Assembly: GCA_900299195.1 (NCBI GenBank)
Contig: OMIX01000033.1
Span: 1 to 64,000, forward strand
DNA: 64,000 bases
Reading direction: 5' to 3'
Source of the DNA: Deltaproteobacteria bacterium
Lineage (GTDB): Bacteria; Bdellovibrionota; FAC87; UBA2466
Below the pieces are notes generated by a model that had not been told where the DNA came from, did not search any database, and saw nothing but the letters and a program-made list of their open reading frames with translations. This document shows, in pieces, positions 1 through 64,000 of the stretch. The position numbers and the translations under genes are program-made. Numbering within the stretch: the first letter of the stretch is position 1; every line of letters starts with the position of its first letter.

Positions 1-1114
1 AAATTTTGACAGGGATTGAAGAGCCTCGAAGGATATAGAAAACTAAATGTAACATGCAAAACAACAGGAAAAAGAAATGTTGATTCTGATTTTTACTTTC
101 TGATAACTGCTGAACCGCAATAGAGGCGGGAATGGTTCCCAAGTAGAGAAAACCCAAAAAGTAATTATGAAAAGCACCCCATTTCATTTGCCCTAAGGCA
201 GCTACAATGAAAGAAAAGGTTAACACGTACAAGAACAGTAGCCGTTCTTTGCGTTGGGGTAGGGTTCCCATTCCCCAGAGAATCAAGAAGAAGTAGAAAA
301 TTAAGGGAAAAATAAAAAGATCAAAAAATTTGGAATAGACTTTGATGGCATCGGCAGGGGATAGTACGAAACTTTGAATGGAAATAAGAATATTATCGGA
401 AAAGATGGGTCCCAATCTAAAATATAAAATGGCAAGCAATAGCGAAGCCGAAAAAACAAATCCTACCAAATAAATCCCCAGAGCTCTCATTTCTTTGTTC
501 ACTAAAAGAAATAGAATGATTCCTCCTACTGCGCCCAGTGTGTTGAGTTTGATTGCGACGGCCATGCCGGAGGCTAGAGCGGCGAGGGCTATGGATTTTA
601 GCTTTGAATATTTAAGATATCTTAAGAGATAAAAAACACTTCCAGCTTCACAGAGAAACGAAAGAGTGTCGGGTCTAAGAGCTAGCTCCATGGTCGGGTT
701 ATAGAAAAAAACTAAACCGGCAACGAAGAGAAAGGAAAAAACTGTGCTTTTATCAGAAAAAAAAGTTTTTCTTATGTGATTGAGAAATAGAAATAAGATG
801 AACAATAGGCCAGATTGAAAGGTTCTGGCTAGAATCATGATTTCTTCAATTCGATTCCACTTAATTAGTTTTCCCAATAAAATCATCGGAGAAAGAAATA
901 GAGGTGTGTAAGGGGTGAGAGATAATGGAATTTCTTGAGGCTGGCTTGCGAAAGACTTACCCAATAAAACGCGCATTAACCCCTCATAGCTGATGGCCTC
1001 TCCGAAATAAAAAAGACTCCCATTGAGAAAAAAGTAGAGATAAAACAAGGTGTAGGCAACCACCAGAAAACCAAACAACAGAGAAAGTTTCTTTAAAGTA
1101 TTTGAGGTCTCCAA
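1..1114 (-). CDS. Integral membrane glycosyltransferase, GT-C type (3' end outside window)
   Basis: The minus strand is open from a TTG at 1114 (Leu/Met-Glu-Thr-Ser start) to the left edge, about 371 codons, so the C-terminus is missing. An AAGGAG Shine-Dalgarno sits six bases before the TTG and decides this unusual start. The protein is mostly hydrophobic helices: an N-terminal membrane segment, a first periplasmic loop containing the sequence SYEGLMRVLLG followed by LTPYTPLF, then repeated membrane segments. A large first loop with a TPYxPL-like motif is typical of GT-C enzymes that use polyprenyl-phosphate sugars, such as the dolichyl-phosphate-mannose transferase relatives. The sugar and acceptor are unknown. 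It is not obviously in one operon with the peptidase gene upstream at 1176-2198, although both are on the minus strand only 61 bases apart. Confidence 0.7.
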   Translation of the reverse strand, partial: METSNTLKKLSLLFGFLVVAYTLFYLYFFLNGSLFYFGEAISYEGLMRVLLGKSFASQPQEIPLSLTPYTPLFLSPMILLGKLIKWNRIEEIMILARTFQSGLLFILFLFLNHIRKTFFSDKSTVFSFLFVAGLVFFYNPTMELALRPDTLSFLCEAGSVFYLLRYLKYSKLKSIALAALASGMAVAIKLNTLGAVGGIILFLLVNKEMRALGIYLVGFVFSASLLLAILYFRLGPIFSDNILISIQSFVLSPADAIKVYSKFFDLFIFPLIFYFFLILWGMGTLPQRKERLLFLYVLTFSFIVAALGQMKWGAFHNYFLGFLYLGTIPASIAVQQLSESKNQNQHFFFLLFCMLHLVFYILRGSSIPVKI

Positions 1115-1175
1115 AGAAGGCTCCTTAGCTCGTAATGATATTTTAGTTTACCATGTCCGAGAAGCTAAGGTTAAC

Positions 1176-2198
1176 TTACTTCAATGAACGAACCACTTCT
1201 TTATCGAAAATAAAAAGGTGAGCCATACCATCCTTAGTGACATAACCTCTCGGCAGTCCCTCGGCATGATATGAGAAAGCTAGATTCCCTTTTTTATCAA
1301 GGACAATAGCGGCCCCTTCGACTTTTTCAGGTTTCAAGGTTTCTTGAATCAAAACGTCTGCAGCGGTAGCTACGTTAAAATTTTTGTATTTAATAAGCGT
1401 AGAGATCTCTCTTGCAACACCGTATCGGATAAAATATTCGCCGACTCCGGTGCACGAAATTGCGGCAGTCTCATTGTCAGCAAATGTCCCAGCCCCAATA
1501 ATGGGGGAATCTCCTACTCGTCCGTGCATTTTATTAGTCAGCCCTCCGGTAGAAGTAGCAGCCGCCAAGTTGTTTTGAGAATCTAAGGCAACAGAACCTA
1601 CGGTTCCTAGCGAAAAGTGGCGGTTCCATGGGGTGGGGAGAGAACTTTGGGTGTTTTGATTTTTTTTCTCTTGAGATTTTTTCCACTCCTTCCACCTTCG
1701 TTGGGTGAAAAAATATTTCGCCGGTACTATCTCGAGTCGATTGTCTTTGGCAAATTGATCGGCTCCAGCCCCTACGAGTAAAACATGTCGAGTTTTTTCC
1801 ATGACGGCTCTAGCGGCCGCAATGGGATTTTTAATGACGGTGGTGCTCGCGACGGCTCCAGCTTTCTTGGATTTTCCTTCCATAATGGCAGCATCCATTT
1901 CATTTTTTCCTTGAGAGGTAAACACGGCCCCTTTTCCCGCATTAAAGAGAGGGTTGTCTTCAAGAGATTTTACTGAAGCTTCCACAGCATCAAGACTACT
2001 TCCTGTTTTTTCTAAAGCGCGGTAACCGGCTTTTAAAGATTCCGTGAGTCCCTCAATCACCTCTTTTTCTAACGAAAGAGGAATTTCCTCATGGTCGGCA
2101 GTTCCTCCGTGAATGGCTAAAACAACCTCTGGTATGGCTTGAGAGGCGTAGAGAGTTGAGGTTATTAAATAAGAAATCAACAGAAGTAAATTTTTCAT
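1176..2198 (-). CDS. Isoaspartyl peptidase / L-asparaginase, Ntn-hydrolase family
   Basis: The 340-residue product is a plant-type asparaginase of the N-terminal nucleophile hydrolase family. It should cleave itself before a threonine and then hydrolyse isoaspartyl dipeptides or asparagine. The motif GTVGSVALD has the predicted nucleophile at Thr199. Downstream, STGGLTNKMHGRVGDSPIIGAG is the usual substrate-binding stretch, and NAGKGAVF near residue 86 is also typical. Residues 1 to about 20 form a signal peptide ending in a small-residue cleavage region, so the enzyme is probably periplasmic; E. coli IaaA is cytoplasmic. The linker before Thr199 is rich in Lys, Gln and Asn (about 170-195), which fits the variable cleavage linker of the family. 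The assignment is firm; the preferred substrate is not. Confidence 0.9.
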   Translation of the reverse strand: MKNLLLLISYLITSTLYASQAIPEVVLAIHGGTADHEEIPLSLEKEVIEGLTESLKAGYRALEKTGSSLDAVEASVKSLEDNPLFNAGKGAVFTSQGKNEMDAAIMEGKSKKAGAVASTTVIKNPIAAARAVMEKTRHVLLVGAGADQFAKDNRLEIVPAKYFFTQRRWKEWKKSQEKKNQNTQSSLPTPWNRHFSLGTVGSVALDSQNNLAAATSTGGLTNKMHGRVGDSPIIGAGTFADNETAAISCTGVGEYFIRYGVAREISTLIKYKNFNVATAADVLIQETLKPEKVEGAAIVLDKKGNLAFSYHAEGLPRGYVTKDGMAHLFIFDKEVVRSLK

Positions 2199-2313
2199 AG
2201 CCCAAGATTTACGCTACCTAGATTCGATTGTCTTTTTTTTTTATTTGCTCCATTGTCCCCTTGCCAGATGAGTGGTTAATGAGCAGATTGCAAAAGAAAA
2301 GGAAAACATACTC

Positions 2314-2802
2314 ATGAAAGATAATGCAATGCAATGGAGGGGCAAGTTGATAAGTTGGGTGGCGATTTTTTTTGCCTCTGGATTGGGTAGTGGTTTTATT
2401 CCTTTGGCTCCTGGAACTTGGGGTTCTCTCGTGGGAGTTGTTTTGGTTTGGAAGTTTTGGGGGAGTTCTATTTTGCTTCAAGTTCTATGGGCTGTATTGC
2501 TTGGTGCGTTAGGTGTTTGGGTGAGTGGCGTAACGTGTCAATATTTTAAAAAAGAAGACTGCCAATATATTGTGATCGATGAAATTGTCGGATTGATGGT
2601 CACTATGGTAGGAATTCCTATAACAGGTTATGAATTAGCGATTGGTTTTTTACTGTTTCGATTTTTTGATGTGGTAAAACCTTTCCCAGTAAGTTGGGTT
2701 GATAAAAAATTGAAAAATGGTTTAGGGGTCATGTTGGATGATGTGGTGGCTGGCCTATACGGAAATTTATTAATGCATCTGATGATGAGAGCAAAACTTT
2801 AA
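2314..2802 (+). CDS. pgpA: Phosphatidylglycerophosphatase A
   Basis: This integral inner-membrane enzyme removes phosphate from phosphatidylglycerophosphate to give phosphatidylglycerol. Counting from the ATG at 2314 (162 residues), it shows the family signature: [13 protein letters not shown] (28-39), IDEIVGLM (88-95), [10 protein letters not shown] (116-125) and LDDVVAG (141-147), with acidic residues placed to bind the metal, and several membrane helices. An in-frame GTG lies at 2272, but the region before the ATG adds a polar stretch not typical of PgpA. A purine-rich AAAAGG lies 11 bases before the ATG, so 2314 is preferred with moderate certainty. recA begins 17 bases after the stop, which implies co-transcription. 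Confidence 0.9.
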
Positions 2803-2819
2803 ACAAAGAGGAGAGACAA

Positions 2820-3974
2820 ATGGAAATCAATAAGCCAGGACAAGAGGGAACTGAAAATCGGCAAAAAGCGGTCAATATGGCGCTGATGTCGATTGAGAAA
2901 CAGTTTGGAAAAGGGTCCATCATGAAGTTGGGTGATGGAAAAAAACTAAATATGGATCTCGGAGTGATTTCCACAGGATCTTTAGGGTTAGATCTCGCTA
3001 TGGGAGTGGGTGGACTTCCTCGAGGGAGAATAACAGAAATTTACGGACCTGAGTCTTCTGGTAAAACTACCATTGCTCTTTTAACGATTGCTCAAGCTCA
3101 AAAAGAAGGTGGAGTGGCTGCCTTTATTGATGCCGAGCACGCTTTGGATGTGGTTTATGCCAAAAAATTGGGAGTTAATACTGAAGAACTTTTAATCTCT
3201 CAACCTGATACTGGGGAGCAGGCTTTAGAAATTGCTGAAATTTTAGTTCGAAGTGGCGGCATTGATATTGTTGTCGTGGATTCCGTCGCGGCACTGGTTC
3301 CGAGAGCTGAATTAGAAGGCGATATGGGAGATTCTCATATGGGGCTTCAAGCTCGATTGATGTCGCAAGCGCTAAGAAAGTTAACTGGTTGCATCAGCAA
3401 ATCTAAGACTTGCGTGGTGTTTATTAACCAACTCCGAATGAAGCTTGGCGTAATGTTCGGTAATCCAGAGACAACTACGGGCGGAAATGCTCTTAAGTTT
3501 TACGCTTCAGCTCGTTTAGATATTCGAAGAGTTTCCGCTATTAAGGATGGTGAAGATGTCAAGGGTAGCAGAACACGAGTTAAAGTTGTTAAAAACAAAA
3601 TGGCTCCCCCATTCAAACAAGTCGAGTTTGACATCTTGTTTGGCGAAGGAATTTCTAAAGAAGGAGATATTATCGATATTGCACTGCAATATGGTGTGAT
3701 TGATAAAAGCGGCTCCTGGTTTGCCTTTGAAGGTGAGAAGTTAGGGCAAGGTAGGGAAAATACAAGATTATTCCTAAAAGAACATCCGGACTATGCCGAT
3801 AAGATCAAGAAAAAGGTAGAAGTCAAAGCTCAAAAGGATGGCGGAGCAGTTTTAGCAGCAAACCCGGTGGCTTCTAACCAAGAAGAGGATGACTCGGAAA
3901 ATGGTGCCCAAGAAGCAACAAAAGCTGGAAAACCCGCTAGCCCGGTTCGAACAAATTCTAAGAAGGGCGAGTGA
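2820..3974 (+). CDS. recA: RecA recombinase
   Basis: RecA forms filaments on single-stranded DNA, drives homologous strand exchange and stimulates LexA self-cleavage. The 384-residue protein has Walker A GPESSGKT (76-83), Walker [12 protein letters not shown] starting near 150, and the L1/L2 DNA-binding loop region including [23 protein letters not shown] strong GAGGAGA ribosome site precedes the ATG. The C-terminal 40 residues are rich in Glu/Asp and then Lys/Ser, longer than the E. coli tail. The last 86 bases of the gene are also read in another frame as the start of the downstream pilus ATPase. No LexA-type palindrome was found upstream of pgpA-recA, so SOS control is not evident from sequence. 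Confidence 0.98.
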
Positions 3975-5151
3975 TAAGAAAGCTTCTGACATTCATTTAA
4001 AAGCGGGGCTTCCACCGATCGTTAGGATTTTTGGAAGTCTCTATTATCTTAGTGATGAGGCGGGTGATGTGATTGCCCGCCTCACCCATTCTGACCTCAA
4101 TGATTTTTGTTATCAGCTCATGAACGAACGACAAAGAGTTCGTTATGAAAATGGTGAAGAAGTAGATCTGGCTCATGAGATTTTAGGTATTGGAAGGTTT
4201 AGGATCAATATTTGTCAGCAGAGGTCTTTTCCTCGTCTTGTCTGCCGTTTAATTCCGGAAAACATAAGAACTTTAAGTGAGCTCGGATTGCCTCCCGTTG
4301 TTGAAGATCTGACCTTATCAGGTCGGGGGTTAATTCTAGTGACTGGAGCTACGGGAACTGGAAAATCCACCACTCTTGCCGCCATGATTGACTATATCGC
4401 TCGAAACTCTTCTTCACATATTGTGACTTTGGAAGATCCCATCGAATATAGCTTTAAAGACCGAAAGAGCATTGTTACCCAAAGAGAAGTGGGCATTGAC
4501 ACTAAGGATTTTTCCAAGGCACTCAAATATGCCTTACGGCAAGATCCTGATGTGATTTTAGTCGGGGAGATGCGAGACGAAGAAACTATTTTGATGGCTT
4601 TATCAGCGGCTGAAACTGGGCATTTAGTCTTAAGTACTTTACATACCAACGATGCGGTTGAGACTATAAATCGAGTGATTGGGAGTGTCTCCTCTGGGTA
4701 TCAACAACAAGTGAGAACTCAGTTAGCATCTGTCTTAGTTGGGGTTGTTTCACAGAGATTGATTTTAAGGGCTGATGGGAGAGGAAGGGTTCCTTCTGTG
4801 GAAATCCTGATCAAAAATCAAAGAGTGAAAGATATGATCTTAGACCCTAAAAGAACTCTCGATCTACATCGAGCTATCTTAGAAAGTCCCGACCTTGGAA
4901 TGCAAACTTTTGATGGGAATTTAATGCAGCTCTTCAAAGAAGGGATTATTACCAAAGAGGAAGCATTGAAAAATTGTACCAATATCCAGGATTTCCAGTT
5001 GCGGCTTCAAGGCGTTGAGGCAGGGATAGTGGTAGAGAAAGCAAAGGCCCAGGAAGTTTCTCGAACCCAACGGATTCAAGAGGCTTTAAAATCGGAGAAG
5101 CTCCCACCCCCCATTATCGAACTGGATGATAGTAGTCAGAAGAAGAAGTAA
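3889..5151 (+). CDS. pilT: Type IV pilus retraction ATPase, PilT family (paralogue 1)
   Basis: This is a hexameric cytoplasmic ATPase of the PilT/PilU group that powers pilus retraction. Counting from the ATG at 3889 (420 residues): Walker [10 protein letters not shown] (153-161), Asp box TLEDPIEY (180-187), Walker [13 protein letters not shown] (219-230) and His box [11 protein letters not shown] (245-255). The N-terminal [14 protein letters not shown] motif near residue 30 is the family hallmark. No ATG/GTG/TTG lies between the SDIHL motif and GTG 3904, so translation must start inside recA (3889, 3901 or 3904). The purine run ending at 3888 suits 3901 best by spacing. The usual C-terminal AIRNLIRE motif is replaced by [16 protein letters not shown], so it may be a PilU-like helper rather than the main motor. 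Confidence 0.9.
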
Positions 5152-5170
5152 TCCTAGGGTTGAAGCAAAT

Positions 5171-5199
5171 TTGTCATTCCTCTAAAGTCAGGCTATTCT
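5171..5199 (+). promoter_or_regulatory. Candidate sigma-70 promoter for the aminomutase gene
   Basis: A -35 element TTGTCA (5171-5176) and a -10 element TATTCT (5194-5199) are 17 bases apart, upstream of the start at 5234. Five of six and four of six bases match the consensus. Prediction by eye only. Confidence 0.4.
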
Positions 5200-5233
5200 C
5201 TGCCCCATAAAACGGAACCTAAAATGGAGAGTT

Positions 5234-6601
5234 ATGTCAGTTACCTCGAAGGATAAAAAACCAGCCACGGCCACCAAGCAACCTTATCCCTATAAATATT
5301 CCTCTCAATTTGTTGAGCCTGATTGGAGGCGGATTCCCGGATATAAAGAAGTCTCCGAAGCGGATTGGAATAGTGCTCTTTGGCAAAAGCGTAACTTTAT
5401 TAAATCGGTGGCTCAGCTAAAACAGGTTTTAGGAGATTTTCTACCCGAATCGATGGCCCTGGATATTTTAAAAGACCAGGCGGAACGCTCCACGATGGCC
5501 ATGTTGGTCCCGCCACAAATGATCAATACCATGGTGGTTGAGGATCTTAAAAACGATCCAGTTCGCAGATACATGATCCCTTTTTACTCAGAAAGAGATC
5601 AAAAATGGCCTAGTCACCCTAAAGCCACTCGAGACAGCCTTCACGAACATGAAATGTGGGTCGTAGAGGGGTTAACCCACCGTTATCCCACTAAAGTTTT
5701 GGCCGAACTTTTGTCCACCTGTCCTCAATATTGTGGTCATTGCACTCGAATGGATCTGGTAGGGCAAAGTGTACCCCAGGTTTCGAAAAGAAAATTTGAG
5801 ACCGGTCAGAAAGATCGGCATGAGCAAATTATTGAATATTTGAAAAAGACCCCTTCGGTAAGAGATGTCGTGGTTTCCGGAGGAGATATTGCTAATCTAC
5901 CCATTCAAACTTTGGAGTACTTTGTCTCTTCTTTGTTGGACATTGAAAACATTCGCGATATTCGTTTGGCCAGTAAAGGATTGATGGGGGTCCCTCAGCA
6001 TTTTTTACAGGATGAAGTTTTAAGTGCCTTTGAGCGTATGGGCCGGAAAGCCGTTCAACGTGGAGTGAGCGTTGCTGTTCATACCCACATAAATCATGCT
6101 CAATCTTTAACGCCGTTGGTGGCTAAAGTGGCCCGCAAAATTTTAGACATGGGGTTTCGAGATGTTAGAAATCAAGGTGTGTTGTTACGAGGGGTTAATG
6201 ACTCTCAAAAAGCCCTCCTAGACCTGTGTTTTAAACTGCAAGATCATGGTCACATCACGCCCTACTATTTTTACATGTGTGATATGATTCCCAACTCCGA
6301 ACACTGGAGAGTTTCTCTCGCTAAAGCGCAGAACTTACAGCATGACATCATGGGGTATCTCCCTGGTTTTGCGACTCCCAGAATTGTTTGTGATGTCCCT
6401 TTTGTGGGCAAAAGATGGGTTCATCAGACGCACTCTTACGATAGAGTGAAGGGGATTTCATACTGGACTAAAAACTACTTAACCAGCCTAGAGTGGGACA
6501 AACCCGAGGCTTTAACCCAACTGTATGAATATTTTGATCCCATTGATACGTTACCTGCCGAAGGACAAGCTTACTGGATTGAGGAAGCTAAAAAAGCTTA
6601 A
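5234..6601 (+). CDS. Lysine 2,3-aminomutase-family radical SAM enzyme
   Basis: Members use a [4Fe-4S] cluster, S-adenosylmethionine and PLP to move an amino group from the alpha to the beta carbon. In this 455-residue protein the cluster cysteines are Cys163, Cys167 and Cys170 (CPQYCGHC). The lysine-contacting aspartates of the Clostridium enzyme align with Asp350 (YMCD) and Asp387 (VCD), and the PLP lysine with Lys393. The loop before that lysine reads VPFVGK, whereas the classic enzyme has a glycine-rich APGGGGK. Length and the two aspartates favour a lysine aminomutase over the shorter EpmB, which acts on EF-P. GGAG precedes the ATG. Its stop codon overlaps that of pfkA by 4 bases on the opposite strand. 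Substrate remains an inference. Confidence 0.8.
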   Translation: MSVTSKDKKPATATKQPYPYKYSSQFVEPDWRRIPGYKEVSEADWNSALWQKRNFIKSVAQLKQVLGDFLPESMALDILKDQAERSTMAMLVPPQMINTMVVEDLKNDPVRRYMIPFYSERDQKWPSHPKATRDSLHEHEMWVVEGLTHRYPTKVLAELLSTCPQYCGHCTRMDLVGQSVPQVSKRKFETGQKDRHEQIIEYLKKTPSVRDVVVSGGDIANLPIQTLEYFVSSLLDIENIRDIRLASKGLMGVPQHFLQDEVLSAFERMGRKAVQRGVSVAVHTHINHAQSLTPLVAKVARKILDMGFRDVRNQGVLLRGVNDSQKALLDLCFKLQDHGHITPYYFYMCDMIPNSEHWRVSLAKAQNLQHDIMGYLPGFATPRIVCDVPFVGKRWVHQTHSYDRVKGISYWTKNYLTSLEWDKPEALTQLYEYFDPIDTLPAEGQAYWIEEAKKA

Positions 6602-7704
6602 ATTGAGTCGCCTAGACAAATGCCTCGGTGGCGAGCCGTTTGTAGAAAGGGAGATTCTGGAGAAATGAAGCGATTCTTTCCTGCTCCAGTCTCTAACGGA
6701 ACTAGTTCAACGTTATCATTTCTATAAGCTACCATGGTGTCGAACTTTCCTTCAACCACGGCTTGAACTGCGGCAACTCCAAATCGACTGGCTAAAATAC
6801 GATCAAAGCCTTCAGGTGCCCCACCTCTTAATAAGTGCCCCAACACAATGGCGCGAGATTCTCTTCCTGTAATTTTTTCTAATTGTTCAGCAACTCGGTG
6901 CCCAATACCACCTAGGCGAATTTTTTCCGGAGAGTCTTCAATGATCTTGCTTACGACCACATCTCCGCCTATGGGTTTTGCTCCTTCTGCAACTACAACG
7001 ATCGAATATTTTTTTCGAGAGTGGTAGAGATCATTTAAGTAAGCTCCTACTTTATTCAAATCGAAAGAGATCTCAGGGAGTAGAATAACATCCGCATCTC
7101 CTCCTAATCCCGCAAAGAGTGCGATCCAACCTGCATTTCGTCCCATGACCTCAACCACCATGATTCTGTGGTGAGATTCGGCGGTGGTATGAAGTTTATC
7201 CAGAGCCTCAACGGCAGTGGTGACCGCTGTGTAAAACCCAATAGTAAACTCTGTTCCGTTTAGGTCATTGTCAATAGTTTTGGGAATCCCCACAACCTTA
7301 ATGCCCTTTTGAGACATTCCATGTGCGATGCTTTGTGTGCCATCCCCGCCCACCACAATCATGGTATCCACTCGTTCTTGTTTCAAATGCTGAACGACTT
7401 CATCCGAGCGATCTTCGTAAATTTTCTTACCTTCTTTGGTCACCGGAACTCGAAATGGAGTGTCTACATTCGATGATCCCAGAATAGTTCCACCCTTCGA
7501 GAGAATTCCCGTAGTATTTAAAAGGTCCAGGGGAATAAATTTGTTTTCAAGAAGGCCTTTAAACCCATCAGGGATCCCTACCACTTGTATTCCGTGTTCT
7601 AAAATACACGATTGAACAACGGCTCGAATCACTGAGTTGAGACCAGGACAATCTCCTCCACCTGTGAGTAGAGCGATTTTTTTTATTGGGTGATTTTTTT
7701 TCAT
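6598..7704 (-). CDS. pfkA: 6-phosphofructokinase
   Basis: This enzyme phosphorylates fructose 6-phosphate to fructose 1,6-bisphosphate, the committed step of glycolysis. The 368-residue protein shows GGGDCPGLN (15-23), the phosphate-donor loop GGDGTQ (119-124), the catalytic PKTIDND (141-147) and MGRNAGW (187-193). GGDG rather than GGDD argues for ATP over pyrophosphate as donor. Lys142 in place of the Gly found in E. coli PfkA is shared with plant and group III enzymes, so the classic allosteric behaviour cannot be assumed. The start codon overlaps the stop of the upstream lipoprotein gene in an ATGA, so the two are translationally coupled. Confidence 0.93.
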   Translation of the reverse strand: MKKNHPIKKIALLTGGGDCPGLNSVIRAVVQSCILEHGIQVVGIPDGFKGLLENKFIPLDLLNTTGILSKGGTILGSSNVDTPFRVPVTKEGKKIYEDRSDEVVQHLKQERVDTMIVVGGDGTQSIAHGMSQKGIKVVGIPKTIDNDLNGTEFTIGFYTAVTTAVEALDKLHTTAESHHRIMVVEVMGRNAGWIALFAGLGGDADVILLPEISFDLNKVGAYLNDLYHSRKKYSIVVVAEGAKPIGGDVVVSKIIEDSPEKIRLGGIGHRVAEQLEKITGRESRAIVLGHLLRGGAPEGFDRILASRFGVAAVQAVVEGKFDTMVAYRNDNVELVPLETGAGKNRFISPESPFLQTARHRGICLGDSI

Positions 7705-8033
7705 GGTTTAAATTTGATGGCAAAAGCCTGGAAGGTCGTTAGAAAACCCACTTGTCGATGTTGAACATCAATTAAAGCATCGGCTTTCAGAGATTTTCCG
7801 CCTGCGACTAAGCGCTCAAGAGCTCCTTCATAGGACCAGCTTTTAACTTTAACTTCACCTAAATAATCAAACTTGGCATTCAAGGTTTTGCTTGTCCAAA
7901 TAATTTCAGGAGTTTTCTCAGGCTCTGATGAAGAGACAGAAGTAGTTTTAGGGGTTTCGGTAATCGTGGTGCTTGCACAGCCAAACACGAAAATTAAACT
8001 TAAAAGGACCGCCCCAACATTAAAAAGTTTCAT
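7701..8033 (-). CDS. Small predicted lipoprotein
   Basis: The 110-residue product has a hydrophobic N-terminus and a lipobox ending at Cys19 (VFGC), so it should be lipidated and membrane-anchored. A Thr/Ser/Pro-rich linker (about 20-45) is followed by a compact domain of about 65 residues (EIIWTSK to the end). The late ADALIDVQHRQVG segment faintly resembles small YbjQ-like or DUF4156-like folds; I do not assign a family. It precedes pfkA with a 4-base overlap, a pairing whose meaning is unclear. A perfect hairpin directly abuts its start codon (see 8034-8049). Confidence 0.7.
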   Translation of the reverse strand: MKLFNVGAVLLSLIFVFGCASTTITETPKTTSVSSSEPEKTPEIIWTSKTLNAKFDYLGEVKVKSWSYEGALERLVAGGKSLKADALIDVQHRQVGFLTTFQAFAIKFKP

Positions 8034-8049
8034 GGCTAATGTTTTAGCC
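8034..8049 (-). promoter_or_regulatory. Hairpin touching the lipoprotein start codon
   Basis: GGCTAA and TTAGCC flank a 4-base loop, a perfect 6-bp stem. On the minus strand it ends exactly at the ATG (8031-8033) and covers the only purine stretch that could serve as ribosome site. It could hold translation of the lipoprotein-pfkA pair in check, or be chance. Confidence 0.35.
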
Positions 8050-8107
8050 TAACCCCCCCATAAACGAAACTAATATTTAAAGCTGTTTCATGAATCGTTT
8101 TGAGAAC

Positions 8108-8137
8108 TTGAGTGAAGCCTCATCTGGGAGCTAAAAT
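8108..8137 (+). promoter_or_regulatory. Candidate promoter for the CoA-transferase gene
   Basis: TTGAGT (8108-8113) and TAAAAT (8132-8137) are separated by 18 bases, with the GTG start at 8177. Identified by eye from consensus similarity. Confidence 0.35.
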
Positions 8138-8176
8138 AGAATCTATTGATAAAAGCCATCGTGAAATGGGGGCAGC

Positions 8177-9325
8177 GTGTCAGAATCGTTGTGGAATGAT
8201 GAGACTATAAAACCAATTCAACATTTGAGAGTCGTTGATCTGTCTATCATGTTGACCGGTCCGTACCTCACTCGAATTTTAGCCCAGTATGGAGCAGAAG
8301 TGATTAAGGTTGAAAAGACTCCGCATGGGGACCCTTGTCGTGAAGAGCGATACTCAGCACTTTTTGAACTTCTCAACCGAGGCAAAAAATCGGTTTGTAT
8401 CGATTTTACAAAAGCTGAAGGAAGAGAGTTAGTGAAATTGTTGGCTTCGGAAGCGGATGTTTTTGTTGAAAACTTGAGATCGGGTGTGATGGATAAATAT
8501 GGCTTGGGTTACGCCGATTTGGCAGAGAGTAATCCCGATCTCATTTATGTTTCCTTAAGAGGAATGGCCGATAAGTTCAGTAGCAAATCGGGGCATGACT
8601 TAAATTTCATTTCAACGAGTGGGTGTGGAGAGTGGTTTCTTGAGGGGGGCGCTAATTACAGCTCTCAATTTGCAGATATTGTGGGCGGTGTTTTTGCTCC
8701 GTTGACTAAGTTGCTGGTTCATCTTGCGAATCCTAACCGTCGAGGAATGCACTTAATTTCTTATGCGGACGAAAGTTTTAGAAGCTTATATTTACCTAAA
8801 GCTTTTGAAAAAGTTGAATTTGAATCTTCTCAAGAATCTGAGAAACATCGTTTTGAAGCTTCAGTGAAATTAGACGGACGATTTCCCAATTCCAGATTTT
8901 ATCGTTGTCGAGACGATCAATGGATCTCACTACAAGCTATTCAAAAGAAACACTGGCTACAGTTTTGTCAAATTACCGATCGTCAACAATGGCAAGAAAG
9001 AGCCGAAGACTTAACTCTTGTTCCCGAGCTAGAAAAAATGTTTTTAGATGCTCCAGCCCCTTACTGGGAGGCTTTGAATCACAACGCTGAAGCCTGCTTG
9101 TTTAGGGTAGTGCCCTGGGAAGAATTTCTAAAAACAAGCCAGTCGCGAAGTAAGTTGTCCTCCGATCCACTCACTTGGGCCGGGTTTGCTTCAAATCCCA
9201 ATCTTTCGGCTCACCCTGAATTAGGACAAGATAGTTTTGCGATTGCTCATGGTTTGGGGTACCCCAATGATAAAATTGGTCAACTTTTAGACATTGGAAT
9301 TTTGAGTCAAAAAAATAAATCCTAA
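8177..9325 (+). CDS. Class III CoA-transferase (CaiB/BaiF family)
   Basis: Family III transferases move CoA between carboxylic acids through an aspartyl-CoA intermediate. The 382-residue protein begins with a typical LRVVDLSIMLTGPYLTRILAQYGAEVIKVE segment (17-46), and the predicted catalytic residue is Asp167 in QFADIVGG. The start is GTG at 8177 after a run of five G residues. Alpha-methylacyl-CoA racemases belong to the same family and cannot be excluded. Neighbours do not reveal the substrate. The stop codon overlaps that of the convergent dus gene by 4 bases. Confidence 0.85.
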   Translation: MSESLWNDETIKPIQHLRVVDLSIMLTGPYLTRILAQYGAEVIKVEKTPHGDPCREERYSALFELLNRGKKSVCIDFTKAEGRELVKLLASEADVFVENLRSGVMDKYGLGYADLAESNPDLIYVSLRGMADKFSSKSGHDLNFISTSGCGEWFLEGGANYSSQFADIVGGVFAPLTKLLVHLANPNRRGMHLISYADESFRSLYLPKAFEKVEFESSQESEKHRFEASVKLDGRFPNSRFYRCRDDQWISLQAIQKKHWLQFCQITDRQQWQERAEDLTLVPELEKMFLDAPAPYWEALNHNAEACLFRVVPWEEFLKTSQSRSKLSSDPLTWAGFASNPNLSAHPELGQDSFAIAHGLGYPNDKIGQLLDIGILSQKNKS

Positions 9326-10410
9326 ATTCGAGCCGTTTTACCTAGAGGTTGAGGATTTTTTTCTGAGTATTCGTTCACGAAATCTCTTACTTGAACTAAA
9401 TTCTGACACCGTTTGACTCCGTGAAAAAATTGATGACCAAAAAGTAACCAGCGAGATCCGTGAGCCACAAAAAAAATCAGTTTTTTGAGAGCAAATGGAG
9501 TGTCTCCAAAGTAATCCTCAAGAAGACAAGAAAATCTAAGAACAGCTCGAAAATATTCAGCGCCTTCTTCTTCAGGAGTCCAAGGGGGCGAGGTTTCCCA
9601 TCGGGCTTTTGGAAGATCAAAATTTCCCATTTTTTGTGCAAGCTGCCAGAGAATCCAAGGGCGTGCAGTGGCAGCCCTTGCAATCATCGCTCCGTCCACT
9701 CGATATTGGTCCATGAGGTGAAAAGCATCTTCCCAATGATGAATATCTCCATTGGCTACGACGGGAATTTTTCTTTCTTTAGCTACTTCAGAAACCAAAT
9801 CCCAGTGGGCATAACCATGATGACCTTGGTTTTGGGTTCGACAATGTAATGTTAACCAATCGGCCCCGGAGTCTTCCAACCGTTGAGTGAACTTTAGGAG
9901 ATAATTCAAATCAATGCTCGAACCTGTTGCCGCCCTCAATTTAACACTCACGGGAACAGGGGAGTGCTTTTTGGTAACTTTAACCACTTGGGACGCATAA
10001 TCGATATCTCCTAGGAGTCGAACTCCCCAATTGTGGGAGAGTTGATGGGAAGCTGGGCAACCCATATTGATATCAAAGCCCCAAGGATGAAGAGGAAGAA
10101 GCTTCTCAATAGAACCCGAAATGTAGCTTTCTTCATTTCCAAGAAGTTGAGGGATAAAATAATTTTCTCCCAGACTATTTAAGGGGCCTGGCAGGTCTTC
10201 CCATTTTTCATAAGGAAGACGTAACGTAGATAACATTTCAGTGAAAAGGAGAGGGGACACACTTTCAGGCAGATAACTTCGAACCAATTCCCTAAAAGCC
10301 ACATGGCTGATTCCGACCATGGGAGCTATGAGAAAGGGAAAATCGATGCCTAGGTTTTTTAATCGTGAACTAGGAAAACCCTTAAAATTTTGCTCGGAAA
10401 CGGCCGTCAT
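9322..10410 (-). CDS. tRNA-dihydrouridine synthase (Dus family)
   Basis: Dus enzymes are FMN proteins that reduce uridines in the tRNA D-loop with NADPH. The 362-residue protein has the N-terminal APMVGISHVAFR flavin-binding strand, the catalytic cysteine Cys118 in INMGCPASH, the phosphate/RNA motif HCRTQNQGHHGYAHWD (189-204) and VVANGDIHHWEDA. The TIM barrel is followed by a helical C-terminal domain. VSVKLRAATG replaces the more usual VKIRLG, so it is a divergent member and I do not assign the target uridine. It is transcribed divergently from the PPC-domain gene. A second Dus lies at 12130. Confidence 0.88.
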   Translation of the reverse strand: MTAVSEQNFKGFPSSRLKNLGIDFPFLIAPMVGISHVAFRELVRSYLPESVSPLLFTEMLSTLRLPYEKWEDLPGPLNSLGENYFIPQLLGNEESYISGSIEKLLPLHPWGFDINMGCPASHQLSHNWGVRLLGDIDYASQVVKVTKKHSPVPVSVKLRAATGSSIDLNYLLKFTQRLEDSGADWLTLHCRTQNQGHHGYAHWDLVSEVAKERKIPVVANGDIHHWEDAFHLMDQYRVDGAMIARAATARPWILWQLAQKMGNFDLPKARWETSPPWTPEEEGAEYFRAVLRFSCLLEDYFGDTPFALKKLIFFVAHGSRWLLFGHQFFHGVKRCQNLVQVRDFVNEYSEKNPQPLGKTARI

Positions 10411-10486
10411 GGCTCGGGTTTGTATCTTTCTTTGATTAAGAAATCAATGCTAGGGAGGTCAGCCTTGAATCCAAATTAGAAAAAGG

Positions 10487-10515
10487 ATGACCTTAAATTT
10501 ATTACATTATATAAA
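10487..10515 (+). promoter_or_regulatory. Candidate promoter for the PPC-domain operon
   Basis: ATGACC (10487-10492) and TATAAA (10510-10515) are 17 bases apart. The implied transcript starts near 10522, leaving a short leader with GGAG at 10529-10532 before the ATG at 10539. Confidence 0.4.
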
Positions 10516-10538
10516 CACAAGAAGATTTGGAGCTTGTT

Positions 10539-10967
10539 ATGATTATTCATCATTCTGAAGAAAAAGTTTTGATTGTGGTGCCTAAGGGCGAAAAATTGGT
10601 GGCAACTCTTACTCGAGATGTGAGCGATTTAGGGCTGAAAGGTGGATTGATTTCTGGTTTGGGAGCTCTAATCGATGTGGAATTGGGTTATTACCACTTA
10701 GAAGAGAAAGACTATCATAGAAAAACTTTCTCAGAAATGGACTATGAACTCATTTCTCTGACCGGGAATCTTTCTTTAAAAGAGGGGAAACCTTATATTC
10801 ATGTTCATGCAGCTCTTGGAGACAACCAGTTTAGAGTTTTCGGTGGCCATCTATTTGAGGCCAATGTCGCTGTGACTGCAGAGGTATCGATCATTCCCTT
10901 AGGAAAGATGCCAGTTCGAGAGTTAGACCCCAAATTGGGATTAGCCACTATATGTCGTATGTCTTAA
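10539..10967 (+). CDS. PPC/DUF296-domain protein
   Basis: The 142-residue product is a stand-alone plant-and-prokaryote-conserved (PPC, DUF296) domain, a trimeric fold also found beside AT-hooks in plant DNA-binding proteins. Visible features are the opening VLIVVPKGEKLVATL, GLISGLGALIDVELGYY, and HVHAALGD, the conserved histidine-bearing strand. A TTG at 10527 opens the frame earlier, but GGAG six bases before the ATG at 10539 favours the ATG. There is no AT-hook, so a DNA-binding role is not supported. Its last 16 bases overlap the next gene. Confidence 0.85.
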   Translation: MIIHHSEEKVLIVVPKGEKLVATLTRDVSDLGLKGGLISGLGALIDVELGYYHLEEKDYHRKTFSEMDYELISLTGNLSLKEGKPYIHVHAALGDNQFRVFGGHLFEANVAVTAEVSIIPLGKMPVRELDPKLGLATICRMS

Positions 10968-11404
10968 TTATTTTATTGTTTTTATTAAGCTCTCAAGGAT
11001 TTTCTGAGGTTCGGGGCTCTCAAGGCTGCATGGTTCCCGAAAGTGGTCCGCAGAAGGGGGTTATCCCTGAAGGTTGTGGTGTTGAATCTAAGCCCATAGA
11101 AAAATGGTTAGATGAATCTTTGATCCGTTGCAAAGTAGTTGATGTGAAATGTGACCCTCAAATGAAGCAGGGATATATCGCAGTGGCTCAGGTGGAAAAG
11201 TGGTTGAGAGGCGAGGGGCCAAGACAAATCGAATTCAAATTTAAAAAAGAAACTGCTGAAAAGAAAAATCGAGCTAACCCAGTGAGGGCTGGAAGAGGGC
11301 TTTGTGCCGACATTACTCTGGAGAAACGAGTTGGGGACTGGCACCTACTAAAAATTGAAAATCCTACTTCATCGACCACAGATTCTTTGCCCTCTTGTCC
11401 TTAA
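10952..11404 (+). CDS. Secreted hypothetical protein
   Basis: The 150-residue product has a signal peptide (about residues 1-18) and then six to seven cysteines (GCMVPE, GCGVES, RCKVVDVKCD, GLCADIT, SCP), which suggests disulfides in the periplasm. The central part, CKVVDVKCDPQ...YIAVAQVEKWLRGEGPRQIEFKF, has the alternating pattern of a small beta-barrel of the NTR/TIMP type, but this is only a resemblance. I do not recognise the family. The start overlaps the PPC gene by 16 bases, so the two are probably co-translated. Confidence 0.65.
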   Translation: MSYVLIILLFLLSSQGFSEVRGSQGCMVPESGPQKGVIPEGCGVESKPIEKWLDESLIRCKVVDVKCDPQMKQGYIAVAQVEKWLRGEGPRQIEFKFKKETAEKKNRANPVRAGRGLCADITLEKRVGDWHLLKIENPTSSTTDSLPSCP

Positions 11405-11421
11405 ACAGCTAGAGTGTGGGG

Positions 11422-12126
11422 ATGAATCAAATCTTAAATCCAAAATCGGAAATCCGGCAATACCGCTACTATGATCTAGTGATGGCCTCTTTTGTGACCA
11501 TCTTATTGTGTTCCAATTTAATTGGAACTTCAAAAGTGATTACGGTTTTTGGTTTTACCTGTGGTGCTGGAGTTTTCTTTTTCCCTTTGAGTTATGTGTT
11601 TGGGGATATTTTGACCGAAGTTTACGGATATGCCCGGTCTCGAAAAGTGGTCTGGGCTGGCTTTTCAGCTTTGGCTTTTGCATCCTTCATGAGTTGGTTT
11701 GTGGTGGCAGCTCCACCTGCTAAAGATTGGCCTTTTCAAAGTGCTTACGAAACGGTTTATGGACAAACTTGGAGAGTCGTTGTGGCCTCCTTTATTGCTT
11801 TTTTTGCCGGGGAATTTACCAATTCGTATGTGTTGGCCAAAATGAAATTGTGGACTCAAGGGAAAATGCTTTGGACTCGAACGATCGGTTCTACTATTGC
11901 AGGAGAGGCCGTAGATTCTTTAATTTTTTATCCCATTGCATTTCTAGGAACTTGGCAGCATCACTTGGTAATTCAAGTGATGGTGACCAATTATCTTTTG
12001 AAAGTTTTGTGGGAAGTTGTGATGACTCCGGTCACTTATCGAATCGTGAACTTTTTGAAAAAAGCTGAGAATGAAGATTACTTTGATTGGAAGACCAACT
12101 TTAATCCCTTTACTCTCGATACCTAA
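11422..12126 (+). CDS. yhhQ: Queuosine-precursor transporter, YhhQ/VUT family
   Basis: YhhQ-family membrane proteins import queuine or preQ1 bases used to modify tRNA wobble positions. The product has the family pattern: LLCSNLIGTSKV near the first helix, FFFPLSYVFGDILTEVYGY (50-70 region), GEFTNSYVLAKMK, and GSTIAGEAVDSLIFYPIAFLG, with six or so membrane helices. ATG 11422 is chosen; a GTG at 11416 lies two codons upstream and cannot be excluded. The dusC start follows the stop by only 3 bases, which places a tRNA-base transporter and a tRNA-modifying enzyme in one transcript. Queuosine synthesis genes are not in the window. Confidence 0.87.
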   Translation: MNQILNPKSEIRQYRYYDLVMASFVTILLCSNLIGTSKVITVFGFTCGAGVFFFPLSYVFGDILTEVYGYARSRKVVWAGFSALAFASFMSWFVVAAPPAKDWPFQSAYETVYGQTWRVVVASFIAFFAGEFTNSYVLAKMKLWTQGKMLWTRTIGSTIAGEAVDSLIFYPIAFLGTWQHHLVIQVMVTNYLLKVLWEVVMTPVTYRIVNFLKKAENEDYFDWKTNFNPFTLDT

Positions 12127-12129
12127 AAA

Positions 12130-13110
12130 TTGAAACACTGGATTCAAAAAGGTAAACCGGCAGTTTTATTGGCCCCCATGGAAGGGGTGACCGATTATCC
12201 TATGCGAACCTTGCTTACAGAGCTTGGGGGATTTCAATGTTGTGTTTCGGAATTCATCCGGGTGAATCAAGATACAGTTCCAGAGAAGGTGTTTTATCGA
12301 ATGATTCCCGAGCTTCGAACTCAAGGAAAAACGGCCAGCGGATGTCCTGTGATTGTTCAAATTTTAGGAGGGGACCCGGATAGAATGGCTGAATCGGCGG
12401 CCACTGCGGTTCGCTTGGGGGCTTTGGGAATTGACATTAATTTTGGTTGTCCTGCTCCCACAGTCAACCGGCACGATGGGGGGGCGGTATTACTGAAAAG
12501 TCCCCAACGAGTTTATGACATCGTCAAAGCCGTAAGAGAAAGAGTTTCTCCCGATATTTCAGTCTCAGCGAAAATGAGATTGGGATGGGAAAATATCCAT
12601 GAAATTTTTAAAAATGCAGAATCAGCGACTCTGGCTGGAGCTAATTGGTTGACTATTCATGCGAGAACTAGGGCGCAAGGATATGCTCCTCCTGTTCATT
12701 GGGAAATTTTGGGCGAAGTTCAAAAATCAGTTCCTCTTCCAATTGTGGCAAATGGGGATATTCGCACTCTTGAGGATTTCAAAGAATGTCGAAAGCTAAG
12801 TCAGTGTGAGCACTTCATGATTGGACGTGGAGCTTTAGCTGAACCTTCACTTGCTCAGTTGGTCTTAAGAGAATTGAAAGGTTCTTCAACAAGTGAGGAC
12901 ACTATTCTGCCTTTTAAAAATTCAAAAGAGCGTTGGAGGCCTTTATTTGAAAGATTTATTCAAGTGGCTGAGCCTCAAGCTCTAAGCCCTCTTTATACGA
13001 CAAAGCGAATCAAGCAATGGTTAAATTTAGCTGAGCGTTGTCATTCTATTTCTTGGTCAGAGCCCATTAAACGAGCAAAAAATTTAGAAGAAATCTGGAG
13101 CTGTTTCTAA
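12130..13110 (+). CDS. dusC: tRNA-dihydrouridine(16) synthase, DusC-like
   Basis: The 326-residue protein reads like E. coli DusC along its length: LLAPMEGVTDYPMRTLLTE, the SEFIRV segment, FGCPAPTVNRHDGGAVLLK with catalytic Cys107, AKMRLGW, HARTRAQGYAPPVHWE, ANGDIRTLED, MIGRGAL, and a C-terminal TTKRIKQWL helix that contacts tRNA. DusC reduces U16. The only workable start is TTG at 12130, because the next methionine lies inside the flavin-binding motif. No clear ribosome site is seen, so it probably depends on coupling to the transporter gene 3 bases upstream. Confidence 0.9.
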   Translation: MKHWIQKGKPAVLLAPMEGVTDYPMRTLLTELGGFQCCVSEFIRVNQDTVPEKVFYRMIPELRTQGKTASGCPVIVQILGGDPDRMAESAATAVRLGALGIDINFGCPAPTVNRHDGGAVLLKSPQRVYDIVKAVRERVSPDISVSAKMRLGWENIHEIFKNAESATLAGANWLTIHARTRAQGYAPPVHWEILGEVQKSVPLPIVANGDIRTLEDFKECRKLSQCEHFMIGRGALAEPSLAQLVLRELKGSSTSEDTILPFKNSKERWRPLFERFIQVAEPQALSPLYTTKRIKQWLNLAERCHSISWSEPIKRAKNLEEIWSCF

Positions 13111-13235
13111 GCGTGAGATGGTGTTTTTCTGGCTCCAACCTATGTAAAAAATTACTTTGGGATTAAAAAATAGGCGCTTCGGTGGGGCTTGGGCTCGGCA
13201 TGGCTTTTGCTTTTTGTGTCCGGCGGGGGAGCCAA

Positions 13236-15365
13236 ATGAAATATTTTACGTTTAGTTTATCTCTTTTGTTTTTGTTCAGTTTTGTTTCTTGTTCTCAGTC
13301 TGAGAAAGATCAGGAGCCTAAAGTAACAGTACCTATCAGTGAAAATCAGTGGGTTAGAGCGGAAATTGGAGATTCTCAATTGGGATTTCAAGTTTTAGGA
13401 ACGCAGAGTTTGTTGGATGCTATCAAATCTCAACAAGTCAGAGCGGTGGGTAATACTCGACTGAGAAAAAAATCTTTGACCGTAGCATTTCCTAAAAAAC
13501 TTCTTAACGAGCATTTTATTTTTGGAGGAGTGATTACCCAAGTTTCCGATTTAAAAAGCGCTCTTTTAGGAGGCCTCAAACTTTCTGATTTACCCCCCAT
13601 TTCTGTCAGACCCAAACTGACAGCTCAAGAGACCGACTTCAAAATGGAGCTGAAGGGGTGTCTTCAAAACTGCGAAGAACTTTCCCCTCAAACGTCGGTG
13701 GTGGATTTTCCCGTGGTAGGCATCGATGAAGCGAATGATAGAGTCATTTTAGATTTAGCCGTTTTGGGTGATCAATTAAACTTAGTTAAAATGTTGGACC
13801 CTAACGGGGAGTACACTCAACTTAAAACCAAAACAAGTGAAGTCGTTGCAGTAGATTACTCAGCGTCTACTTTGGTATTTGATGTAAGAGTTCTCATGGT
13901 TCCTCTTAACCCAAAAGAAGGGGAAATAGTTTCTGAGACTCAATTCACAGTTCGTTGGTATCTTCGCTTGAATTCCGTTTTTAATCCTTCCTTCGTAGCC
14001 AGAGACAAAACGGAAGGAGTTGGTTTTTTTATGACCGAAAGAGGTCGATTTCCCAAGATCATTCGGCATGCTTTGACGAACTACTCCTTGGGTAATTCTC
14101 AAGGTGAGATTAAATATTTTCTAAAAAATATTCCGCAAGAGCATCAGGAAAGTTTTAAAGCAGCCTTTGATGCTTGGAATGAGAAATTCTCTGAAGTAGC
14201 GGGTCGACCTTTGATTCGATATGAATTTATTGATGCCTTAGATCCGAGATCAAAAAATTTGGTAGCGGGGGATGTGAGATATAACATTCTCGAATGGGAT
14301 TTAGAAAATGAAGCCTCCTATGGCGGTTTGGGGCCTTCAATCGCAAATCAATTTACCGGAGAAATTCTGTCATCCAATGTTCTCATTCAAGGTCCTAGGA
14401 TTGTAGAGATTTACCAAAATTGGTTTAAAGCATCGAAAACGATTGAGCAGCTCAAAAGTCAGGGACAAAACGCAGAAGCTGAACGCGAGCTGAAAAAGTT
14501 TCTGATTTCTACTGGCTCTTCAAATCCTGAATTAAGAAATTCTAAATTGCAGTTGAGTTTGGGGGGGGAAGCGGGTTTTAAAATTCACTCCCAATCTCAA
14601 CCCTATGAAGATCCTATTTTTCTAAAAGAGGAGTTTGAGGTGATTCCGGTGGGTGTGAGTTATGAGAAGTACATGAAAGGGTACTTTATGGACATGGTGG
14701 CTCATGAACTAGGGCACAATCTAGGCTTACGGCACAATTTTAAAGGAAACTTAGCTGCGAGTGAAGGGGAGCCTATGCAAGGGAAGGTGTCCTCCTCGAT
14801 TATGGAATATTTGGGGCGGCCTTTTAGATATTTGGACGAAATTGGATCCTATGATGTAGAAGCGATTAAGTATGGGTATCTTGGAATCCTTCCTGAAAAT
14901 AAGGATAATTTCTGTACTGATGAAGATGTACCAGATTCTGATTCAGCGAAGCTCTCGGCAGAGTGCTCTAGGGATGACGCGACATCGGACCCATTTGGAT
15001 ATTTTCTTTCGAGGCTAAATCGTGCGGTAAACTTAGTGATTGCGCGAGGAACGCATGAAGCCCCAGCCTGGCAAGCGGCAGAAATGGCAACAATCATGGA
15101 GCCCACTGTCCGAGGGCTCGCTTTTTACAGGACCAGTGCTGAATCGACAGGTTCGCAATGGAAGCAGTTTTTCAATAAACCTGGACGCCCTCAGGAGTTT
15201 CAGCAAATCTCGAGCTTTGTAACTTCTGAAGTGGAAAGGATTCTTTCCCCGTCCGATCTTGAGGATGTTTTTAAAAGTAAGAATGAAGAGGATTCTCTAA
15301 AAGCAAGAATGGGTTATATTGAGTTTAAGGAACGGGTTTTGAAAGTTTTAGAAATCCAACGGTAA
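13236..15365 (+). CDS. Metzincin-type zinc metalloprotease lipoprotein
   Basis: The 709-residue product starts at ATG 13236 (GGGGGAG before it); the frame is open upstream but that part is not signal-like. Residues 1-20 form a lipoprotein signal ending in the lipobox FVSC. The zinc site is HELGHNLGLRH (490-500), the metzincin HExxHxxGxxH, followed by NFKG, and the Met-turn SSSIMEYL has its methionine at 523. This arrangement resembles the DUF4953/DUF5117 metalloproteases of Bacteroidetes and Bdellovibrio-like bacteria. It probably sits on the outer membrane and degrades protein outside the cytoplasm. The first 330 residues contain no motif I recognise. It stands alone between dusC and the sugar operon. 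Confidence 0.85.
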   Translation: MKYFTFSLSLLFLFSFVSCSQSEKDQEPKVTVPISENQWVRAEIGDSQLGFQVLGTQSLLDAIKSQQVRAVGNTRLRKKSLTVAFPKKLLNEHFIFGGVITQVSDLKSALLGGLKLSDLPPISVRPKLTAQETDFKMELKGCLQNCEELSPQTSVVDFPVVGIDEANDRVILDLAVLGDQLNLVKMLDPNGEYTQLKTKTSEVVAVDYSASTLVFDVRVLMVPLNPKEGEIVSETQFTVRWYLRLNSVFNPSFVARDKTEGVGFFMTERGRFPKIIRHALTNYSLGNSQGEIKYFLKNIPQEHQESFKAAFDAWNEKFSEVAGRPLIRYEFIDALDPRSKNLVAGDVRYNILEWDLENEASYGGLGPSIANQFTGEILSSNVLIQGPRIVEIYQNWFKASKTIEQLKSQGQNAEAERELKKFLISTGSSNPELRNSKLQLSLGGEAGFKIHSQSQPYEDPIFLKEEFEVIPVGVSYEKYMKGYFMDMVAHELGHNLGLRHNFKGNLAASEGEPMQGKVSSSIMEYLGRPFRYLDEIGSYDVEAIKYGYLGILPENKDNFCTDEDVPDSDSAKLSAECSRDDATSDPFGYFLSRLNRAVNLVIARGTHEAPAWQAAEMATIMEPTVRGLAFYRTSAESTGSQWKQFFNKPGRPQEFQQISSFVTSEVERILSPSDLEDVFKSKNEEDSLKARMGYIEFKERVLKVLEIQR

Positions 15366-15453
15366 TCATTTGAACTAGACCCGCTGGATAGCAATTTATA
15401 ACCTGGGGCTTCCCTCTCCGCTCTTCGGGTTCCAAAATGAGATACAGTTATAC

Positions 15454-15483
15454 TTGGTTAATGCGCCGAGCCTAAGTTAAAAT
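15454..15483 (+). promoter_or_regulatory. Candidate promoter for the amino-sugar operon
   Basis: TTGGTT (15454-15459) and TAAAAT (15478-15483) are 18 bases apart, 43 bases before the aminotransferase ATG. The -35 match is weak. Confidence 0.3.
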
Positions 15484-15525
15484 ATTAGAATCGATACATT
15501 CAATTTTTCTAAGATAAAACCCCTT

Positions 15526-16656
15526 ATGAATGAGATTCTACTTAATGACTTTAAAGCTCAGTGGGAATTTGTGCGTGAGGATTTTATCCAATCTGTTGAA
15601 AGGGTAGGCCGCAGTGGTCATCTTATTCTTGGCTCTGAGGTGAAAGAATTTGAATTGGCTCTTTCAAATTTTTGGGGGATTCCTCATGTGGTTGGCTGTG
15701 CCAGTGGGCTTGATGCTATCGAAATATGTCTTAGAGTTTTAGGAATCAAACCAGGAGACAGGGTTCTCACCACTCCACTATCAGCCTTTGCAACTACTCT
15801 TGCAATTTTGAAGTGTGGAGGAACTCCCGTTTTTTGTGATACAGATGAGTCTGGACTTTTAGATTTGAATTTAGTGGAGGAAATACTTGAGAATGATTCA
15901 TCTATTAAATTTTTGGTGCCGGTTCATCTTTTTGGGCATGCTCTTAATCTTAATAAGTTAAAAAAAATCAAAGCGAAGTTTAAAATAAAAATAGTTGAGG
16001 ATTGTGCACAATCTATAGGAACCAAAAGCTTTAATCTGCCCACCGGCGTCGTTGGAGAGATGGCAGCAACCAGTTTCTATCCCACCAAAAATTTAGGCTG
16101 TTACGGAGATGGGGGGGCTGTGCTTACTTCGGATCCAGCCTTACGAGATATGGCTCGAAGCTTTCGAGACTATGGCCAAGAGTCAAAGTATTTTCATACA
16201 AAGTTGGGCCTTAATAGCCGTTTGGATGAGTTGCAGGCGGCTTTTTTAACATCGGCTCTGTTACCGCGGTTGGAAAGTTGGTTAGGTGCTAGAAGAAAAA
16301 TAGCCCAATTTTACTGCGAGAACTTAAAGAACCCTCTTATCAATATCTTGCCGACTCCCGAAGGTTCTTGTTCATCTTGGCATTTATTCCCCATCGTAGT
16401 TCAGTCTCGTGAAGATCTTAAAAAATGGCTATTAGAACAGAAAATTCAAACTGCAGTTCACTATCCAAAACTTATTCCCTCCCAACCTGTTTTCCAAAAT
16501 CCAGAGTTGTCTTCAAAAATTCAGATCAAAACTGAATTGATAAATGCAAAAAAAATAACTGGACAAGAGTTATCATTACCCATTCATCCGTTCCTGACAG
16601 ATTTTGAAATAAAAAGAGTTGTTGAAGCTTGCAACTCTTGGAGGGGATGTCTTTGA
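15526..16656 (+). CDS. DegT/DnrJ/EryC1-family sugar aminotransferase
   Basis: These PLP enzymes transfer an amino group to a nucleotide-linked keto sugar. The 376-residue protein has the PLP-binding lysine Lys188 in FYPTKNLGCYGDGGA, the ring-nitrogen aspartate in EDCAQS (158-163), and the substrate loop RDYGQESKYFH. Given the downstream ketoisomerase and acyltransferase, the likely role is 3-amination of a dTDP-keto-6-deoxyhexose, as in FdtB/QdtB. It opens a four-gene operon in which each gene overlaps the next. The operon looks richer in A/T than its neighbours, as glycan loci often are, but I did not compute this. Confidence 0.88.
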   Translation: MNEILLNDFKAQWEFVREDFIQSVERVGRSGHLILGSEVKEFELALSNFWGIPHVVGCASGLDAIEICLRVLGIKPGDRVLTTPLSAFATTLAILKCGGTPVFCDTDESGLLDLNLVEEILENDSSIKFLVPVHLFGHALNLNKLKKIKAKFKIKIVEDCAQSIGTKSFNLPTGVVGEMAATSFYPTKNLGCYGDGGAVLTSDPALRDMARSFRDYGQESKYFHTKLGLNSRLDELQAAFLTSALLPRLESWLGARRKIAQFYCENLKNPLINILPTPEGSCSSWHLFPIVVQSREDLKKWLLEQKIQTAVHYPKLIPSQPVFQNPELSSKIQIKTELINAKKITGQELSLPIHPFLTDFEIKRVVEACNSWRGCL

Positions 16657-17648
16657 ACTCCTTGATCATTCCGATTTACAAAAATGAATCTTCGCTTGGA
16701 AAAGTAATTGAAGTGTGCGCTTGGATTCATCAACGGCTGAATCAGTCGCTTGAGGTGGTTTTCGTAGTTGATGGAAGTCCAGACGAATCGATAAAAATCT
16801 TAAAAAAGCATACAGAGTCCGTCTGCTTTCAGTATCAGATTGTTGAATTGTCCAGAAATTTTGGTTCTTTTGCAGCTATAAAAAAGGGTTTGGAATTAGC
16901 TCGAGGAGAAAACTTTGCGGTTATGGCGGCTGACCTTCAGGAGCCCCCGGAAATTATCCTTGAATTTTTTGGGGAGCTTCAAGCTGGCGACAGTGATGTG
17001 GTGCTAGGGAGTCGTGAATCAAGAAAAGATCCCTTAATATCCCGGTTGTTTTCAGAAGTCTTTTGGTTGGTTTATAGAAAAATGATTCAACCTGAAATGC
17101 CTAAAGGTGGCGTTGATATTTTTGGGTGTAACAAAATTTTTAGAAATTATTTGATTCAATTAAATGAGTCTCATTCCTCTCTGGTGGGATTGATCTTTTG
17201 GATGGGATTTAAAAGAAAAATAATTCCTTACTGCCGAAAAGAAAGAGGCCATGGCAAAAGTGCTTGGACGGTAAGAAAAAAAATAAGGTATATGCTAGAC
17301 AGTATTTTTTCTTTTACCGATCTTCCAATTCAATTTTTGATGGCATTTGGTTTTTTGGGTAGTGGAGTTTCATTTTTACTAGGGGTACTCATAGTGGTTT
17401 CTAAAATGACCGGAGCGATTTCGGTACCTGGCTATGCAGCTACTGCTCTAATTATTTTATTTTTTGCTAGTCTAAATTCTTTAGGTTTGGGAATTATTGG
17501 TATTTATGTGTGGAGAGCTTTTGAGAATACCAAACAGAGACCACTTTCCCTTGTGAGTAGAAATTTTAATGATGGGTTAACTTTCGCAGGAATGGAGGTA
17601 TTTAAAAATGACAAAACAATTTATACATCCAACAGCATTAGTCGATGA
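16647..17648 (+). CDS. Glycosyltransferase family 2 with C-terminal membrane anchor
   Basis: The protein is similar to the ArnC/GtrB/DPM1 group, which transfers a sugar from a nucleotide donor to undecaprenyl phosphate on the cytoplasmic face. It has SLIIPIYKNESSL at the N-terminus, VVFVVDGSPDES, the donor-site AADLQEPPE, and RGHGKSAWTVRKKIRYMLDSIFSF. Two strongly hydrophobic segments follow (about residues 225-290). ATG 16647 is taken, but GGAGG at 16640-16644 is only 2 bases away from it and 8 bases from TTG 16653, which overlaps the previous stop; the TTG may be the real start. The product may put the operon's amino sugar on a lipid carrier. Confidence 0.85.
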   Translation: MSLNSLIIPIYKNESSLGKVIEVCAWIHQRLNQSLEVVFVVDGSPDESIKILKKHTESVCFQYQIVELSRNFGSFAAIKKGLELARGENFAVMAADLQEPPEIILEFFGELQAGDSDVVLGSRESRKDPLISRLFSEVFWLVYRKMIQPEMPKGGVDIFGCNKIFRNYLIQLNESHSSLVGLIFWMGFKRKIIPYCRKERGHGKSAWTVRKKIRYMLDSIFSFTDLPIQFLMAFGFLGSGVSFLLGVLIVVSKMTGAISVPGYAATALIILFFASLNSLGLGIIGIYVWRAFENTKQRPLSLVSRNFNDGLTFAGMEVFKNDKTIYTSNSISR

Positions 17649-18384
17649 AGGGGTAGAGTTTGGTGATAATGTTTCGATAGGTCCTTATACAATTATTCAT
17701 AAAAGCGTCAAAATTGGTGATAACACTGTTGTGGAATCTCATTGCGAGCTTGGACACCCAGCAACCAGAAAGGAATATTCAACAGAACTGGTGATTGGTG
17801 ATGATTCCTTAATCAGATCTCATAGCATATTTTATCTTGGGTCTGAATTTAAAAAGGGGTTGGTTACGGGACATCGCGTAACAGTAAGGGAAAAAACAAA
17901 AGCGGGCTGTAATTTTCAAATAGGGACATTAAGTGATATTCAGGGACACTGTACTATAGGTGACTTTGTAAGGCTTCATAGTAATGTTCATATTGGTCAG
18001 CAGGCTAATATTGGGGACTTTGTTTGGATTTTTCCTTATGTTGTATTAACCAATGACCCAACTCCACCAAGCAATACCCTCAAGGGAGTAACCATTGAGC
18101 AGTACGCAGCTATTTCCACTATGTCGGTAATTCTGCCGGGAATTACTGTGGGGGAGGGCGCTTTGGTTGGGGCACATAGTTCAGTAACAAAGAATGTTGA
18201 AGCTAATACGGTGGTTGTTGGTTCTCCTGCCAAAGCTATTTGTTCTACTTCTCAAATCCAATTAAAAGATGGATCAAATCAACCAGCTTATCCTTGGAGA
18301 AGACATTTTCATCGTGGGTATGAACAACGAATTGTTGATAGATGGCTAACAGAGTTTCCAAATGAGAAAAAACATGAAAGCTAA
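17608..18384 (+). CDS. Left-handed beta-helix (hexapeptide) acyltransferase
   Basis: The 258-residue protein is built of hexapeptide repeats ([22 protein letters not shown] and many later turns), the fold of LpxA/WbbJ-type acyltransferases that use acyl-CoA or acyl-ACP. Repeats run from residue 8 to about 205, then a polar helical tail. It begins with [18 protein letters not shown], as LpxA-like enzymes do. In this operon it probably acylates an amino sugar, although the next gene also has such a domain. Its start lies 41 bases inside the glycosyltransferase gene and its end overlaps the next gene by 23 bases. Confidence 0.85.
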
Positions 18385-19318
18385 TTTTAAATCTGCCGTG
18401 ACACAGGTTGGGAATATAGAATCCAAAAATCAATTGGGTAGCTTGGTGAAAACCCTTTCAGGAGTGCGAATAGGTAGTTCTTGCGAGATTGATGATGGTG
18501 TTTTTATTGAAAATGACGTTGTGATTGGCGACCGTGTCACCATTAAATGCGGAGTCCAACTGTGGGATGGCATTACATTGGAGGATGATGTTTTTGTGGG
18601 GCCCAATGCAACTTTTACTAACGATAAGTGGCCTAGGAGCAAAGTTTATCCAGCAGAATTTTCTAAAACCCGTGTTTGTAAAGGGGCTTCTATTGGAGCC
18701 AATGCGACTATTCTTCCAGGGGTGACCATCCACATGAATGCGATGGTGGGGGCAGGGGCAGTAGTTACGAAAGATGTTCCACCGTATGCTAAGGTGGTGG
18801 GAAATCCAGCAAGAATTGTAGGTTATGTAGAATCTTTTTCTCTTCCGAAACTCGAGGTCGTGGAGCAGTCTAAGAATTCAGTAAAATCAAGTAAAGTTCG
18901 TGGGATTAAAGTCGATAAATTACCGCTGATCAGTGATATTCGAGGGGATCTATCAGTAGCTGAATTTGAGCGAGTTATTCCTTTCCAGGCCAAACGTTAT
19001 TTTCTCGTGTTTAATGTTCCAGGGAAACATGTGAGGGGTGAGCATGCCCACAAAATTTGCAAGCAATACCTTATTTGTGTGAAGGGTTCCATCAAAGTCA
19101 TGGTCGATGATGGAAAGAATCGAGAAGAGCACTTGTTAAACTCACCTAATCTTGGTCTGTTTGTCCCTAATATGATTTGGGCCACTCAGTATCAGTACAG
19201 TTCAGATGCTATTTTACTTGTATTTGCATCAGACTATTATGATGCAGGTGACTACATTAGAGATTATCAAAGTTATTTTAATTTAGTTAATCAAATGTCG
19301 ATTAGAGAAGTTGCGTAA
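18362..19318 (+). CDS. Bifunctional WxcM-like protein: hexapeptide acyltransferase plus sugar 3,4-ketoisomerase
   Basis: The 318-residue protein joins two domains. Residues about 20-155 are hexapeptide repeats ([22 protein letters not shown] ... [15 protein letters not shown] ... [14 protein letters not shown]), as in sugar N-acetyltransferases. Residues about 178-318 are a cupin of the FdtA/QdtA/WxcM type, with [35 protein letters not shown] and [13 protein letters not shown]. FdtA-like enzymes isomerise dTDP-4-keto-6-deoxyglucose to the 3-keto sugar, the substrate for 3-amination. With the aminotransferase this gives a route to a 3-acylamino-3,6-dideoxyhexose. Two start ATGs are possible (18362 and 18374). 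The dTDP-glucose synthesis genes are not in the window. Confidence 0.88.
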
Positions 19319-19358
19319 TCCAATTCAGCTTCAACGGACGATTTTCAGATTAAAGGAA

Positions 19359-20249
19359 TCAATCTGAGCTTAATCTAACGCTAGCCAGTGCACTACCTAA
19401 GATAAGAACCGCCCCTACCCATTGGGAGGTATTGAAAGACTCGCCCAAGAACAGATAAGCAAAATAAGCTGCAAAGGGAGATTCTAGTAGAAACAACATA
19501 CTGACGGTTGAAGAGTTCAGAACCTTTTGAGTTCTGACTTGAATCAGAAACGCGAGAAGAGTTGAGGCAAAAGAAAGAACGAGCATTGAACCTAGCACTC
19601 TTGCGGAAACTGGGAATTTGGGAAGGGGCTCAAAGGGGATAGCTAAAACTAAAGGGATGATTCCTGCCCAAAAGGTTTGAAAAACATTAAATACAAAAGC
19701 TGAGCCAATTTTTTGAGATTGTTTCTCTAAAAATACAATTTGAGAAGAGGCCATCAAGGCACAAATTAAAGTGAGTAAATCCCCAACATTCCAATTTCCA
19801 CCTCGAAAATCGCAAATGAGAGCAGAACCCACCAAGGCGACACCCACATAGATAAAATGGCTTTTTTTGATAGATTTTCCTAAAAGAAGCTTCTCCAAAA
19901 AAGGAACAAAAACAATATACAGGACGGTAATGAATCCACTTTTAGTGACGGAGGTATAGGCCAAACCCGCTGTTTGAAAAACTAAAGTTCCGCTAAGGAA
20001 CAGTCCAGGCCAGGCCGCCAGCCAAAACTGCTCCCAGTTAAAATATTTTTTGAGTTGAGGAACTGAAAAGATAACAGGTATCGCAAATAGAAAAGCTAAG
20101 TAAAATCGAATGGCGTTCATCCAAAATGTGCCTGCAAAGTCGAGAGCCCATCTGGCACAAACAAATCCGAAACCCCAAATGCTCGCAGCGAAAATCAATT
20201 CAATGACCGCCTGCTTAGGGGAAGGATCTTTCTTTAATCTTTTTAGCAC
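19359..20249 (-). CDS. DMT-superfamily (EamA) transporter
   Basis: The 296-residue protein has ten predicted membrane helices in two EamA repeats, starting with AVIELIFAASIWGFGFVCARWALDF and ending with LGESFNTSQWVGAVLILGSALASV. Members export amino acids, metabolites or nucleotide sugars; the substrate here is unknown. It is the last gene of a minus-strand run, 9 bases after the carboxypeptidase stop, so it may be co-transcribed with the envelope genes upstream. A 7-bp inverted repeat (19345-19351 with 19361-19367) overlaps its stop codon but has no T-run. Confidence 0.85.
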   Translation of the reverse strand: MLKRLKKDPSPKQAVIELIFAASIWGFGFVCARWALDFAGTFWMNAIRFYLAFLFAIPVIFSVPQLKKYFNWEQFWLAAWPGLFLSGTLVFQTAGLAYTSVTKSGFITVLYIVFVPFLEKLLLGKSIKKSHFIYVGVALVGSALICDFRGGNWNVGDLLTLICALMASSQIVFLEKQSQKIGSAFVFNVFQTFWAGIIPLVLAIPFEPLPKFPVSARVLGSMLVLSFASTLLAFLIQVRTQKVLNSSTVSMLFLLESPFAAYFAYLFLGESFNTSQWVGAVLILGSALASVRLSSD

Positions 20250-20258
20250 ATCGGTCTT

Positions 20259-21329
20259 TTACTTGATCGACTCTACAAATGTCCAGGTCGACTCTGAATT
20301 TTCTTGGATAATTTTGGGGATCTGGCTTGAGGTAGGAACTTTTTGGGTTCCAACTTCAATGCCTAACGCCCATGAACCATGCTTCCAGTGGTAATAGTCG
20401 GCACTAGAGCCTTTAGCTACATAGATCACTTTTGAAATTTGTCCAAAAACATAACCGTTGTGTTTGGCCATTTGTCCAGTTACCTGGTCGAAAAAATCAT
20501 TTTCAAATGTGGGAAGAGATTGATAGGTGTAAGCCCAGGGATACATGATCATTTCGCCAAAGGCATGAAAGTCAATACTTGCTTTGATCGCATGGGTTTC
20601 ATAAAACTTCATGATCGCTGAAACACACGGATTTGATGAGTGGTTGGAATCTTCAGGCCAGGGGTAGTCTCGGTTAGGATCAATGCCATTGGCATATCTT
20701 TCTCTTCTGACGTAGCCATCCGGGTTAACTACCGGGACAAAGTAGATTTGATAATGATCGACGATGGAAGTGAATCTGGGATCTTTTCCATAACCCGAGA
20801 GTAGACTTTCAAGTAACCCAAAAACAACTTCTACGGTGATAAGTTCATCCCCGTGTGTGCTTGCCGTTAAGAGAATTGCGGGTTTATTCCCAGAATTCTT
20901 AGATGATGTCACTTTGAGAGCCCAAAGTGGTCGTTTTTCCAAAGAGCTTCCGTATTGTTCCAGCGAAGTTATTTGTGGGTAAAGGGTGATCATATTTTTG
21001 AGATCGCTCTGGACACTGGCGAAGTCGTGATAGCCTTTCAAATCTTGGCGAGTTTTGTTTCTAAGTGAAGCATGAATATCAACTTCGAGTAATCGGGCCT
21101 CTGGGGCCAAAGCTAATAATGTGGGTGTTTGTGAAAAAGGAACTAAAACTTCATAACCCTCTCCCAATTTTCGAGTAACTTCAAACTGGTCGGCAATTTT
21201 TCTTAAAGTAGAATCATTTTTGGCGGGAACCCAAAAACTAGAAAGAACAGGATTTTTTGAAATAGAAAAAGAAGAGATTGAAAAAAACAGGAAACCTAGA
21301 ATAAAAAAGAATTTCAAAAACACCCCCAT
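20259..21329 (-). CDS. Secreted M14-family zinc carboxypeptidase
   Basis: The 356-residue protein has a signal peptide (about 1-21), a propeptide-like region to about residue 95, and an M14 catalytic domain. Zinc ligands are His159 and Glu162 (STHGDE) and His255 (DFHAFGE). Substrate motifs NPDG (202-205) and DPNRDYP (Arg220), and the catalytic glutamate Glu325 (GIEVGTQ), are all present, so it should be active. SADYYHW near 310 is typical of the family. M14 enzymes trim C-terminal residues of proteins or, like Csd4/Pgp1, of peptidoglycan stem peptides. The neighbouring bactofilin makes a peptidoglycan role attractive, but the family features do not decide this. Confidence 0.9.
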   Translation of the reverse strand: MGVFLKFFFILGFLFFSISSFSISKNPVLSSFWVPAKNDSTLRKIADQFEVTRKLGEGYEVLVPFSQTPTLLALAPEARLLEVDIHASLRNKTRQDLKGYHDFASVQSDLKNMITLYPQITSLEQYGSSLEKRPLWALKVTSSKNSGNKPAILLTASTHGDELITVEVVFGLLESLLSGYGKDPRFTSIVDHYQIYFVPVVNPDGYVRRERYANGIDPNRDYPWPEDSNHSSNPCVSAIMKFYETHAIKASIDFHAFGEMIMYPWAYTYQSLPTFENDFFDQVTGQMAKHNGYVFGQISKVIYVAKGSSADYYHWKHGSWALGIEVGTQKVPTSSQIPKIIQENSESTWTFVESIK

Positions 21330-21351
21330 TAAATTTAATTGATTTTCAATC

Positions 21352-23007
21352 TTACTTCTTTTTTGGGGAGTTGTCTTGTTTAGAGGCGGAACTGCTGGGC
21401 TCTCTAGGCTGAGCGGTCTTTTCAGACTCCGGACGGGGGCTATTACTAGGTGAGGATGCCACCCCTGTTAAAATGGGGTGAGCGCAACTGGCTTTGTATC
21501 CTGATTGACACGACTGTCTAAAAAAGTTTTCTGCTTCGGCAAGTTGATTCTGTTGAATGCTAATTTGCCCCATGAGGTTCATGGCCTCAGCACTGTGAGG
21601 GTGAGCAGGGTCCTGGGACAAAAGGTTCAGGATTTTCTGTAAGTAGGGAATTGCGCCGAGATAGTTTTTCTCATTGAACTTCATATAGGAAAGAAGAAGT
21701 AGAGGTTTCGTGGATTTGGGGGTGGATTTAATCCAAACTTCTAAAGTGGCTAAGGCTTCCGGAGGATTATTTTGAGCGAGCTTTAAGTAAAACAGACGAT
21801 CAAAAATCCACTCATCTCGTGGGGCTAAAGACAACCCTTTTTTGAGTAGTTCTTCACTGCGCTTGATACTTTCGACTGACTTTTCGCTCAGGGAAATTAA
21901 ATTAGATTCCAATTTGTAGCCTATAGGATCATCCGAGGCATATTTAGTTTGTAAATTTTTGGCTCTCGTTAAAGCTGTGTTTTTATCTTCTTCAAGTTCA
22001 GGATAATCTAGAAATAGTTCTCCGGTTTGAATAAAGAGTTTTTTGTTCGGTTCCCCGGATTCTAAAAGTGGCAGGTACTGTTTCAAGAGAGTTTTCGCTT
22101 CATCCCTTTTGTTGAGTATTAAATTAAGACGAATAAGTCGGGTGTAGGTTACTAATTGAATCGGTTTGAGAGCCAAAGATCTCTGATAGGCATCGATTGC
22201 AAGTTCGAGTTTTCTTTGTTCAAAATAGACATTACCCAAAAGAACCAAGGGGACGGAATGGTTGGGAAAAGCTTTTCCAGCTTCTAATGCTGTTGATTTA
22301 GCCTCGTCTAGTTTCTTTTCCTCAAGGAGTTTTCCGGTTTGCGAGACATAACTTTCTAAATTTCTATTAGAGGGATTACGATTTACGCTTGAAGGAAGCT
22401 GACTGACGATCATGATAAGAAGACTTAAGGAAATGGCCCCTATTCGAACGGTTTTTGGAATTCTCTTATAGAAAGAGATGTTTTTGGGTGATTCAGAAGC
22501 AGGGGATTTATTTCCCCCATTTACGGTTTGGCCGGGTTTTACTTTGGTGCTCCTTGAATCGACTGAGTCGATTTTTGCGCTGTCTGAGGAAAGTTGAGAA
22601 GGCCCTGCCAAGGATGCAGATAAGGATTTTGATAACTGTGATTCACTTACAAACTGAGCTACGGTTCCAATTTCAGTTTGAGCTTCAAACTCCAATTGGC
22701 AATCGAATACCGTATTGCCGACTTTCAACCGATCTCGGTCTTTGAGAATTCCGGTTTTTCTCAGCTCGCCATTCACTTGAACTCCATTAGTACTACCTAA
22801 GTCTGTGAATGTAAGTTCTCCGGTTTTATCATTGAACTCTAAAGAAACATGAGCCCTTGAAACCTTGAGATCATTGAGAACGATATCAGCTTGACCTCGT
22901 CCAATGATCACATAACTTTTTTTCAAATTAATAATTTTGCCTTTGTCTCTGTTATCTTTGCCTTCAATGATAACTAGACGGGCCGATTTTTCCTGATGAG
23001 GAGCCAT
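21352..23007 (-). CDS. FHA-domain membrane protein with periplasmic or cytoplasmic TPR array
   Basis: The 551-residue protein starts with a forkhead-associated domain (about 28-110): IIGRGQADIVLNDLKVSRAHVSLEF and DLGSTNGVQVNG, which bind phosphothreonine. A Ser/Lys-rich linker (about 120-178) leads to one membrane helix (about 185-202). Then come TPR repeats from about 210 to 505 (YVSQTGKLLEEKKLDEAKSTAL, GNVYFEQRKLELAIDAYQRSLALKP, and more), and a Ser/Pro/Lys-rich tail. With the FHA in the cytoplasm, the TPR part would lie across the membrane. It probably scaffolds partners and responds to Ser/Thr phosphorylation. It lies between bactofilin and the carboxypeptidase gene, 22 bases from the latter. 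Confidence 0.88.
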   Translation of the reverse strand: MAPHQEKSARLVIIEGKDNRDKGKIINLKKSYVIIGRGQADIVLNDLKVSRAHVSLEFNDKTGELTFTDLGSTNGVQVNGELRKTGILKDRDRLKVGNTVFDCQLEFEAQTEIGTVAQFVSESQLSKSLSASLAGPSQLSSDSAKIDSVDSRSTKVKPGQTVNGGNKSPASESPKNISFYKRIPKTVRIGAISLSLLIMIVSQLPSSVNRNPSNRNLESYVSQTGKLLEEKKLDEAKSTALEAGKAFPNHSVPLVLLGNVYFEQRKLELAIDAYQRSLALKPIQLVTYTRLIRLNLILNKRDEAKTLLKQYLPLLESGEPNKKLFIQTGELFLDYPELEEDKNTALTRAKNLQTKYASDDPIGYKLESNLISLSEKSVESIKRSEELLKKGLSLAPRDEWIFDRLFYLKLAQNNPPEALATLEVWIKSTPKSTKPLLLLSYMKFNEKNYLGAIPYLQKILNLLSQDPAHPHSAEAMNLMGQISIQQNQLAEAENFFRQSCQSGYKASCAHPILTGVASSPSNSPRPESEKTAQPREPSSSASKQDNSPKKK

Positions 23008-23080
23008 GTCACTTAAGTATCGGTATCTTTGAAAGAATTCATGAGCAACTCTGGAGTGTGGCTGTGCGGAGTGTTATATT

Positions 23081-23455
23081 TTAGGCGGCAATAAGTTTGC
23101 GGGGCGCGCTTTCCGGAGACCAGCGCATCAAAATATCGGATTCTAGGATGGCACCAGGTTTAATTTCAATTTTTGGACATACTAAAGCCCCAGTGATATG
23201 CGCCGTTGCATTGACTGTGATCTTTACTGAGCTAAAGACATTTCCTTCGACCCTGCCTGCAAGGGTCACAGGCCCTTGAGAAGTGATGTCCCCGTGTATC
23301 CACCCGGTTTGACCTAGCGTAAGAGGTTCTTGAGCTTGTTGGTAGACGTTTCCCTCAATGATTCCCAAAATAATGCATTGCGAGCAAAAAGAGACAGAAC
23401 CCTGGGTTTTACTGCCTTCGGCAATGACGGTAAATGAAGGAATTTCAGTTAGCAT
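23081..23455 (-). CDS. Bactofilin (DUF583)
   Basis: The 124-residue protein shows the bactofilin beta-helix pattern, IIEGNVYQQAQEPLTLGQTGWIHGDITSQGPVTLAGRVEGNVFSSVKITVNATAHITGAL, with short flanking tails. Bactofilins polymerise without nucleotides into membrane-associated filaments that localise cell-wall enzymes and set cell shape or polarity. Unusually, the first turns contain two cysteines (SFCSQCIILG). The gene overlaps the upstream single-pass membrane protein gene by 11 bases, suggesting that the two products act together. Confidence 0.88.
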   Translation of the reverse strand: MLTEIPSFTVIAEGSKTQGSVSFCSQCIILGIIEGNVYQQAQEPLTLGQTGWIHGDITSQGPVTLAGRVEGNVFSSVKITVNATAHITGALVCPKIEIKPGAILESDILMRWSPESAPRKLIAA

Positions 23456-24239
23456 AATTTTCCTCGAGGTCGATCACCTTTCGCTCGTGATGAATGAGAG
23501 TTCGTCGTGAATCAAATAGATAAATATTTAAAGCCAGAGGTCTAAGAAGTTTGGAAACCTTAAAGTTAACTGAAGCATTTAGGGTTTTTGAAAATTTAAA
23601 AGGTCGTCTTTCATATTGAGTCAGTTCCGAGCTATTAAACTCATCTTTGGTGGAGTAGCCGGGGTAAAAGATAAATTGTTTCCTCTGTTGAGTGCTTACG
23701 CCTCGACTTCCAATGCGAGGCACTTCCGTTTCAAGAATCATTAACAATTCCCCTTGGGATATCCCATTCCCTGAAGGAAGAAGTTCAAGTTTAACTGAGC
23801 AATTGTCTACTTGACACTCTGAGCTCAAACTTCCGAGGCGTGCCGAAACGATCGTGGGTGTTAATGTCATCCAAGATTCCTTTTGTGCACTTTCGGGAGA
23901 TGTTGCCTCTTGGGTAGGCTGCTTTTTAAGAGATTCGTCTGATTCCACGCTGACGGAATATCCTAGTTGACGGGTGGGAATGATATTTTGAGGGTCGGAG
24001 AGCTGGGTGAGTTTCAGTTTAAGTTTAGTCTCGAGAACTTCGGCATGAAGTTTTCTGTTGGTTTCGAGTTCTCTAAAGAAAAACAGGGTTCCCAAAAAAA
24101 GTATAAAAAATAATAAACATAAAATAGCGACCAACTTTGAACTTTGTCTCAAATCTAATTTGAAGGAGATTGGATTTCCCTCAGTGGGTTGCATGAACAA
24201 ATGAATGATCTGCTTTTGTGAAAGATTCTTTTGGTTCAT
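23445..24239 (-). CDS. Single-pass membrane protein of unknown function, bactofilin-linked
   Basis: The 264-residue protein has a short cytoplasmic N-terminus, one membrane helix (about 31-53, VAILCLLFFILFLGTLFF), a coiled-coil-like stretch (RELETNRKLHAEVLETKLKLKLTQL) and a C-terminal predicted beta domain of about 130 residues facing the periplasm (WMTLTPTIVSARLGS to the end). I do not recognise the family. The topology resembles the membrane partners often encoded beside bactofilins, which are commonly M23 peptidases, but no peptidase motif is present. It is the first gene of the minus-strand operon, divergent from murJ. Confidence 0.7.
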   Translation of the reverse strand: MNQKNLSQKQIIHLFMQPTEGNPISFKLDLRQSSKLVAILCLLFFILFLGTLFFFRELETNRKLHAEVLETKLKLKLTQLSDPQNIIPTRQLGYSVSVESDESLKKQPTQEATSPESAQKESWMTLTPTIVSARLGSLSSECQVDNCSVKLELLPSGNGISQGELLMILETEVPRIGSRGVSTQQRKQFIFYPGYSTKDEFNSSELTQYERRPFKFSKTLNASVNFKVSKLLRPLALNIYLFDSRRTLIHHERKVIDLEENYAN

Positions 24240-24293
24240 AGGGCCAACCGGGGATCAAAATTTAACGATTTATTGAAGAACTAACTAGAAGAG

Positions 24294-24345
24294 CTACGTT
24301 TGAAGGATTACTATTATTGTACCTAGCTTTTAGCATGAAACGTAG
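24294..24345. promoter_or_regulatory. Inverted repeat between the bactofilin operon and murJ
   Basis: CTACGTTT (24294-24301) and AAACGTAG (24338-24345) form a perfect 8-bp inverted repeat with a 36-base spacer in the 186-base divergent intergenic region. It could be a pair of operator half-sites or chance. Confidence 0.3.
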
Positions 24346-24425
24346 AGTCGGATTGTAGAAATTAGTTTCGAAAAACATGAAAAACCTCAGGGCGTACAAG
24401 TCCTTGTTTTTCTTGGGAGTCACAA

Positions 24426-25973
24426 GTGACACAAGAGGTTAAAAAACAAATCCGTCGAGCCAGCGGAATTATGGCGTTAAGTGTAATTTTGTCTCGAGTG
24501 ATTGGTTTTGTCAGGGAATGGGTATTTGCTCAAACTCTGGGCGCCTCCGCGGTTACTGATGTTTATCTTTCCTCTTTTGTGATTCCCGATTTTTTAAATT
24601 ATCTCATGGCGGCGGGAGCACTGAGTATTTCTCTAATTCCCATTCTCTCCGAGTGCTTGCAGCAAGGAGACAACAGGTTAAGTGAAAAAGTATTTCGAAC
24701 TACTTCCACCGTGATGGGGTTGGTTCTGTTGGTTTTGATTGTAGCTGGAGAAATTTTTGCCGATAAACTCGGGGGTTGGGTAGCCCCAGGGTATTCTTTG
24801 GAACAAAAAATACTTTTAGCAAAACTATTGAGAGTGATTTTGCCGGCCCAATTTTTTTTCTATTGGGGCGGATTAGCTATGAGTGTTCAGCAAACCCACG
24901 GTAGGTTTTTGTTTTCGGCTTTGTCACCGATTGTTTACAACTTTGGGATTATTTTGTGTGGACTTATATTCTACTCATCTATGGGAGTGATGGGATTTAG
25001 TGTGGGGGTTTTGGTGGGTAGTTTTTTCGGGCATGGAATGCTTCAATGGTGGGGAGTTAAAAAACTAGGTTATTCCTGCCTACCCAGTTTAAATTTTTCA
25101 GAAGAGGTATGGGTTCGTTTTAAACGGTATTTGTGGGTGACTTTTCCTATCATGTTGAGCTTCTCACTTGTGGTGACTGATGAATGGATCACTAAGTATT
25201 TTGGTAGTTTTCTGGAAGCTAAAGCCGTGAGTTATCTCTCTTACGCCCGAACTGAGATGAGAATTCCTATTGCCGTTTTGGGCCAAGCTGCGGGGATGGC
25301 AAGTTTTCCCTATTTAAGTCGGTTGTGGTCCGAGAAAAATTTTGATCAGTACGTGGCAACTTTGTTGGGAGAGATAGTAAAGCTCTGGGCTTTAGGGCCC
25401 ATAGCGGCAGTAATCGTTATTTCTCACTCCATACCCTTAACTCACTTTATTTATGGAGGGGGTAAACTGACTCCGTTTGATTTAAAGCAAACAGCATTGG
25501 TTTTACAAATTCTGGGCGTGGGAATTTTCTTTTGGGCCTGTCAGATTCTTTTATCTCGGGGATTTTATGCCGCTCAGAAAACCTGGTTGCCTTCCGTTTG
25601 GGGAACGGTCCTAAGTTTTGTGATGATCCCCGTTTATTACGTTCTTTCTCAACGGTGGGGATATTTGGGCCTTGCTTTAGCAGGTACTGTAGGGATTTTC
25701 ATTTACTGCAGTTTTCTTTGGTGGATGTTAAAGAAATACATTCGAACCATTGCTCCTCAATATCTATTTTCAGATTTTTACCGATTTTTTTTCCAGTGGG
25801 GATTAGTGGTGGTTATTTTCGCGTTAATTTCATTCTCTTTTGAAAAGTTGGGGATTTATCAGGCTACTCGGCTCTCAGCCTTAGCAGATCTGATTTTGGT
25901 CGGTGTTGTAGTGGGCGGTGGAGCGATTTGGGTTTTGAAGAAAGGGTTTCCCCAAGTGTTTAAAACCTTTTAA
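24426..25973 (+). CDS. murJ: Lipid II flippase MurJ
   Basis: MurJ (MviN) carries lipid II, the peptidoglycan precursor, across the inner membrane. The 515-residue protein has about 14 membrane helices and the typical N-terminus: SGIMALSVILSRVIGFVREWVFAQTLGASAVTDVYLSSFVIPDFLNYLMAAGALSISLIPI. The central-cavity arginines of the family are represented by Arg in SRVIGFVRE. The start is GTG at 24426, after GGGAG. It is divergent from the bactofilin operon and its stop is 6 bases from that of the convergent mutase gene. Confidence 0.92.
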   Translation: MTQEVKKQIRRASGIMALSVILSRVIGFVREWVFAQTLGASAVTDVYLSSFVIPDFLNYLMAAGALSISLIPILSECLQQGDNRLSEKVFRTTSTVMGLVLLVLIVAGEIFADKLGGWVAPGYSLEQKILLAKLLRVILPAQFFFYWGGLAMSVQQTHGRFLFSALSPIVYNFGIILCGLIFYSSMGVMGFSVGVLVGSFFGHGMLQWWGVKKLGYSCLPSLNFSEEVWVRFKRYLWVTFPIMLSFSLVVTDEWITKYFGSFLEAKAVSYLSYARTEMRIPIAVLGQAAGMASFPYLSRLWSEKNFDQYVATLLGEIVKLWALGPIAAVIVISHSIPLTHFIYGGGKLTPFDLKQTALVLQILGVGIFFWACQILLSRGFYAAQKTWLPSVWGTVLSFVMIPVYYVLSQRWGYLGLALAGTVGIFIYCSFLWWMLKKYIRTIAPQYLFSDFYRFFFQWGLVVVIFALISFSFEKLGIYQATRLSALADLILVGVVVGGGAIWVLKKGFPQVFKTF

Positions 25974-25979
25974 TTAAAT

Positions 25980-27548
25980 TTAGGGACGGTATCGTCCATA
26001 AACCTTTTCAAGAGTCGTAGTAATCTCTCCCAAAGTTGAGTGAGATTGAACGGCTTTAAGAATGACCGGAATAAGATTTCCCCCTTGAGAAGCTACTTGA
26101 TGAAGCTCTTTTTGAACCGCTTGGAACTTCGAAGGATCTCTACGAGTTCTAAAAGCTTTCAGTCGAGCCACTTGTTCAGCTTCGATTTTGGGATTAATAG
26201 CCAACACTGGCTGAGAATGTTTTTCGGTTTGTTGAAAGGAATTTAACCCAACCACAATTCTTTTTTTGTTTTCAATATCCATTTGGTAGTCGTAAGCCGC
26301 TTCCTGAATGAGTCCTTGTTGCCAACCCTCCTCAATACATTTGACGACTCCTCCCTTAGATTCGATGGTTTCGATTAATTTTCTGGCTTCAGATTCGATT
26401 TTATCGGTAAGTTCCTCAACCGCATAACTTCCCCCTAGAGGGTCGACTAGCGAAGGAATGGCCGACTCGTGTGCGATCACCTGTTGGGTTCTCAGAGCTA
26501 AAAGAGCCGCTTCTTCCGTGGGAAGTCCTAAGGCTTCATCTTTGGAATTGGTGTGAATGGACTGAGCTCCCCCTAAAGCGGCTGCAAGGCATTGAAGAGT
26601 GACTCGAACGACATTGGTTTCAACTTGCACTGGAATGAGAGTGCTCCCCGCAGTTTGCGCGTGGAAACGAAGTAATAAGGATTTCTTGTCTTTGGGTGAA
26701 TACCTTTCTTGAATTAATTTCGCCCATAATCTTCGGGCCGCTCGAAATTTCGCCACTTCCTCAAAAAAATCGTTGTGCACATTGAAGAAAAAAGAGAGCC
26801 TCGGAGCAAAGTCATCAATTTTTAATCCGCGATCCAGGGCTGCTTGGACGTAAGTTAAACCATCGGATAAGGTAAATGCGACCTCTTGAATAGCCGTGCT
26901 TCCGGCTTCCCGGATGTGGTAACCGCTAATTGAAATGGTGTTCCATTCTGGGACTTCATTTTTGCAAAACTCAAAAAGATCGGTTGTGATTTTAAGACTC
27001 GGTCCCGGCGGAAAAACATAAGTGCCTCGAGCCATATATTCTTTTAAAACATCATTTTGGATGGTTCCTCTCAGCTTACTTCGAGAAATCCCATTCTTTT
27101 CGGCTACCGCAATGTAAAGACACAGTAGAATAGCTGCGGTGGAGTTGATAGTCATGGAGGTTGAAACTTGATCCAAGGGGATTTGATCCAGCACAATTTC
27201 CATGTCCTCTAAGGAACTAATAGCAACCCCAACTCGACCTACCTCTCCCTGGGCTAGGGAATGGTCAGAGTCATAGCCCATCTGGGTGGGCAAATCGAAT
27301 GCGATGCTTAGCCCTGTAATTCCTTGGGAAAGAAGATAACGATACCGTTCGTTAGAGCTTTTAGCATCCCCAAACCCGGCGTATTGGCGCATGGTCCAGA
27401 CTTTTTTAGTGTACATGGTGGGGTGAACCCCTCTTGTGAAAGGGTAGGTTCCCGGGGCTTCTAGGTTTTTTCCAGCTCTATCTTGAGCTTCATACAAAGC
27501 TTTTTTTTCCATGTGGCCCATCTTAGGGAAAAAGGAAGGATCTGCCAA
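25980..27548 (-). CDS. Methylmalonyl-CoA mutase, large (catalytic) subunit
   Basis: The mutase interconverts (R)-methylmalonyl-CoA and succinyl-CoA using adenosylcobalamin. The 522-residue protein is the catalytic barrel only: [75 protein letters not shown] (catalytic histidine) and [10 protein letters not shown]. The B12-binding domain found at the C-terminus of the human-type enzyme is absent, as in archaeal-type mutases where it is a separate small protein. No such small subunit is in the window. TMY, part of the substrate pocket, supports methylmalonyl-CoA, but related isobutyryl-type mutases cannot be excluded. The acyl-CoA carboxylase at 39770-43328 would supply its substrate. Confidence 0.9.
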
Positions 27549-27679
27549 AACTTTTCTTGTGGGAAATTTAACACATCCCTTAAGGAAACAAAGAAGAACA
27601 GTTGAAGGGCTCTTGGCCCCTTGCTAGATTACCCCTTTCGCCTACGATGGGTAGGGCTCTGTTGAAGGAGGCAATTCGA

Positions 27680-28786
27680 ATGACTAAGTTAGAAACTATT
27701 TTTGCGGGTGAACATGAAGAGGTCGTTTTTTGTAACGATAAATCTAGTGGATTAAAATGCTTAATTGCCATTCATAACACTCAGCTAGGGCCTGCTTTGG
27801 GTGGTTGCAGAATGTGGAATTACGAAAGTGTTGACCAAGCTTTAGAAGATGTCCTGCGGTTATCGAAGGGCATGACCTACAAAGCAGCAGTAGCGGGTTT
27901 GAATTTAGGCGGAGGCAAAGCAGTGATCATTGCCGACCCCAAAAAAGACAAATCAGAAGCCCTATTTCGATCTTATGGAACTTTCGTGGAGTCCTTGAAT
28001 GGGCGATATATCACTGCAGAGGATGTGGGAACTGATGTCAACGACATGGAATATATTTTCATGGAAACTTCCAACGTGGTGGGAGTTGCCGAAACTCACG
28101 GCGGCTCTGGGGACCCTTCTCCATGGACTGCAAAAGGGGTTTTAGAAGGGCTTCGGGCTTGTGTCGAGCATCGACTTCAAAAAAATTCACTTTCCGGATT
28201 AAGAGTGGCTGTTCAAGGAGCGGGTCACGTGGGCCAACACCTTATTGAATTGTTTTTAAAAGAAGGAATGCATGTTTTTACCTGCGATATTGATCCTTCA
28301 AAAACTAAAGCTTTATCGGATCGTCCCAACGTCACTGTAGTGAGCACAGAAGATATTTACGAGGTAGATGCTGATATCTTTTGCCCTTCAGCTTTGGGAG
28401 CCATTATCAATGAAAAGACTATTCCTAAGCTAAAGTGTAAGATTGTTGCGGGGAGTGCCAATAATCAATTGGCTACTCCTGAATGTGGAGATGAGCTTTT
28501 TCGAAGAAAAATTACTTATGCACCCGATTATGCCATTAATGCCGGCGGATTAATGAATGTCTCTATCGAATTTGAAGGTTATGATGAGCGAAGAGCCAAT
28601 CGAATGATGAGAAATATTTACTATGTCATGAAAACCATCCTGCAGCATTCTCATATGGAGCATTTACCTGAGTACCAATGTGCCGATCGAGTGGCCCAAA
28701 AAAGAATTGCGGAGATCAGTCGTTTAAGAGGCAGATTCATCGGAAATAGTAAACCCTCTTTCCCTGGTAGAATTGTTCGTCGATAA
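27680..28786 (+). CDS. Leucine/branched-chain amino-acid dehydrogenase
   Basis: This NAD-dependent Glu/Leu/Phe/Val dehydrogenase deaminates branched-chain amino acids to 2-keto acids. Counting from ATG 27680 (369 residues) it has GPALGGCRMW (37-46), the catalytic lysines Lys68 (MTYKAA) and Lys80 (LGGGKAV), AEDVGTDVNDM and the Rossmann motif VQGAGHVGQH. AAGGAGG, eight bases before, fixes this start even though the frame is open for 26 codons more. The C-terminus is rich in basic residues. It probably feeds leucine, isoleucine or valine carbon into acyl-CoA metabolism, fitting the mutase gene divergently transcribed next to it. Confidence 0.9.
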   Translation: MTKLETIFAGEHEEVVFCNDKSSGLKCLIAIHNTQLGPALGGCRMWNYESVDQALEDVLRLSKGMTYKAAVAGLNLGGGKAVIIADPKKDKSEALFRSYGTFVESLNGRYITAEDVGTDVNDMEYIFMETSNVVGVAETHGGSGDPSPWTAKGVLEGLRACVEHRLQKNSLSGLRVAVQGAGHVGQHLIELFLKEGMHVFTCDIDPSKTKALSDRPNVTVVSTEDIYEVDADIFCPSALGAIINEKTIPKLKCKIVAGSANNQLATPECGDELFRRKITYAPDYAINAGGLMNVSIEFEGYDERRANRMMRNIYYVMKTILQHSHMEHLPEYQCADRVAQKRIAEISRLRGRFIGNSKPSFPGRIVRR

Positions 28787-28806
28787 AAAATTGGAGGAGA
28801 GTCTTT

Positions 28807-29970
28807 ATGCAAGATAAGAAAAACCACTTTGAAACGATCGCTGTTCATGCCGGCGTTAAACCTGAACCCACCACCGGCGCCATTATGACTCCTATTTTTG
28901 CGACCAGCACTTACGTGCAAGTGTCTCCTGGTAAGCATCAGGGATATGATTATTCAAGAACCCACAATCCAACTCGAACCGCTCTTGAAACTTCATTAGC
29001 AGCGCTCGAAGGGGGCAAGTATGCTTTAGCGCTTTCAAGCGGTTGCACTGGAACCGATGTTTTAATGCATCTTCTTGAAGTAGGAGATCATGTAGTTTCT
29101 GTGGACGACGTTTATGGGGGTACCAGTCGCCTTTTTAGAACGATTTGGTCTCGACATGGAGTGGAAACCACTTTTGCAGATCTGACCGAACGACCTTTGT
29201 CTGATTTCGTCACTGCCAAAACTAAAATGGTTTGGATTGAAACTCCTACTAATCCTTTACTTAAAATCATCGATATTCAAAAAGTGGTGGCTGAGGCAAA
29301 AAAACTTCCGCATCGTCCCTGGGTGATTGTAGATAATACTTTTGCGAGCCCCTATTTTCAAAGCCCCTTGGAACTTGGAGCAGATGTTGTGCTTCACTCC
29401 ACTACCAAATACATTAATGGTCATAGCGATGTGGTAGGTGGAGCTTTGGTCACCAATGATAAATCCCTATTAGACAGACTTCATCACATCCAAAACTCCA
29501 TAGGGGGAGTCCCTGGTCCTTTTGACGCGTTTTTAATTTTAAGGGGAATTAAAACTCTGGCTCTTCGTATGAAGCGTCACGAGGAGAATGCTTTTGAGTT
29601 GGCTAAGTTTTTAGAGAAACACCCTAAAGTAGAAAGGGTGATATACCCCGGACTGGAATCTCATCCGCAACACGCGGTGGCAAAAAAGCAGATGAAGGGT
29701 TTTGGTGGAATGATCACATTCTTTATTAAGGGAAACCTCGATAACGCTAGGAAGTTTTTGGAGTCGGTGAAAATTTTTGCATTGGCCGAGAGTCTTGGCG
29801 GAGTTGAATCTTTGGTAGATCATCCGGCTATTATGACCCATGCTTCCATTCCTGCTGAAACCAGAAGAAGCTTAGGAATCTCAGATAATCTCATTCGACT
29901 TTCTGTGGGAATTGAGGCCTTAGCTGATTTGAAAGCGGATTTAGATAACGCGCTCAACAGCGCTCATTAA
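28807..29970 (+). CDS. Cystathionine gamma-lyase/synthase-type PLP enzyme
   Basis: The 387-residue protein belongs to the Cys/Met-metabolism PLP family. It shows GYDYSRTHNPTR (46-57), the PLP ring aspartate in IVDNTFASPYFQ, the Schiff-base lysine Lys201 (HSTTKYINGHSDVVGG), and ESLGGVESLVDHPAIMTHASIP near the end. The enzyme makes cystathionine from an activated homoserine or cleaves it to cysteine; homologues of both kinds share these motifs, and I cannot tell which applies. A GGAGGAGA ribosome site lies just upstream, and it follows leucine dehydrogenase by 20 bases, so they probably form an operon. Confidence 0.88.
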   Translation: MQDKKNHFETIAVHAGVKPEPTTGAIMTPIFATSTYVQVSPGKHQGYDYSRTHNPTRTALETSLAALEGGKYALALSSGCTGTDVLMHLLEVGDHVVSVDDVYGGTSRLFRTIWSRHGVETTFADLTERPLSDFVTAKTKMVWIETPTNPLLKIIDIQKVVAEAKKLPHRPWVIVDNTFASPYFQSPLELGADVVLHSTTKYINGHSDVVGGALVTNDKSLLDRLHHIQNSIGGVPGPFDAFLILRGIKTLALRMKRHEENAFELAKFLEKHPKVERVIYPGLESHPQHAVAKKQMKGFGGMITFFIKGNLDNARKFLESVKIFALAESLGGVESLVDHPAIMTHASIPAETRRSLGISDNLIRLSVGIEALADLKADLDNALNSAH

Positions 29971-30007
29971 AACTTTAAGAAATGTTCACCTTGGGCGATA
30001 ATAGGCT

Positions 30008-31294
30008 ATGCCTAAAATCGTCCCGAAGATTAAGCTCGTTTCGCTTCTTCAAGAATCAAGTTTGGTTTTTAAAGCGTGCGCCAAGAAAAGCAAAATTTTA
30101 GCGGCGCTTTCTTGGAAACCTGAAGTTATTAATGAGTTCTTTCAAAAAAAAGAAACGGCCCTTCCCAAACCAGTTTATTCGATTGATATCAAAGAAATTA
30201 AGGGGCTATTAGAAAATTTAAAATCTTTAGAGCCCAAACTTCAGGGGGACCACCCCATGTTGGCTTGGTTAAGACGTACCTTAGAGTCTTACAAACAGGG
30301 GATGTCGCTTTTAATTTCTGTGGAGACCGATCGTTTTTTTGAAATCTCATCAGAAATGTATGGAAATTCCCAAACTAAAATTTTTAAGGGACAAACTACA
30401 AATTTAGAATTAGCTAGAGCCATCTCTCAGCGAATCTCGGTTTGTTCACTGAATGACATTGGCGAGAACTTTCAAAAGAAAAGTGCTATTGAGTTTGCCA
30501 CATCTTTTGAGGAGAGAATTAAAAGAAGGGAACCGGTCATTCCATTAAAAGTGGAAATTACTGATGCGATTACTTCAAAAGTGGTAGCAGGAATGAATAA
30601 GGTTAAACTGAGAAAGGATGCTCGGTTTTCAGAGCTAGAACTGGAAGCACTTTGGAATCACGAAGTGGAATCTCATTGTTTGACAGCTCATAATGGAAAT
30701 TTACAGAAATATTGTGATTTTTTGTCGGCTGGGGGGCCTAGAACCACTATGACTCAAGAGGGTCTAGCTGTTTTTTACGAAGTGTATGCACACACGATGT
30801 CGCAGCTTAGATTTTTGTCTCTTTGCCATCGCGTTGAGGCTATCAGTTTAGCGGAAAGTGGAGCCTCTTTTTTGGAGGTCTATCGATGGTACAAAGATCG
30901 AACTGAAAATCCGCTCGATGCCTTTTTTAATACGCAAAGAATTTTTCGGGGGGCTAAACTCACGGGAGGTGGAGCTTTTACGAAAGATGTAGTTTATTTG
31001 CCTGGGCTTTTAAGCGTTTATAACTTTTTAAAGTTGGCAGTCAAAAATCAAAATCGAGTTTTGGTGGAAAGCTTAGTGTGTGGGCGAATGGCTCTGGAGG
31101 ATGTGAGTACGATCGCCTGGTTAAGAACCCACGGAATTATTGATCCTCCCCAATATATTCCTGCGTGGCTTAAAAACTGGGAAGGGTTACTCAGCTTTTT
31201 TAGTTTAACTGCAGTCTTCGATGGGTTAGATCTGTCCAATGTTCAGAATTATATCGATGAGCAGATGCTTCATGATTGGGATGTAGCTATTTAA
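30008..31294 (+). CDS. QEGLA-motif protein (DUF1704)
   Basis: The 428-residue protein carries the motif QEGLA (250-254, TMTQEGLAVFYEVYA) that names this family, called flavohemoglobin expression-modulating or DUF1704, and related to the tyrosine/tubulin carboxypeptidase MATCAP fold. A metal-binding-like HExxH variant, HEVESH, is at 218-223, 26 residues before the QEGLA glutamate, so it may be an active zinc peptidase. The flanking helical parts (for example KAILSLNDIGENFQKK-like and LAWLRRTLESYKQG segments) are typical of the family. The biological substrate is unknown. Its stop codon shares one base with the start of the next gene. Confidence 0.85.
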   Translation: MPKIVPKIKLVSLLQESSLVFKACAKKSKILAALSWKPEVINEFFQKKETALPKPVYSIDIKEIKGLLENLKSLEPKLQGDHPMLAWLRRTLESYKQGMSLLISVETDRFFEISSEMYGNSQTKIFKGQTTNLELARAISQRISVCSLNDIGENFQKKSAIEFATSFEERIKRREPVIPLKVEITDAITSKVVAGMNKVKLRKDARFSELELEALWNHEVESHCLTAHNGNLQKYCDFLSAGGPRTTMTQEGLAVFYEVYAHTMSQLRFLSLCHRVEAISLAESGASFLEVYRWYKDRTENPLDAFFNTQRIFRGAKLTGGGAFTKDVVYLPGLLSVYNFLKLAVKNQNRVLVESLVCGRMALEDVSTIAWLRTHGIIDPPQYIPAWLKNWEGLLSFFSLTAVFDGLDLSNVQNYIDEQMLHDWDVAI

Positions 31295-32436
31295 TGAAAA
31301 GTCGAAGATATCAAGTTAAAAAAGAGGTTGAGCAAATTATTAAACAAGGGCACCCGTGGATTTTTAAAAGCCATCTTAGTAGTGCCGCCCAGGTGTTTCA
31401 AACGGGAGATTGTTTAGCTCTTGTGAATTCTACTAACGAAGTGTTGGGATACGGCCTATTTGAACGAGATTCTTTAATTGCGATTCGAGTGATCAAGTCG
31501 GGCAAAACGGCTCCCAATGCTGAGTGGTTTAAAAATAAACTCAAAAAAATCTTATCAAAACGAGAAAATATTAAGAACTACACTGAGGGATATAGGGCCC
31601 TTCATGGGGAAAATGATGGAGTTCCGGGAGTTGTGTTTGATGTTTACGGAAAAGTAGGCGTTCTGCAAACTTATACCCCATCGGTGGATCCATTAGGCAG
31701 GTATCTCGCCCAAGTTTTACGAAAAGAACTTCATTTAGAAACGGTGGTTTGGAAGGCCCCTTCTCGCCGAAAAAAAGAAGGGGTCACGCGGCTTCTTTTT
31801 GGAAAAGAGCCCAAATTGCAGTGGATTCGAGAGGGAAAATTAAAGGTAGCGGTAGATGTGGGAGAGGGGCAAAAAAGCGGAACATTTTTAGATTTAAGAG
31901 GTCTTAGGAAATTTCTTTCATTGCAAAACTTGAAAGGTAAGAGGGTTTTAAATCTCTTTTCTTACACGGGAACTTTGGGGCTTGCGGCTGAGGTGGCTGG
32001 AGCATCCGAAATTTGGAATGTAGACATTTCAAAAGGAGCTCTTAAGTTTTCAGAGCAGTACCACAGTTTAAATAAGAAAAATTTTAAGTACATTCCAGCT
32101 GATGTTTTTAGTTGGGTGGATAGTTTGGCTCCGCATGAAAAGTTTGATGTGATCATTGTGGATCCTCCCTCAATGGCCAGTGATGCCAAACAAGTTCCAG
32201 CCGCTTTAAAAGCTTACGCACGGATTTACAAAAGAGTTTTACCCCATTTGAAACCTCACGGCATGATGATTGTGTGTTGTTGTACCTCAAGAATCGGGCG
32301 TCGAGAGTTCACTGACATGGCCAAGAAGTGCTTAATTTCTGTTCTTCCTAAAATGAAATCTCTTTCGGCTGAAGACGATCATCCGGTGGGATTTGCTCAA
32401 GGCGATTACCTCAAGTTGCTAGTTTTTGGAAAGTAG
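31294..32436 (+). CDS. Class I SAM-dependent rRNA methyltransferase, RlmI/RlmK type
   Basis: The 380-residue protein has an N-terminal PUA domain (HPWIFKSHLSSA, about 20-90), a linker with the family signature RALHGENDGVPGVVFDVYG (about 97-115), and a Rossmann methyltransferase domain with VLNLFSYTGTLGL (SAM-binding), DPPSMASDA and VCCCTSRI. RlmI methylates C5 of a cytidine in 23S rRNA; the exact base for this homologue is unknown. The start ATG overlaps the previous stop in TAATG, replacing an upstream in-frame ATG that lies inside the QEGLA gene. Confidence 0.88.
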   Translation: MKSRRYQVKKEVEQIIKQGHPWIFKSHLSSAAQVFQTGDCLALVNSTNEVLGYGLFERDSLIAIRVIKSGKTAPNAEWFKNKLKKILSKRENIKNYTEGYRALHGENDGVPGVVFDVYGKVGVLQTYTPSVDPLGRYLAQVLRKELHLETVVWKAPSRRKKEGVTRLLFGKEPKLQWIREGKLKVAVDVGEGQKSGTFLDLRGLRKFLSLQNLKGKRVLNLFSYTGTLGLAAEVAGASEIWNVDISKGALKFSEQYHSLNKKNFKYIPADVFSWVDSLAPHEKFDVIIVDPPSMASDAKQVPAALKAYARIYKRVLPHLKPHGMMIVCCCTSRIGRREFTDMAKKCLISVLPKMKSLSAEDDHPVGFAQGDYLKLLVFGK

Positions 32437-32444
32437 ATTGAACA

Positions 32445-33539
32445 TTAATTCGGATTAAATCCAATATTAAGTTGCAACAGATACCAGCGTTGTTCTTTTT
32501 CCCATCTTTTATTTCCTAATTCCACTCCGTAGCTTGAAAAATGCAATCGAGTGTGGGGGGGGAATTCTATGCTGAATCCATAAGCGAGATACCCTTGATT
32601 TGCTCCAGCACGAATTCCAAAAACCGAGTGTTTGAGTTCGGTCCCTAGGTGAAGCAACTTGATCACATCGGTAGGTTCTAACACGCGACGAACATCTGCT
32701 GTAAAACTCCACTGCCACCTTTTAGAAAAGGGATAAATCAGAGCGCTCCCGAAATTCAGACTTTGTTGAATAGGGGTAGGTGCAAGGCTGTCTCCCATGG
32801 CTCTGAAGGTAGTGTTTCCAATATCCTCTGCGGTCGCGGCTAAAAAGAGTGAAGGCCCTGTTTTTCCGGAGGATTTGATCGGAACCTTTATTCTCAGGCC
32901 AGCGTTGAGACCAAACCCATAACCATGGCCTGCTCGATTGGAGAGCTCTTGATAAATATTATCGACCAAATTGAGAGCATCTAACCCATATTGATCGATA
33001 ATTTCTTGGGCGGTCAGATCTAGCTCTACACTCGCCCGGTAAAAGGCCCTTACCGAAATGCCTAAGGACAAATAGTCGTTCAAAGAAACGGCTCCACCTG
33101 CGATGAGTCCTTGATCGTGGAAGGCATGAGCTTGTAAGCCTGAGTTTTCTAAATCAGAGAGATCGAAATATCCTCGAGTTTGGCTGAAAAGACTCACTCC
33201 AAAGTGAGGGGCAATGAAGGAAGGCAGAAAATTAAACCTTAAAAACTGTTTGTCTTCGCGAACTAAATGGTCGGAATCACCCTTGAACAAGGCATTTTTG
33301 ATTCGATTTAAGGTGTCGCTAGAATCGGCACCTAAGATGAAGTTGAACACATTGACGTGTGCCCCTTCAATTTGCGCCAATCCAGCAGGGTTGTACCAAA
33401 GTGCATTCGCATCATCAGCTAGAGCGATAAAAGCGTTTCCCATTCCAGTGGGACGGACTCCATCAAATTCATTTAAAAAGGGAGCTGCCCACAAGGCTTG
33501 ATTCATCACAATCAAAATGAAAATGAATAAATGTTTCAT
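32445..33539 (-). CDS. Outer-membrane beta-barrel protein, UPF0164/PorV-like (paralogue A)
   Basis: The 364-residue protein has a signal peptide (about 1-18) and then GVRPTGMGNAFIALADDANALWYNPAGLA (27-55), the conserved opening of FadL/PorV/UPF0164 barrels. The rest alternates between hydrophobic and polar residues, as beta-strands do, and ends in an aromatic-rich RWYLLQLNIGFNPN strand. Such proteins insert in the outer membrane and may carry hydrophobic compounds or aid secretion. A paralogue follows upstream with a 5-base gap, indicating an operon. The specific job is not known. Confidence 0.8.
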   Translation of the reverse strand: MKHLFIFILIVMNQALWAAPFLNEFDGVRPTGMGNAFIALADDANALWYNPAGLAQIEGAHVNVFNFILGADSSDTLNRIKNALFKGDSDHLVREDKQFLRFNFLPSFIAPHFGVSLFSQTRGYFDLSDLENSGLQAHAFHDQGLIAGGAVSLNDYLSLGISVRAFYRASVELDLTAQEIIDQYGLDALNLVDNIYQELSNRAGHGYGFGLNAGLRIKVPIKSSGKTGPSLFLAATAEDIGNTTFRAMGDSLAPTPIQQSLNFGSALIYPFSKRWQWSFTADVRRVLEPTDVIKLLHLGTELKHSVFGIRAGANQGYLAYGFSIEFPPHTRLHFSSYGVELGNKRWEKEQRWYLLQLNIGFNPN

Positions 33540-33544
33540 AAGTT

Positions 33545-34624
33545 TTAGAAACTAATCGTGTATCTAAAAGCAAATCGTCGATTTTCCCTATTGGAATCTC
33601 CTTCTCCCACATCTACTGCGTAGGTGGTTAACTCGAGATTGCCCCCCTTAACTCGATAACCTACGCCTCCTGTCAGATAGAATTGGTAAAGGCCGGCCCA
33701 AAAATAAAGTTCACGAATGTGTTCTAACTGAATTCCCAAGTGAAGATGCTTTCGAAAGGGCAGGGTCGTAAGCTCTAAGTGTTTGTACTCAATAGCTATC
33801 GTTGATTTCACTTTTGGAGAAAAAATCGGGTGGAAAGACAACCCAGCATTGATACTTTGTGAAATCGCATCAGGAACGCCATTGGCTTGAGAGTTTAAAA
33901 TATTTGAAGCGTGGAATTGGGTTCCAAAGACGTCCTTCCAAACAACGCCTAAAGTGGGTAAGAACTTTTCAGGTAGAGTAACCAGTATGCCCAGATCGAA
34001 TCCGACTCCCCAACCTTCTTTAAAAAGACTCGGAAAAGTCGAATCATTCAAAGTGGCCAAGGAGTCGTGAGAAAAGATCCCTTTCATTTGATTGCGAATG
34101 AGGGCTTTGCCCGTAAATCCTAGCTTAAAAAGATTGCCTGCAAAATTACGCCCGAGCGCAAAAGCAATTCCAGCATCTTGTCTTAAATCGGTATCGAGCG
34201 AAACCCCATCCGATTGCCCTGCAAACTGATACGAACCGATTAGGGAAATACTAAATCCTCGCATGGTGAAAGAGGGTAGAGAAGCTGCATTTAAGAAATA
34301 ATAATTTCCTGGGTTTTGTTTGAGCTCTCCAAACATTCGGTAGGGACCGAAACTTTGATTTTTCCAAATTCGAGCCACAGTGTTGAGCCCCATTCCTCCT
34401 TGCAGATCGAGTAAATTAACTTCCCACTTTCGTTTAAATTGATTAGCTACTCCGGCGGGATTGTAGTAAATAGATTGGTAACCCGATGCGTCAGCTGTTA
34501 GGGCGTTTCCCATGCCTAAACCTTGGGGAGATTGATACAAGTCAGTGAGTTCACTTAAGGAGAACGCGCTTTGAATCAAGGGGGAAAAGAGCAGAGCTAA
34601 GACATAAACCTTGAGAAAGATCAT
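33545..34624 (-). CDS. Outer-membrane beta-barrel protein, UPF0164/PorV-like (paralogue B)
   Basis: The frame is open to 34714, but the first residues are polar and not signal-like. A signal peptide begins at Met in MIFLKVYVLALLFSPLIQS, which gives the start 34624 (360 residues); 34651 is also possible. The motif GLGMGNALTADASGYQSIYYNPAGVAN mirrors paralogue A, and the C-terminus alternates as a barrel. It probably forms a pair with that protein. No binding or catalytic motif is seen. It is transcribed divergently from the App1-type phosphatase gene. Confidence 0.75.
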   Translation of the reverse strand: MIFLKVYVLALLFSPLIQSAFSLSELTDLYQSPQGLGMGNALTADASGYQSIYYNPAGVANQFKRKWEVNLLDLQGGMGLNTVARIWKNQSFGPYRMFGELKQNPGNYYFLNAASLPSFTMRGFSISLIGSYQFAGQSDGVSLDTDLRQDAGIAFALGRNFAGNLFKLGFTGKALIRNQMKGIFSHDSLATLNDSTFPSLFKEGWGVGFDLGILVTLPEKFLPTLGVVWKDVFGTQFHASNILNSQANGVPDAISQSINAGLSFHPIFSPKVKSTIAIEYKHLELTTLPFRKHLHLGIQLEHIRELYFWAGLYQFYLTGGVGYRVKGGNLELTTYAVDVGEGDSNRENRRFAFRYTISF

Positions 34625-34735
34625 AAAATAATCTCGAGTTTGTCTGCTCATAGTCAGTTTTAAAAAGTTAAGGTCTCCTTTATTTTTCGGTAAATTGTGA
34701 AGAAAACTTAACAATTTAAAAGTGATAACCCTCTG

Positions 34736-34741
34736 TATAAT
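34736..34741 (+). promoter_or_regulatory. Perfect -10 hexamer abutting the phosphatase start codon
   Basis: TATAAT ends 5 bases before the ATG at 34747. RNA polymerase usually starts 6-7 bases after this hexamer, so transcription would begin at or near the ATG. No clear -35 at normal spacing and no Shine-Dalgarno are seen. Confidence 0.4.
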
Positions 34742-34746
34742 GAGTT

Positions 34747-35832
34747 ATGAGGTTTCGTTATTCTAAAGATTTTCGTTCTAGTTTAAGGTTGAGCGAGTTG
34801 CCGCGCCCGAAATGGTGGGGGCGGTGGATTAGGTTTTTTAAAAGTTTTGAAGTTCTTTTCTTTAAAGTCCTAGAGCTTTTGGATCTTTATCGAGCTCAAA
34901 AATCCATCATTGGAATTCCTACTTTAGCGACAGCGAATTTCACTTCTTTACAAGCAGCAGTTTTCAATGGAACTCAGGAAGAGGTTTTAGGTTTTAAGCC
35001 TCGTCGCTTGTTCCATCGCATTCTTAGGGGGATTCCTGATCTTGAATTTTTTGAACGAGTGAAGTTTCAAGTTTCATTTAGTGAAAATAATCTTAGAACT
35101 ATTGAGGCCAGTACGGAGGTTCGAGGGTTTGTTCATTTACAGATGCCTTGGCAGCTTCCGGAAACAAGTCCTCGAGTTTCTTGGGTTAGGCTTTCCCCGG
35201 TGGGAGTAGAAACTTCATTCGGTAAAGTGTCTTTGGGAGATTATGAGATCTTAAGTGCTCCGGTCTTTTTTTTAAATGACAAAATAGACTCTGTGATTAT
35301 TTCAGATATCGACGATACTATTAAGGATAGTAATGTTGCAAAAAGCACTACTCTCTCTTCTGTGCTTAGTGGTCTCTTTCGAGGAAATTATTATCACTAT
35401 GAGGCGATTGAGGGCATGGCAGAGTTCTACCAATCTTTAGCAAGTAAAAACTCTCTCATTATTTATGTGACTAGTACTCCCTATGAGTTGGCCCCCTTTT
35501 TATTGAAGTTTTTAAGAGAACGAAACTTCCCGGAGGGGCCGGTGTTTATGAGATGGCTCGGTTATGGCCGTTTTGGCCATAAATGGAGAACCATCAATCG
35601 CATTTTGAATCAGGTTCAACAGCAAAAATGCATCCTTATAGGAGACAGCGGAGAACAGGATTTGCAAATTTATCGACGAATTTGCGAAACCTCTAATTAT
35701 GGTGAGAAAGTAAAAAAGATTTTGATTCGGCATATTCCAGGAACCCCGTTTCAGAAAGCAGCCCATTCTCGAGAGAATTTTTACACCGAAATCTCTGAAC
35801 TTAAGAGTCAAATTGAAAGTGTGTTAAAATAG
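34747..35832 (+). CDS. App1-type phosphatidate phosphatase (DUF2183)
   Basis: The 361-residue protein ends in the phosphatidate phosphatase APP1 catalytic domain. The HAD motif DIDDTIKDS (187-195) holds the nucleophile Asp187, followed by YVTSTPYELAPFL (motif II-like), a lysine in FGHKWRTINRI, and IGDSGEQDLQIY (motif IV). The first 180 residues resemble a beta-rich N-terminal domain found in DUF2183 proteins. Family members dephosphorylate phosphatidic acid to diacylglycerol. It lacks a signal peptide. With a perfect -10 element at its ATG, the gene may be translated without a leader. Confidence 0.85.
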   Translation: MRFRYSKDFRSSLRLSELPRPKWWGRWIRFFKSFEVLFFKVLELLDLYRAQKSIIGIPTLATANFTSLQAAVFNGTQEEVLGFKPRRLFHRILRGIPDLEFFERVKFQVSFSENNLRTIEASTEVRGFVHLQMPWQLPETSPRVSWVRLSPVGVETSFGKVSLGDYEILSAPVFFLNDKIDSVIISDIDDTIKDSNVAKSTTLSSVLSGLFRGNYYHYEAIEGMAEFYQSLASKNSLIIYVTSTPYELAPFLLKFLRERNFPEGPVFMRWLGYGRFGHKWRTINRILNQVQQQKCILIGDSGEQDLQIYRRICETSNYGEKVKKILIRHIPGTPFQKAAHSRENFYTEISELKSQIESVLK

Positions 35833-35879
35833 AATTTATCTCAGGTTTTATTTTAGGATTTATACGGGGAGCGAAATCC

Positions 35880-36626
35880 ATGAAACTACTTTTGATTTTT
35901 TTTCTGGCATTGCCCGCTTTTTCTCTCACGACGCAATACGTTTCATTTGAACATCCCGATTCCTGGCGATGCGAGTTGAATCAAGGGGTGTATATCTGTC
36001 AGGGGACTCAAGAGCCAGACCGAAAAGAGTCGATTGTTCTTTCGGTAGCCACCATAGCAGGTGAGTGGGATTCTTTAGAGGCTTACGAAAAGTATTTGAA
36101 AACACCGCGAACTATTCAAGATGACACCGGGGCCGAATTTGAATCTAAAATCAGTTATGCCAGAAGACGAAACATCAATGGCGTCACTTGGATTGATTCT
36201 TTGCAGTACAACTCTGAATTGCCCGGATTTTGGGCTAGATACACAGCGACCGTACAAAATAAGCTCGCGATTCTGATTACCTATATAGTTTCCGATGAGC
36301 ACTACGCTAAAATGGCTCCTAAATTTGAAAAAATGATTTCCTCTCTTAAGCCGAGCAATGAGTTTGAGTCCAGTATCAGTTCTTCTCAAGGGAAATCCAA
36401 TCTTCCGGGTAACACTATTTTAGGTCCTAAGGCGCAAAAGGATCTTCTTACCTCTAGGCTCAATACGAAAAAAAATCCCTCGGCTGAGCCCAATTCGAAT
36501 GTGGAGGAAAAGGGGATCGATTCCAATTTGCTTTTGCTAGTCGCTGGGGGCTTGGTGGTGGTGATTGTGTTGGTTAGAGTTCTAAAAAAGAAGAAGGCTC
36601 CTAAAAAACGAAAACCGAAGGGTTAG
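35880..36626 (+). CDS. Secreted PsbP/DUF1795-like protein with C-terminal membrane anchor
   Basis: The 248-residue protein starts with a signal peptide (about 1-15), then a domain resembling PsbP/DUF1795 (VSFEHPDSWRCELNQGVYICQG ... FWARYTATVQNKLAILITYIVSDEHYAKMAPKFEKMISSLKP, about 20-155), which adopts the Mog1/PsbP fold. A Ser/Asn/Pro-rich linker leads to one membrane helix (about 213-232) followed by a Lys/Arg-rich tail facing the cytoplasm. Thus the domain lies in the periplasm, anchored from the C-terminus. The function is unknown. Its stop overlaps the convergent TolC gene stop by 4 bases. Confidence 0.75.
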   Translation: MKLLLIFFLALPAFSLTTQYVSFEHPDSWRCELNQGVYICQGTQEPDRKESIVLSVATIAGEWDSLEAYEKYLKTPRTIQDDTGAEFESKISYARRRNINGVTWIDSLQYNSELPGFWARYTATVQNKLAILITYIVSDEHYAKMAPKFEKMISSLKPSNEFESSISSSQGKSNLPGNTILGPKAQKDLLTSRLNTKKNPSAEPNSNVEEKGIDSNLLLLVAGGLVVVIVLVRVLKKKKAPKKRKPKG

Positions 36627-37972
36627 TATTTCAGTTGGGTGACTTCAACTCCCACAGCTTGGCTAAGTTTTGCCAAAGCCATGTTGAGACTGTAGACGGC
36701 TTCGATATAATTTTTTCTCGCAGTTCCGCTTCCTTCAAGCGATTCCATCAAGTCTTTAGCGGGCGTGATTCCAATCGAAAACCCCATAGCGTTAGACACA
36801 AACCACTTTTTGCCCAGTTTTCTTCTGCTTTCCGCAATTTCTAAACCCTGGGCCGCTTGTTCCATTTCTAAAAAAGCCTTTTTGACCTGAAGTTCAATTC
36901 CTGGAACGGCGTAGCTTTCTGTAGCTTTTAACTTCATCATTTCGGCTTCTTGTTCGTGGGCTTCGGCCGACTGACGAGCGAATTCGAGATCGAATCTTAA
37001 TCCTAAACCAAAGCCCCCTTGAAACCCATTGAAGGGGTCGTTGGCAAACACCGACATTTGTTTATCAGCCACTGGTGACCAACCTTTAGCAATCATTCCA
37101 CCTAGAAAAACCACTGGGTAACTTTGGGCATCTTTGGCTTCTTTTAAAGCTGAACGAGCTCTAATACCTGACGCTAAAGCTTTAAATTCGGGGCGATTCT
37201 TTTTGGCGATTTCTAAATATTCTTCGAAACTTTTCTTATCAAAGTTTTCAACTCCTGAAGAAAGGGAGTCATAAGATTCTTGAGAGTTTCCCGAAATCCA
37301 ATTGAGGGCTTTTTCAGCTGTTTTTTTGGCAGCTGAAGCGAAAAGTTTTTTCTGTTGAAGATCGGCTAAAGCCGTTTTTAAACGGTAGAGGTCGTGGGGT
37401 TTGATGGGGTTTTTGGATTTTTTTCCTTCGGGAACATCCTCGACTGATTTGATGGCTTCATCCAAAAATGAACTTAAGTCCTCTACTAAAGCTTCTAAGT
37501 CCCGAGCCATAAGATAACCATAATAGAATTCTTTGGCCATCAAAGTGACATCATTCTTTTTGGCTTGGGCTAACTCCGACTTAGCTTCAAGTTGTTCAGC
37601 TGCCGCCTTTTGATAGCTTGAAATCATTCCAAACGAATAAATAGGCTCAACGATTTGCAAACTTCCCAAAAGAAAGGGGCCCCATTTTCCCATGTTAACT
37701 CGAGACCCATGGGTATCTCCTCTTACTTCCGGCATGGGGGCTCCCAGAATGGTAGCATTGGCTTTGGGAAAAAGGGCTGAACGTGCTAGTTCAATTTGGG
37801 ACCTTGCAATTTCCACGTCTTGGTTGGCCTCTTGAATCATTCCATTTTGCTTCAGTGTAGATTTGAGTAAGGACTCTAAAGTTGGGGCAGGGGGCACAGG
37901 CTCAGCAGGAGCAGCCATGCCTAAGGCACTCAAAAAAATTAAGAGAAACCAATAGCTACCTTGAGTTATCAT
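36623..37972 (-). CDS. TolC-family outer-membrane channel protein
   Basis: The protein is an OMF (TolC) family member, a trimeric outer-membrane tunnel that works with an inner-membrane pump or secretion system. A signal peptide begins at Met of MITQGSYWFLLIFLSALGMAAPAE, so start 37972 (449 residues) is preferred to the longer frame from 38038. Long coiled-coil helices (EANQDVEIARSQIELARSALFPKANATILGAP, AEAHEQEAEMMKLKATESY) alternate with barrel strands, as in TolC repeats. No partner pump or periplasmic adaptor is in the window. The gene is divergent from the ChaN-like gene. Confidence 0.85.
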   Translation of the reverse strand: MITQGSYWFLLIFLSALGMAAPAEPVPPAPTLESLLKSTLKQNGMIQEANQDVEIARSQIELARSALFPKANATILGAPMPEVRGDTHGSRVNMGKWGPFLLGSLQIVEPIYSFGMISSYQKAAAEQLEAKSELAQAKKNDVTLMAKEFYYGYLMARDLEALVEDLSSFLDEAIKSVEDVPEGKKSKNPIKPHDLYRLKTALADLQQKKLFASAAKKTAEKALNWISGNSQESYDSLSSGVENFDKKSFEEYLEIAKKNRPEFKALASGIRARSALKEAKDAQSYPVVFLGGMIAKGWSPVADKQMSVFANDPFNGFQGGFGLGLRFDLEFARQSAEAHEQEAEMMKLKATESYAVPGIELQVKKAFLEMEQAAQGLEIAESRRKLGKKWFVSNAMGFSIGITPAKDLMESLEGSGTARKNYIEAVYSLNMALAKLSQAVGVEVTQLKY

Positions 37973-38015
37973 ATAAGTGACTGATGATTTGAGTGACCCA
38001 AAGGGGTTCAAATAT

Positions 38016-39653
38016 ATGTTACCTCGCACCGCTCTCATAAAGATTCAACGCAGTATGTACGACAAGTTGAAAGAACATGCCAGCTCTATGTTCGGAGGGC
38101 TGCCTTCGGAGCTAAAACATTATTTTCATGAGTACCAAAAAGAATTTCAAAATTATTCGGCACTTAGCACCAAAAGAGAACTGCTTTTAGAGGTTCTTAA
38201 AAGCGATGTTATTTTCTTCGGTGATTACCATACCTTATCTCAGGCTCAAAGAACGGTTATCCGGATTTTAAGAGATTCCATCCGAGTTTTAAAAAGGAAT
38301 AAAAAACGGGTCGTTTTGGCTTTAGAAATGTTGACGCCACAACACGATGCTTTTGTGAAAAAGTTTTTGCAGGGCAAAATATCGGAAAGGGTGTTTTTAG
38401 AGTCCATCGGATTTGAGGAAAACTGGGGGTTTCCTTGGGACCATTATAAGCCGTTATTTGAGTTCGCCCGAGAACACGGGGTTGAGGTTAGAGGCATCAA
38501 TCACCCCAAGTCTTCAAAAAAAATGTCTTTAAAGCTTAGGGACCAATTTTCGGCGAAGGTGTTGTCCGATATCTCCGTTGCGGATCCTAATACCTCAATT
38601 TTTGTTTTAATTGGGGATTTACACTTGGCAGGAAAACATTTGCCACACGAATTTAAGACAAAATTAAAGCTGAAGAAAACCTCAAGAAAAATTCTCTCAG
38701 TTCATCAAAATTTGGAAAAACTCTATTGGCAATTAGTGGAACAGGGATTGGAGCATTGGGTGGATGTGGTGCGCATAGGAAAACGAGATTTCTGCGTGAT
38801 GAACACTCCTCCTTGGGTTAAGTTGAAGAGTCACCTCAATTGGACAGAACTTATTGCTGAGGCAGGGAAAGTGCCTCCCCTTGCCACTGCGGCTCAAGCA
38901 TTTGAAGAGATGGATTATTCTCATGAAGTGGCTGATTTAACTCGAATGATCGGCCATTTTTTGGGCATGAAAATTCCCCAACTAGATAATTTTCAAATCT
39001 ATGGTCCTTTAGATTTTGAATTGCTCAAGAACGACCCTTTGAATTCAAAATATGCGAGGGTTTTTAAAAGCTATTTTGTTCCTAAAAAAAATATGATTTT
39101 CCTGAATTCTCTCAGTCTCAATCATGTAGCCGCTCAATCGAGTATTTTTTTACATTCCACTTTAAGTGGTTTTGTGAACGTTTTTGAGAACCCTCATCGA
39201 GATTTTTATTCTTTTATATGGGTCGAGGCGCTCGGATTTTTAGGGGCCAAAGTGATCAACCCCAAAAGGAAATGCAATGGCAGATTAGATTTAAGAAAGC
39301 AGTTAGGGAGAACTACAAAAAAAGATGAAAATTGGCAAAGTGCTTATTTAGCTCTGACCCATTTGGAGTGGGAACGGGCTTCGATTCAAAACCGAAATTC
39401 AGTAGCGTTGTTACTTCCCCAGTCCTCTAACCGAAATCTTTTGTATTACAAAACAGCCAAAATATTGGGGCACCTTTTAGGTAATTCAATCTATCACGCT
39501 TTAGTTGATCAAAAGATTTCCCGCGAAGAAGTAAAAGAGCTATTTTACCTGTGCTTTGATCAGCCTAATGTTGCTTCTAAAGCGTACTTTAAATGGGCTA
39601 AGCGTCTCGATCAGTTTAATTACCGAGATTCTGTCAAGTGGCAGAGATTCTAG
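38016..39653 (+). CDS. ChaN-like (Cofac_haem_bdg/DUF399) protein with extra C-terminal domain
   Basis: The N-terminal half matches the ChaN-like haem-binding fold: IFFGDYHTLSQAQRTVI, LEMLTPQHDAFVKKFLQGKISERVFLESIGFEENWGFPWDHYKPLFEFAREHGVEVRGIN, and a GDLHLAG motif. ChaN of other bacteria binds haem and is a lipoprotein of about 290 residues. This protein is about 545 residues, has no signal or lipobox, and adds about 250 residues (from about 290) of unknown type. ATG 38016 after AAAGGGG is preferred; an in-frame GTG lies at 37977. The unknown half includes conserved-looking NHVAAQSSIFLHSTL and WVEALGFLGAKVINPKRK stretches. It probably acts in the cytoplasm; haem binding is unproven. Confidence 0.7.
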   Translation: MLPRTALIKIQRSMYDKLKEHASSMFGGLPSELKHYFHEYQKEFQNYSALSTKRELLLEVLKSDVIFFGDYHTLSQAQRTVIRILRDSIRVLKRNKKRVVLALEMLTPQHDAFVKKFLQGKISERVFLESIGFEENWGFPWDHYKPLFEFAREHGVEVRGINHPKSSKKMSLKLRDQFSAKVLSDISVADPNTSIFVLIGDLHLAGKHLPHEFKTKLKLKKTSRKILSVHQNLEKLYWQLVEQGLEHWVDVVRIGKRDFCVMNTPPWVKLKSHLNWTELIAEAGKVPPLATAAQAFEEMDYSHEVADLTRMIGHFLGMKIPQLDNFQIYGPLDFELLKNDPLNSKYARVFKSYFVPKKNMIFLNSLSLNHVAAQSSIFLHSTLSGFVNVFENPHRDFYSFIWVEALGFLGAKVINPKRKCNGRLDLRKQLGRTTKKDENWQSAYLALTHLEWERASIQNRNSVALLLPQSSNRNLLYYKTAKILGHLLGNSIYHALVDQKISREEVKELFYLCFDQPNVASKAYFKWAKRLDQFNYRDSVKWQRF

Positions 39654-39769
39654 ACAAAAGTTTTCCCCAAAAGCAAAATTTGATTTGTTGCGTTATTTTG
39701 CCTTTTGTCCCGATTTGATCGCTCTACATTCTTGACTTCAATGCGTCACAATGGTTCGATCCGTTTCCT

Positions 39770-41320
39770 ATGAAACTGGACGAAAAATTTCAACTTTTGC
39801 AGAAAAAAAACGCTGAAGCCGAGCTTGCTGGCGGAGCTGAGCGAATTCAACAACAACACGACAAAGGAAAAATGACTGCTCGAGAGCGGATTATGTTTCT
39901 GCTTGATGAGGGGAGTTTTGTTGAACTCGACAAATTCATGACTCACCGCTGTTCTGATTTTGGAATGGAGAATAAGAAGATCCTGGGGGATGGAGTCATT
40001 ACTGGGTACGGGACCATCTCGGGTCGTCATGTCTACGTTTATGCTCAAGACTTTACGGTTTTTGGCGGCTCTCTATCGGGCACGCAGTCCAAGAAAATTT
40101 GTAAACTTTTAGACTTAGCTCTCAAAAATGGAAAGCCAGTCGTTGGACTTAATGACTCCGGAGGGGCTCGAATTCAAGAAGGGGTGGAGTCTCTCGGCGG
40201 GTATGCCGAAATTTTTTACCGAAACACCATGGCATCGGGAGTTGTCCCTCAAATCTCTTGCATCATGGGGCCCTGTGCAGGCGGAGCCGTTTATAGCCCG
40301 GGGATTACCGATTTTATTTTCATGGTGAAAAAATCGAGCTACATGTTTTTGACCGGACCTGATGTGATTAAGACGGTAACTCATGAAGAAGTGACCATGG
40401 AGGAATTGGGCGGGGCGGTCACTCACAGCACTCGAAGTGGCGTTTGCCATTTTGCAAGTGATGACGAGAAAAGTTGTCTTCTTTTGATACGAGAACTCCT
40501 AAGCTATTTGCCGTCTAACAACTTGGATGACGTGCCTCTCATTAAAACAAGTGACCCGGCTGAGAGAAAAGAATCTAAGCTAAGAACTATCATCCCTGAA
40601 AACTCTAAACAGGCTTACGACATTAAAGAAGTAATAGAAGCTGTGGTTGATGATAATTACTTCTTTGAAGTGCAGAAGGATTTTGCACAAAATATTGTGG
40701 TGGGTTTTGCGAGTCTCAAAGGGCGAAGTGTGGGGATTGTCGCTAATCAACCTAAAGTATTAGCGGGTTGTCTCGACAACAATGCTTCATTGAAAGCCGC
40801 CAGATTTGTTCGATTCTGCGATGCCTTTAATATTCCTTTGATCACTTTTGTCGATGTTCCTGGGTTCTTGCCTGGAACTGAGCAGGAGTTTGGTGGAATC
40901 ATTAAACATGGGGCTAAACTACTTTATGCCTATGCGGAGGCTACGGTTCCTAAAATCACCGTTATCACTAGAAAAGCTTATGGGGGTGCTTATTGCGTGA
41001 TGGCCTCTAAGCATTTGAGATCCGACATCAACTTTACTTATCCTTCGGCTGAAATTGCTGTGATGGGTCCTGAAGGGGCTGTAGCCATTGTATTCCGAGG
41101 TGAACTACAAAAAGCTAAAGATGCAGACACAGAGAGAAAGAAGTTGGTTCAAGATTACGAAGACACTTTTGCTACTCCGTATAAAGCAGCTGAATTGGGA
41201 TTTGTGGATGAGATCATTTTTCCTGAAACCACTCGTCCCAAACTGATTCAAGCTTTGGAGATGCTAAAGAATAAAAGAGATAAAATGCCTCATAAAAAAC
41301 ATGGGAATATTCCGCTGTGA
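39770..41320 (+). CDS. Acyl-CoA carboxylase, carboxyltransferase (beta) subunit
   Basis: The 516-residue protein carries both halves of a biotin-dependent carboxyltransferase, moving CO2 from carboxybiotin to an acyl-CoA. Signatures are [20 protein letters not shown] (24-43), [42 protein letters not shown], and [52 protein letters not shown]. The closest assignments are propionyl-CoA or a broad acyl-CoA carboxylase; specificity is not decided by sequence. The presence of methylmalonyl-CoA mutase in the window supports propionyl-CoA. It is the first of three coupled genes: its stop overlaps the next start in GTGA. Confidence 0.92.
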
Positions 41321-42822
41321 CCATTAAAACAAGTAAACCAAGAAGAATTTTAGTCGCTAATCGTGGAGAAATTGCCTGCCGAGTGATTCGAGCTATTCGC
41401 GAGTCGGGCCACATTCCGCTTTCTATTTATTCGACTGCTGATAGAACTTCGGCTCACGTTTCGAAAGGCGATGCCGCTTATTGTGTGGGAGAGGGGCCTT
41501 CAATTCAGAGTTATTTGAACATTGAATCGGTGATGAAAGCTGCCAAAGCGTTAAAAGCCGACGCCATCCATCCTGGTTACGGATTTCTTTCCGAGAAAGA
41601 GGTTTTCTCTCAAACAGTGAGTGATGCAGGACTTATTTTTATTGGCCCTTCACCCAAGGCTATTAAAACCATGGGAGACAAAGTTGAAGCTAGAAAGACC
41701 ATGGCTAACATTGGAGGGCTTCCGTTGGTTCCTGGGACTAAGGATGGCTTAACCGACGCTAACGAAGCCTTTATTAAAGCTAAAGAAATTGGTTTCCCTT
41801 TGATGATTAAGGCTTTGGCGGGTGGTGGCGGCCGTGGAATGCGCTTAGTGATGAAAGAAGATGAGTTTCTGAATCTTTTTCAGCGTGCCTACTCAGAAGC
41901 TTCAAAGGCTTTTGGCGATGGCCGTCTCTATTTAGAGCGTTACGTTTCTTCTCCTCATCACATTGAGGTTCAAGTGATTGCCGACTCTCACGGAAATGTG
42001 TGTCACTTGTTTGAAAGAGAGTGCTCAGTTCAAAGACGCCATCAAAAAGTGATTGAAGAGTGCACCAGCCCATTTTTAAGCGAAGCTACTCGGATGAAGT
42101 TGTGTGAAGCAGCGGTAAAGGCTACTCGAGAAATTGGATATTTAAATGCTGGAACTATCGAATTTCTCATGGACGACAAAGAGAATTTTTATTTCATGGA
42201 AATGAATACTCGTTTGCAAGTCGAGCATCCAGTCACTGAATGGGTGACAGGAATTGATATCGTTAAAGAACAGCTGCGTGTTGCTTTCGGAGAAAAACTC
42301 TCCTTTTCTCAAGAACAAGTTCAGCGCAGGGGTCACAGTATTGAATTTAGAATCAATGCGGAAGATCCGGAAAAGTTTTTGCCTCAAGCGGGACGAGTGA
42401 CTGGAGTTCAGTTTCCTGCGGGCATTGGTGTCCGCGTGGATTCCCACGTCTATCGAGGCTATGACATTCCTGTTTTTTACGATTCGATGATCGCAAAGGT
42501 TTCAGTTTGGGGGCGAGATAGAAACGAAGCGATTCAGCGAGGAAAAGCGGCTCTCAATGATACGACTCTAAATGGAATTAAGACAAATGTGCCTCTTCAC
42601 TTGCAGATTTTAGACAATCCCAAATTTTTGAGTGGAAACTACACCACACGATTAATTGGAGAAGATTTCAACTATCAAGAAAATATTCCCAAGGATTCTG
42701 AATTAAGAATGGCTTTAATTGCAGCAGCTGTCTCAGCGTACTCGAAGGAGTACAAAGGGGCTAAAGAGAATGATGAGAACTCTCGCTGGAAGTCTCTTGC
42801 TAGAGAAGAGGGGATGCGCTGA
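41317..42822 (+). CDS. Biotin carboxylase subunit of acyl-CoA carboxylase
   Basis: The 501-residue ATP-grasp enzyme carboxylates biotin with bicarbonate and ATP. The N-terminal [16 protein letters not shown] (12-27), the ATP loop [12 protein letters not shown], the catalytic [14 protein letters not shown], and [22 protein letters not shown] are all complete. The start is GTG at 41317. The length fits a stand-alone BC subunit; the BCCP is the next gene, whose start shares a base with this stop. The three genes would make a complete multi-subunit carboxylase. Confidence 0.93.
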
Positions 42823-43328
42823 TGTTATTTTATTTGAGATACCGAAACAAAGAATATCGGGTTCGGGTGGAGTCTAAAAATCAGCAGTTGATGGTGACTT
42901 TTGGTAATGAAACCGAAAATGCGGTGGACCTTACTTTTTATGGTAATGACTGTACTTTTTTAGATACCGATTCGGTTTTTAGTGCGAATGTAGTTGGAAA
43001 CAAAAGTGATTATGTGGTTTCTAGAGCCCAGGGAAATCTCTCCTTCACGGTTGAAAGTGAGTATCGAAGGATTGTAGGGCTTCTTAGAGGAACCGAGCTT
43101 GAACAAGAAAATATTGTTTATGCCAAGATGCCTGGAAAAATAGTTAAGATCCTCAAAAAATCTGGGGAAAAAGTTCAAAAAGGGGATTCCGTTGCCGTGA
43201 TGGAAGCTATGAAAATGGAAAATGAACTTAGAGCCAGCGTAGCAGGAACGGTACAGGGAGTCATGGTTCAAGAGGGGCAAGCCGTTGAAACGGGAGCTCT
43301 TATTATGGAAATCAAACCTGAAGAATAG
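42822..43328 (+). CDS. Biotin carboxyl carrier protein subunit
   Basis: The 168-residue protein ends in a biotinyl domain (about 99-168): AKMPGKIVKILKKSGEKVQKGDSVAVMEAMKMENEL, with Lys131 in AMKM as the biotinylated residue. The first 95 residues form a variable beta-rich region that may bind the other subunits, as the BT domain does in PccA. It shares one base with the BC gene stop in TGATG. There is no further gene on this transcript before 43451. Confidence 0.92.
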   Translation: MLFYLRYRNKEYRVRVESKNQQLMVTFGNETENAVDLTFYGNDCTFLDTDSVFSANVVGNKSDYVVSRAQGNLSFTVESEYRRIVGLLRGTELEQENIVYAKMPGKIVKILKKSGEKVQKGDSVAVMEAMKMENELRASVAGTVQGVMVQEGQAVETGALIMEIKPEE

Positions 43329-43366
43329 TTTTATATCCCATTGACTCATTAAGTCTTAAGTCCTCA

Positions 43367-43394
43367 TTGATTAGTTTTTAGCCTCAACTACAAT
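43367..43394 (+). promoter_or_regulatory. Candidate promoter for the HAD-UbiA gene
   Basis: TTGATT (43367-43372) and TACAAT (43389-43394) are 16 bases apart, 57 bases before the GTG at 43451. The -10 matches consensus at five of six positions. Confidence 0.4.
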
Positions 43395-43450
43395 ATTAAG
43401 TAGGGGCATTCAGTTTCCTTCCCTTTCTATTCATCCCAACTAGAGGTTTT

Positions 43451-44893
43451 GTGCAAGGTTCTCTTCAAAAAACGGAGCCACAGAGTATCTTTGCGGTGGA
43501 TCTTGATGACTCTTTGTTGAAGACAGATCTGTTACTGGAAAAATTGGTTGTTCTTTTGGCCAAACAACCTTGGCATGTGGTTAGTTTATTGGGAGTTCTT
43601 TTTCGTGGGCCCTTGGCTCTAAAAAAGTGGCTGCATAGAAATGTCAGTTTAGATTATTCCACACTTCCGATTCGGCAAGAAGTGGTCGAGCAAGTCAAAT
43701 CTGCAAAACTTAGGGGGGAGAGAACTCTTTTGCTAAGCGCGTCTCTCCAAGAAGATGTTGAGGGAGTGTCTTCAGTTCTTAATATTTTTGATGAAAGTGT
43801 GGGAAGCCAACAAAAAAATTTTAAAGGCAGAGAAAAAATAGACTATCTTTTCAAAAACTACCCTGAAAGCCACAAAACCTATGTAGGAAATAGTTTTTCA
43901 GATCTTGAAGTTTGGAGTCGTTGTGAAAAAATAGTTGCAATTAATCCATCCACTTTGATTCATCAGAAAATTAAGTCTTTTAGAAAAGAGACTCACATTA
44001 TTTCTGATCAAAAGGATCTTGTTTTTGCCATATTGAAGCAACTTAGGATCCATCAGTGGGTAAAAAACCTTTTAGTGTTCATTCCCGCATTTGCGGCCCA
44101 TCGTTTTTTTGAGTTCTTGCCGTGGTGGCAGTCTTTAAGAGCTTTTCTAGCTTTCTCCCTCTCAGCCTCGGCCGTTTATGTCTTTAACGACTTTTGTGAT
44201 TTACATCACGATAGGGCTCAATCTTCGAAAAAACATCGTCCTCTCGCCTCTGGAAAATTACCCTTAAAGATAGGTGTGATTCTGATTCCTATGTGTCTGC
44301 TGGGGAGTTTTGCCTTTGCTTGGGGGCTGCCTTCGAACTTGAGTGTAATTTTAGCCGCATATCTCACCATGAACTTGTTTTACTCCTACTGGGTGAAAGA
44401 GTGGCTATCGATGGATGTGGTATTCTTATCGGTCTTTTACACCCTTAGAATTTTGGCGGGTGGAGCAGCTTCGGACATTCGAGTTTCAGAGTGGTTATTA
44501 AGTTTCTCCACTTTTTTCTTTTTTGGTATGGCTATGATTAAAAGGTGCTCCGAGCTCAAGAGGCAAACTCAACTCTCTTTGGTAGTTCGGACTGGCCGCA
44601 GAGCCTACAGTCAGCAAGATTTTATTCCCGTTCTTGCCTTAGGAGTTACAGCTTCTATTTTATCCATTTTAGTTTTGTCCCTCTATATGAGCACTGGTGA
44701 AGTTCAAAAACTGTATTCCAAACCCAAATTTCTTTGGCTCTTAAACCCGTGTTTGTTGTTTTGGATTAACCGCATTTGGCTTCTTGGAGCAAGAGGAATG
44801 GTTAATGAGGACCCTATTGTGTTTGCGATCAAAGACAAGGCTACTTGGGCTGTTGTATCTACCATGTTAGCGATTATCGGTGTTTCTATCTAA
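43451..44893 (+). CDS. HAD phosphatase-UbiA prenyltransferase fusion (DPPR synthase-like)
   Basis: The 480-residue protein joins a HAD phosphatase-like domain to a UbiA membrane prenyltransferase. Residues 15-190 have the HAD nucleophile motif DLDDS (Asp17, Asp19), LLSASLQE, and VGNSFSDLEVW. From about 195 comes a UbiA domain starting QLRIHQWVKNLLVFIPAFAAHRF, with the diphosphate-binding NDFCDLHHDRAQ (246-257) and nine or so membrane helices. The nearest described relatives add phosphoribose to decaprenyl phosphate (Rv3806c of Mycobacterium). Removal of the 5'-phosphate by the HAD part would complete the donor step. The start is GTG with AGAGG upstream. This reading is from motif similarity; other UbiA substrates are possible. 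Confidence 0.85.
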   Translation: MQGSLQKTEPQSIFAVDLDDSLLKTDLLLEKLVVLLAKQPWHVVSLLGVLFRGPLALKKWLHRNVSLDYSTLPIRQEVVEQVKSAKLRGERTLLLSASLQEDVEGVSSVLNIFDESVGSQQKNFKGREKIDYLFKNYPESHKTYVGNSFSDLEVWSRCEKIVAINPSTLIHQKIKSFRKETHIISDQKDLVFAILKQLRIHQWVKNLLVFIPAFAAHRFFEFLPWWQSLRAFLAFSLSASAVYVFNDFCDLHHDRAQSSKKHRPLASGKLPLKIGVILIPMCLLGSFAFAWGLPSNLSVILAAYLTMNLFYSYWVKEWLSMDVVFLSVFYTLRILAGGAASDIRVSEWLLSFSTFFFFGMAMIKRCSELKRQTQLSLVVRTGRRAYSQQDFIPVLALGVTASILSILVLSLYMSTGEVQKLYSKPKFLWLLNPCLLFWINRIWLLGARGMVNEDPIVFAIKDKATWAVVSTMLAIIGVSI

Positions 44894-44905
44894 TGTAGGT
44901 CAAAC

Positions 44906-46327
44906 TTGAGTACACTAGTTAAAAAATTCAACGTAGTTCCGTTCGTTAATCCCTATACTTTATTCGGACTGGTGATTTGGGTGGGCTTTGTGAATTTTCT
45001 TATCTACGACAGTTGGAACTCCGATAAAACGATGAGTAAGTTGTATTTGTTGATGGCTATTCAGCTTTTGCCCTTTCTCATTTGTTTTACCCGGCAACAT
45101 TTTGATTACATCGCATTTGTCATGTTTAACCATTTTTTCACTTTTTCTGTGGGTAAATTAAATCAGCTTAAATTTAATTATAAAGTGGATGAGCTTTATC
45201 CTGCAGCGGCTCACGCTATTGATGAACTCTCTCTCTGCAGCGTATTACTTATTCTTGGCTATTACATCTCAAGACAGTTTATTTTTTACCGGTTTATTGA
45301 AAAAGAAAAATTTCAATTGCTGTCACTCAGTCGCATTCAACTGATGATTGTGGCAGGTTATGTGATATTTGTTCCCTTGTTTCTAGGGCATCTTCCGACT
45401 TGGCTAATCACCATGCACTTTGCCACCATGGCTGCAGACATGGTGCTTCTATTGTGCTCCAACTCTCCTGGGAACGAAGTGTTTTCAAGATTTCTTAGGA
45501 TGGGGGTTGCTTTTTCAACTGTTTGGTACTTTTTGTCGACTGGCTTTTTAACTATGGTGGGAAATTTGGCGGGATACATCTTTATCGCATCTTGCTTGCA
45601 GAAAAAATATAAACAGTTACTGCTGCCTCTGGTGTTGGGTTTGATAGCCTGCTTGGTTCAAAATGTGAAGCAGGACTATCGAATTACGATTAGGGACAAT
45701 CCTTACTTCACTGTTAATGACCGGATTGATCTTCTAGGAAATTTGCTTTATGCGAAATATGTTGAAGATGTCGAACTTGAAGAAGTCACAATGGAAGAAG
45801 AGGAAGAAAAAGAGGGGATTTCCCAAAATCTTTCAAAGGGTTTTTCTCGAGCAGGTGATGACTCTCTTGAGGTCGTTTTAGAAAAAACTCCCAAAGAGGT
45901 ACCCTTTTGGGAAGGAGAGAGCTATAGCGCTCTCCCTTATATTTTTATCCCGAGAGCCCTTTGGACGGATAAACCTTCGCGGCATATTTGGAATAAGTTT
46001 GGAAGGACTTATGGATTTATTGGTGCGAATGATTATCAGACCAGTGTAGGCGTGAGTTATATTGCAGAGGGCTACATGAATTTTGGTTATGTGGGGATGT
46101 ACTCGATCGCTTTATTGGTAGGAATTTTTATCGCTGCAGTAGAAAGGTTGTCTTTCTATTTTTTACGAGGATACTACTATTTTACTTTTATGTGCTTCTT
46201 GATGCCAGTGATGACCTATGCTTCCGATTTTACTACATTGATTAACAGCACATTTGTGATTTCTATGGTTCTATTAATTTTCAGAACCCAATTTGTGAAA
46301 ATGGCCCAGGTTGACGATTATTCGTAA
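44906..46327 (+). CDS. O-antigen-polymerase-like (Wzy/O-antigen ligase) membrane protein
   Basis: The 473-residue protein has about 10-12 membrane helices and a long loop (about 255-350) that contains an acidic cluster (EDVELEEVTMEEEEEKEG). The stretch FWEGESYSALPYIFIPRALWTDKPSRHIWNKFGRTYGFIGANDYQTSVGVSYIAEGYMNFG is typical of Wzy-type and related polysaccharide polymerases and oligosaccharide-repeat unit proteins. It starts with TTG at 44906 with no strong ribosome site; it is 12 bases after the UbiA gene stop. The role, polymerisation or ligation of a glycan in the periplasm, is inferred from family resemblance only. Confidence 0.72.
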   Translation: MSTLVKKFNVVPFVNPYTLFGLVIWVGFVNFLIYDSWNSDKTMSKLYLLMAIQLLPFLICFTRQHFDYIAFVMFNHFFTFSVGKLNQLKFNYKVDELYPAAAHAIDELSLCSVLLILGYYISRQFIFYRFIEKEKFQLLSLSRIQLMIVAGYVIFVPLFLGHLPTWLITMHFATMAADMVLLLCSNSPGNEVFSRFLRMGVAFSTVWYFLSTGFLTMVGNLAGYIFIASCLQKKYKQLLLPLVLGLIACLVQNVKQDYRITIRDNPYFTVNDRIDLLGNLLYAKYVEDVELEEVTMEEEEEKEGISQNLSKGFSRAGDDSLEVVLEKTPKEVPFWEGESYSALPYIFIPRALWTDKPSRHIWNKFGRTYGFIGANDYQTSVGVSYIAEGYMNFGYVGMYSIALLVGIFIAAVERLSFYFLRGYYYFTFMCFLMPVMTYASDFTTLINSTFVISMVLLIFRTQFVKMAQVDDYS

Positions 46328-46329
46328 CA

Positions 46330-48216
46330 TCAATTCGAATCAAAAATTCCTGAAGTTTCTGTAAACCCCAGTGCTTTTAAGCGAATCCGGTGCTCTTCCA
46401 ATTTTCTAGCGTGAACGAAATAGAGCGCGCAAAAATCATTGTCATAAGTGATGACAATGGGTGTGTATCCCAAACTGAGTAGATTTTGGGTTCCTCCGTA
46501 TAGCGGCCCGACGAGGCCTTTAAATTTTGAATCCCATCTTTTTAAGGCCTTAGAAAAGTCTTCGGGCCTCCATCCGTCAGTACTTTTCTCATCCATTAAA
46601 ATTTCAATCATAAAATCGAAAAGATACAAATAATTGGGTTGGAGTGAGTTGACCCTCTCTGGAGCAATTCGCTTGAAGATCAAAAGGGGCAGTTCTGCTG
46701 CTTTGGGATTTTTTCTCACAAAATAAGGGGTTTCTCGTAGAGGGAGTTTAGCTAACTTGATGTCAGTCAACCCAAGAAAATCGACAGCATCTCTTTCAGA
46801 AAAATAAGAGATCGTGGCTAGTTCAGAGGTTCCTAAATGGTCTGTAGTCGAAGTTGTTTTTTTTAAGTGAAGTCCCAAAGCAGACAAATAATGGGGCCGG
46901 TAAAGTGGGTTTTCAGTTCGTTTTTTTAAGTTCAGGGAAAGCAAAGCAGAGCCATGTGAAAATAAAAGTTCATAGAATCGAATCAAAGAAGAGGTTGGTG
47001 CAGCTCCACATAGAAAAAGACTAAGGGCTAATCCGACAGTGAGTAATTTTCTGTTTTGAATTGAACAAGCTGAAATGAGTTTCCAGGAAAATGGCAAAAG
47101 AGCTAGGGTGAATGGCAGAAAATATCTTCCAAAGGAGGGAGGAAACCAATCTCCCCCAGAAAGATAGTAGGGAAGAGTTGAAAGCATCAGTATCGTCAAT
47201 GGGTTCCAAAGGTGTCGGAGTCGATTGAGGGTTTGTCTTTCTGATATTCCAACAAGAATCCATAGGATTAAAAAGGCTAAACTGAAGGAGGAAATCGTGT
47301 CTAAAAAAAGATTTCTAAAACCTAAAATGAGATAAAACAAATTCCCTAGACTGCTTTTATATATTACTGGGACTGGGATCCAAGATTGGAAGTGAGTGAT
47401 ACGATAAGCAGCCAATAAGCTCATGGGAATGAGGCCTAGGGCCAACCCTGTTAGGAGCGGAAGAATGTTTAGATTTGATCTTCTAAAGGTGAATAAATAG
47501 TGCAGATAACAAAGGGACAGAAACCAAAACCCTTCCCACCGAATGACAGGGATGAGCGCCAGAATGCACAGACTTTTAACGAGTTGTTGATTTAAGAAAG
47601 TGTAGTAGACAGCCCAAAGTATGGCGCTGGCATAGATCGTAGCTCCGAATCCGAGCCCTGAGTTAAGAATAAGAGGGGGGAAAAAAGTTGCGATAAAAAA
47701 GGCCCAATTTTTGGCTTTTGGAAGTTCTAAGATTTTAGCAATAGCCTCCATAGCGAGCGCGCAGAGAAATCCACCTAACCAACTTTGAAATAACAGAAGT
47801 TCAACGAGAGGCAAACCCAGCTTTCCTAAAATTCCGATGAGATAAAAAACCAGAAAATCTACGGTTCCCTCAGAGGGGGTCGACAAATTAAATGAAAAAA
47901 CATCATGTTGAGACAAATTGAGAGAGTGTCTTAGGTTAATAAAACTCTCATCCCACGGATTAAATACAAGGAGAGTGCAAAAAGAAAAAGCGATCCAAGA
48001 GCACAATTTTGAAATGAAAATCAGTTTGCTTTCTTTGTTGGCATTAGCTTCGGAGAGGCTCATGAGTACCAAACCGAAGGATAAAGGGTACAAAGTCAAA
48101 ACAGCCAACTGCAAAAATAAAGGAACTCCTTTAATGAGATACATGCCACCTAAGAAAGAATCAAAAAGGCCCGGGGCCGATTGTGAGGTTTGAAAGAGTA
48201 GAAACTGATTTTTCAT
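46330..48216 (-). CDS. AftB-like GT-C glycosyltransferase
   Basis: The 628-residue integral membrane protein has a first large loop with WDESFINLRHSLNL (88-101) and SEGTVDFLVF (115-124). This fits the pattern D-D/E-x-F-I-x-x-R-x ... F-N ... x-E-G-x-T-x-F-L seen in the mycobacterial AftB arabinofuranosyltransferase and pilin-modifying TfpW. About 11 membrane helices follow, then a C-terminal periplasmic part with ISYFSERDAVDFLGLTD, also typical. The enzyme should use a polyprenyl-phosphate pentose. It lies convergent (2-base gap) to the Wzy-like gene and beside a UbiA homologue that could make such a donor. Substrate and acceptor are inferences. Confidence 0.78.
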   Translation of the reverse strand: MKNQFLLFQTSQSAPGLFDSFLGGMYLIKGVPLFLQLAVLTLYPLSFGLVLMSLSEANANKESKLIFISKLCSWIAFSFCTLLVFNPWDESFINLRHSLNLSQHDVFSFNLSTPSEGTVDFLVFYLIGILGKLGLPLVELLLFQSWLGGFLCALAMEAIAKILELPKAKNWAFFIATFFPPLILNSGLGFGATIYASAILWAVYYTFLNQQLVKSLCILALIPVIRWEGFWFLSLCYLHYLFTFRRSNLNILPLLTGLALGLIPMSLLAAYRITHFQSWIPVPVIYKSSLGNLFYLILGFRNLFLDTISSFSLAFLILWILVGISERQTLNRLRHLWNPLTILMLSTLPYYLSGGDWFPPSFGRYFLPFTLALLPFSWKLISACSIQNRKLLTVGLALSLFLCGAAPTSSLIRFYELLFSHGSALLSLNLKKRTENPLYRPHYLSALGLHLKKTTSTTDHLGTSELATISYFSERDAVDFLGLTDIKLAKLPLRETPYFVRKNPKAAELPLLIFKRIAPERVNSLQPNYLYLFDFMIEILMDEKSTDGWRPEDFSKALKRWDSKFKGLVGPLYGGTQNLLSLGYTPIVITYDNDFCALYFVHARKLEEHRIRLKALGFTETSGIFDSN

Positions 48217-48434
48217 AGTTTTAAGAGAGTTGAGAATTCATTTGGATTTCCAAGATTTTATCTTTGTTTTATCGAAAAAAGTAGTTGAGATTGCATTGCT
48301 TCATTAAACAATTTCTTTCAAGTTCAGCGACTTAAATGGGGCTTTTATGCTTTGTGTTGGAAGTAGACGCAAGTATCAAAGAAATGGGCATTTTTACCGA
48401 TAATAGAATGGACATCATTCTTTTGAGAGGACCC

Positions 48435-49940
48435 ATGCCAAAAATCGACCATTTCCTTGCCCTAGCCGTGGAAAACAAAGCCTCCGATCTTCATTTTTCA
48501 ACGGGAGAGCCTACTCGTTTTCGAGTGGATGGGGATTTACAAATCGTAGATGAAACTCCATTTGATGGAGATGTTTTAACAGCGCTTCTTTGCGAGCTTC
48601 TAACTGCGGATGAACAGCAGAGACTGATGGAAAAGAAAAACCTGGATAAAAGTTTTTCCTCACCTAATATTGGTAATTTTCGACTTAATATTTTTTTTAA
48701 TAGAAAAGGAATCGCTGCGGTCTTAAGAACGATCCCTAATCGTGTTCCCACTCTTTCTGAGCTTTTGTTGCCAACGGTGTGTTCTGATTTGTGTAACTTA
48801 GACAAGGGGCTGGTTTTGGTGACTGGGCCGACGGGATCAGGAAAATCAACAACTCTAGCCGCCATGATCAATCACATCAATGAAACTAGCAAAAATCATA
48901 TTCTCACTGTTGAGGATCCGGTTGAGTTTGTGCACGAAAGCAAGCAAAGCTTAATTAATCAGCGAGAGATTGGCAGTTCATGCCACTCATTTGCCGATGC
49001 TTTAAAGTATGCGCTGCGAGAGGATCCGGATGTGATCCTGATTGGTGAAATGCGAGATCTAGAAACTATCGCCCTGGCATTGACGGCAGCCGAAACGGGC
49101 CACCTGGTTTTTGGAACCCTTCACACGCGGGGGGCAGCAGCTTCTATTGATCGAATTATCGATTCTTTCCCTTCCAATCAGCAAGCAATGATAAGAACGA
49201 TGCTTGCCGAATCGTTAAAAGCGGTGATTAGCCAGATACTTCTGAAGCGGTCATCGGGCCACGGAAGAGCGGCGGCTCATGAGATCATGGTTGTGAATAA
49301 CGCTATTTCAAATTTAATTCGAGAGGGGAAAACTTTTCAAATTCCAAGTGCGATACAAGTGGGACGTAAAGATGGAATGATCACTATGGATCAATCTCTA
49401 GTAGATTTGGTGGGTAGACATGAAGTGAATCCGGAAGAGGTAATTCATTTTATGGAAAACCCTAATCTAATCGAAGCTATGATGAAAAATATGCCTAAGT
49501 CAAAACGTGCTCCCGCGCCACTTGCTACTCCCAACTCTCCCGCGGCAGTTACGAAAAAATCCCAAGAGGCACAGAACTCTCCATCGCTGGTCAAGACTCT
49601 AAATATTCCAAATTCGATGTCAGTAACTTCAGCTCAACCCTTGAAAAATCCTTCTCCAAGCCTAAAGAGTCCAACAGCGAATGTTACGAATGCTCCTCCC
49701 GCACCTCCTAAAATTCCGACGCCGATAAAGGGCGGATCTACGATGTCTCAACCGCCGCCTATCAAATCAACAGCGAGCAATCCCATTCCAACTGTTCCTA
49801 AAGCTAGTCCACTTCCCAGTCAGCCCGCCTCAAAAATTAGTCTTCAAGAGAGTTTCAAAAGTTTACTCGAAGAAGATGGCAGTGATGACCTGCTTTCAGA
49901 CATAGAGTTTGTGTCTGAAGAAAAGAAAAAAATGGGTTAA
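48435..49940 (+). CDS. pilT: Type IV pilus retraction ATPase PilT with proline-rich tail (paralogue 2)
   Basis: Counting from ATG 48435 (GAGAGG 4 bases before; the longer frame from 48336 adds a non-homologous segment) the protein is 501 residues. Motifs: KASDLHFSTGEPTRFRVDG near 16, Walker A GPTGSGKST (131-139), Asp box TVEDPVEF, Walker B DPDVILIGEMRD, His box HLVFGTLHTRG, and AISNLIREGK (290-299), the PilT-specific motif. Residues about 354-501 form a Pro/Ser/Lys-rich disordered tail ending in an acidic helix, absent from standard PilT (about 345 residues). This is the better candidate for the true retraction motor. Its stop overlaps that of acylphosphatase by 4 bases. Confidence 0.9.
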   Translation: MPKIDHFLALAVENKASDLHFSTGEPTRFRVDGDLQIVDETPFDGDVLTALLCELLTADEQQRLMEKKNLDKSFSSPNIGNFRLNIFFNRKGIAAVLRTIPNRVPTLSELLLPTVCSDLCNLDKGLVLVTGPTGSGKSTTLAAMINHINETSKNHILTVEDPVEFVHESKQSLINQREIGSSCHSFADALKYALREDPDVILIGEMRDLETIALALTAAETGHLVFGTLHTRGAAASIDRIIDSFPSNQQAMIRTMLAESLKAVISQILLKRSSGHGRAAAHEIMVVNNAISNLIREGKTFQIPSAIQVGRKDGMITMDQSLVDLVGRHEVNPEEVIHFMENPNLIEAMMKNMPKSKRAPAPLATPNSPAAVTKKSQEAQNSPSLVKTLNIPNSMSVTSAQPLKNPSPSLKSPTANVTNAPPAPPKIPTPIKGGSTMSQPPPIKSTASNPIPTVPKASPLPSQPASKISLQESFKSLLEEDGSDDLLSDIEFVSEEKKKMG

Positions 49941-50227
49941 CTTGTTTTTTGGATAGTGAAATCCTGAAATTCAAAGTGTGTAATTTCTTTTGAGTCCAAA
50001 ACAACTACTTCAGTCACTACGGAATGTCTGGGCCCCTCATGGCACCATTCGACGAAAACCGAAACACGACTAGCGGCTCCTTCGGCGATGATTTCAACTT
50101 CTCCTTCATGGGTGTTTTTAACCCAACCCTTAATTTCTAGCTTTTGAGCCAAAATGAGGGCACTTTGACGATATCCTACCCCCTGAACTTTGCCTTTTAT
50201 TTTTAGGTGTTTACGTGTGATTTTCAT
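49937..50227 (-). CDS. acyP: Acylphosphatase
   Basis: This small enzyme hydrolyses carboxyl-phosphate bonds such as acetyl phosphate or 1,3-bisphosphoglycerate. The 96-residue protein has the catalytic Arg20 and the loop GKVQGVGYR (12-20), and Asn38 in WVKNTHEGEVE, plus EWCHEGPRHSVV. It is convergent with pilT and divergent from the deo operon, with the intergenic space holding the deoC promoter. Confidence 0.93.
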   Translation of the reverse strand: MKITRKHLKIKGKVQGVGYRQSALILAQKLEIKGWVKNTHEGEVEIIAEGAASRVSVFVEWCHEGPRHSVVTEVVVLDSKEITHFEFQDFTIQKTS

Positions 50228-50242
50228 ATGAGAAGGTTCTGT

Positions 50243-50270
50243 TTGACGCTGGGATAAGCCGCGGTATACC
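50243..50270 (+). promoter_or_regulatory. Candidate promoter of the nucleoside-catabolism operon
   Basis: TTGACG (50243-50248) and TATACC (50265-50270) are 16 bases apart. Transcription would start near 50277, only about five bases before the deoC ATG at 50282, so the transcript may be leaderless. No Shine-Dalgarno precedes the ATG. Confidence 0.45.
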
Positions 50271-50281
50271 CTCCTTACCCT

Positions 50282-50971
50282 ATGACAAACTTAAAAATAG
50301 ACCCAAAGTCGTTGGCCCAATATATCGATCACACCCTTCTTCGTCCAGAGGCTACAGAGCAAGAAATCATTAAACTCTGCGATGAGGCCGTAGCTCATCA
50401 TTTTAAGACGGTTTGTATTGAGGCCAAATGGCTTTCAACTGCCACTACAAGACTCAAAGGTTCTAAAGTTTTGCCCATCACAGTGATTTCATTTCCACAC
50501 GGATCGGATTCCACTGAAAAAAAACATCAAGACACTTTAGCCGCTGTTAAGGCGGGAGCTCAAGAAGTGGATATGGTGTTAAATCGAGGCTTACTAGCTC
50601 AAAAAAAATATTTCGAAGTCTGGAATGACATTCATCAGGTAGTGTTAGCTGCCGGAACGATTCCAGTGAAAGTAATTTTAGAAACGAGTGAACTTTCTGA
50701 CACCGAAAAGCGAATTGCCTGTGCTTTAGTTAAAGCGGCTGGGGCTCACTTTGTGAAAACTTCGACCGGGTTTTCCAAGTCCGGAGCCACCGAAGCGGAT
50801 ATTAAACTGATGAGAGAAACCGTAGGATCTGAATTCGGAGTGAAAGCCAGTGGAGGGATAAGATCCTACGAAGATGCGATTAAAATGATCTCGGCCGGGG
50901 CCACGCGTTTAGGAACTTCAGCTTCCATTGCCATAGTTCAAGGGGCTGGCGGTTCATCGGGAGTCTATTGA
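50282..50971 (+). CDS. deoC: Deoxyribose-phosphate aldolase
   Basis: DeoC cleaves 2-deoxyribose 5-phosphate into glyceraldehyde 3-phosphate and acetaldehyde. The 229-residue protein has IDHTLLRPEATEQEI (15-29), the Schiff-base lysine Lys159 in HFVKTSTGFSKSGAT, and Lys188 in VKASGGIRS, plus EVDMVLNRG. It opens a six-gene operon for nucleoside breakdown. The next start follows directly, with no gap. No ribosome site precedes the ATG, consistent with the promoter position. Confidence 0.95.
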   Translation: MTNLKIDPKSLAQYIDHTLLRPEATEQEIIKLCDEAVAHHFKTVCIEAKWLSTATTRLKGSKVLPITVISFPHGSDSTEKKHQDTLAAVKAGAQEVDMVLNRGLLAQKKYFEVWNDIHQVVLAAGTIPVKVILETSELSDTEKRIACALVKAAGAHFVKTSTGFSKSGATEADIKLMRETVGSEFGVKASGGIRSYEDAIKMISAGATRLGTSASIAIVQGAGGSSGVY

Positions 50972-52168
50972 TTGAGTTCTAGGTCGTTTAAAAGAGTGAT
51001 TGTCTTAGTTGCTGATGGTTTTGGAGTAGGCGCTGCTCCTGATGCCCATTTCTATGGCGATGAAGGATCCAATACTTTGGCTCATGTGGCAAAAAGTGTG
51101 GGGGGACTTAAATTGCCTCAATTGGAAAAGTTAGGGATTGGCCACTTAGGGCTTTTCGAAGGAATTTCCTCAACACAGCATCCCAAGGCTATTGTTTCTC
51201 GAATGGCAGAAAAAAGTAAGGGCAAGGATACAACGACAGGACATTGGGAGTTAGCAGGACTTGTGACTGAAGTTCCTTTTCAGTTATTTCCGAACGGATT
51301 TCCGGCGGATTTACTCCAGGATTTTATTCGAGAGGCAAAGATTCCGGGTGTTTTAGGAAATAAGGCTGCGAGCGGGACTCAAATTATTCAAGAACTGGGT
51401 GAAGAACATCTTAAAACAGGAAAAGTCATCGTTTATACTTCAGGGGACAGTGTATTTCAGGTCGCAGCCCACGAGGAAGTGTTTGGCCTATCTAGGCTAT
51501 ATCAGATTTGTGAAGTAGCCAGAAAACTTACGATTCCCTACCAGATCGGTAGAGTGATTGCTCGTCCGTTTGTGGGAGCCAGCTCTAGTCATTTCAAACG
51601 CACCGAGCATCGGAAAGATTACTCGATTTTGCCTCCTAAAAACTGCTTAGATGTTCTTCAGGAAAATGGGATTAAAGTTCTCAGTGTAGGTAAAATTGAC
51701 GATATTTTTGCTCATCGTGCGATCACTGCAGGAAATCACACAGGAAATAATCAGGACAGTTTAAAAGCTACCTTAGATTTTATGCAGAAAAACCGAGGTG
51801 AAAAGGCTTTTATATTTACCAATCTTGTGGATTTTGATCAGCTATATGGTCATCGAAGAGATCCGAAAGGTTATGCCCAATCTTTAAGTGAAATGGATAC
51901 TTTTCTCCCTAATATTTTACAGGAGTTAACCGAGGATGATTGTCTCATTTTAACTGCGGATCACGGTTGTGATCCCACGTTCAAAGGTTCCGACCATACC
52001 AGAGAGTTTGTTCCTTTGATTGCCTATTCCCCTAGATTTGAGGGTCAACATTTGAACGACCGAAGTTCATTTGCCGACGTTTCTGCCTCGCTTTTAGAGG
52101 CTTATCAAATCACCCACTCAAAATTACCTCTTGAGGGACATAGCTTCCTATGCAAGCCAAAGAGATAA
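50972..52168 (+). CDS. deoB: Phosphopentomutase
   Basis: DeoB converts (deoxy)ribose 1-phosphate to the 5-phosphate, linking the phosphorylases to deoC. The 398-residue protein belongs to the alkaline-phosphatase superfamily: VLVADGFGVGAAPDA (11-25), DTTTGHWELAG, metal-site HRAITAGNHTGNNQDS, NLVDFDQLYGHRRD and LTADHGCDPTFKGSDHTRE. The start is TTG at 50972, immediately after the deoC stop. Its last 19 bases overlap the start of the pyrimidine phosphorylase gene. Confidence 0.94.
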   Translation: MSSRSFKRVIVLVADGFGVGAAPDAHFYGDEGSNTLAHVAKSVGGLKLPQLEKLGIGHLGLFEGISSTQHPKAIVSRMAEKSKGKDTTTGHWELAGLVTEVPFQLFPNGFPADLLQDFIREAKIPGVLGNKAASGTQIIQELGEEHLKTGKVIVYTSGDSVFQVAAHEEVFGLSRLYQICEVARKLTIPYQIGRVIARPFVGASSSHFKRTEHRKDYSILPPKNCLDVLQENGIKVLSVGKIDDIFAHRAITAGNHTGNNQDSLKATLDFMQKNRGEKAFIFTNLVDFDQLYGHRRDPKGYAQSLSEMDTFLPNILQELTEDDCLILTADHGCDPTFKGSDHTREFVPLIAYSPRFEGQHLNDRSSFADVSASLLEAYQITHSKLPLEGHSFLCKPKR

Positions 52169-53508
52169 TCACCAAGAAACGAAAAGGTCTCGAAAACTCG
52201 AAAGATGAGCTTGAGTTTCTGCTAAGCGGTTTCTTAAAAGGGGAGATCAAAGAATATCAGTTGAGTGCTTGGCTCATGGCCGTTTTCTTTCAAGGGATGA
52301 CAGAGAAAGAATTGACCCATTGGACTGAATTGATGTGGCATTCAGGCTCTACTCTACCTAGAGAAAAAAACGTTAACCTCTCAAAGCAGTTCTGGATAGA
52401 TAAACACAGCACTGGAGGAGTAGGAGATAAAGTTTCTCTGATTCTTGTTCCTTTAGTTAGAAAAGTAGTTGAAAAGTTTTTAGGGGATATTGATATTCGA
52501 ATTCCCATGATTTCGGGAAGAGGACTGGGCCACACGGGTGGGACCTTAGATAAGTTGGAATCGGTTTCAGGATTCTCTACTCAACTAGAAACTCGAGAAG
52601 CTCTTGATTTGTTAAAAGATCAGGGGTTTTTTATGGCTGGGCAAACCGAATCGATAGCTCCCGCGGACCGCAGAATTTATTCTTTGCGTGATGTGACCGG
52701 GACTATAGAGAGTATTCCTCTGATTGTTTCCAGTATCATGAGTAAAAAACTGGCAGAGAACCTAGATGGGATTTTGTTTGATGTTAAAACAGGGTTAGGC
52801 GCTTTTATGGAAAAAATAGAAGATTCTAAAGCGCTGGCTTGTGGTTTATTGGCTGTTGCAAAAAGACAAGGCTTAGAGAGTGTAGCTTTACTTTCCCAGA
52901 TGGATGAACCGTTGGGATATAAGGTAGGGAATTTTCTTGAGGTGGAGGAATGTGCCGATTTTCTAAACGGTAAAAAACGAGAACCTGACTTAGAGAAGTT
53001 AGTTTTAGTGAGTTCGGCCTGGATGATTCATTTGGGATCACGGAAAAAGGTTTCTTGTGCTGAGGCTCAGTCGATGTGTGAAGAAGTGATTGCTCGTGGG
53101 GAAGCCTTCTCGATTTTTAGGAAAATGTTTGAATCTCAGAATGGAAATTTTCAAGCTTTTGAAGAGGAAAGAGACCAATTTCGAGACAGGTATCTGACTT
53201 GGGATTATTTAGCGGATTGCAGCGGGATCCTGTCCGAAATGCATGCCAGAAAGCTTGGCGTTCTTTTAGTAGAACTAGGCGGTGGAAGAGCGGTGAAAGA
53301 AGATTCCATCGATGGAAAAGTCGGGTTTGAGGTTTTTAAAAAAGTGGGTGATGAGGTAAAAGAAGGTGAACCTTTGATTCGTGTCTACCATCGAAGCGCT
53401 TCAGAAATAGAGAACATTAAAGAAACTTTAAAGGAATCTATAAAAATGGTGAACCCCTCGGGAATCCCATTTAAAAAAACACCTATTCTAAGAGAGGTAT
53501 TGACATGA
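52150..53508 (+). CDS. deoA: Thymidine/pyrimidine-nucleoside phosphorylase
   Basis: The enzyme splits pyrimidine (deoxy)nucleosides with phosphate into base and pentose 1-phosphate. The 452-residue protein has the phosphate-binding IDKHSTGGVGDKVSL (78-92) and PMISGRGLGHTGGTLDKLES, then SIMSKKLAENLDGILFDVKTGLGAFM. It is of the DeoA/Pdp family, which I cannot split further. Its stop overlaps the purine phosphorylase start in ATGA, and all downstream genes are similarly coupled. Confidence 0.93.
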   Translation: MQAKEIITKKRKGLENSKDELEFLLSGFLKGEIKEYQLSAWLMAVFFQGMTEKELTHWTELMWHSGSTLPREKNVNLSKQFWIDKHSTGGVGDKVSLILVPLVRKVVEKFLGDIDIRIPMISGRGLGHTGGTLDKLESVSGFSTQLETREALDLLKDQGFFMAGQTESIAPADRRIYSLRDVTGTIESIPLIVSSIMSKKLAENLDGILFDVKTGLGAFMEKIEDSKALACGLLAVAKRQGLESVALLSQMDEPLGYKVGNFLEVEECADFLNGKKREPDLEKLVLVSSAWMIHLGSRKKVSCAEAQSMCEEVIARGEAFSIFRKMFESQNGNFQAFEEERDQFRDRYLTWDYLADCSGILSEMHARKLGVLLVELGGGRAVKEDSIDGKVGFEVFKKVGDEVKEGEPLIRVYHRSASEIENIKETLKESIKMVNPSGIPFKKTPILREVLT

Positions 53509-54338
53509 TCAGCGGTTTTGAAAAGTTAAATGAAGCTAAAAGATTTGTTCAATCAAAAGTTCCTACTTTTCCTGATTTTTTAATCGTTTTAGGAAGTGGC
53601 CTTTCAAATCTTCTTAATGAAATTCAAGTTGAAACAGAGATCTCTTACCAAGACATTCCCCATGTAGTTCAAACTTCTGTTGAGGGGCATGTGTCTAGAT
53701 TGGTGGTAGGAAAACTAGGAGGAGTTCGAGTCGCCTGCATGCAAGGACGATTGCATTTTTACGAGGGGCTTAAAATGGAGGAGGTTGTTTTTCCATTTCG
53801 AGTATTCGGTATGTGTGGAGCTAAAGTGTTTTTTCTCACTAATGCGGCAGGAGCTCTCCATCCCGACATGCAGCCTGCGGATTTGGTGTTGATTAAAGAT
53901 CACATCAACCTGATGGGAACTAATCCCTTAGTGGGAAAAAATTTAGATTCGTTGGGAACTCGTTTTCCTGACATGACCCATTTGTATGACCCTGAACTGA
54001 GAGGGATCGTTTCGCAAACCGCTAAAAAGTTAGCCATGGAGTTGCGGGAAGGGATTTATGTCGGGCTTCACGGCCCCTCTTATGAGACTCCAGCCGAAAT
54101 CAGAATGTATCAGATCCTAGGTGGAGACGTGGTGGGGATGTCGACCGTTCCTGAGGCTATTGCTCTCCATCACATGGGAAAACGAGTCGTTGCAGTCTCT
54201 TGTGTGACCAACTTGGCTGCTGGAGTCAGTCCCACTCCTTTGGAGCACTCTGAGGTTTCGGAGACGGCAAAAAAGGTTCAAACTAAATTTTGTGCTCTGG
54301 TCAGAGAATCGATTCAATCCATGGAAACTAAGCTATGA
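53505..54338 (+). CDS. punA: Purine nucleoside phosphorylase
   Basis: The enzyme splits guanosine, inosine and deoxy forms into base and pentose 1-phosphate. The 277-residue protein fits the trimeric (mammalian-type) class: LIVLGSGLSNLLNEI, VEGHVSRLVVGKLGGVRVACMQGRLHFYEG, LTNAAGALHPDMQPADLVLIKDHINLMGTNPL, YVGLHGPSYETPAEIRMYQILGGDVVGMSTVPEAI and VSCVTNLAAG. The class fits PunA rather than hexameric DeoD. It overlaps its neighbours by 4 bases on either side. Confidence 0.94.
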   Translation: MISGFEKLNEAKRFVQSKVPTFPDFLIVLGSGLSNLLNEIQVETEISYQDIPHVVQTSVEGHVSRLVVGKLGGVRVACMQGRLHFYEGLKMEEVVFPFRVFGMCGAKVFFLTNAAGALHPDMQPADLVLIKDHINLMGTNPLVGKNLDSLGTRFPDMTHLYDPELRGIVSQTAKKLAMELREGIYVGLHGPSYETPAEIRMYQILGGDVVGMSTVPEAIALHHMGKRVVAVSCVTNLAAGVSPTPLEHSEVSETAKKVQTKFCALVRESIQSMETKL

Positions 54339-54766
54339 AGAGAAAAAATAAAGAGAGCCCCTTCACTAGTGAAGAAAAATCTCTGATAAAAGAGGCTATC
54401 CGAGCTAAAAAAAAGGCTTATGCCCCTTACTCAAAGTATTGGGTAGGAAGTGCTTTAATGGATGACCGAGGTAAAGTTTTTACGGGATGTAATGTGGAAA
54501 ACGCCTCGTATCCGGCCGGGTTGTGTGCAGAAAGAACGGCTATTGTTAAGATGGTCTCTGAGGGGGGGAAAAGGATTAGAAAAATTGTGGTGGCAGCCTC
54601 TTCTCAAGTCCCCGTTTTTCCTTGTGGTATGTGCTTGCAAGTGATTCAAGAGTTTGGCAGCGATTGTGAGGTCATTGCCGTGAATAAAAAAGGGGATCAA
54701 ATTCAAAAAATCACTATGAGCTCCCTCTTTCCATTTGCTTTCGATCCTGAGAAACTAAAGGGATGA
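54335..54766 (+). CDS. cdd: Cytidine deaminase
   Basis: The enzyme deaminates cytidine and deoxycytidine to uridine forms, which deoA can then split. The 143-residue protein has the zinc site Cys64 and catalytic Glu66 (GLCAERTAIVKM), with Cys97 and Cys100 (PCGMC), the tetrameric CDA layout, and the N-terminal YAPYSKYWVGSALM. It overlaps both neighbours by 4 bases (ATGA). Confidence 0.94.
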   Translation: MKRKNKESPFTSEEKSLIKEAIRAKKKAYAPYSKYWVGSALMDDRGKVFTGCNVENASYPAGLCAERTAIVKMVSEGGKRIRKIVVAASSQVPVFPCGMCLQVIQEFGSDCEVIAVNKKGDQIQKITMSSLFPFAFDPEKLKG

Positions 54767-56094
54767 ATTTGGAACATCAAGAATTTAAGTCTATTCCCGA
54801 TCTTACTATCATCGGTGGAACTGCTCTTACTTTTAATAAAACTAATGAAATTATTGAAAATGCCCAGATCGACATTTTGAATGGAAGAATTGTTTCAATA
54901 AAAACTTTAGAGAAACCGACCTCTCTCAAAGCCAAGAAAGTGATTGATGCCGCTCAATGCTTGGTTTTACCAGGGCTAATCAACGGGCATACCCACACGG
55001 GAATGACACTTCTTAGAGGTATCGCTGACGATTTACCTCTGCACACTTGGTTAAATGACAAAATTTTCCCACTTGAAAAAAAATGGGGAAGTCAGGAGTT
55101 TGTTTACTTGGGAACTTTACTGGCCCAAGTTGAAATGATTCGTTCTGGCACAACGCTCTTTAATGATATGTATTATTTTGAAGAATCGGCTGCTAAAGCG
55201 GTTCATGAAAGTGGTTTGAGAGCTATTTGTGGACAGACTTTAGTGGAAATCAGTGGTGTTGAAGATACTCAAAAAATATTTTCGCAATTTGACGAATACT
55301 TATCTACCATCAGCCAATATCATCGGGTTTTACCGGCGATAGCTCCACATTCGATTTATGGAGTTTCAGATAAGGTTTGGGAGAAAGTGGCTTGGTATGC
55401 GGAGCAAAAGGGCTTGAGAGTACATTTACATCTTCAAGAAACTGCGACCGAACTTGAGGATTGTCAAAAAAAACGAAACATGACTCCGACTGAATTTTTT
55501 GAAAAGATTGGAATTTGGAAAAACAGATCCGTTGCCGCTCATGCAGTTTGCATGTCGGACAATGATATTGAGATTTTAAGTCGAAATCGAGTGGGAGTGA
55601 TCCACAATCCTGAATCTAACTTAAAATTGGGTACGCAAATTTCACCTGTGGCCAAAATGCGGGCTGCAGGGGTGAGAGTAGGGGTAGGGACGGATGGTAC
55701 CGCGAGTAACAACAATTTAGATTTGTTACAGGAGGCGGACACAGCGATTAAATTACAGGCGCTGCAGAATGGGGTAGGGAAGCTGAAGTCAGAGGATGTG
55801 GTGAGAATGTTGACTTTAGAGGGGGCGCAGGCTCTGGGGCTGGATCATGAAATCGGCTCTATCGAAGTGGGCAAGTCAGCCGATCTGATAGCGATCAGCA
55901 CTGAATTTGCGCATGCAGTGCCCTTATATAATCCATTTTCCCATTTGGCTTATAGTGCTTGTGGTCGAGACGTGAAGCACAGTGTTGTTGGGGGAACAGT
56001 GTTGATGGAGAATGGAGTTCTTTTAACGCTGGATGAGGAAGCCATTTTAAGTGAGGCTCGATCTTGGGGACGTCGCATTGCCTCTTCATTGTAA
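54763..56094 (+). CDS. Adenosine-type amidohydrolase (MtaD/SAH deaminase family)
   Basis: The 443-residue protein has the zinc-site NGHTHTGMTLLRGIADDLPLHTWL (His76, His78), HLHLQETATELEDC, the motif HAVCMSDNDIEIL with HNPESNLKLGTQISPV, and TDGTASNNNLDL. This is the pattern of 5-methylthioadenosine/S-adenosylhomocysteine deaminases and of related hydrolases such as guanine deaminase. Deamination of adenosine-like nucleosides would feed the purine phosphorylase. It ends the operon. Confidence 0.88.
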   Translation: MNLEHQEFKSIPDLTIIGGTALTFNKTNEIIENAQIDILNGRIVSIKTLEKPTSLKAKKVIDAAQCLVLPGLINGHTHTGMTLLRGIADDLPLHTWLNDKIFPLEKKWGSQEFVYLGTLLAQVEMIRSGTTLFNDMYYFEESAAKAVHESGLRAICGQTLVEISGVEDTQKIFSQFDEYLSTISQYHRVLPAIAPHSIYGVSDKVWEKVAWYAEQKGLRVHLHLQETATELEDCQKKRNMTPTEFFEKIGIWKNRSVAAHAVCMSDNDIEILSRNRVGVIHNPESNLKLGTQISPVAKMRAAGVRVGVGTDGTASNNNLDLLQEADTAIKLQALQNGVGKLKSEDVVRMLTLEGAQALGLDHEIGSIEVGKSADLIAISTEFAHAVPLYNPFSHLAYSACGRDVKHSVVGGTVLMENGVLLTLDEEAILSEARSWGRRIASSL

Positions 56095-56121
56095 ACCCAC
56101 TTCAAAACCGACCACCGCACA

Positions 56122-56150
56122 TTGACTAATTTTGCTACGCAGAAGATAAT
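56122..56150 (+). promoter_or_regulatory. Candidate sigma-70 promoter for prkA
   Basis: TTGACT (56122-56127) and GATAAT (56145-56150) are exactly 17 bases apart, five of six matches each. The implied leader to the prkA ATG at 56277 is about 120 bases long, much longer than other leaders here. Confidence 0.5.
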
Positions 56151-56276
56151 AAAGATGTCAGAGTTCTTGTGAGTTTTACCGTGCCCAAATCGCATCTTGG
56201 TTCATTTTAAAAAGGGGCAGTCGTGGTACTTCATTCCATCAAAAGGTTCCCCCAAACTTTATTTTAGGAGAGGCTT

Positions 56277-58355
56277 ATGTCTTCATCTGCATTGGATGTC
56301 AAAAACTTTATCTCGGGTCTTCAGGATCTAGATAAGTTCGCTAAATACAATTGGGAAGGAACATTTCAGCAATACATTGATATCATCAAAGAAAAGCCTG
56401 AAGTGACTCGCAATGCTTTTCAAAGACTTTATGACCTGATCATAAGCTACGGCACTGAAGAGTATGTGGAATTTAAGAAAAAAATCGTAGCCTATAATTT
56501 CTTTAAAGATCCTTTTGATAACGGAAAAGATGGAGTTTTTGGTCTCGACGTTCACTTAATGAAACTCGTGAACGTATTGAAAGCCGCCGCACAGTCCTAT
56601 GGTCCTGAGAAAAGAGTTATCTTACTTCATGGTCCTGTGGGGAGTTCAAAGAGCACTATTGCTCGATTGATGAAAAAAGGGCTTGAGTATTATTCTACGA
56701 CTGAAGAAGGGGCCATTTATTCCTTCAAGTGGGTTGCGGGACCTGGAAAAATTCCAGAAAAGATTTTGGGAGCCATGGGTGAGCTCAAGTGCCCGATGCA
56801 TGAAGAACCCCTGAAACTAATTCCTCAAGATTTTCGTAAAAAATTTACGGAAGAGATCAATCGTGGAAGAAAAGAAGGTCATCGGATCCATATCGAGGGA
56901 GATTTAGACCCGGCCTGTAACTTTATTTTTAATGAGTTACTCAATTTTTACAAAGGTGATTGGACCAAAGTGGTTGACCACGTCAAAGTTGTCAGAATCA
57001 TGTTGTCTGAAAAAGGAAGAGTGGGCATTGGAACTTTTCAACCAAAGGATGAAAAAAATCAAGATTCCACTGAGCTTACCGGGGACATCAACTACCGGAA
57101 AATAGCGGAGTATGGTTCGGATTCAGATCCGAGAGCTTTTAACTTCGATGGAGAATTTAATATTGCTAATCGAGGTATCGTGGAGTTTATCGAGGTTTTG
57201 AAACTCGATGTGGCGTTTCTTTATGACCTCTTAGGAGCTTCACAAGAGCACAAAGTGAAACCCAAGAAATTCCCACAAACTGATATTGATGAAGTGATCA
57301 TTGGCCACACGAATGAGCCCGAATATCGAAAACTCCAAAATAATGAATTCATGGAGGCTTTGCGTGATCGTACGGTAAAAATCGATGTCCCTTATATCAC
57401 CAAGCTCGGCGAAGAGGTGAAAATTTACAGGAAGGATTTTAACTCCAAGAGCATTAAAGGAAAGCATATTGCTCCTCACACTTTAGAAATGGCTTCGATG
57501 TGGGCTGTATTGACTCGCTTAGAGATTCCTAAAAAAGCGAACCTCACTTTGTTACAAAAGCTGAAGCTATATAACGGAAAGACATTACCGGGATTTACTG
57601 AAGACAATGTGAGAGAACTAAGAAAAGAATCCGTTCGAGAAGGAATGGAAGGAATTTCTCCAAGGTATATTCAGGATAAAATTTCAAACTCCTTGGTTAA
57701 CTCACATGAAGGAAATGTTTCTTGTCTTAATCCCTTCATGGTTCTGAACGAATTGGAAGGGGGATTAAAAAACCATTCCTTGATTTCCTCTGAAGATAAG
57801 AAAAAGCACTATCGAGAGTTATTAGCTGTGGTGAAACAGGAGTATGAAGATATCGTCAAGAGCGAGGTTCAGCGTGCTATTTCTGCTGATGAAGAGGCGA
57901 TGGCCAGGCTCTGTTCCAATTATATTGATAATGTGAAGGCTTACACTCAACGTGAACGAGTTAAGAATCGGTATACAGGACAAGATGAAGAGCCCGATGA
58001 GCGTTTGATGCGTTCCATCGAAGAGAAAATCGATATTCCTGACAGTCGAAAGGATGATTTCCGTCGAGAAGTAATGAACTACATCGGTGCTTTGGCGTTA
58101 GAAGGAAGACAGTTCGACTATAAAACGAATGAACGCCTTCATAAAGCCTTGGAACTAAAATTGTTCGAAGATCAAAAAGATACGATCAAATTGACCAGTT
58201 TGGTTTCCAATATCGTAGATCAAAGTACACAGGAAAAGATCGACATTGTGAAGGGCAGACTCATTAAGAATTATGGGTATTGTGAAATCTGTTCGACCGA
58301 TATTCTCACATTTGTGGCCTCCATCTTTGCTCGAGGCGATGTGAAAAGAAAATAA
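56277..58355 (+). CDS. prkA: PrkA-family serine kinase (YeaG)
   Basis: The 692-residue protein is a PrkA/YeaG member: an AAA-like N-terminal ATPase with P-loop [13 protein letters not shown] (118-130) and a C-terminal kinase-like region. It has the family's [19 protein letters not shown]-type linker and [23 protein letters not shown]. PrkA is a bacterial Ser/Thr kinase active in starvation and sporulation, and the E. coli yeaG-yeaH pair responds to nitrogen starvation. TTTAGGAGAG precedes the ATG. It is the first gene of a prkA-yeaH-spoVR operon, 15 bases before yeaH. Confidence 0.92.
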
Positions 58356-58370
58356 AGGAAATACCATCTC

Positions 58371-59476
58371 ATGATGTCGGGGATCAAACGAGATCATCAG
58401 AGGTTTAAGCAGATCGTTAAAGGCAAGATCAAGCAGAACCTCAAAAAGTATATCAGTCACGGTGAGCTCATCGGCCGGCAGGGGAAAGACTATGTCAGCA
58501 TTCCCATCCCCCAAATTGATCTTCCCCGGTTCAAGTTTGGAAAGCGCCAATCGGGGGGGGTGGGACAAGGCGATGGGGCTCCGGGGACTCCCCTGGGACC
58601 GGGTCAGTCCGAAGAAGGGGAACAACAAGCTGGAAATTCGAGTGGTGAACATTCTTTAGAAGTTGATGTGACCTTAGCTGAGTTGGCCCAAATGCTCGCT
58701 GAGGAATTGGAGTTACCTAATATTCAACCTAAAGGTTCTGGCGCCCTTCAAGCGTATAAAAATAAGTATTCTGGAATTCACACCGTAGGTCCTATTCCCT
58801 ACGACATGTCAAAAGAACATTCAAAGAAGCTCTCAAACGTCAGATTGTAACGGGTCAGTACAACCCGGAAGACCCCGTTATCATTCCGATAAAAAAAGAC
58901 CACCGCTACCGCAGTTGGAAAAGCGTCACAAAGCCTGAGAATAATGCTGTGATTATTTACATGATGGACGTTTCGGGAAGTATGGGAGACGAACAAAAAG
59001 AAATTGTTCGTACAGAGTCCTTTTGGATAGATACTTGGATTCGCTCTCAGTATAACGATGTTGAAATCAGGTATATTATTCATGATGCAACTGCAAGAGA
59101 AGTTGATCAGCAAACTTTTTATCACACACGAGAAAGTGGAGGGACTTTAATCAGTTCTGCTTATCGTTTAGCTAACGAGATTATAGATAAAGAGTATCCT
59201 GTGTCGGAATGGAATATTTATTCGTTCCATTTTTCAGACGGTGATAACTGGTCTGGAGAGGACACTAAACTTTGTGTGGAGCTTCTAAGACACGATCTTT
59301 TGCCAAAGTTAAATGCATTTTGTTACGGGCAAGTGGAAAGTAGATATGGCAGCGGTCAGTTTATCAAGGATCTCCTAGAAAATTTCAAAGAAGAAGAACG
59401 TCTGATTACTTCCAAAATTGAGAGCAAGGAAGCGATTTACCGATCTCTTAAAGACTTTTTAGGAAAAGGAAAATGA
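58371..59476 (+). pseudogene. yeaH: yeaH/DUF444 (VWA) gene interrupted by an apparent 1-base frameshift
   Basis: Two frames together cover one YeaH/YhbH protein. The first (58371-58850) ends [17 protein letters not shown] then reads to a stop; the second frame carries [25 protein letters not shown] and MMDVSGSMG, the VWA metal-site motif, up to 59476. Reading across at 58797-58799 with one added C gives [18 protein letters not shown], which matches the family. The joined product would be about 368 residues; B. subtilis YhbH is about 392. Frameshift causes could be a true mutation, a sequencing error in the CCC run, or programmed slippage (no canonical heptamer seen). The second piece alone has a GTG at 58949 and no ribosome site. 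The next gene, spoVR, overlaps its end in ATGA. Confidence 0.85.
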
Positions 59477-60972
59477 GAAGAATTCTTCCCCCCGAATTAC
59501 AAAAGGCCCACTCTGAGATTAAAGAGATCGCTCGAGGTTATGGGTTAGATACCTTTGAGACCGTTTTTGAATTGGTGGACTACGACGAGATTAACGAAAT
59601 TGCTGCGACTGGAGGATTTCCCACTCGTTACCCTCACTGGCGATTTGGAATGGACTACGATTATTTGAGTAAGTCCTATACTTATGGTCTTCAAAAGATT
59701 TATGAACTAGTGATTAATAATGATCCTTGCTATGCCTACCTTCAAACAGGCAATGAAATCGTCGACCAAAAATTGGTGATGGCCCATGTTTATGGCCACA
59801 ATGATTTTTTTAAGAACAACATGTGGTTCTCTAAGACTAATCGAAAAATGCTGGATGAGATGGCTAATCACGCCACCCGAATTAGAGAGTATCAAGATAG
59901 ATACGGTGTAGACACAGTTGAAAATTTTATTGATGTCTGTTGTTCAATAGATAATCTTATCGATTTTTTTTCAGTGTTTGTTCAAAAGCCTAACCCTACG
60001 AAGAAAAACAATCTAGGTCATGCCCTCGACGAATCTTTTGAAGATGTCGGAGTTAAGAAGTTCGGATCCAAAGACTACATGGACAAGTATGTGAACCCTC
60101 GTGATTACCTCGAGGAACAAGAAAAAAAGATTCGTGAGGAATCGGAAAAACACAGAAAGTTTCCATTGGAACCGCAAAGAGACATTCTTCAATTTTTAAT
60201 TCATTGTGCTCCCTTAGATAATTGGCAGAGGGAAATTCTCTCGATTGTCCGTGAAGAAGCTTATTATTTTGCTCCTCAAGGACAGACTAAAATAATGAAT
60301 GAGGGATGGGCTAGTTACTGGCATTCCACGATCATGACTCAACATGTGTTGAAAGATTCGGAAGTGATCGATTACGCAGATCATCATGCAGGAACTATGG
60401 GTTCAAGCCCGGGGCAGATCAATCCGTACAAAATCGGAATTGAGCTTTATCGTGATATTGAAGACCGATGGAATCGTGGAAAGTTCGGGAAAGAATATGA
60501 GGAGTGTGACAGTTCGGAACAGAAAAAGTTTTGGGACAAGAAGACCGGATTGGGTAGACAAAAGATATTTGAAGTTAGAAAACTTCATAACGATGTCACC
60601 TTCATTGACAGTTTTATGAATGAAGAGTTCTGTCATCGGTTGAAACTTTTTACTTATGGGTTCAACCGTAGAACCGGCCAGTATGAAATTGTAGACCGCG
60701 ATTGGAGAAAAGTTAAAAATCAACTTCTCTTTTCTCTAACTAACTTTGGCAATCCTATCATTTGTGTTGAAGATGCCAATTTTGAGAATCGAGCCGAATT
60801 GCTTTTAACCCATCGGCATGAGGGAGTGGATTTAGAGTTTGATAAGGCCTCTGAAACCCTACGAAACATCCAGCTTCTTTGGAAAAGGCCAGTCCATATC
60901 ATCACCAAGTATAATAACCAGGCCAAGCTACTGACTCACGACGGTAAAGAGCTTAAAGAGAAAGACGTCTAG
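59473..60972 (+). CDS. spoVR: SpoVR-family protein (YcgB)
   Basis: The 499-residue protein is a full-length SpoVR homologue, recognisable by [58 protein letters not shown] (36-94), [37 protein letters not shown] and [23 protein letters not shown]. SpoVR is needed for spore cortex formation in Bacillus and accompanies PrkA and YeaH in many Gram-negatives; its biochemical role is unknown. It overlaps yeaH by 4 bases (ATGA), closing the operon. Confidence 0.93.
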
Positions 60973-61085
60973 ACGATACCAGTTCCAAAATAGTCCCAAC
61001 CCACCTAAAAAACCCAAAATTCTCAATAAAACCAGGATGACGACTTTAAAAGAAGGGGGTAGACTATTTTTCTTTAGGAGAGTTT

Positions 61086-62369
61086 ATGTTGGACCATTCC
61101 GAAACAGTGATCGTTGGATGGGAAGACCATCCGTTTTATAAAAATTGCCTCGATGTGATGAGCGCAGCGGGTCGTCAAATTGATCTCGACCCTAATGTCT
61201 ATCAAAGATTGGCTAAGCCTCGACGGGTACTTTACGTTTCAATCCCAGTGCGAATGGACGATGGATCTATCAAAGTGTTTGATGGGTTTAGAGTTCAGCA
61301 CAATACTACTTTGGGTCCCGCCAAAGGGGGAATCCGTTACCATCCGGAAGTAAACCTGGCGGAAACTTCTGCGTTATCGATGCTCATGACCTTTAAGAAT
61401 TCTCTAGTGGGACTTCCTCTGGGAGGAGCCAAAGGTGGGATTCGCTGCGATCCGAGTACCATGTCTCGTCGGGAGAAACAAAGTTTAACACGTCGGTACA
61501 CTTCAGAAATTTTTATGCTGATTGGCCCGGATAGAGATATTCCAGCGCCGGATGTAGGAACGGATGCTCAGACCATGGCTTGGGTCATGGACACGTACAG
61601 TGCTCAGTTAGGTTATGCGGTTCCAGGAGTGGTGACTGGAAAACCCATTGAGATTGGGGGATCACTTGGCCGAGTGGACGCGACTGGTAGAGGGGTTGTC
61701 TACACCGTGATTGAAGCTGCAAAACGGCTCAACATGGAATTAGGCGAAAATACCACAGTTGCCGTGCAGGGCTTTGGAAATGTGGGATATTATTCAGCCA
61801 AGATCATTAACGGTTTAGGATGTAAAGTGGTCGCCGTGAGTGATGTTTCTGGGGGAATTTATAATAGTAAAGGGCTCGATTTGGTAGCAGCTAAAAACTG
61901 GCTCAACGAGCATCGAAGCTTTGAAGGATTTCCGGGGGGAGATAAGCTCTCCAATAAAGAACTTCTGGAGCTTAAGGTAGATATCTTGATTCCTGCAGCT
62001 TTGAGTAATCAAATTACCAAAGAGAATGCCGACAAAGTGAAATGTCGGATTTTAGCTGAAGGAGCCAACGGCCCGACTACGATTGAAGCCAATGAGATTT
62101 TGAATGAAAAGGGAGTTTTCACTATTCCTGACATCCTCGCCAACTCCGGCGGGGTGATCGTTTCTTACTCCGAATGGGTTCAAGGAATGCAGAGCTTCTT
62201 TTGGAGCGAAAAAGATGTGAATAATAAGCTATGGGATATTATCTCTAATGCTTTCTCAAGAGTTTATGATTTTCATCAAGCTAAAAAAGTGGATATGAGG
62301 CTCTCGGCTTTTGCAGTGTCGATTGAGCATTTGTCAAAAGCGATGCTTTATCGAGGATTTTTCCCATAA
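61086..62369 (+). CDS. gdhA: Glutamate dehydrogenase
   Basis: The enzyme interconverts glutamate and 2-oxoglutarate plus ammonia. The 427-residue protein has GPAKGGIRYHP (77-87, Lys80), the catalytic region LVGLPLGGAKGGIRCDPS (Lys116), IPAPDVGTDAQTMAW, and the Rossmann motif VQGFGNVGYYSA. Length and the GGAKGGI motif fit hexameric GDHs of the catabolic or archaeal-like subgroup; the coenzyme is not determined. TTTAGGAGAG precedes the ATG. It is transcribed separately from spoVR, with a weak candidate promoter ATGACG-N17-TAGACT at 61037-61065. Confidence 0.93.
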   Translation: MLDHSETVIVGWEDHPFYKNCLDVMSAAGRQIDLDPNVYQRLAKPRRVLYVSIPVRMDDGSIKVFDGFRVQHNTTLGPAKGGIRYHPEVNLAETSALSMLMTFKNSLVGLPLGGAKGGIRCDPSTMSRREKQSLTRRYTSEIFMLIGPDRDIPAPDVGTDAQTMAWVMDTYSAQLGYAVPGVVTGKPIEIGGSLGRVDATGRGVVYTVIEAAKRLNMELGENTTVAVQGFGNVGYYSAKIINGLGCKVVAVSDVSGGIYNSKGLDLVAAKNWLNEHRSFEGFPGGDKLSNKELLELKVDILIPAALSNQITKENADKVKCRILAEGANGPTTIEANEILNEKGVFTIPDILANSGGVIVSYSEWVQGMQSFFWSEKDVNNKLWDIISNAFSRVYDFHQAKKVDMRLSAFAVSIEHLSKAMLYRGFFP

Positions 62370-62440
62370 ATTCAATCAGAGAGCTGGTCTAACCTGCTTT
62401 CTAAAACTTGAGTTAAATCATAAACGCTCGGAGGTGTTCG

Positions 62441-63610
62441 ATGTCTAATCACTTAGGCGTTGTGGTCTTGGTGTTTTTGCTGTTCCAATATTCTGCATTG
62501 GGTGGCAAGAGCCTTTTGTGCCCTCCCGGGACTCAACTTGAACTTAAAAAAGAGGGTAAGAAGCAAACCGAAATGTGTGTTAAGGCGATGGAAGTTTGTC
62601 CCCAAAATGATTTCGTCGAAATATTACCCAAAAGCTTTGATTCTAACGGAGGATGTCGAGTCCCTCATGGGCCCACTCGGTATACCTATGAGGATGGCGG
62701 GCAGTTAATTGTCCATTACGTCGCAGGCGTAATTCATGGCAAGTCTCTGGCTTTAACTCCTAAAAAAGTCCTATTTGCAGATGAAAATTATTCACAAGGA
62801 TTAAAACAGGGACCCCAAAAATCATTTTATTTTAGTGGAAAAAAGAAAAGTGAGGAAAATTACGTTTCAGGAATTAAGCAGGGCGAACAACTCACCTGGC
62901 ATGAAAATGGAGAACTAGAGAGCCGATCGTTTTATGAAGAAGGGGTTCCTTCTGGAGTTTGGACTTCATGGTACCCCAATGGAAATAAAAAGACTGAAGT
63001 GAATTCCGGCAAGCTAGGTTGGGAAGGGTTGTATCGGGATTGGTATGCCAACGGACGGTTGCATTTAGCGGCCCAGTATAAAAACGGTCAGCTAGAGGGC
63101 ACCTACTCGTTATTTTATGGGGATGGCAAGCCAATGTCTGAACGACGCTACTCCAAAGGTCTACTCGAAGGGTCATTTGAGGAATGGGATGAGAAAGGTT
63201 CAAAAGTAGCAGTAAGTCTCTATCATGAAGGAAAGTTTCAGGAGTGGATCAATTCCCCCAAGGATGAAAACCGCGAAGCTCCAATGCAAACTAATCGAGA
63301 AGTGGCTTCAACGGTTTTACAAGGGGATTTTGACGGCAACGGATATTTAGACGGAGTCGCTTCTAACTCAGCTGGAAAAACCCACATTGTTCTTCGGCAG
63401 AGAGAAAAGACCTTAAAAGAGATCATACTCTCTGAACCTTTGGTAGAGATCTATAGTGCTAGAACTCGAGAAGGGCAGTTTGGGGAGCCAGCAACTCCAC
63501 GGGACGGTCTGGTGATATGGGGAAAAGGTAAACAAACCAAAGTCTATCTTTATGACTTTAATTCAAGTCAATTTGAGATGACCTCCCATTTATCTGACTT
63601 AGATATTTAA
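62441..63610 (+). CDS. Secreted MORN-repeat (MORN_2, YwqK-like) protein
   Basis: The 389-residue protein has a signal peptide (about 1-20), a cysteine-containing N-terminal part (LCPPGTQLEL, MCVKAMEVCPQ, GGCRVPHGP), then about six MORN_2 repeats (for example SGKKKSEENYVSGIKQGEQLTWHENGELESRSFYEEGVPSGVWTSWYPNGNKKTEV) from about 105 to 270. A C-terminal segment (about 285-389) with DFDGNGYLDGVASNSAGKTHIVLR resembles an FG-GAP/VCBS-like beta-blade. Related YwqK-type proteins are sometimes listed as antitoxins, which the signal peptide makes unlikely here. The role is unknown, probably in the envelope. Its stop overlaps that of purA by 4 bases. Confidence 0.8.
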   Translation: MSNHLGVVVLVFLLFQYSALGGKSLLCPPGTQLELKKEGKKQTEMCVKAMEVCPQNDFVEILPKSFDSNGGCRVPHGPTRYTYEDGGQLIVHYVAGVIHGKSLALTPKKVLFADENYSQGLKQGPQKSFYFSGKKKSEENYVSGIKQGEQLTWHENGELESRSFYEEGVPSGVWTSWYPNGNKKTEVNSGKLGWEGLYRDWYANGRLHLAAQYKNGQLEGTYSLFYGDGKPMSERRYSKGLLEGSFEEWDEKGSKVAVSLYHEGKFQEWINSPKDENREAPMQTNREVASTVLQGDFDGNGYLDGVASNSAGKTHIVLRQREKTLKEIILSEPLVEIYSARTREGQFGEPATPRDGLVIWGKGKQTKVYLYDFNSSQFEMTSHLSDLDI

Positions 63611-64000
63611 AATGCCTTTTGAATATCGATCACCGCTTCGCGACCTGCGCCTGTCGAAACCAGATTGATTCGAGTTCCTGTAAAGTTTTCAATAAACCTC
63701 AAGTAGTTTTGCAGGGATTGAGGAATGTCCTGAGGGTTTCTCACTTGAGTTAAATCCTCATTCCATCCTGGCAAAGTTTCGTACACGGGTTTTACTTTTG
63801 AAAGTATCGAGGTATCTGCAGGAATGGTATGGATGCGTTTCCCCTGATACTCATAAGCGATACAAACTTTTAGTTCGGAGATTCCGGAAAGCACATCGGC
63901 TTTGGTAATGGCGAGGTTTTTGATTCCCGAAACTTGAACCGCATATTTCACAGCCACTAAGTCTAGCCAACCGCAACGCCGGGGTCGTCCCGTTGTGGCT
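63607..64000 (-). CDS. purA: Adenylosuccinate synthetase, C-terminal part (5' end outside window)
   Basis: The minus-strand frame is open to the right edge: it begins TTGRPRRCGWLDLVAVKYA and goes on IKNLAITKADVLSGISELKVCIAYEY, closing with DIPQSLQNYLRFIENFTGTRINLVSTGAGREAVI. These are conserved C-terminal motifs of PurA, which converts IMP, GTP and aspartate to adenylosuccinate in AMP synthesis. The GTP-binding N-terminal part is beyond the window. Confidence 0.93.
   Translation of the reverse strand, partial: ATTGRPRRCGWLDLVAVKYAVQVSGIKNLAITKADVLSGISELKVCIAYEYQGKRIHTIPADTSILSKVKPVYETLPGWNEDLTQVRNPQDIPQSLQNYLRFIENFTGTRINLVSTGAGREAVIDIQKAF

Follow-up and report, generated by a model that had tools for sequence, protein, structure and literature searches.

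A predicted HAD-UbiA phosphoribosyltransferase fusion near an AftB-like GT-C protein in a member of the Bdellovibrionota, with DprE1 and DprE2 homologues encoded at a second locus

The window analysed here (i.e., the whole 64,000-nucleotide stretch of contig OMIX01000033.1) contains a group of four adjacent genes. A gene for a HAD-UbiA fusion protein (43451..44893, + strand; 480 aa, GTG start) is followed after 12 nt, on the same strand, by one for a Wzy/O-antigen-polymerase-like membrane protein (44906..46327, + strand; 473 aa, TTG start), which gave weak matches to PF14296 and TIGR04370. Convergent with the latter, and separated from its stop codon by 2 nt, lies the gene for an AftB-like GT-C glycosyltransferase (46330..48216, − strand; 628 aa), and beyond it that for a pilT-type ATPase (48336..49940, + strand; T2SSE, E 2.7e-50). 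The proteins of the locus are 54–80% identical to their homologues across the genus, which excludes chance open reading frames, and this conservation confirmed the four genes proposed by an earlier reading of the DNA without database searches (henceforth the sequence-only reading).

The fusion scored 505.3 bits against the NCBIfam model NF006088 (cut-off 351; residues 7–477), compared with 125–155 bits for the DPPR synthase models of the same collection, 31 for UbiA and 28 for haem O synthase. Its C-terminal UbiA/DPPR synthase domain (44009..44884, + strand; approximately residues 187–478) includes a match to Pfam family PF01040 (E 1.9e-19, residues 215–409), and a search of the PDB with this half returned only the DPPR synthase of Mycobacterium tuberculosis (8j8j, E 4e-29) and a variant of it (8j8k). 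The N-terminal part (43484..44005, + strand; approximately residues 12–185) matched no Pfam HAD model; we assigned it to the HAD phosphatases because of its conserved motifs (D17xD19 as motif I, S96, K129 and G146–D151 in alignment A1 of fusion homologues) and because of a characterised fusion, ORF15 of Citrobacter youngae O1 (PMC11127046; NF006088/PRK08238), in which an N-terminal HAD phosphatase is likewise joined to a C-terminal UbiA synthase. Specifically, Kelly and colleagues described ORF15 as a HAD phosphoribosyl-phosphatase (nucleophile D18) with a UbiA domain whose functional residues are N247, D248, D251, D255, R366 and E369, the protein making polyprenyl-P-ribofuranose from PRPP (PMC11127046). 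Going by the published residue numbers, all seven of these residues are matched in the window fusion with an offset of −1 throughout both domains, and the matching residues (D17; N246, D247, D250 and D254; R365 and E368) are invariant in alignment A1. These comparisons strongly support the prediction that the protein is a polyprenyl-phosphate 5-phosphoribosyltransferase with an N-terminal phosphoribosyl-5-phosphatase (PRP-PPPRS, ORF15 type).

Membership in PF01040 is what a quinone- or haem-pathway prenyltransferase would share with this protein. Such a role has next to no probability given a score of 505 bits against NF006088 versus about 30 bits for the alternative models, PDB matches to DPPR synthases only, and a UbiA tree in which two further UbiA proteins of the genome stand apart from the fusion group on long branches. 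The domain therefore groups with the DPPR synthases and away from the quinone and haem enzymes, as the sequence-only reading had supposed. We dropped an attempt to trace the origin of the fusion in the same tree, as its deep branches were unresolved and the bootstrap was not settled.

Fusions of this type are common in bacteria. Taking one genome per species, we confirmed at least 543 loci, and the phyla among the matches listed include Pseudomonadota, Nitrospirota, Acidobacteriota, Verrucomicrobiota, KSB1 and others. A polypeptide combining synthase and phosphatase, which the sequence-only reading had taken to be unusual in a Gram-negative, is thus already known, characterised (PMC11127046, published in PNAS in 2024) and widespread, and the genome provides a new example of a known pathway. 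A Bdellovibrionales record (L186) also carries the fusion. With respect to gene neighbourhoods, within the flanks fetched for 80 of the at least 543 loci we found DprE1 in 39 and DprE2 in 27, and the fusion lies directly before dprE1-dprE2 in several genera of the window's phylum as well as in other phyla; in two relatives from the window's family (G010 and G013), a UbiA protein that lacks the HAD domain is in an operon with dprE1-dprE2. The mycobacterial DPPR synthase Rv3806c (8j8j) shares with the fusion the UbiA phosphoribosyltransferase domain and conserved active-site motifs, whereas in mycobacteria the phosphatase is encoded as a protein of its own and is not of the HAD type (Rv3807c; PMC11127046), unlike the fused HAD domain found here.

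Homologues of the two epimerases DprE1 and DprE2, whose absence from the genome the sequence-only reading had named beforehand as a refutation, were both found, as an overlapping pair on contig C68. The gene for a 448-aa DprE1 homologue (NF053785, 383 bits, aligned over nearly the full model) overlaps there with that for a 249-aa DprE2 homologue (PRK07102, 294 bits; cut-off 267). The DprE1 score lies below the equivalog cut-off of NF053785 (500 bits), as do those of synthase-linked relatives, which reach only 355–368 bits. The pair is present in five of six genomes of the genus (71–85% identical; in G003 and G004 it is divided between contig ends), while in the remaining one (G002, 91% complete) neither DprE1 nor DprE2 was found, though the fusion and the GT-C gene are present. 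A search for the ALO domain (PF04030) gave no match, which we discarded as an argument against DprE1 given that the DprE1 homologues found here match only FAD_binding_4 in Pfam. We also did not count a DprE1-like match in G006 (L212), which is 28.6% identical to the DprE1 of the window genome and has no DprE2 beside it.

Between them, the fusion locus and the C68 pair account for the synthase, the phosphatase and both epimerase steps, encoded at two loci. By homology, it is strongly supported that the genome encodes a predicted route from polyprenyl-P-ribose to polyprenyl-P-arabinose, split between these loci. The adjacency of the two homologues on C68 recalls mycobacterial DprE1 and DprE2, but the pair is unlinked to the synthase and its DprE1 falls short of the equivalog cut-off. 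Compared with C. youngae O1, the window genome encodes DprE1 and DprE2 elsewhere, and the expected product would be Araf rather than Ribf or Xylf. A little-studied Gram-negative lineage thereby gains a complete, though scattered, predicted pathway for polyprenyl-P-arabinose, which a search by operon linkage alone would overlook, since a local reading would call the epimerases absent.

We then turn to the 628-aa GT-C protein, which had no Pfam match and no NCBIfam match at E ≤ 1, the AftB model NF041481 included. A Foldseek search of the PDB with its AF2 model (mean pLDDT 85.3, pTM 0.88) ranked AftB first (9dlf, E 8.6e-6, TM ~0.49) and donor-analogue-bound AftB second (9dlh), followed by ALG12, PglB, AftA and ArnT. 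The predicted structure places the protein among GT-C enzymes that use lipid-linked donors, with AftB as its closest neighbour. When the GT-C family profile (A2) was run against the ORFs from the HAD-UbiA neighbourhoods that we had fetched, it detected only two clear relatives outside the window's family, L113 and L114, and their locations are biased in that every ORF in the fetched loci is near a HAD-UbiA gene by construction. In L113 (KSB1; E 6e-17) the order is fusion, dprE1, dprE2, one further gene and the GT-C gene; in L114 (Polynucleobacter; E 9e-13) some 15 nt separate the fusion from the GT-C gene that follows it, and genes for an SMR protein and an SDR epimerase are close by. These relatives provide a bridge at the sequence level: the L113 protein itself resembles AftB (E 1.9e-5, with a weak match to NF041481), and a profile of five sequences (A4) had AftB (E 1.8e-5) as its sole match in the PDB with E below 0.2. 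PDB searches with the profile A2 alone and with A3 alone gave no match. The sequence-only reading's view of the protein as AftB-like is borne out with respect to fold by both the Foldseek ranking and the A4 profile.

The likeness extends only in part to the active site. In AftB, D62 is the nucleophile, E172 contacts the arabinose and R221 holds the donor phosphate (PMC12041299). The D89-E90 motif of the GT-C protein (47947..47952, − strand) aligned with DD61–62 of AftB, and its invariant R226 (47539..47541, − strand) aligned with R221; in alignments read by eye, D62 and E172 were not kept, the aligned positions being occupied by Glu90 and Gly191. R364 is also invariant and is a candidate for the counterpart of R372, the second donor-phosphate arginine of AftB, with the alignment to AftB stopping at residue 280. 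What the protein has in common with mycobacterial AftB (9dlf/9dlh) is therefore the best fold match, an arginine (R226) aligned with R221 and an acidic pair at the juxtamembrane helix, whereas the TM score is only ~0.49, the nucleophile and sugar-contact residues are replaced and the AftB family model does not match. An unnamed GT-C family is in this way linked to AftB by its fold and by bridging sequences; it offers a candidate that can be tested for transferring pentofuranose in bacteria other than mycobacteria, and may represent a naturally occurring form of AftB whose active-site residues are changed.

The neighbouring Wzy-like protein scored below the curated cut-offs of both models that it matched (PF14296, 22.2 bits, cut-off 26.6; TIGR04370, 24.5 bits, cut-off 40), although PF14296 matched four of its seven homologues (best E 8.8e-7). 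It is 52–80% identical in relatives, where its gene adjoins the GT-C gene, and its AF2 model was unusable (pLDDT 46.5). The Wzy-like label given by the sequence-only reading is thus reasonable but weak. The close placement of synthase and GT-C genes resembles the three-component pentofuranose systems (GT136; PMC11127046), and in L114 a single cluster combines the synthase with a related GT-C and an SMR protein. By contrast, family searches for SMR (PF00893) and GtrA (PF04138) flippases found no match in the window genome (97% complete), and the missing SMR-type match also sets it apart from C. youngae O1; a further difference from the latter is that the partner GT-C is AftB-like and matches no family model.

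Gene order gives a mixed picture of how closely the GT-C protein is tied to the synthase. The order of fusion, Wzy-like and GT-C genes is kept in all four genomes of the genus with contiguous sequence, and this includes G003, in which the far flank of the fusion is different but the Wzy-like gene is still its neighbour. The Wzy-like/GT-C/pilT block, however, also occurs without the fusion beside it in G010, G012 and G011 (the contig of the last ends inside the Wzy-like gene); an unrelated GT-C gene on the other strand takes the slot of the fusion in G010 and G012. Genomes without any NF006088 synthase that nonetheless have the GT-C protein comprise three from the window's family (G012, G011 and G008) and a distant one (G285), and two of these (G012 and G011) have the Wzy-like/GT-C pair. 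Within the phylum sample, we found the GT-C protein only in the window's family and G285, besides a marginal match in G077. The pair, together with pilT, is thus older than the place of the fusion beside it. Given that the order is kept in the genus yet the GT-C protein is found elsewhere without a synthase, we regard the chances as about evenly balanced that it uses a lipid-linked pentose; an arabinosyl role is plausible. The sequence-only reading had cast it as a pentosyltransferase fed by the fusion; the AftB-like fold agrees with this, while synthase-free relatives that keep the GT-C protein and the loss of D62 and E172 do not favour a dedicated role.

Considering this, we propose that the fusion would supply a lipid-linked pentose, whose C2 the unlinked DprE1-DprE2 pair would oxidise and then re-reduce to yield polyprenyl-P-arabinofuranose; these first two steps are probable, and are strongly supported by the homologies described. 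The product would then be flipped across the membrane by some flippase, and a periplasmic GT-C enzyme would move the pentofuranose onto an envelope glycan, most simply one whose polymerisation the neighbouring Wzy-like protein would carry out. The convergent AftB-like GT-C would be the first candidate for this transferase, with roughly an even chance of being the right one. A more specific and rather doubtful version is that the Wzy-like and GT-C proteins form a lineage-specific module for a pentofuranose-decorated envelope polymer, in which the GT-C subfamily would use Glu for the Asp nucleophile of AftB and read the sugar differently.

The most serious competing explanation, to which we give a little less than an even chance, is that the fusion and DprE1/DprE2 feed some other transferase, the Wzy-like/GT-C pair being an older envelope-glycan module with a different polyprenyl-linked donor that the fusion came to adjoin in this genus. 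Such a history would fit the synteny of the block without the fusion in G010, G012 and G011 (with the unrelated GT-C in its slot in G010 and G012), the four synthase-free genomes that have the GT-C protein, and the glycine in place of the sugar-contacting E172. On the other hand, G003 has kept the fusion and the Wzy-like gene together despite a differing flank beyond the fusion, the 12-nt gap between the two genes suggests a single transcript, and the nearest relatives of the GT-C protein outside the phylum sit in HAD-UbiA clusters. One of these relatives bears on the identity of the sugar, since the L114 protein, which shares the DE and NGF motifs, lies beside a HAD-UbiA gene, and its genome has no convincing DprE1 (best match 49 bits). 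Together with the distance of dprE1-dprE2 from the window locus and with G002, which keeps the fusion and GT-C protein with no DprE1 or DprE2 detected, this could mean that ribofuranose, and not arabinofuranose, is the sugar moved by the GT-C protein, with the local genes forming a ribosylation system and DprE1/DprE2 serving another glycan. We consider this unlikely, since the other five genus genomes have kept the epimerases, which would be competing for a shared pool, and since GT-C donors can be interchangeable (the GT136 enzyme ORF12 accepts both Ribf and Xylf; PMC11127046).

The sequence-only reading had also raised a TfpW-like arabinosylation of pilins, prompted by the AftB/TfpW-like GT-C gene being divergent from pilT; the genus keeps these two genes adjacent, as do G010, G012 and G011. 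As the whole surrounding block is generally syntenic, the proximity of pilT, the sole hint of pilin glycosylation, does not count as independent evidence for it; pilT itself is the only such gene identified at the locus, with no pilin gene, the GT-C gene of G006 is not beside pilT, and the Wzy-like member of the pair would be unneeded in a single-sugar pilin system. Pilin modification is accordingly a very improbable role. With regard to other GT-C proteins, L061 encodes one of 513 aa beside HAD-UbiA-dprE1-dprE2, for which a PDB search gave no match. Finally, gene 2-1114 of the window, which matches PMT_2 weakly and has a homologue next to the UbiA-dprE1-dprE2 operon of G013, may provide a further lead as a candidate arabinosyltransferase.

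In Polynucleobacter, one cluster (locus L114, 7995-13284) brings together HAD-UbiA, a relative of the window's AftB-like GT-C glycosyltransferase, an SDR epimerase and an SMR protein. This cluster is likely a complete three-component pentofuranose system, and a search of the same genome for the epimerase DprE1 returned nothing convincing. A GT-C-like protein of 513 aa adjoins HAD-UbiA-dprE1-dprE2 in genome G085 (L061 7398-8939); it carries a DDxxI motif and had no matches in Pfam or the PDB. At two other loci (L050 9203-10090 and L051 3927-4812) the synthases consist of UbiA only, without the HAD domain, and their genes share an operon with dprE1-dprE2; in G013, a member of the window's family (L051), the reading frame for UbiA is interrupted and split between two ORFs that overlap.

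Next to the Wzy-like gene in G010 and G012, also of this family, the slot of the fusion is taken on the opposite strand by another GT-C-like protein (446-450 aa; L052 5501-6841 and L053 11689-13041), for which a Pfam search gave no matches. Beyond the fusion in G003, from the window's genus, a carbamoyltransferase gene (L056 14085-15827) replaces the biotin-carrier genes.

The window's edge encodes a partial membrane protein (2-1114, minus strand), truncated by the contig end and weakly matching PMT_2 (E 1.4e-4). Since a homologue in G013 (L051 402-1208) lies near the UbiA-dprE1-dprE2 operon, we count it as a further candidate transferase. The window also holds a small amino-sugar cluster (15526-19318, plus strand) comprising a DegT aminotransferase, a GT2 and two hexapeptide proteins, one of which has an FdtA/WxcM domain.
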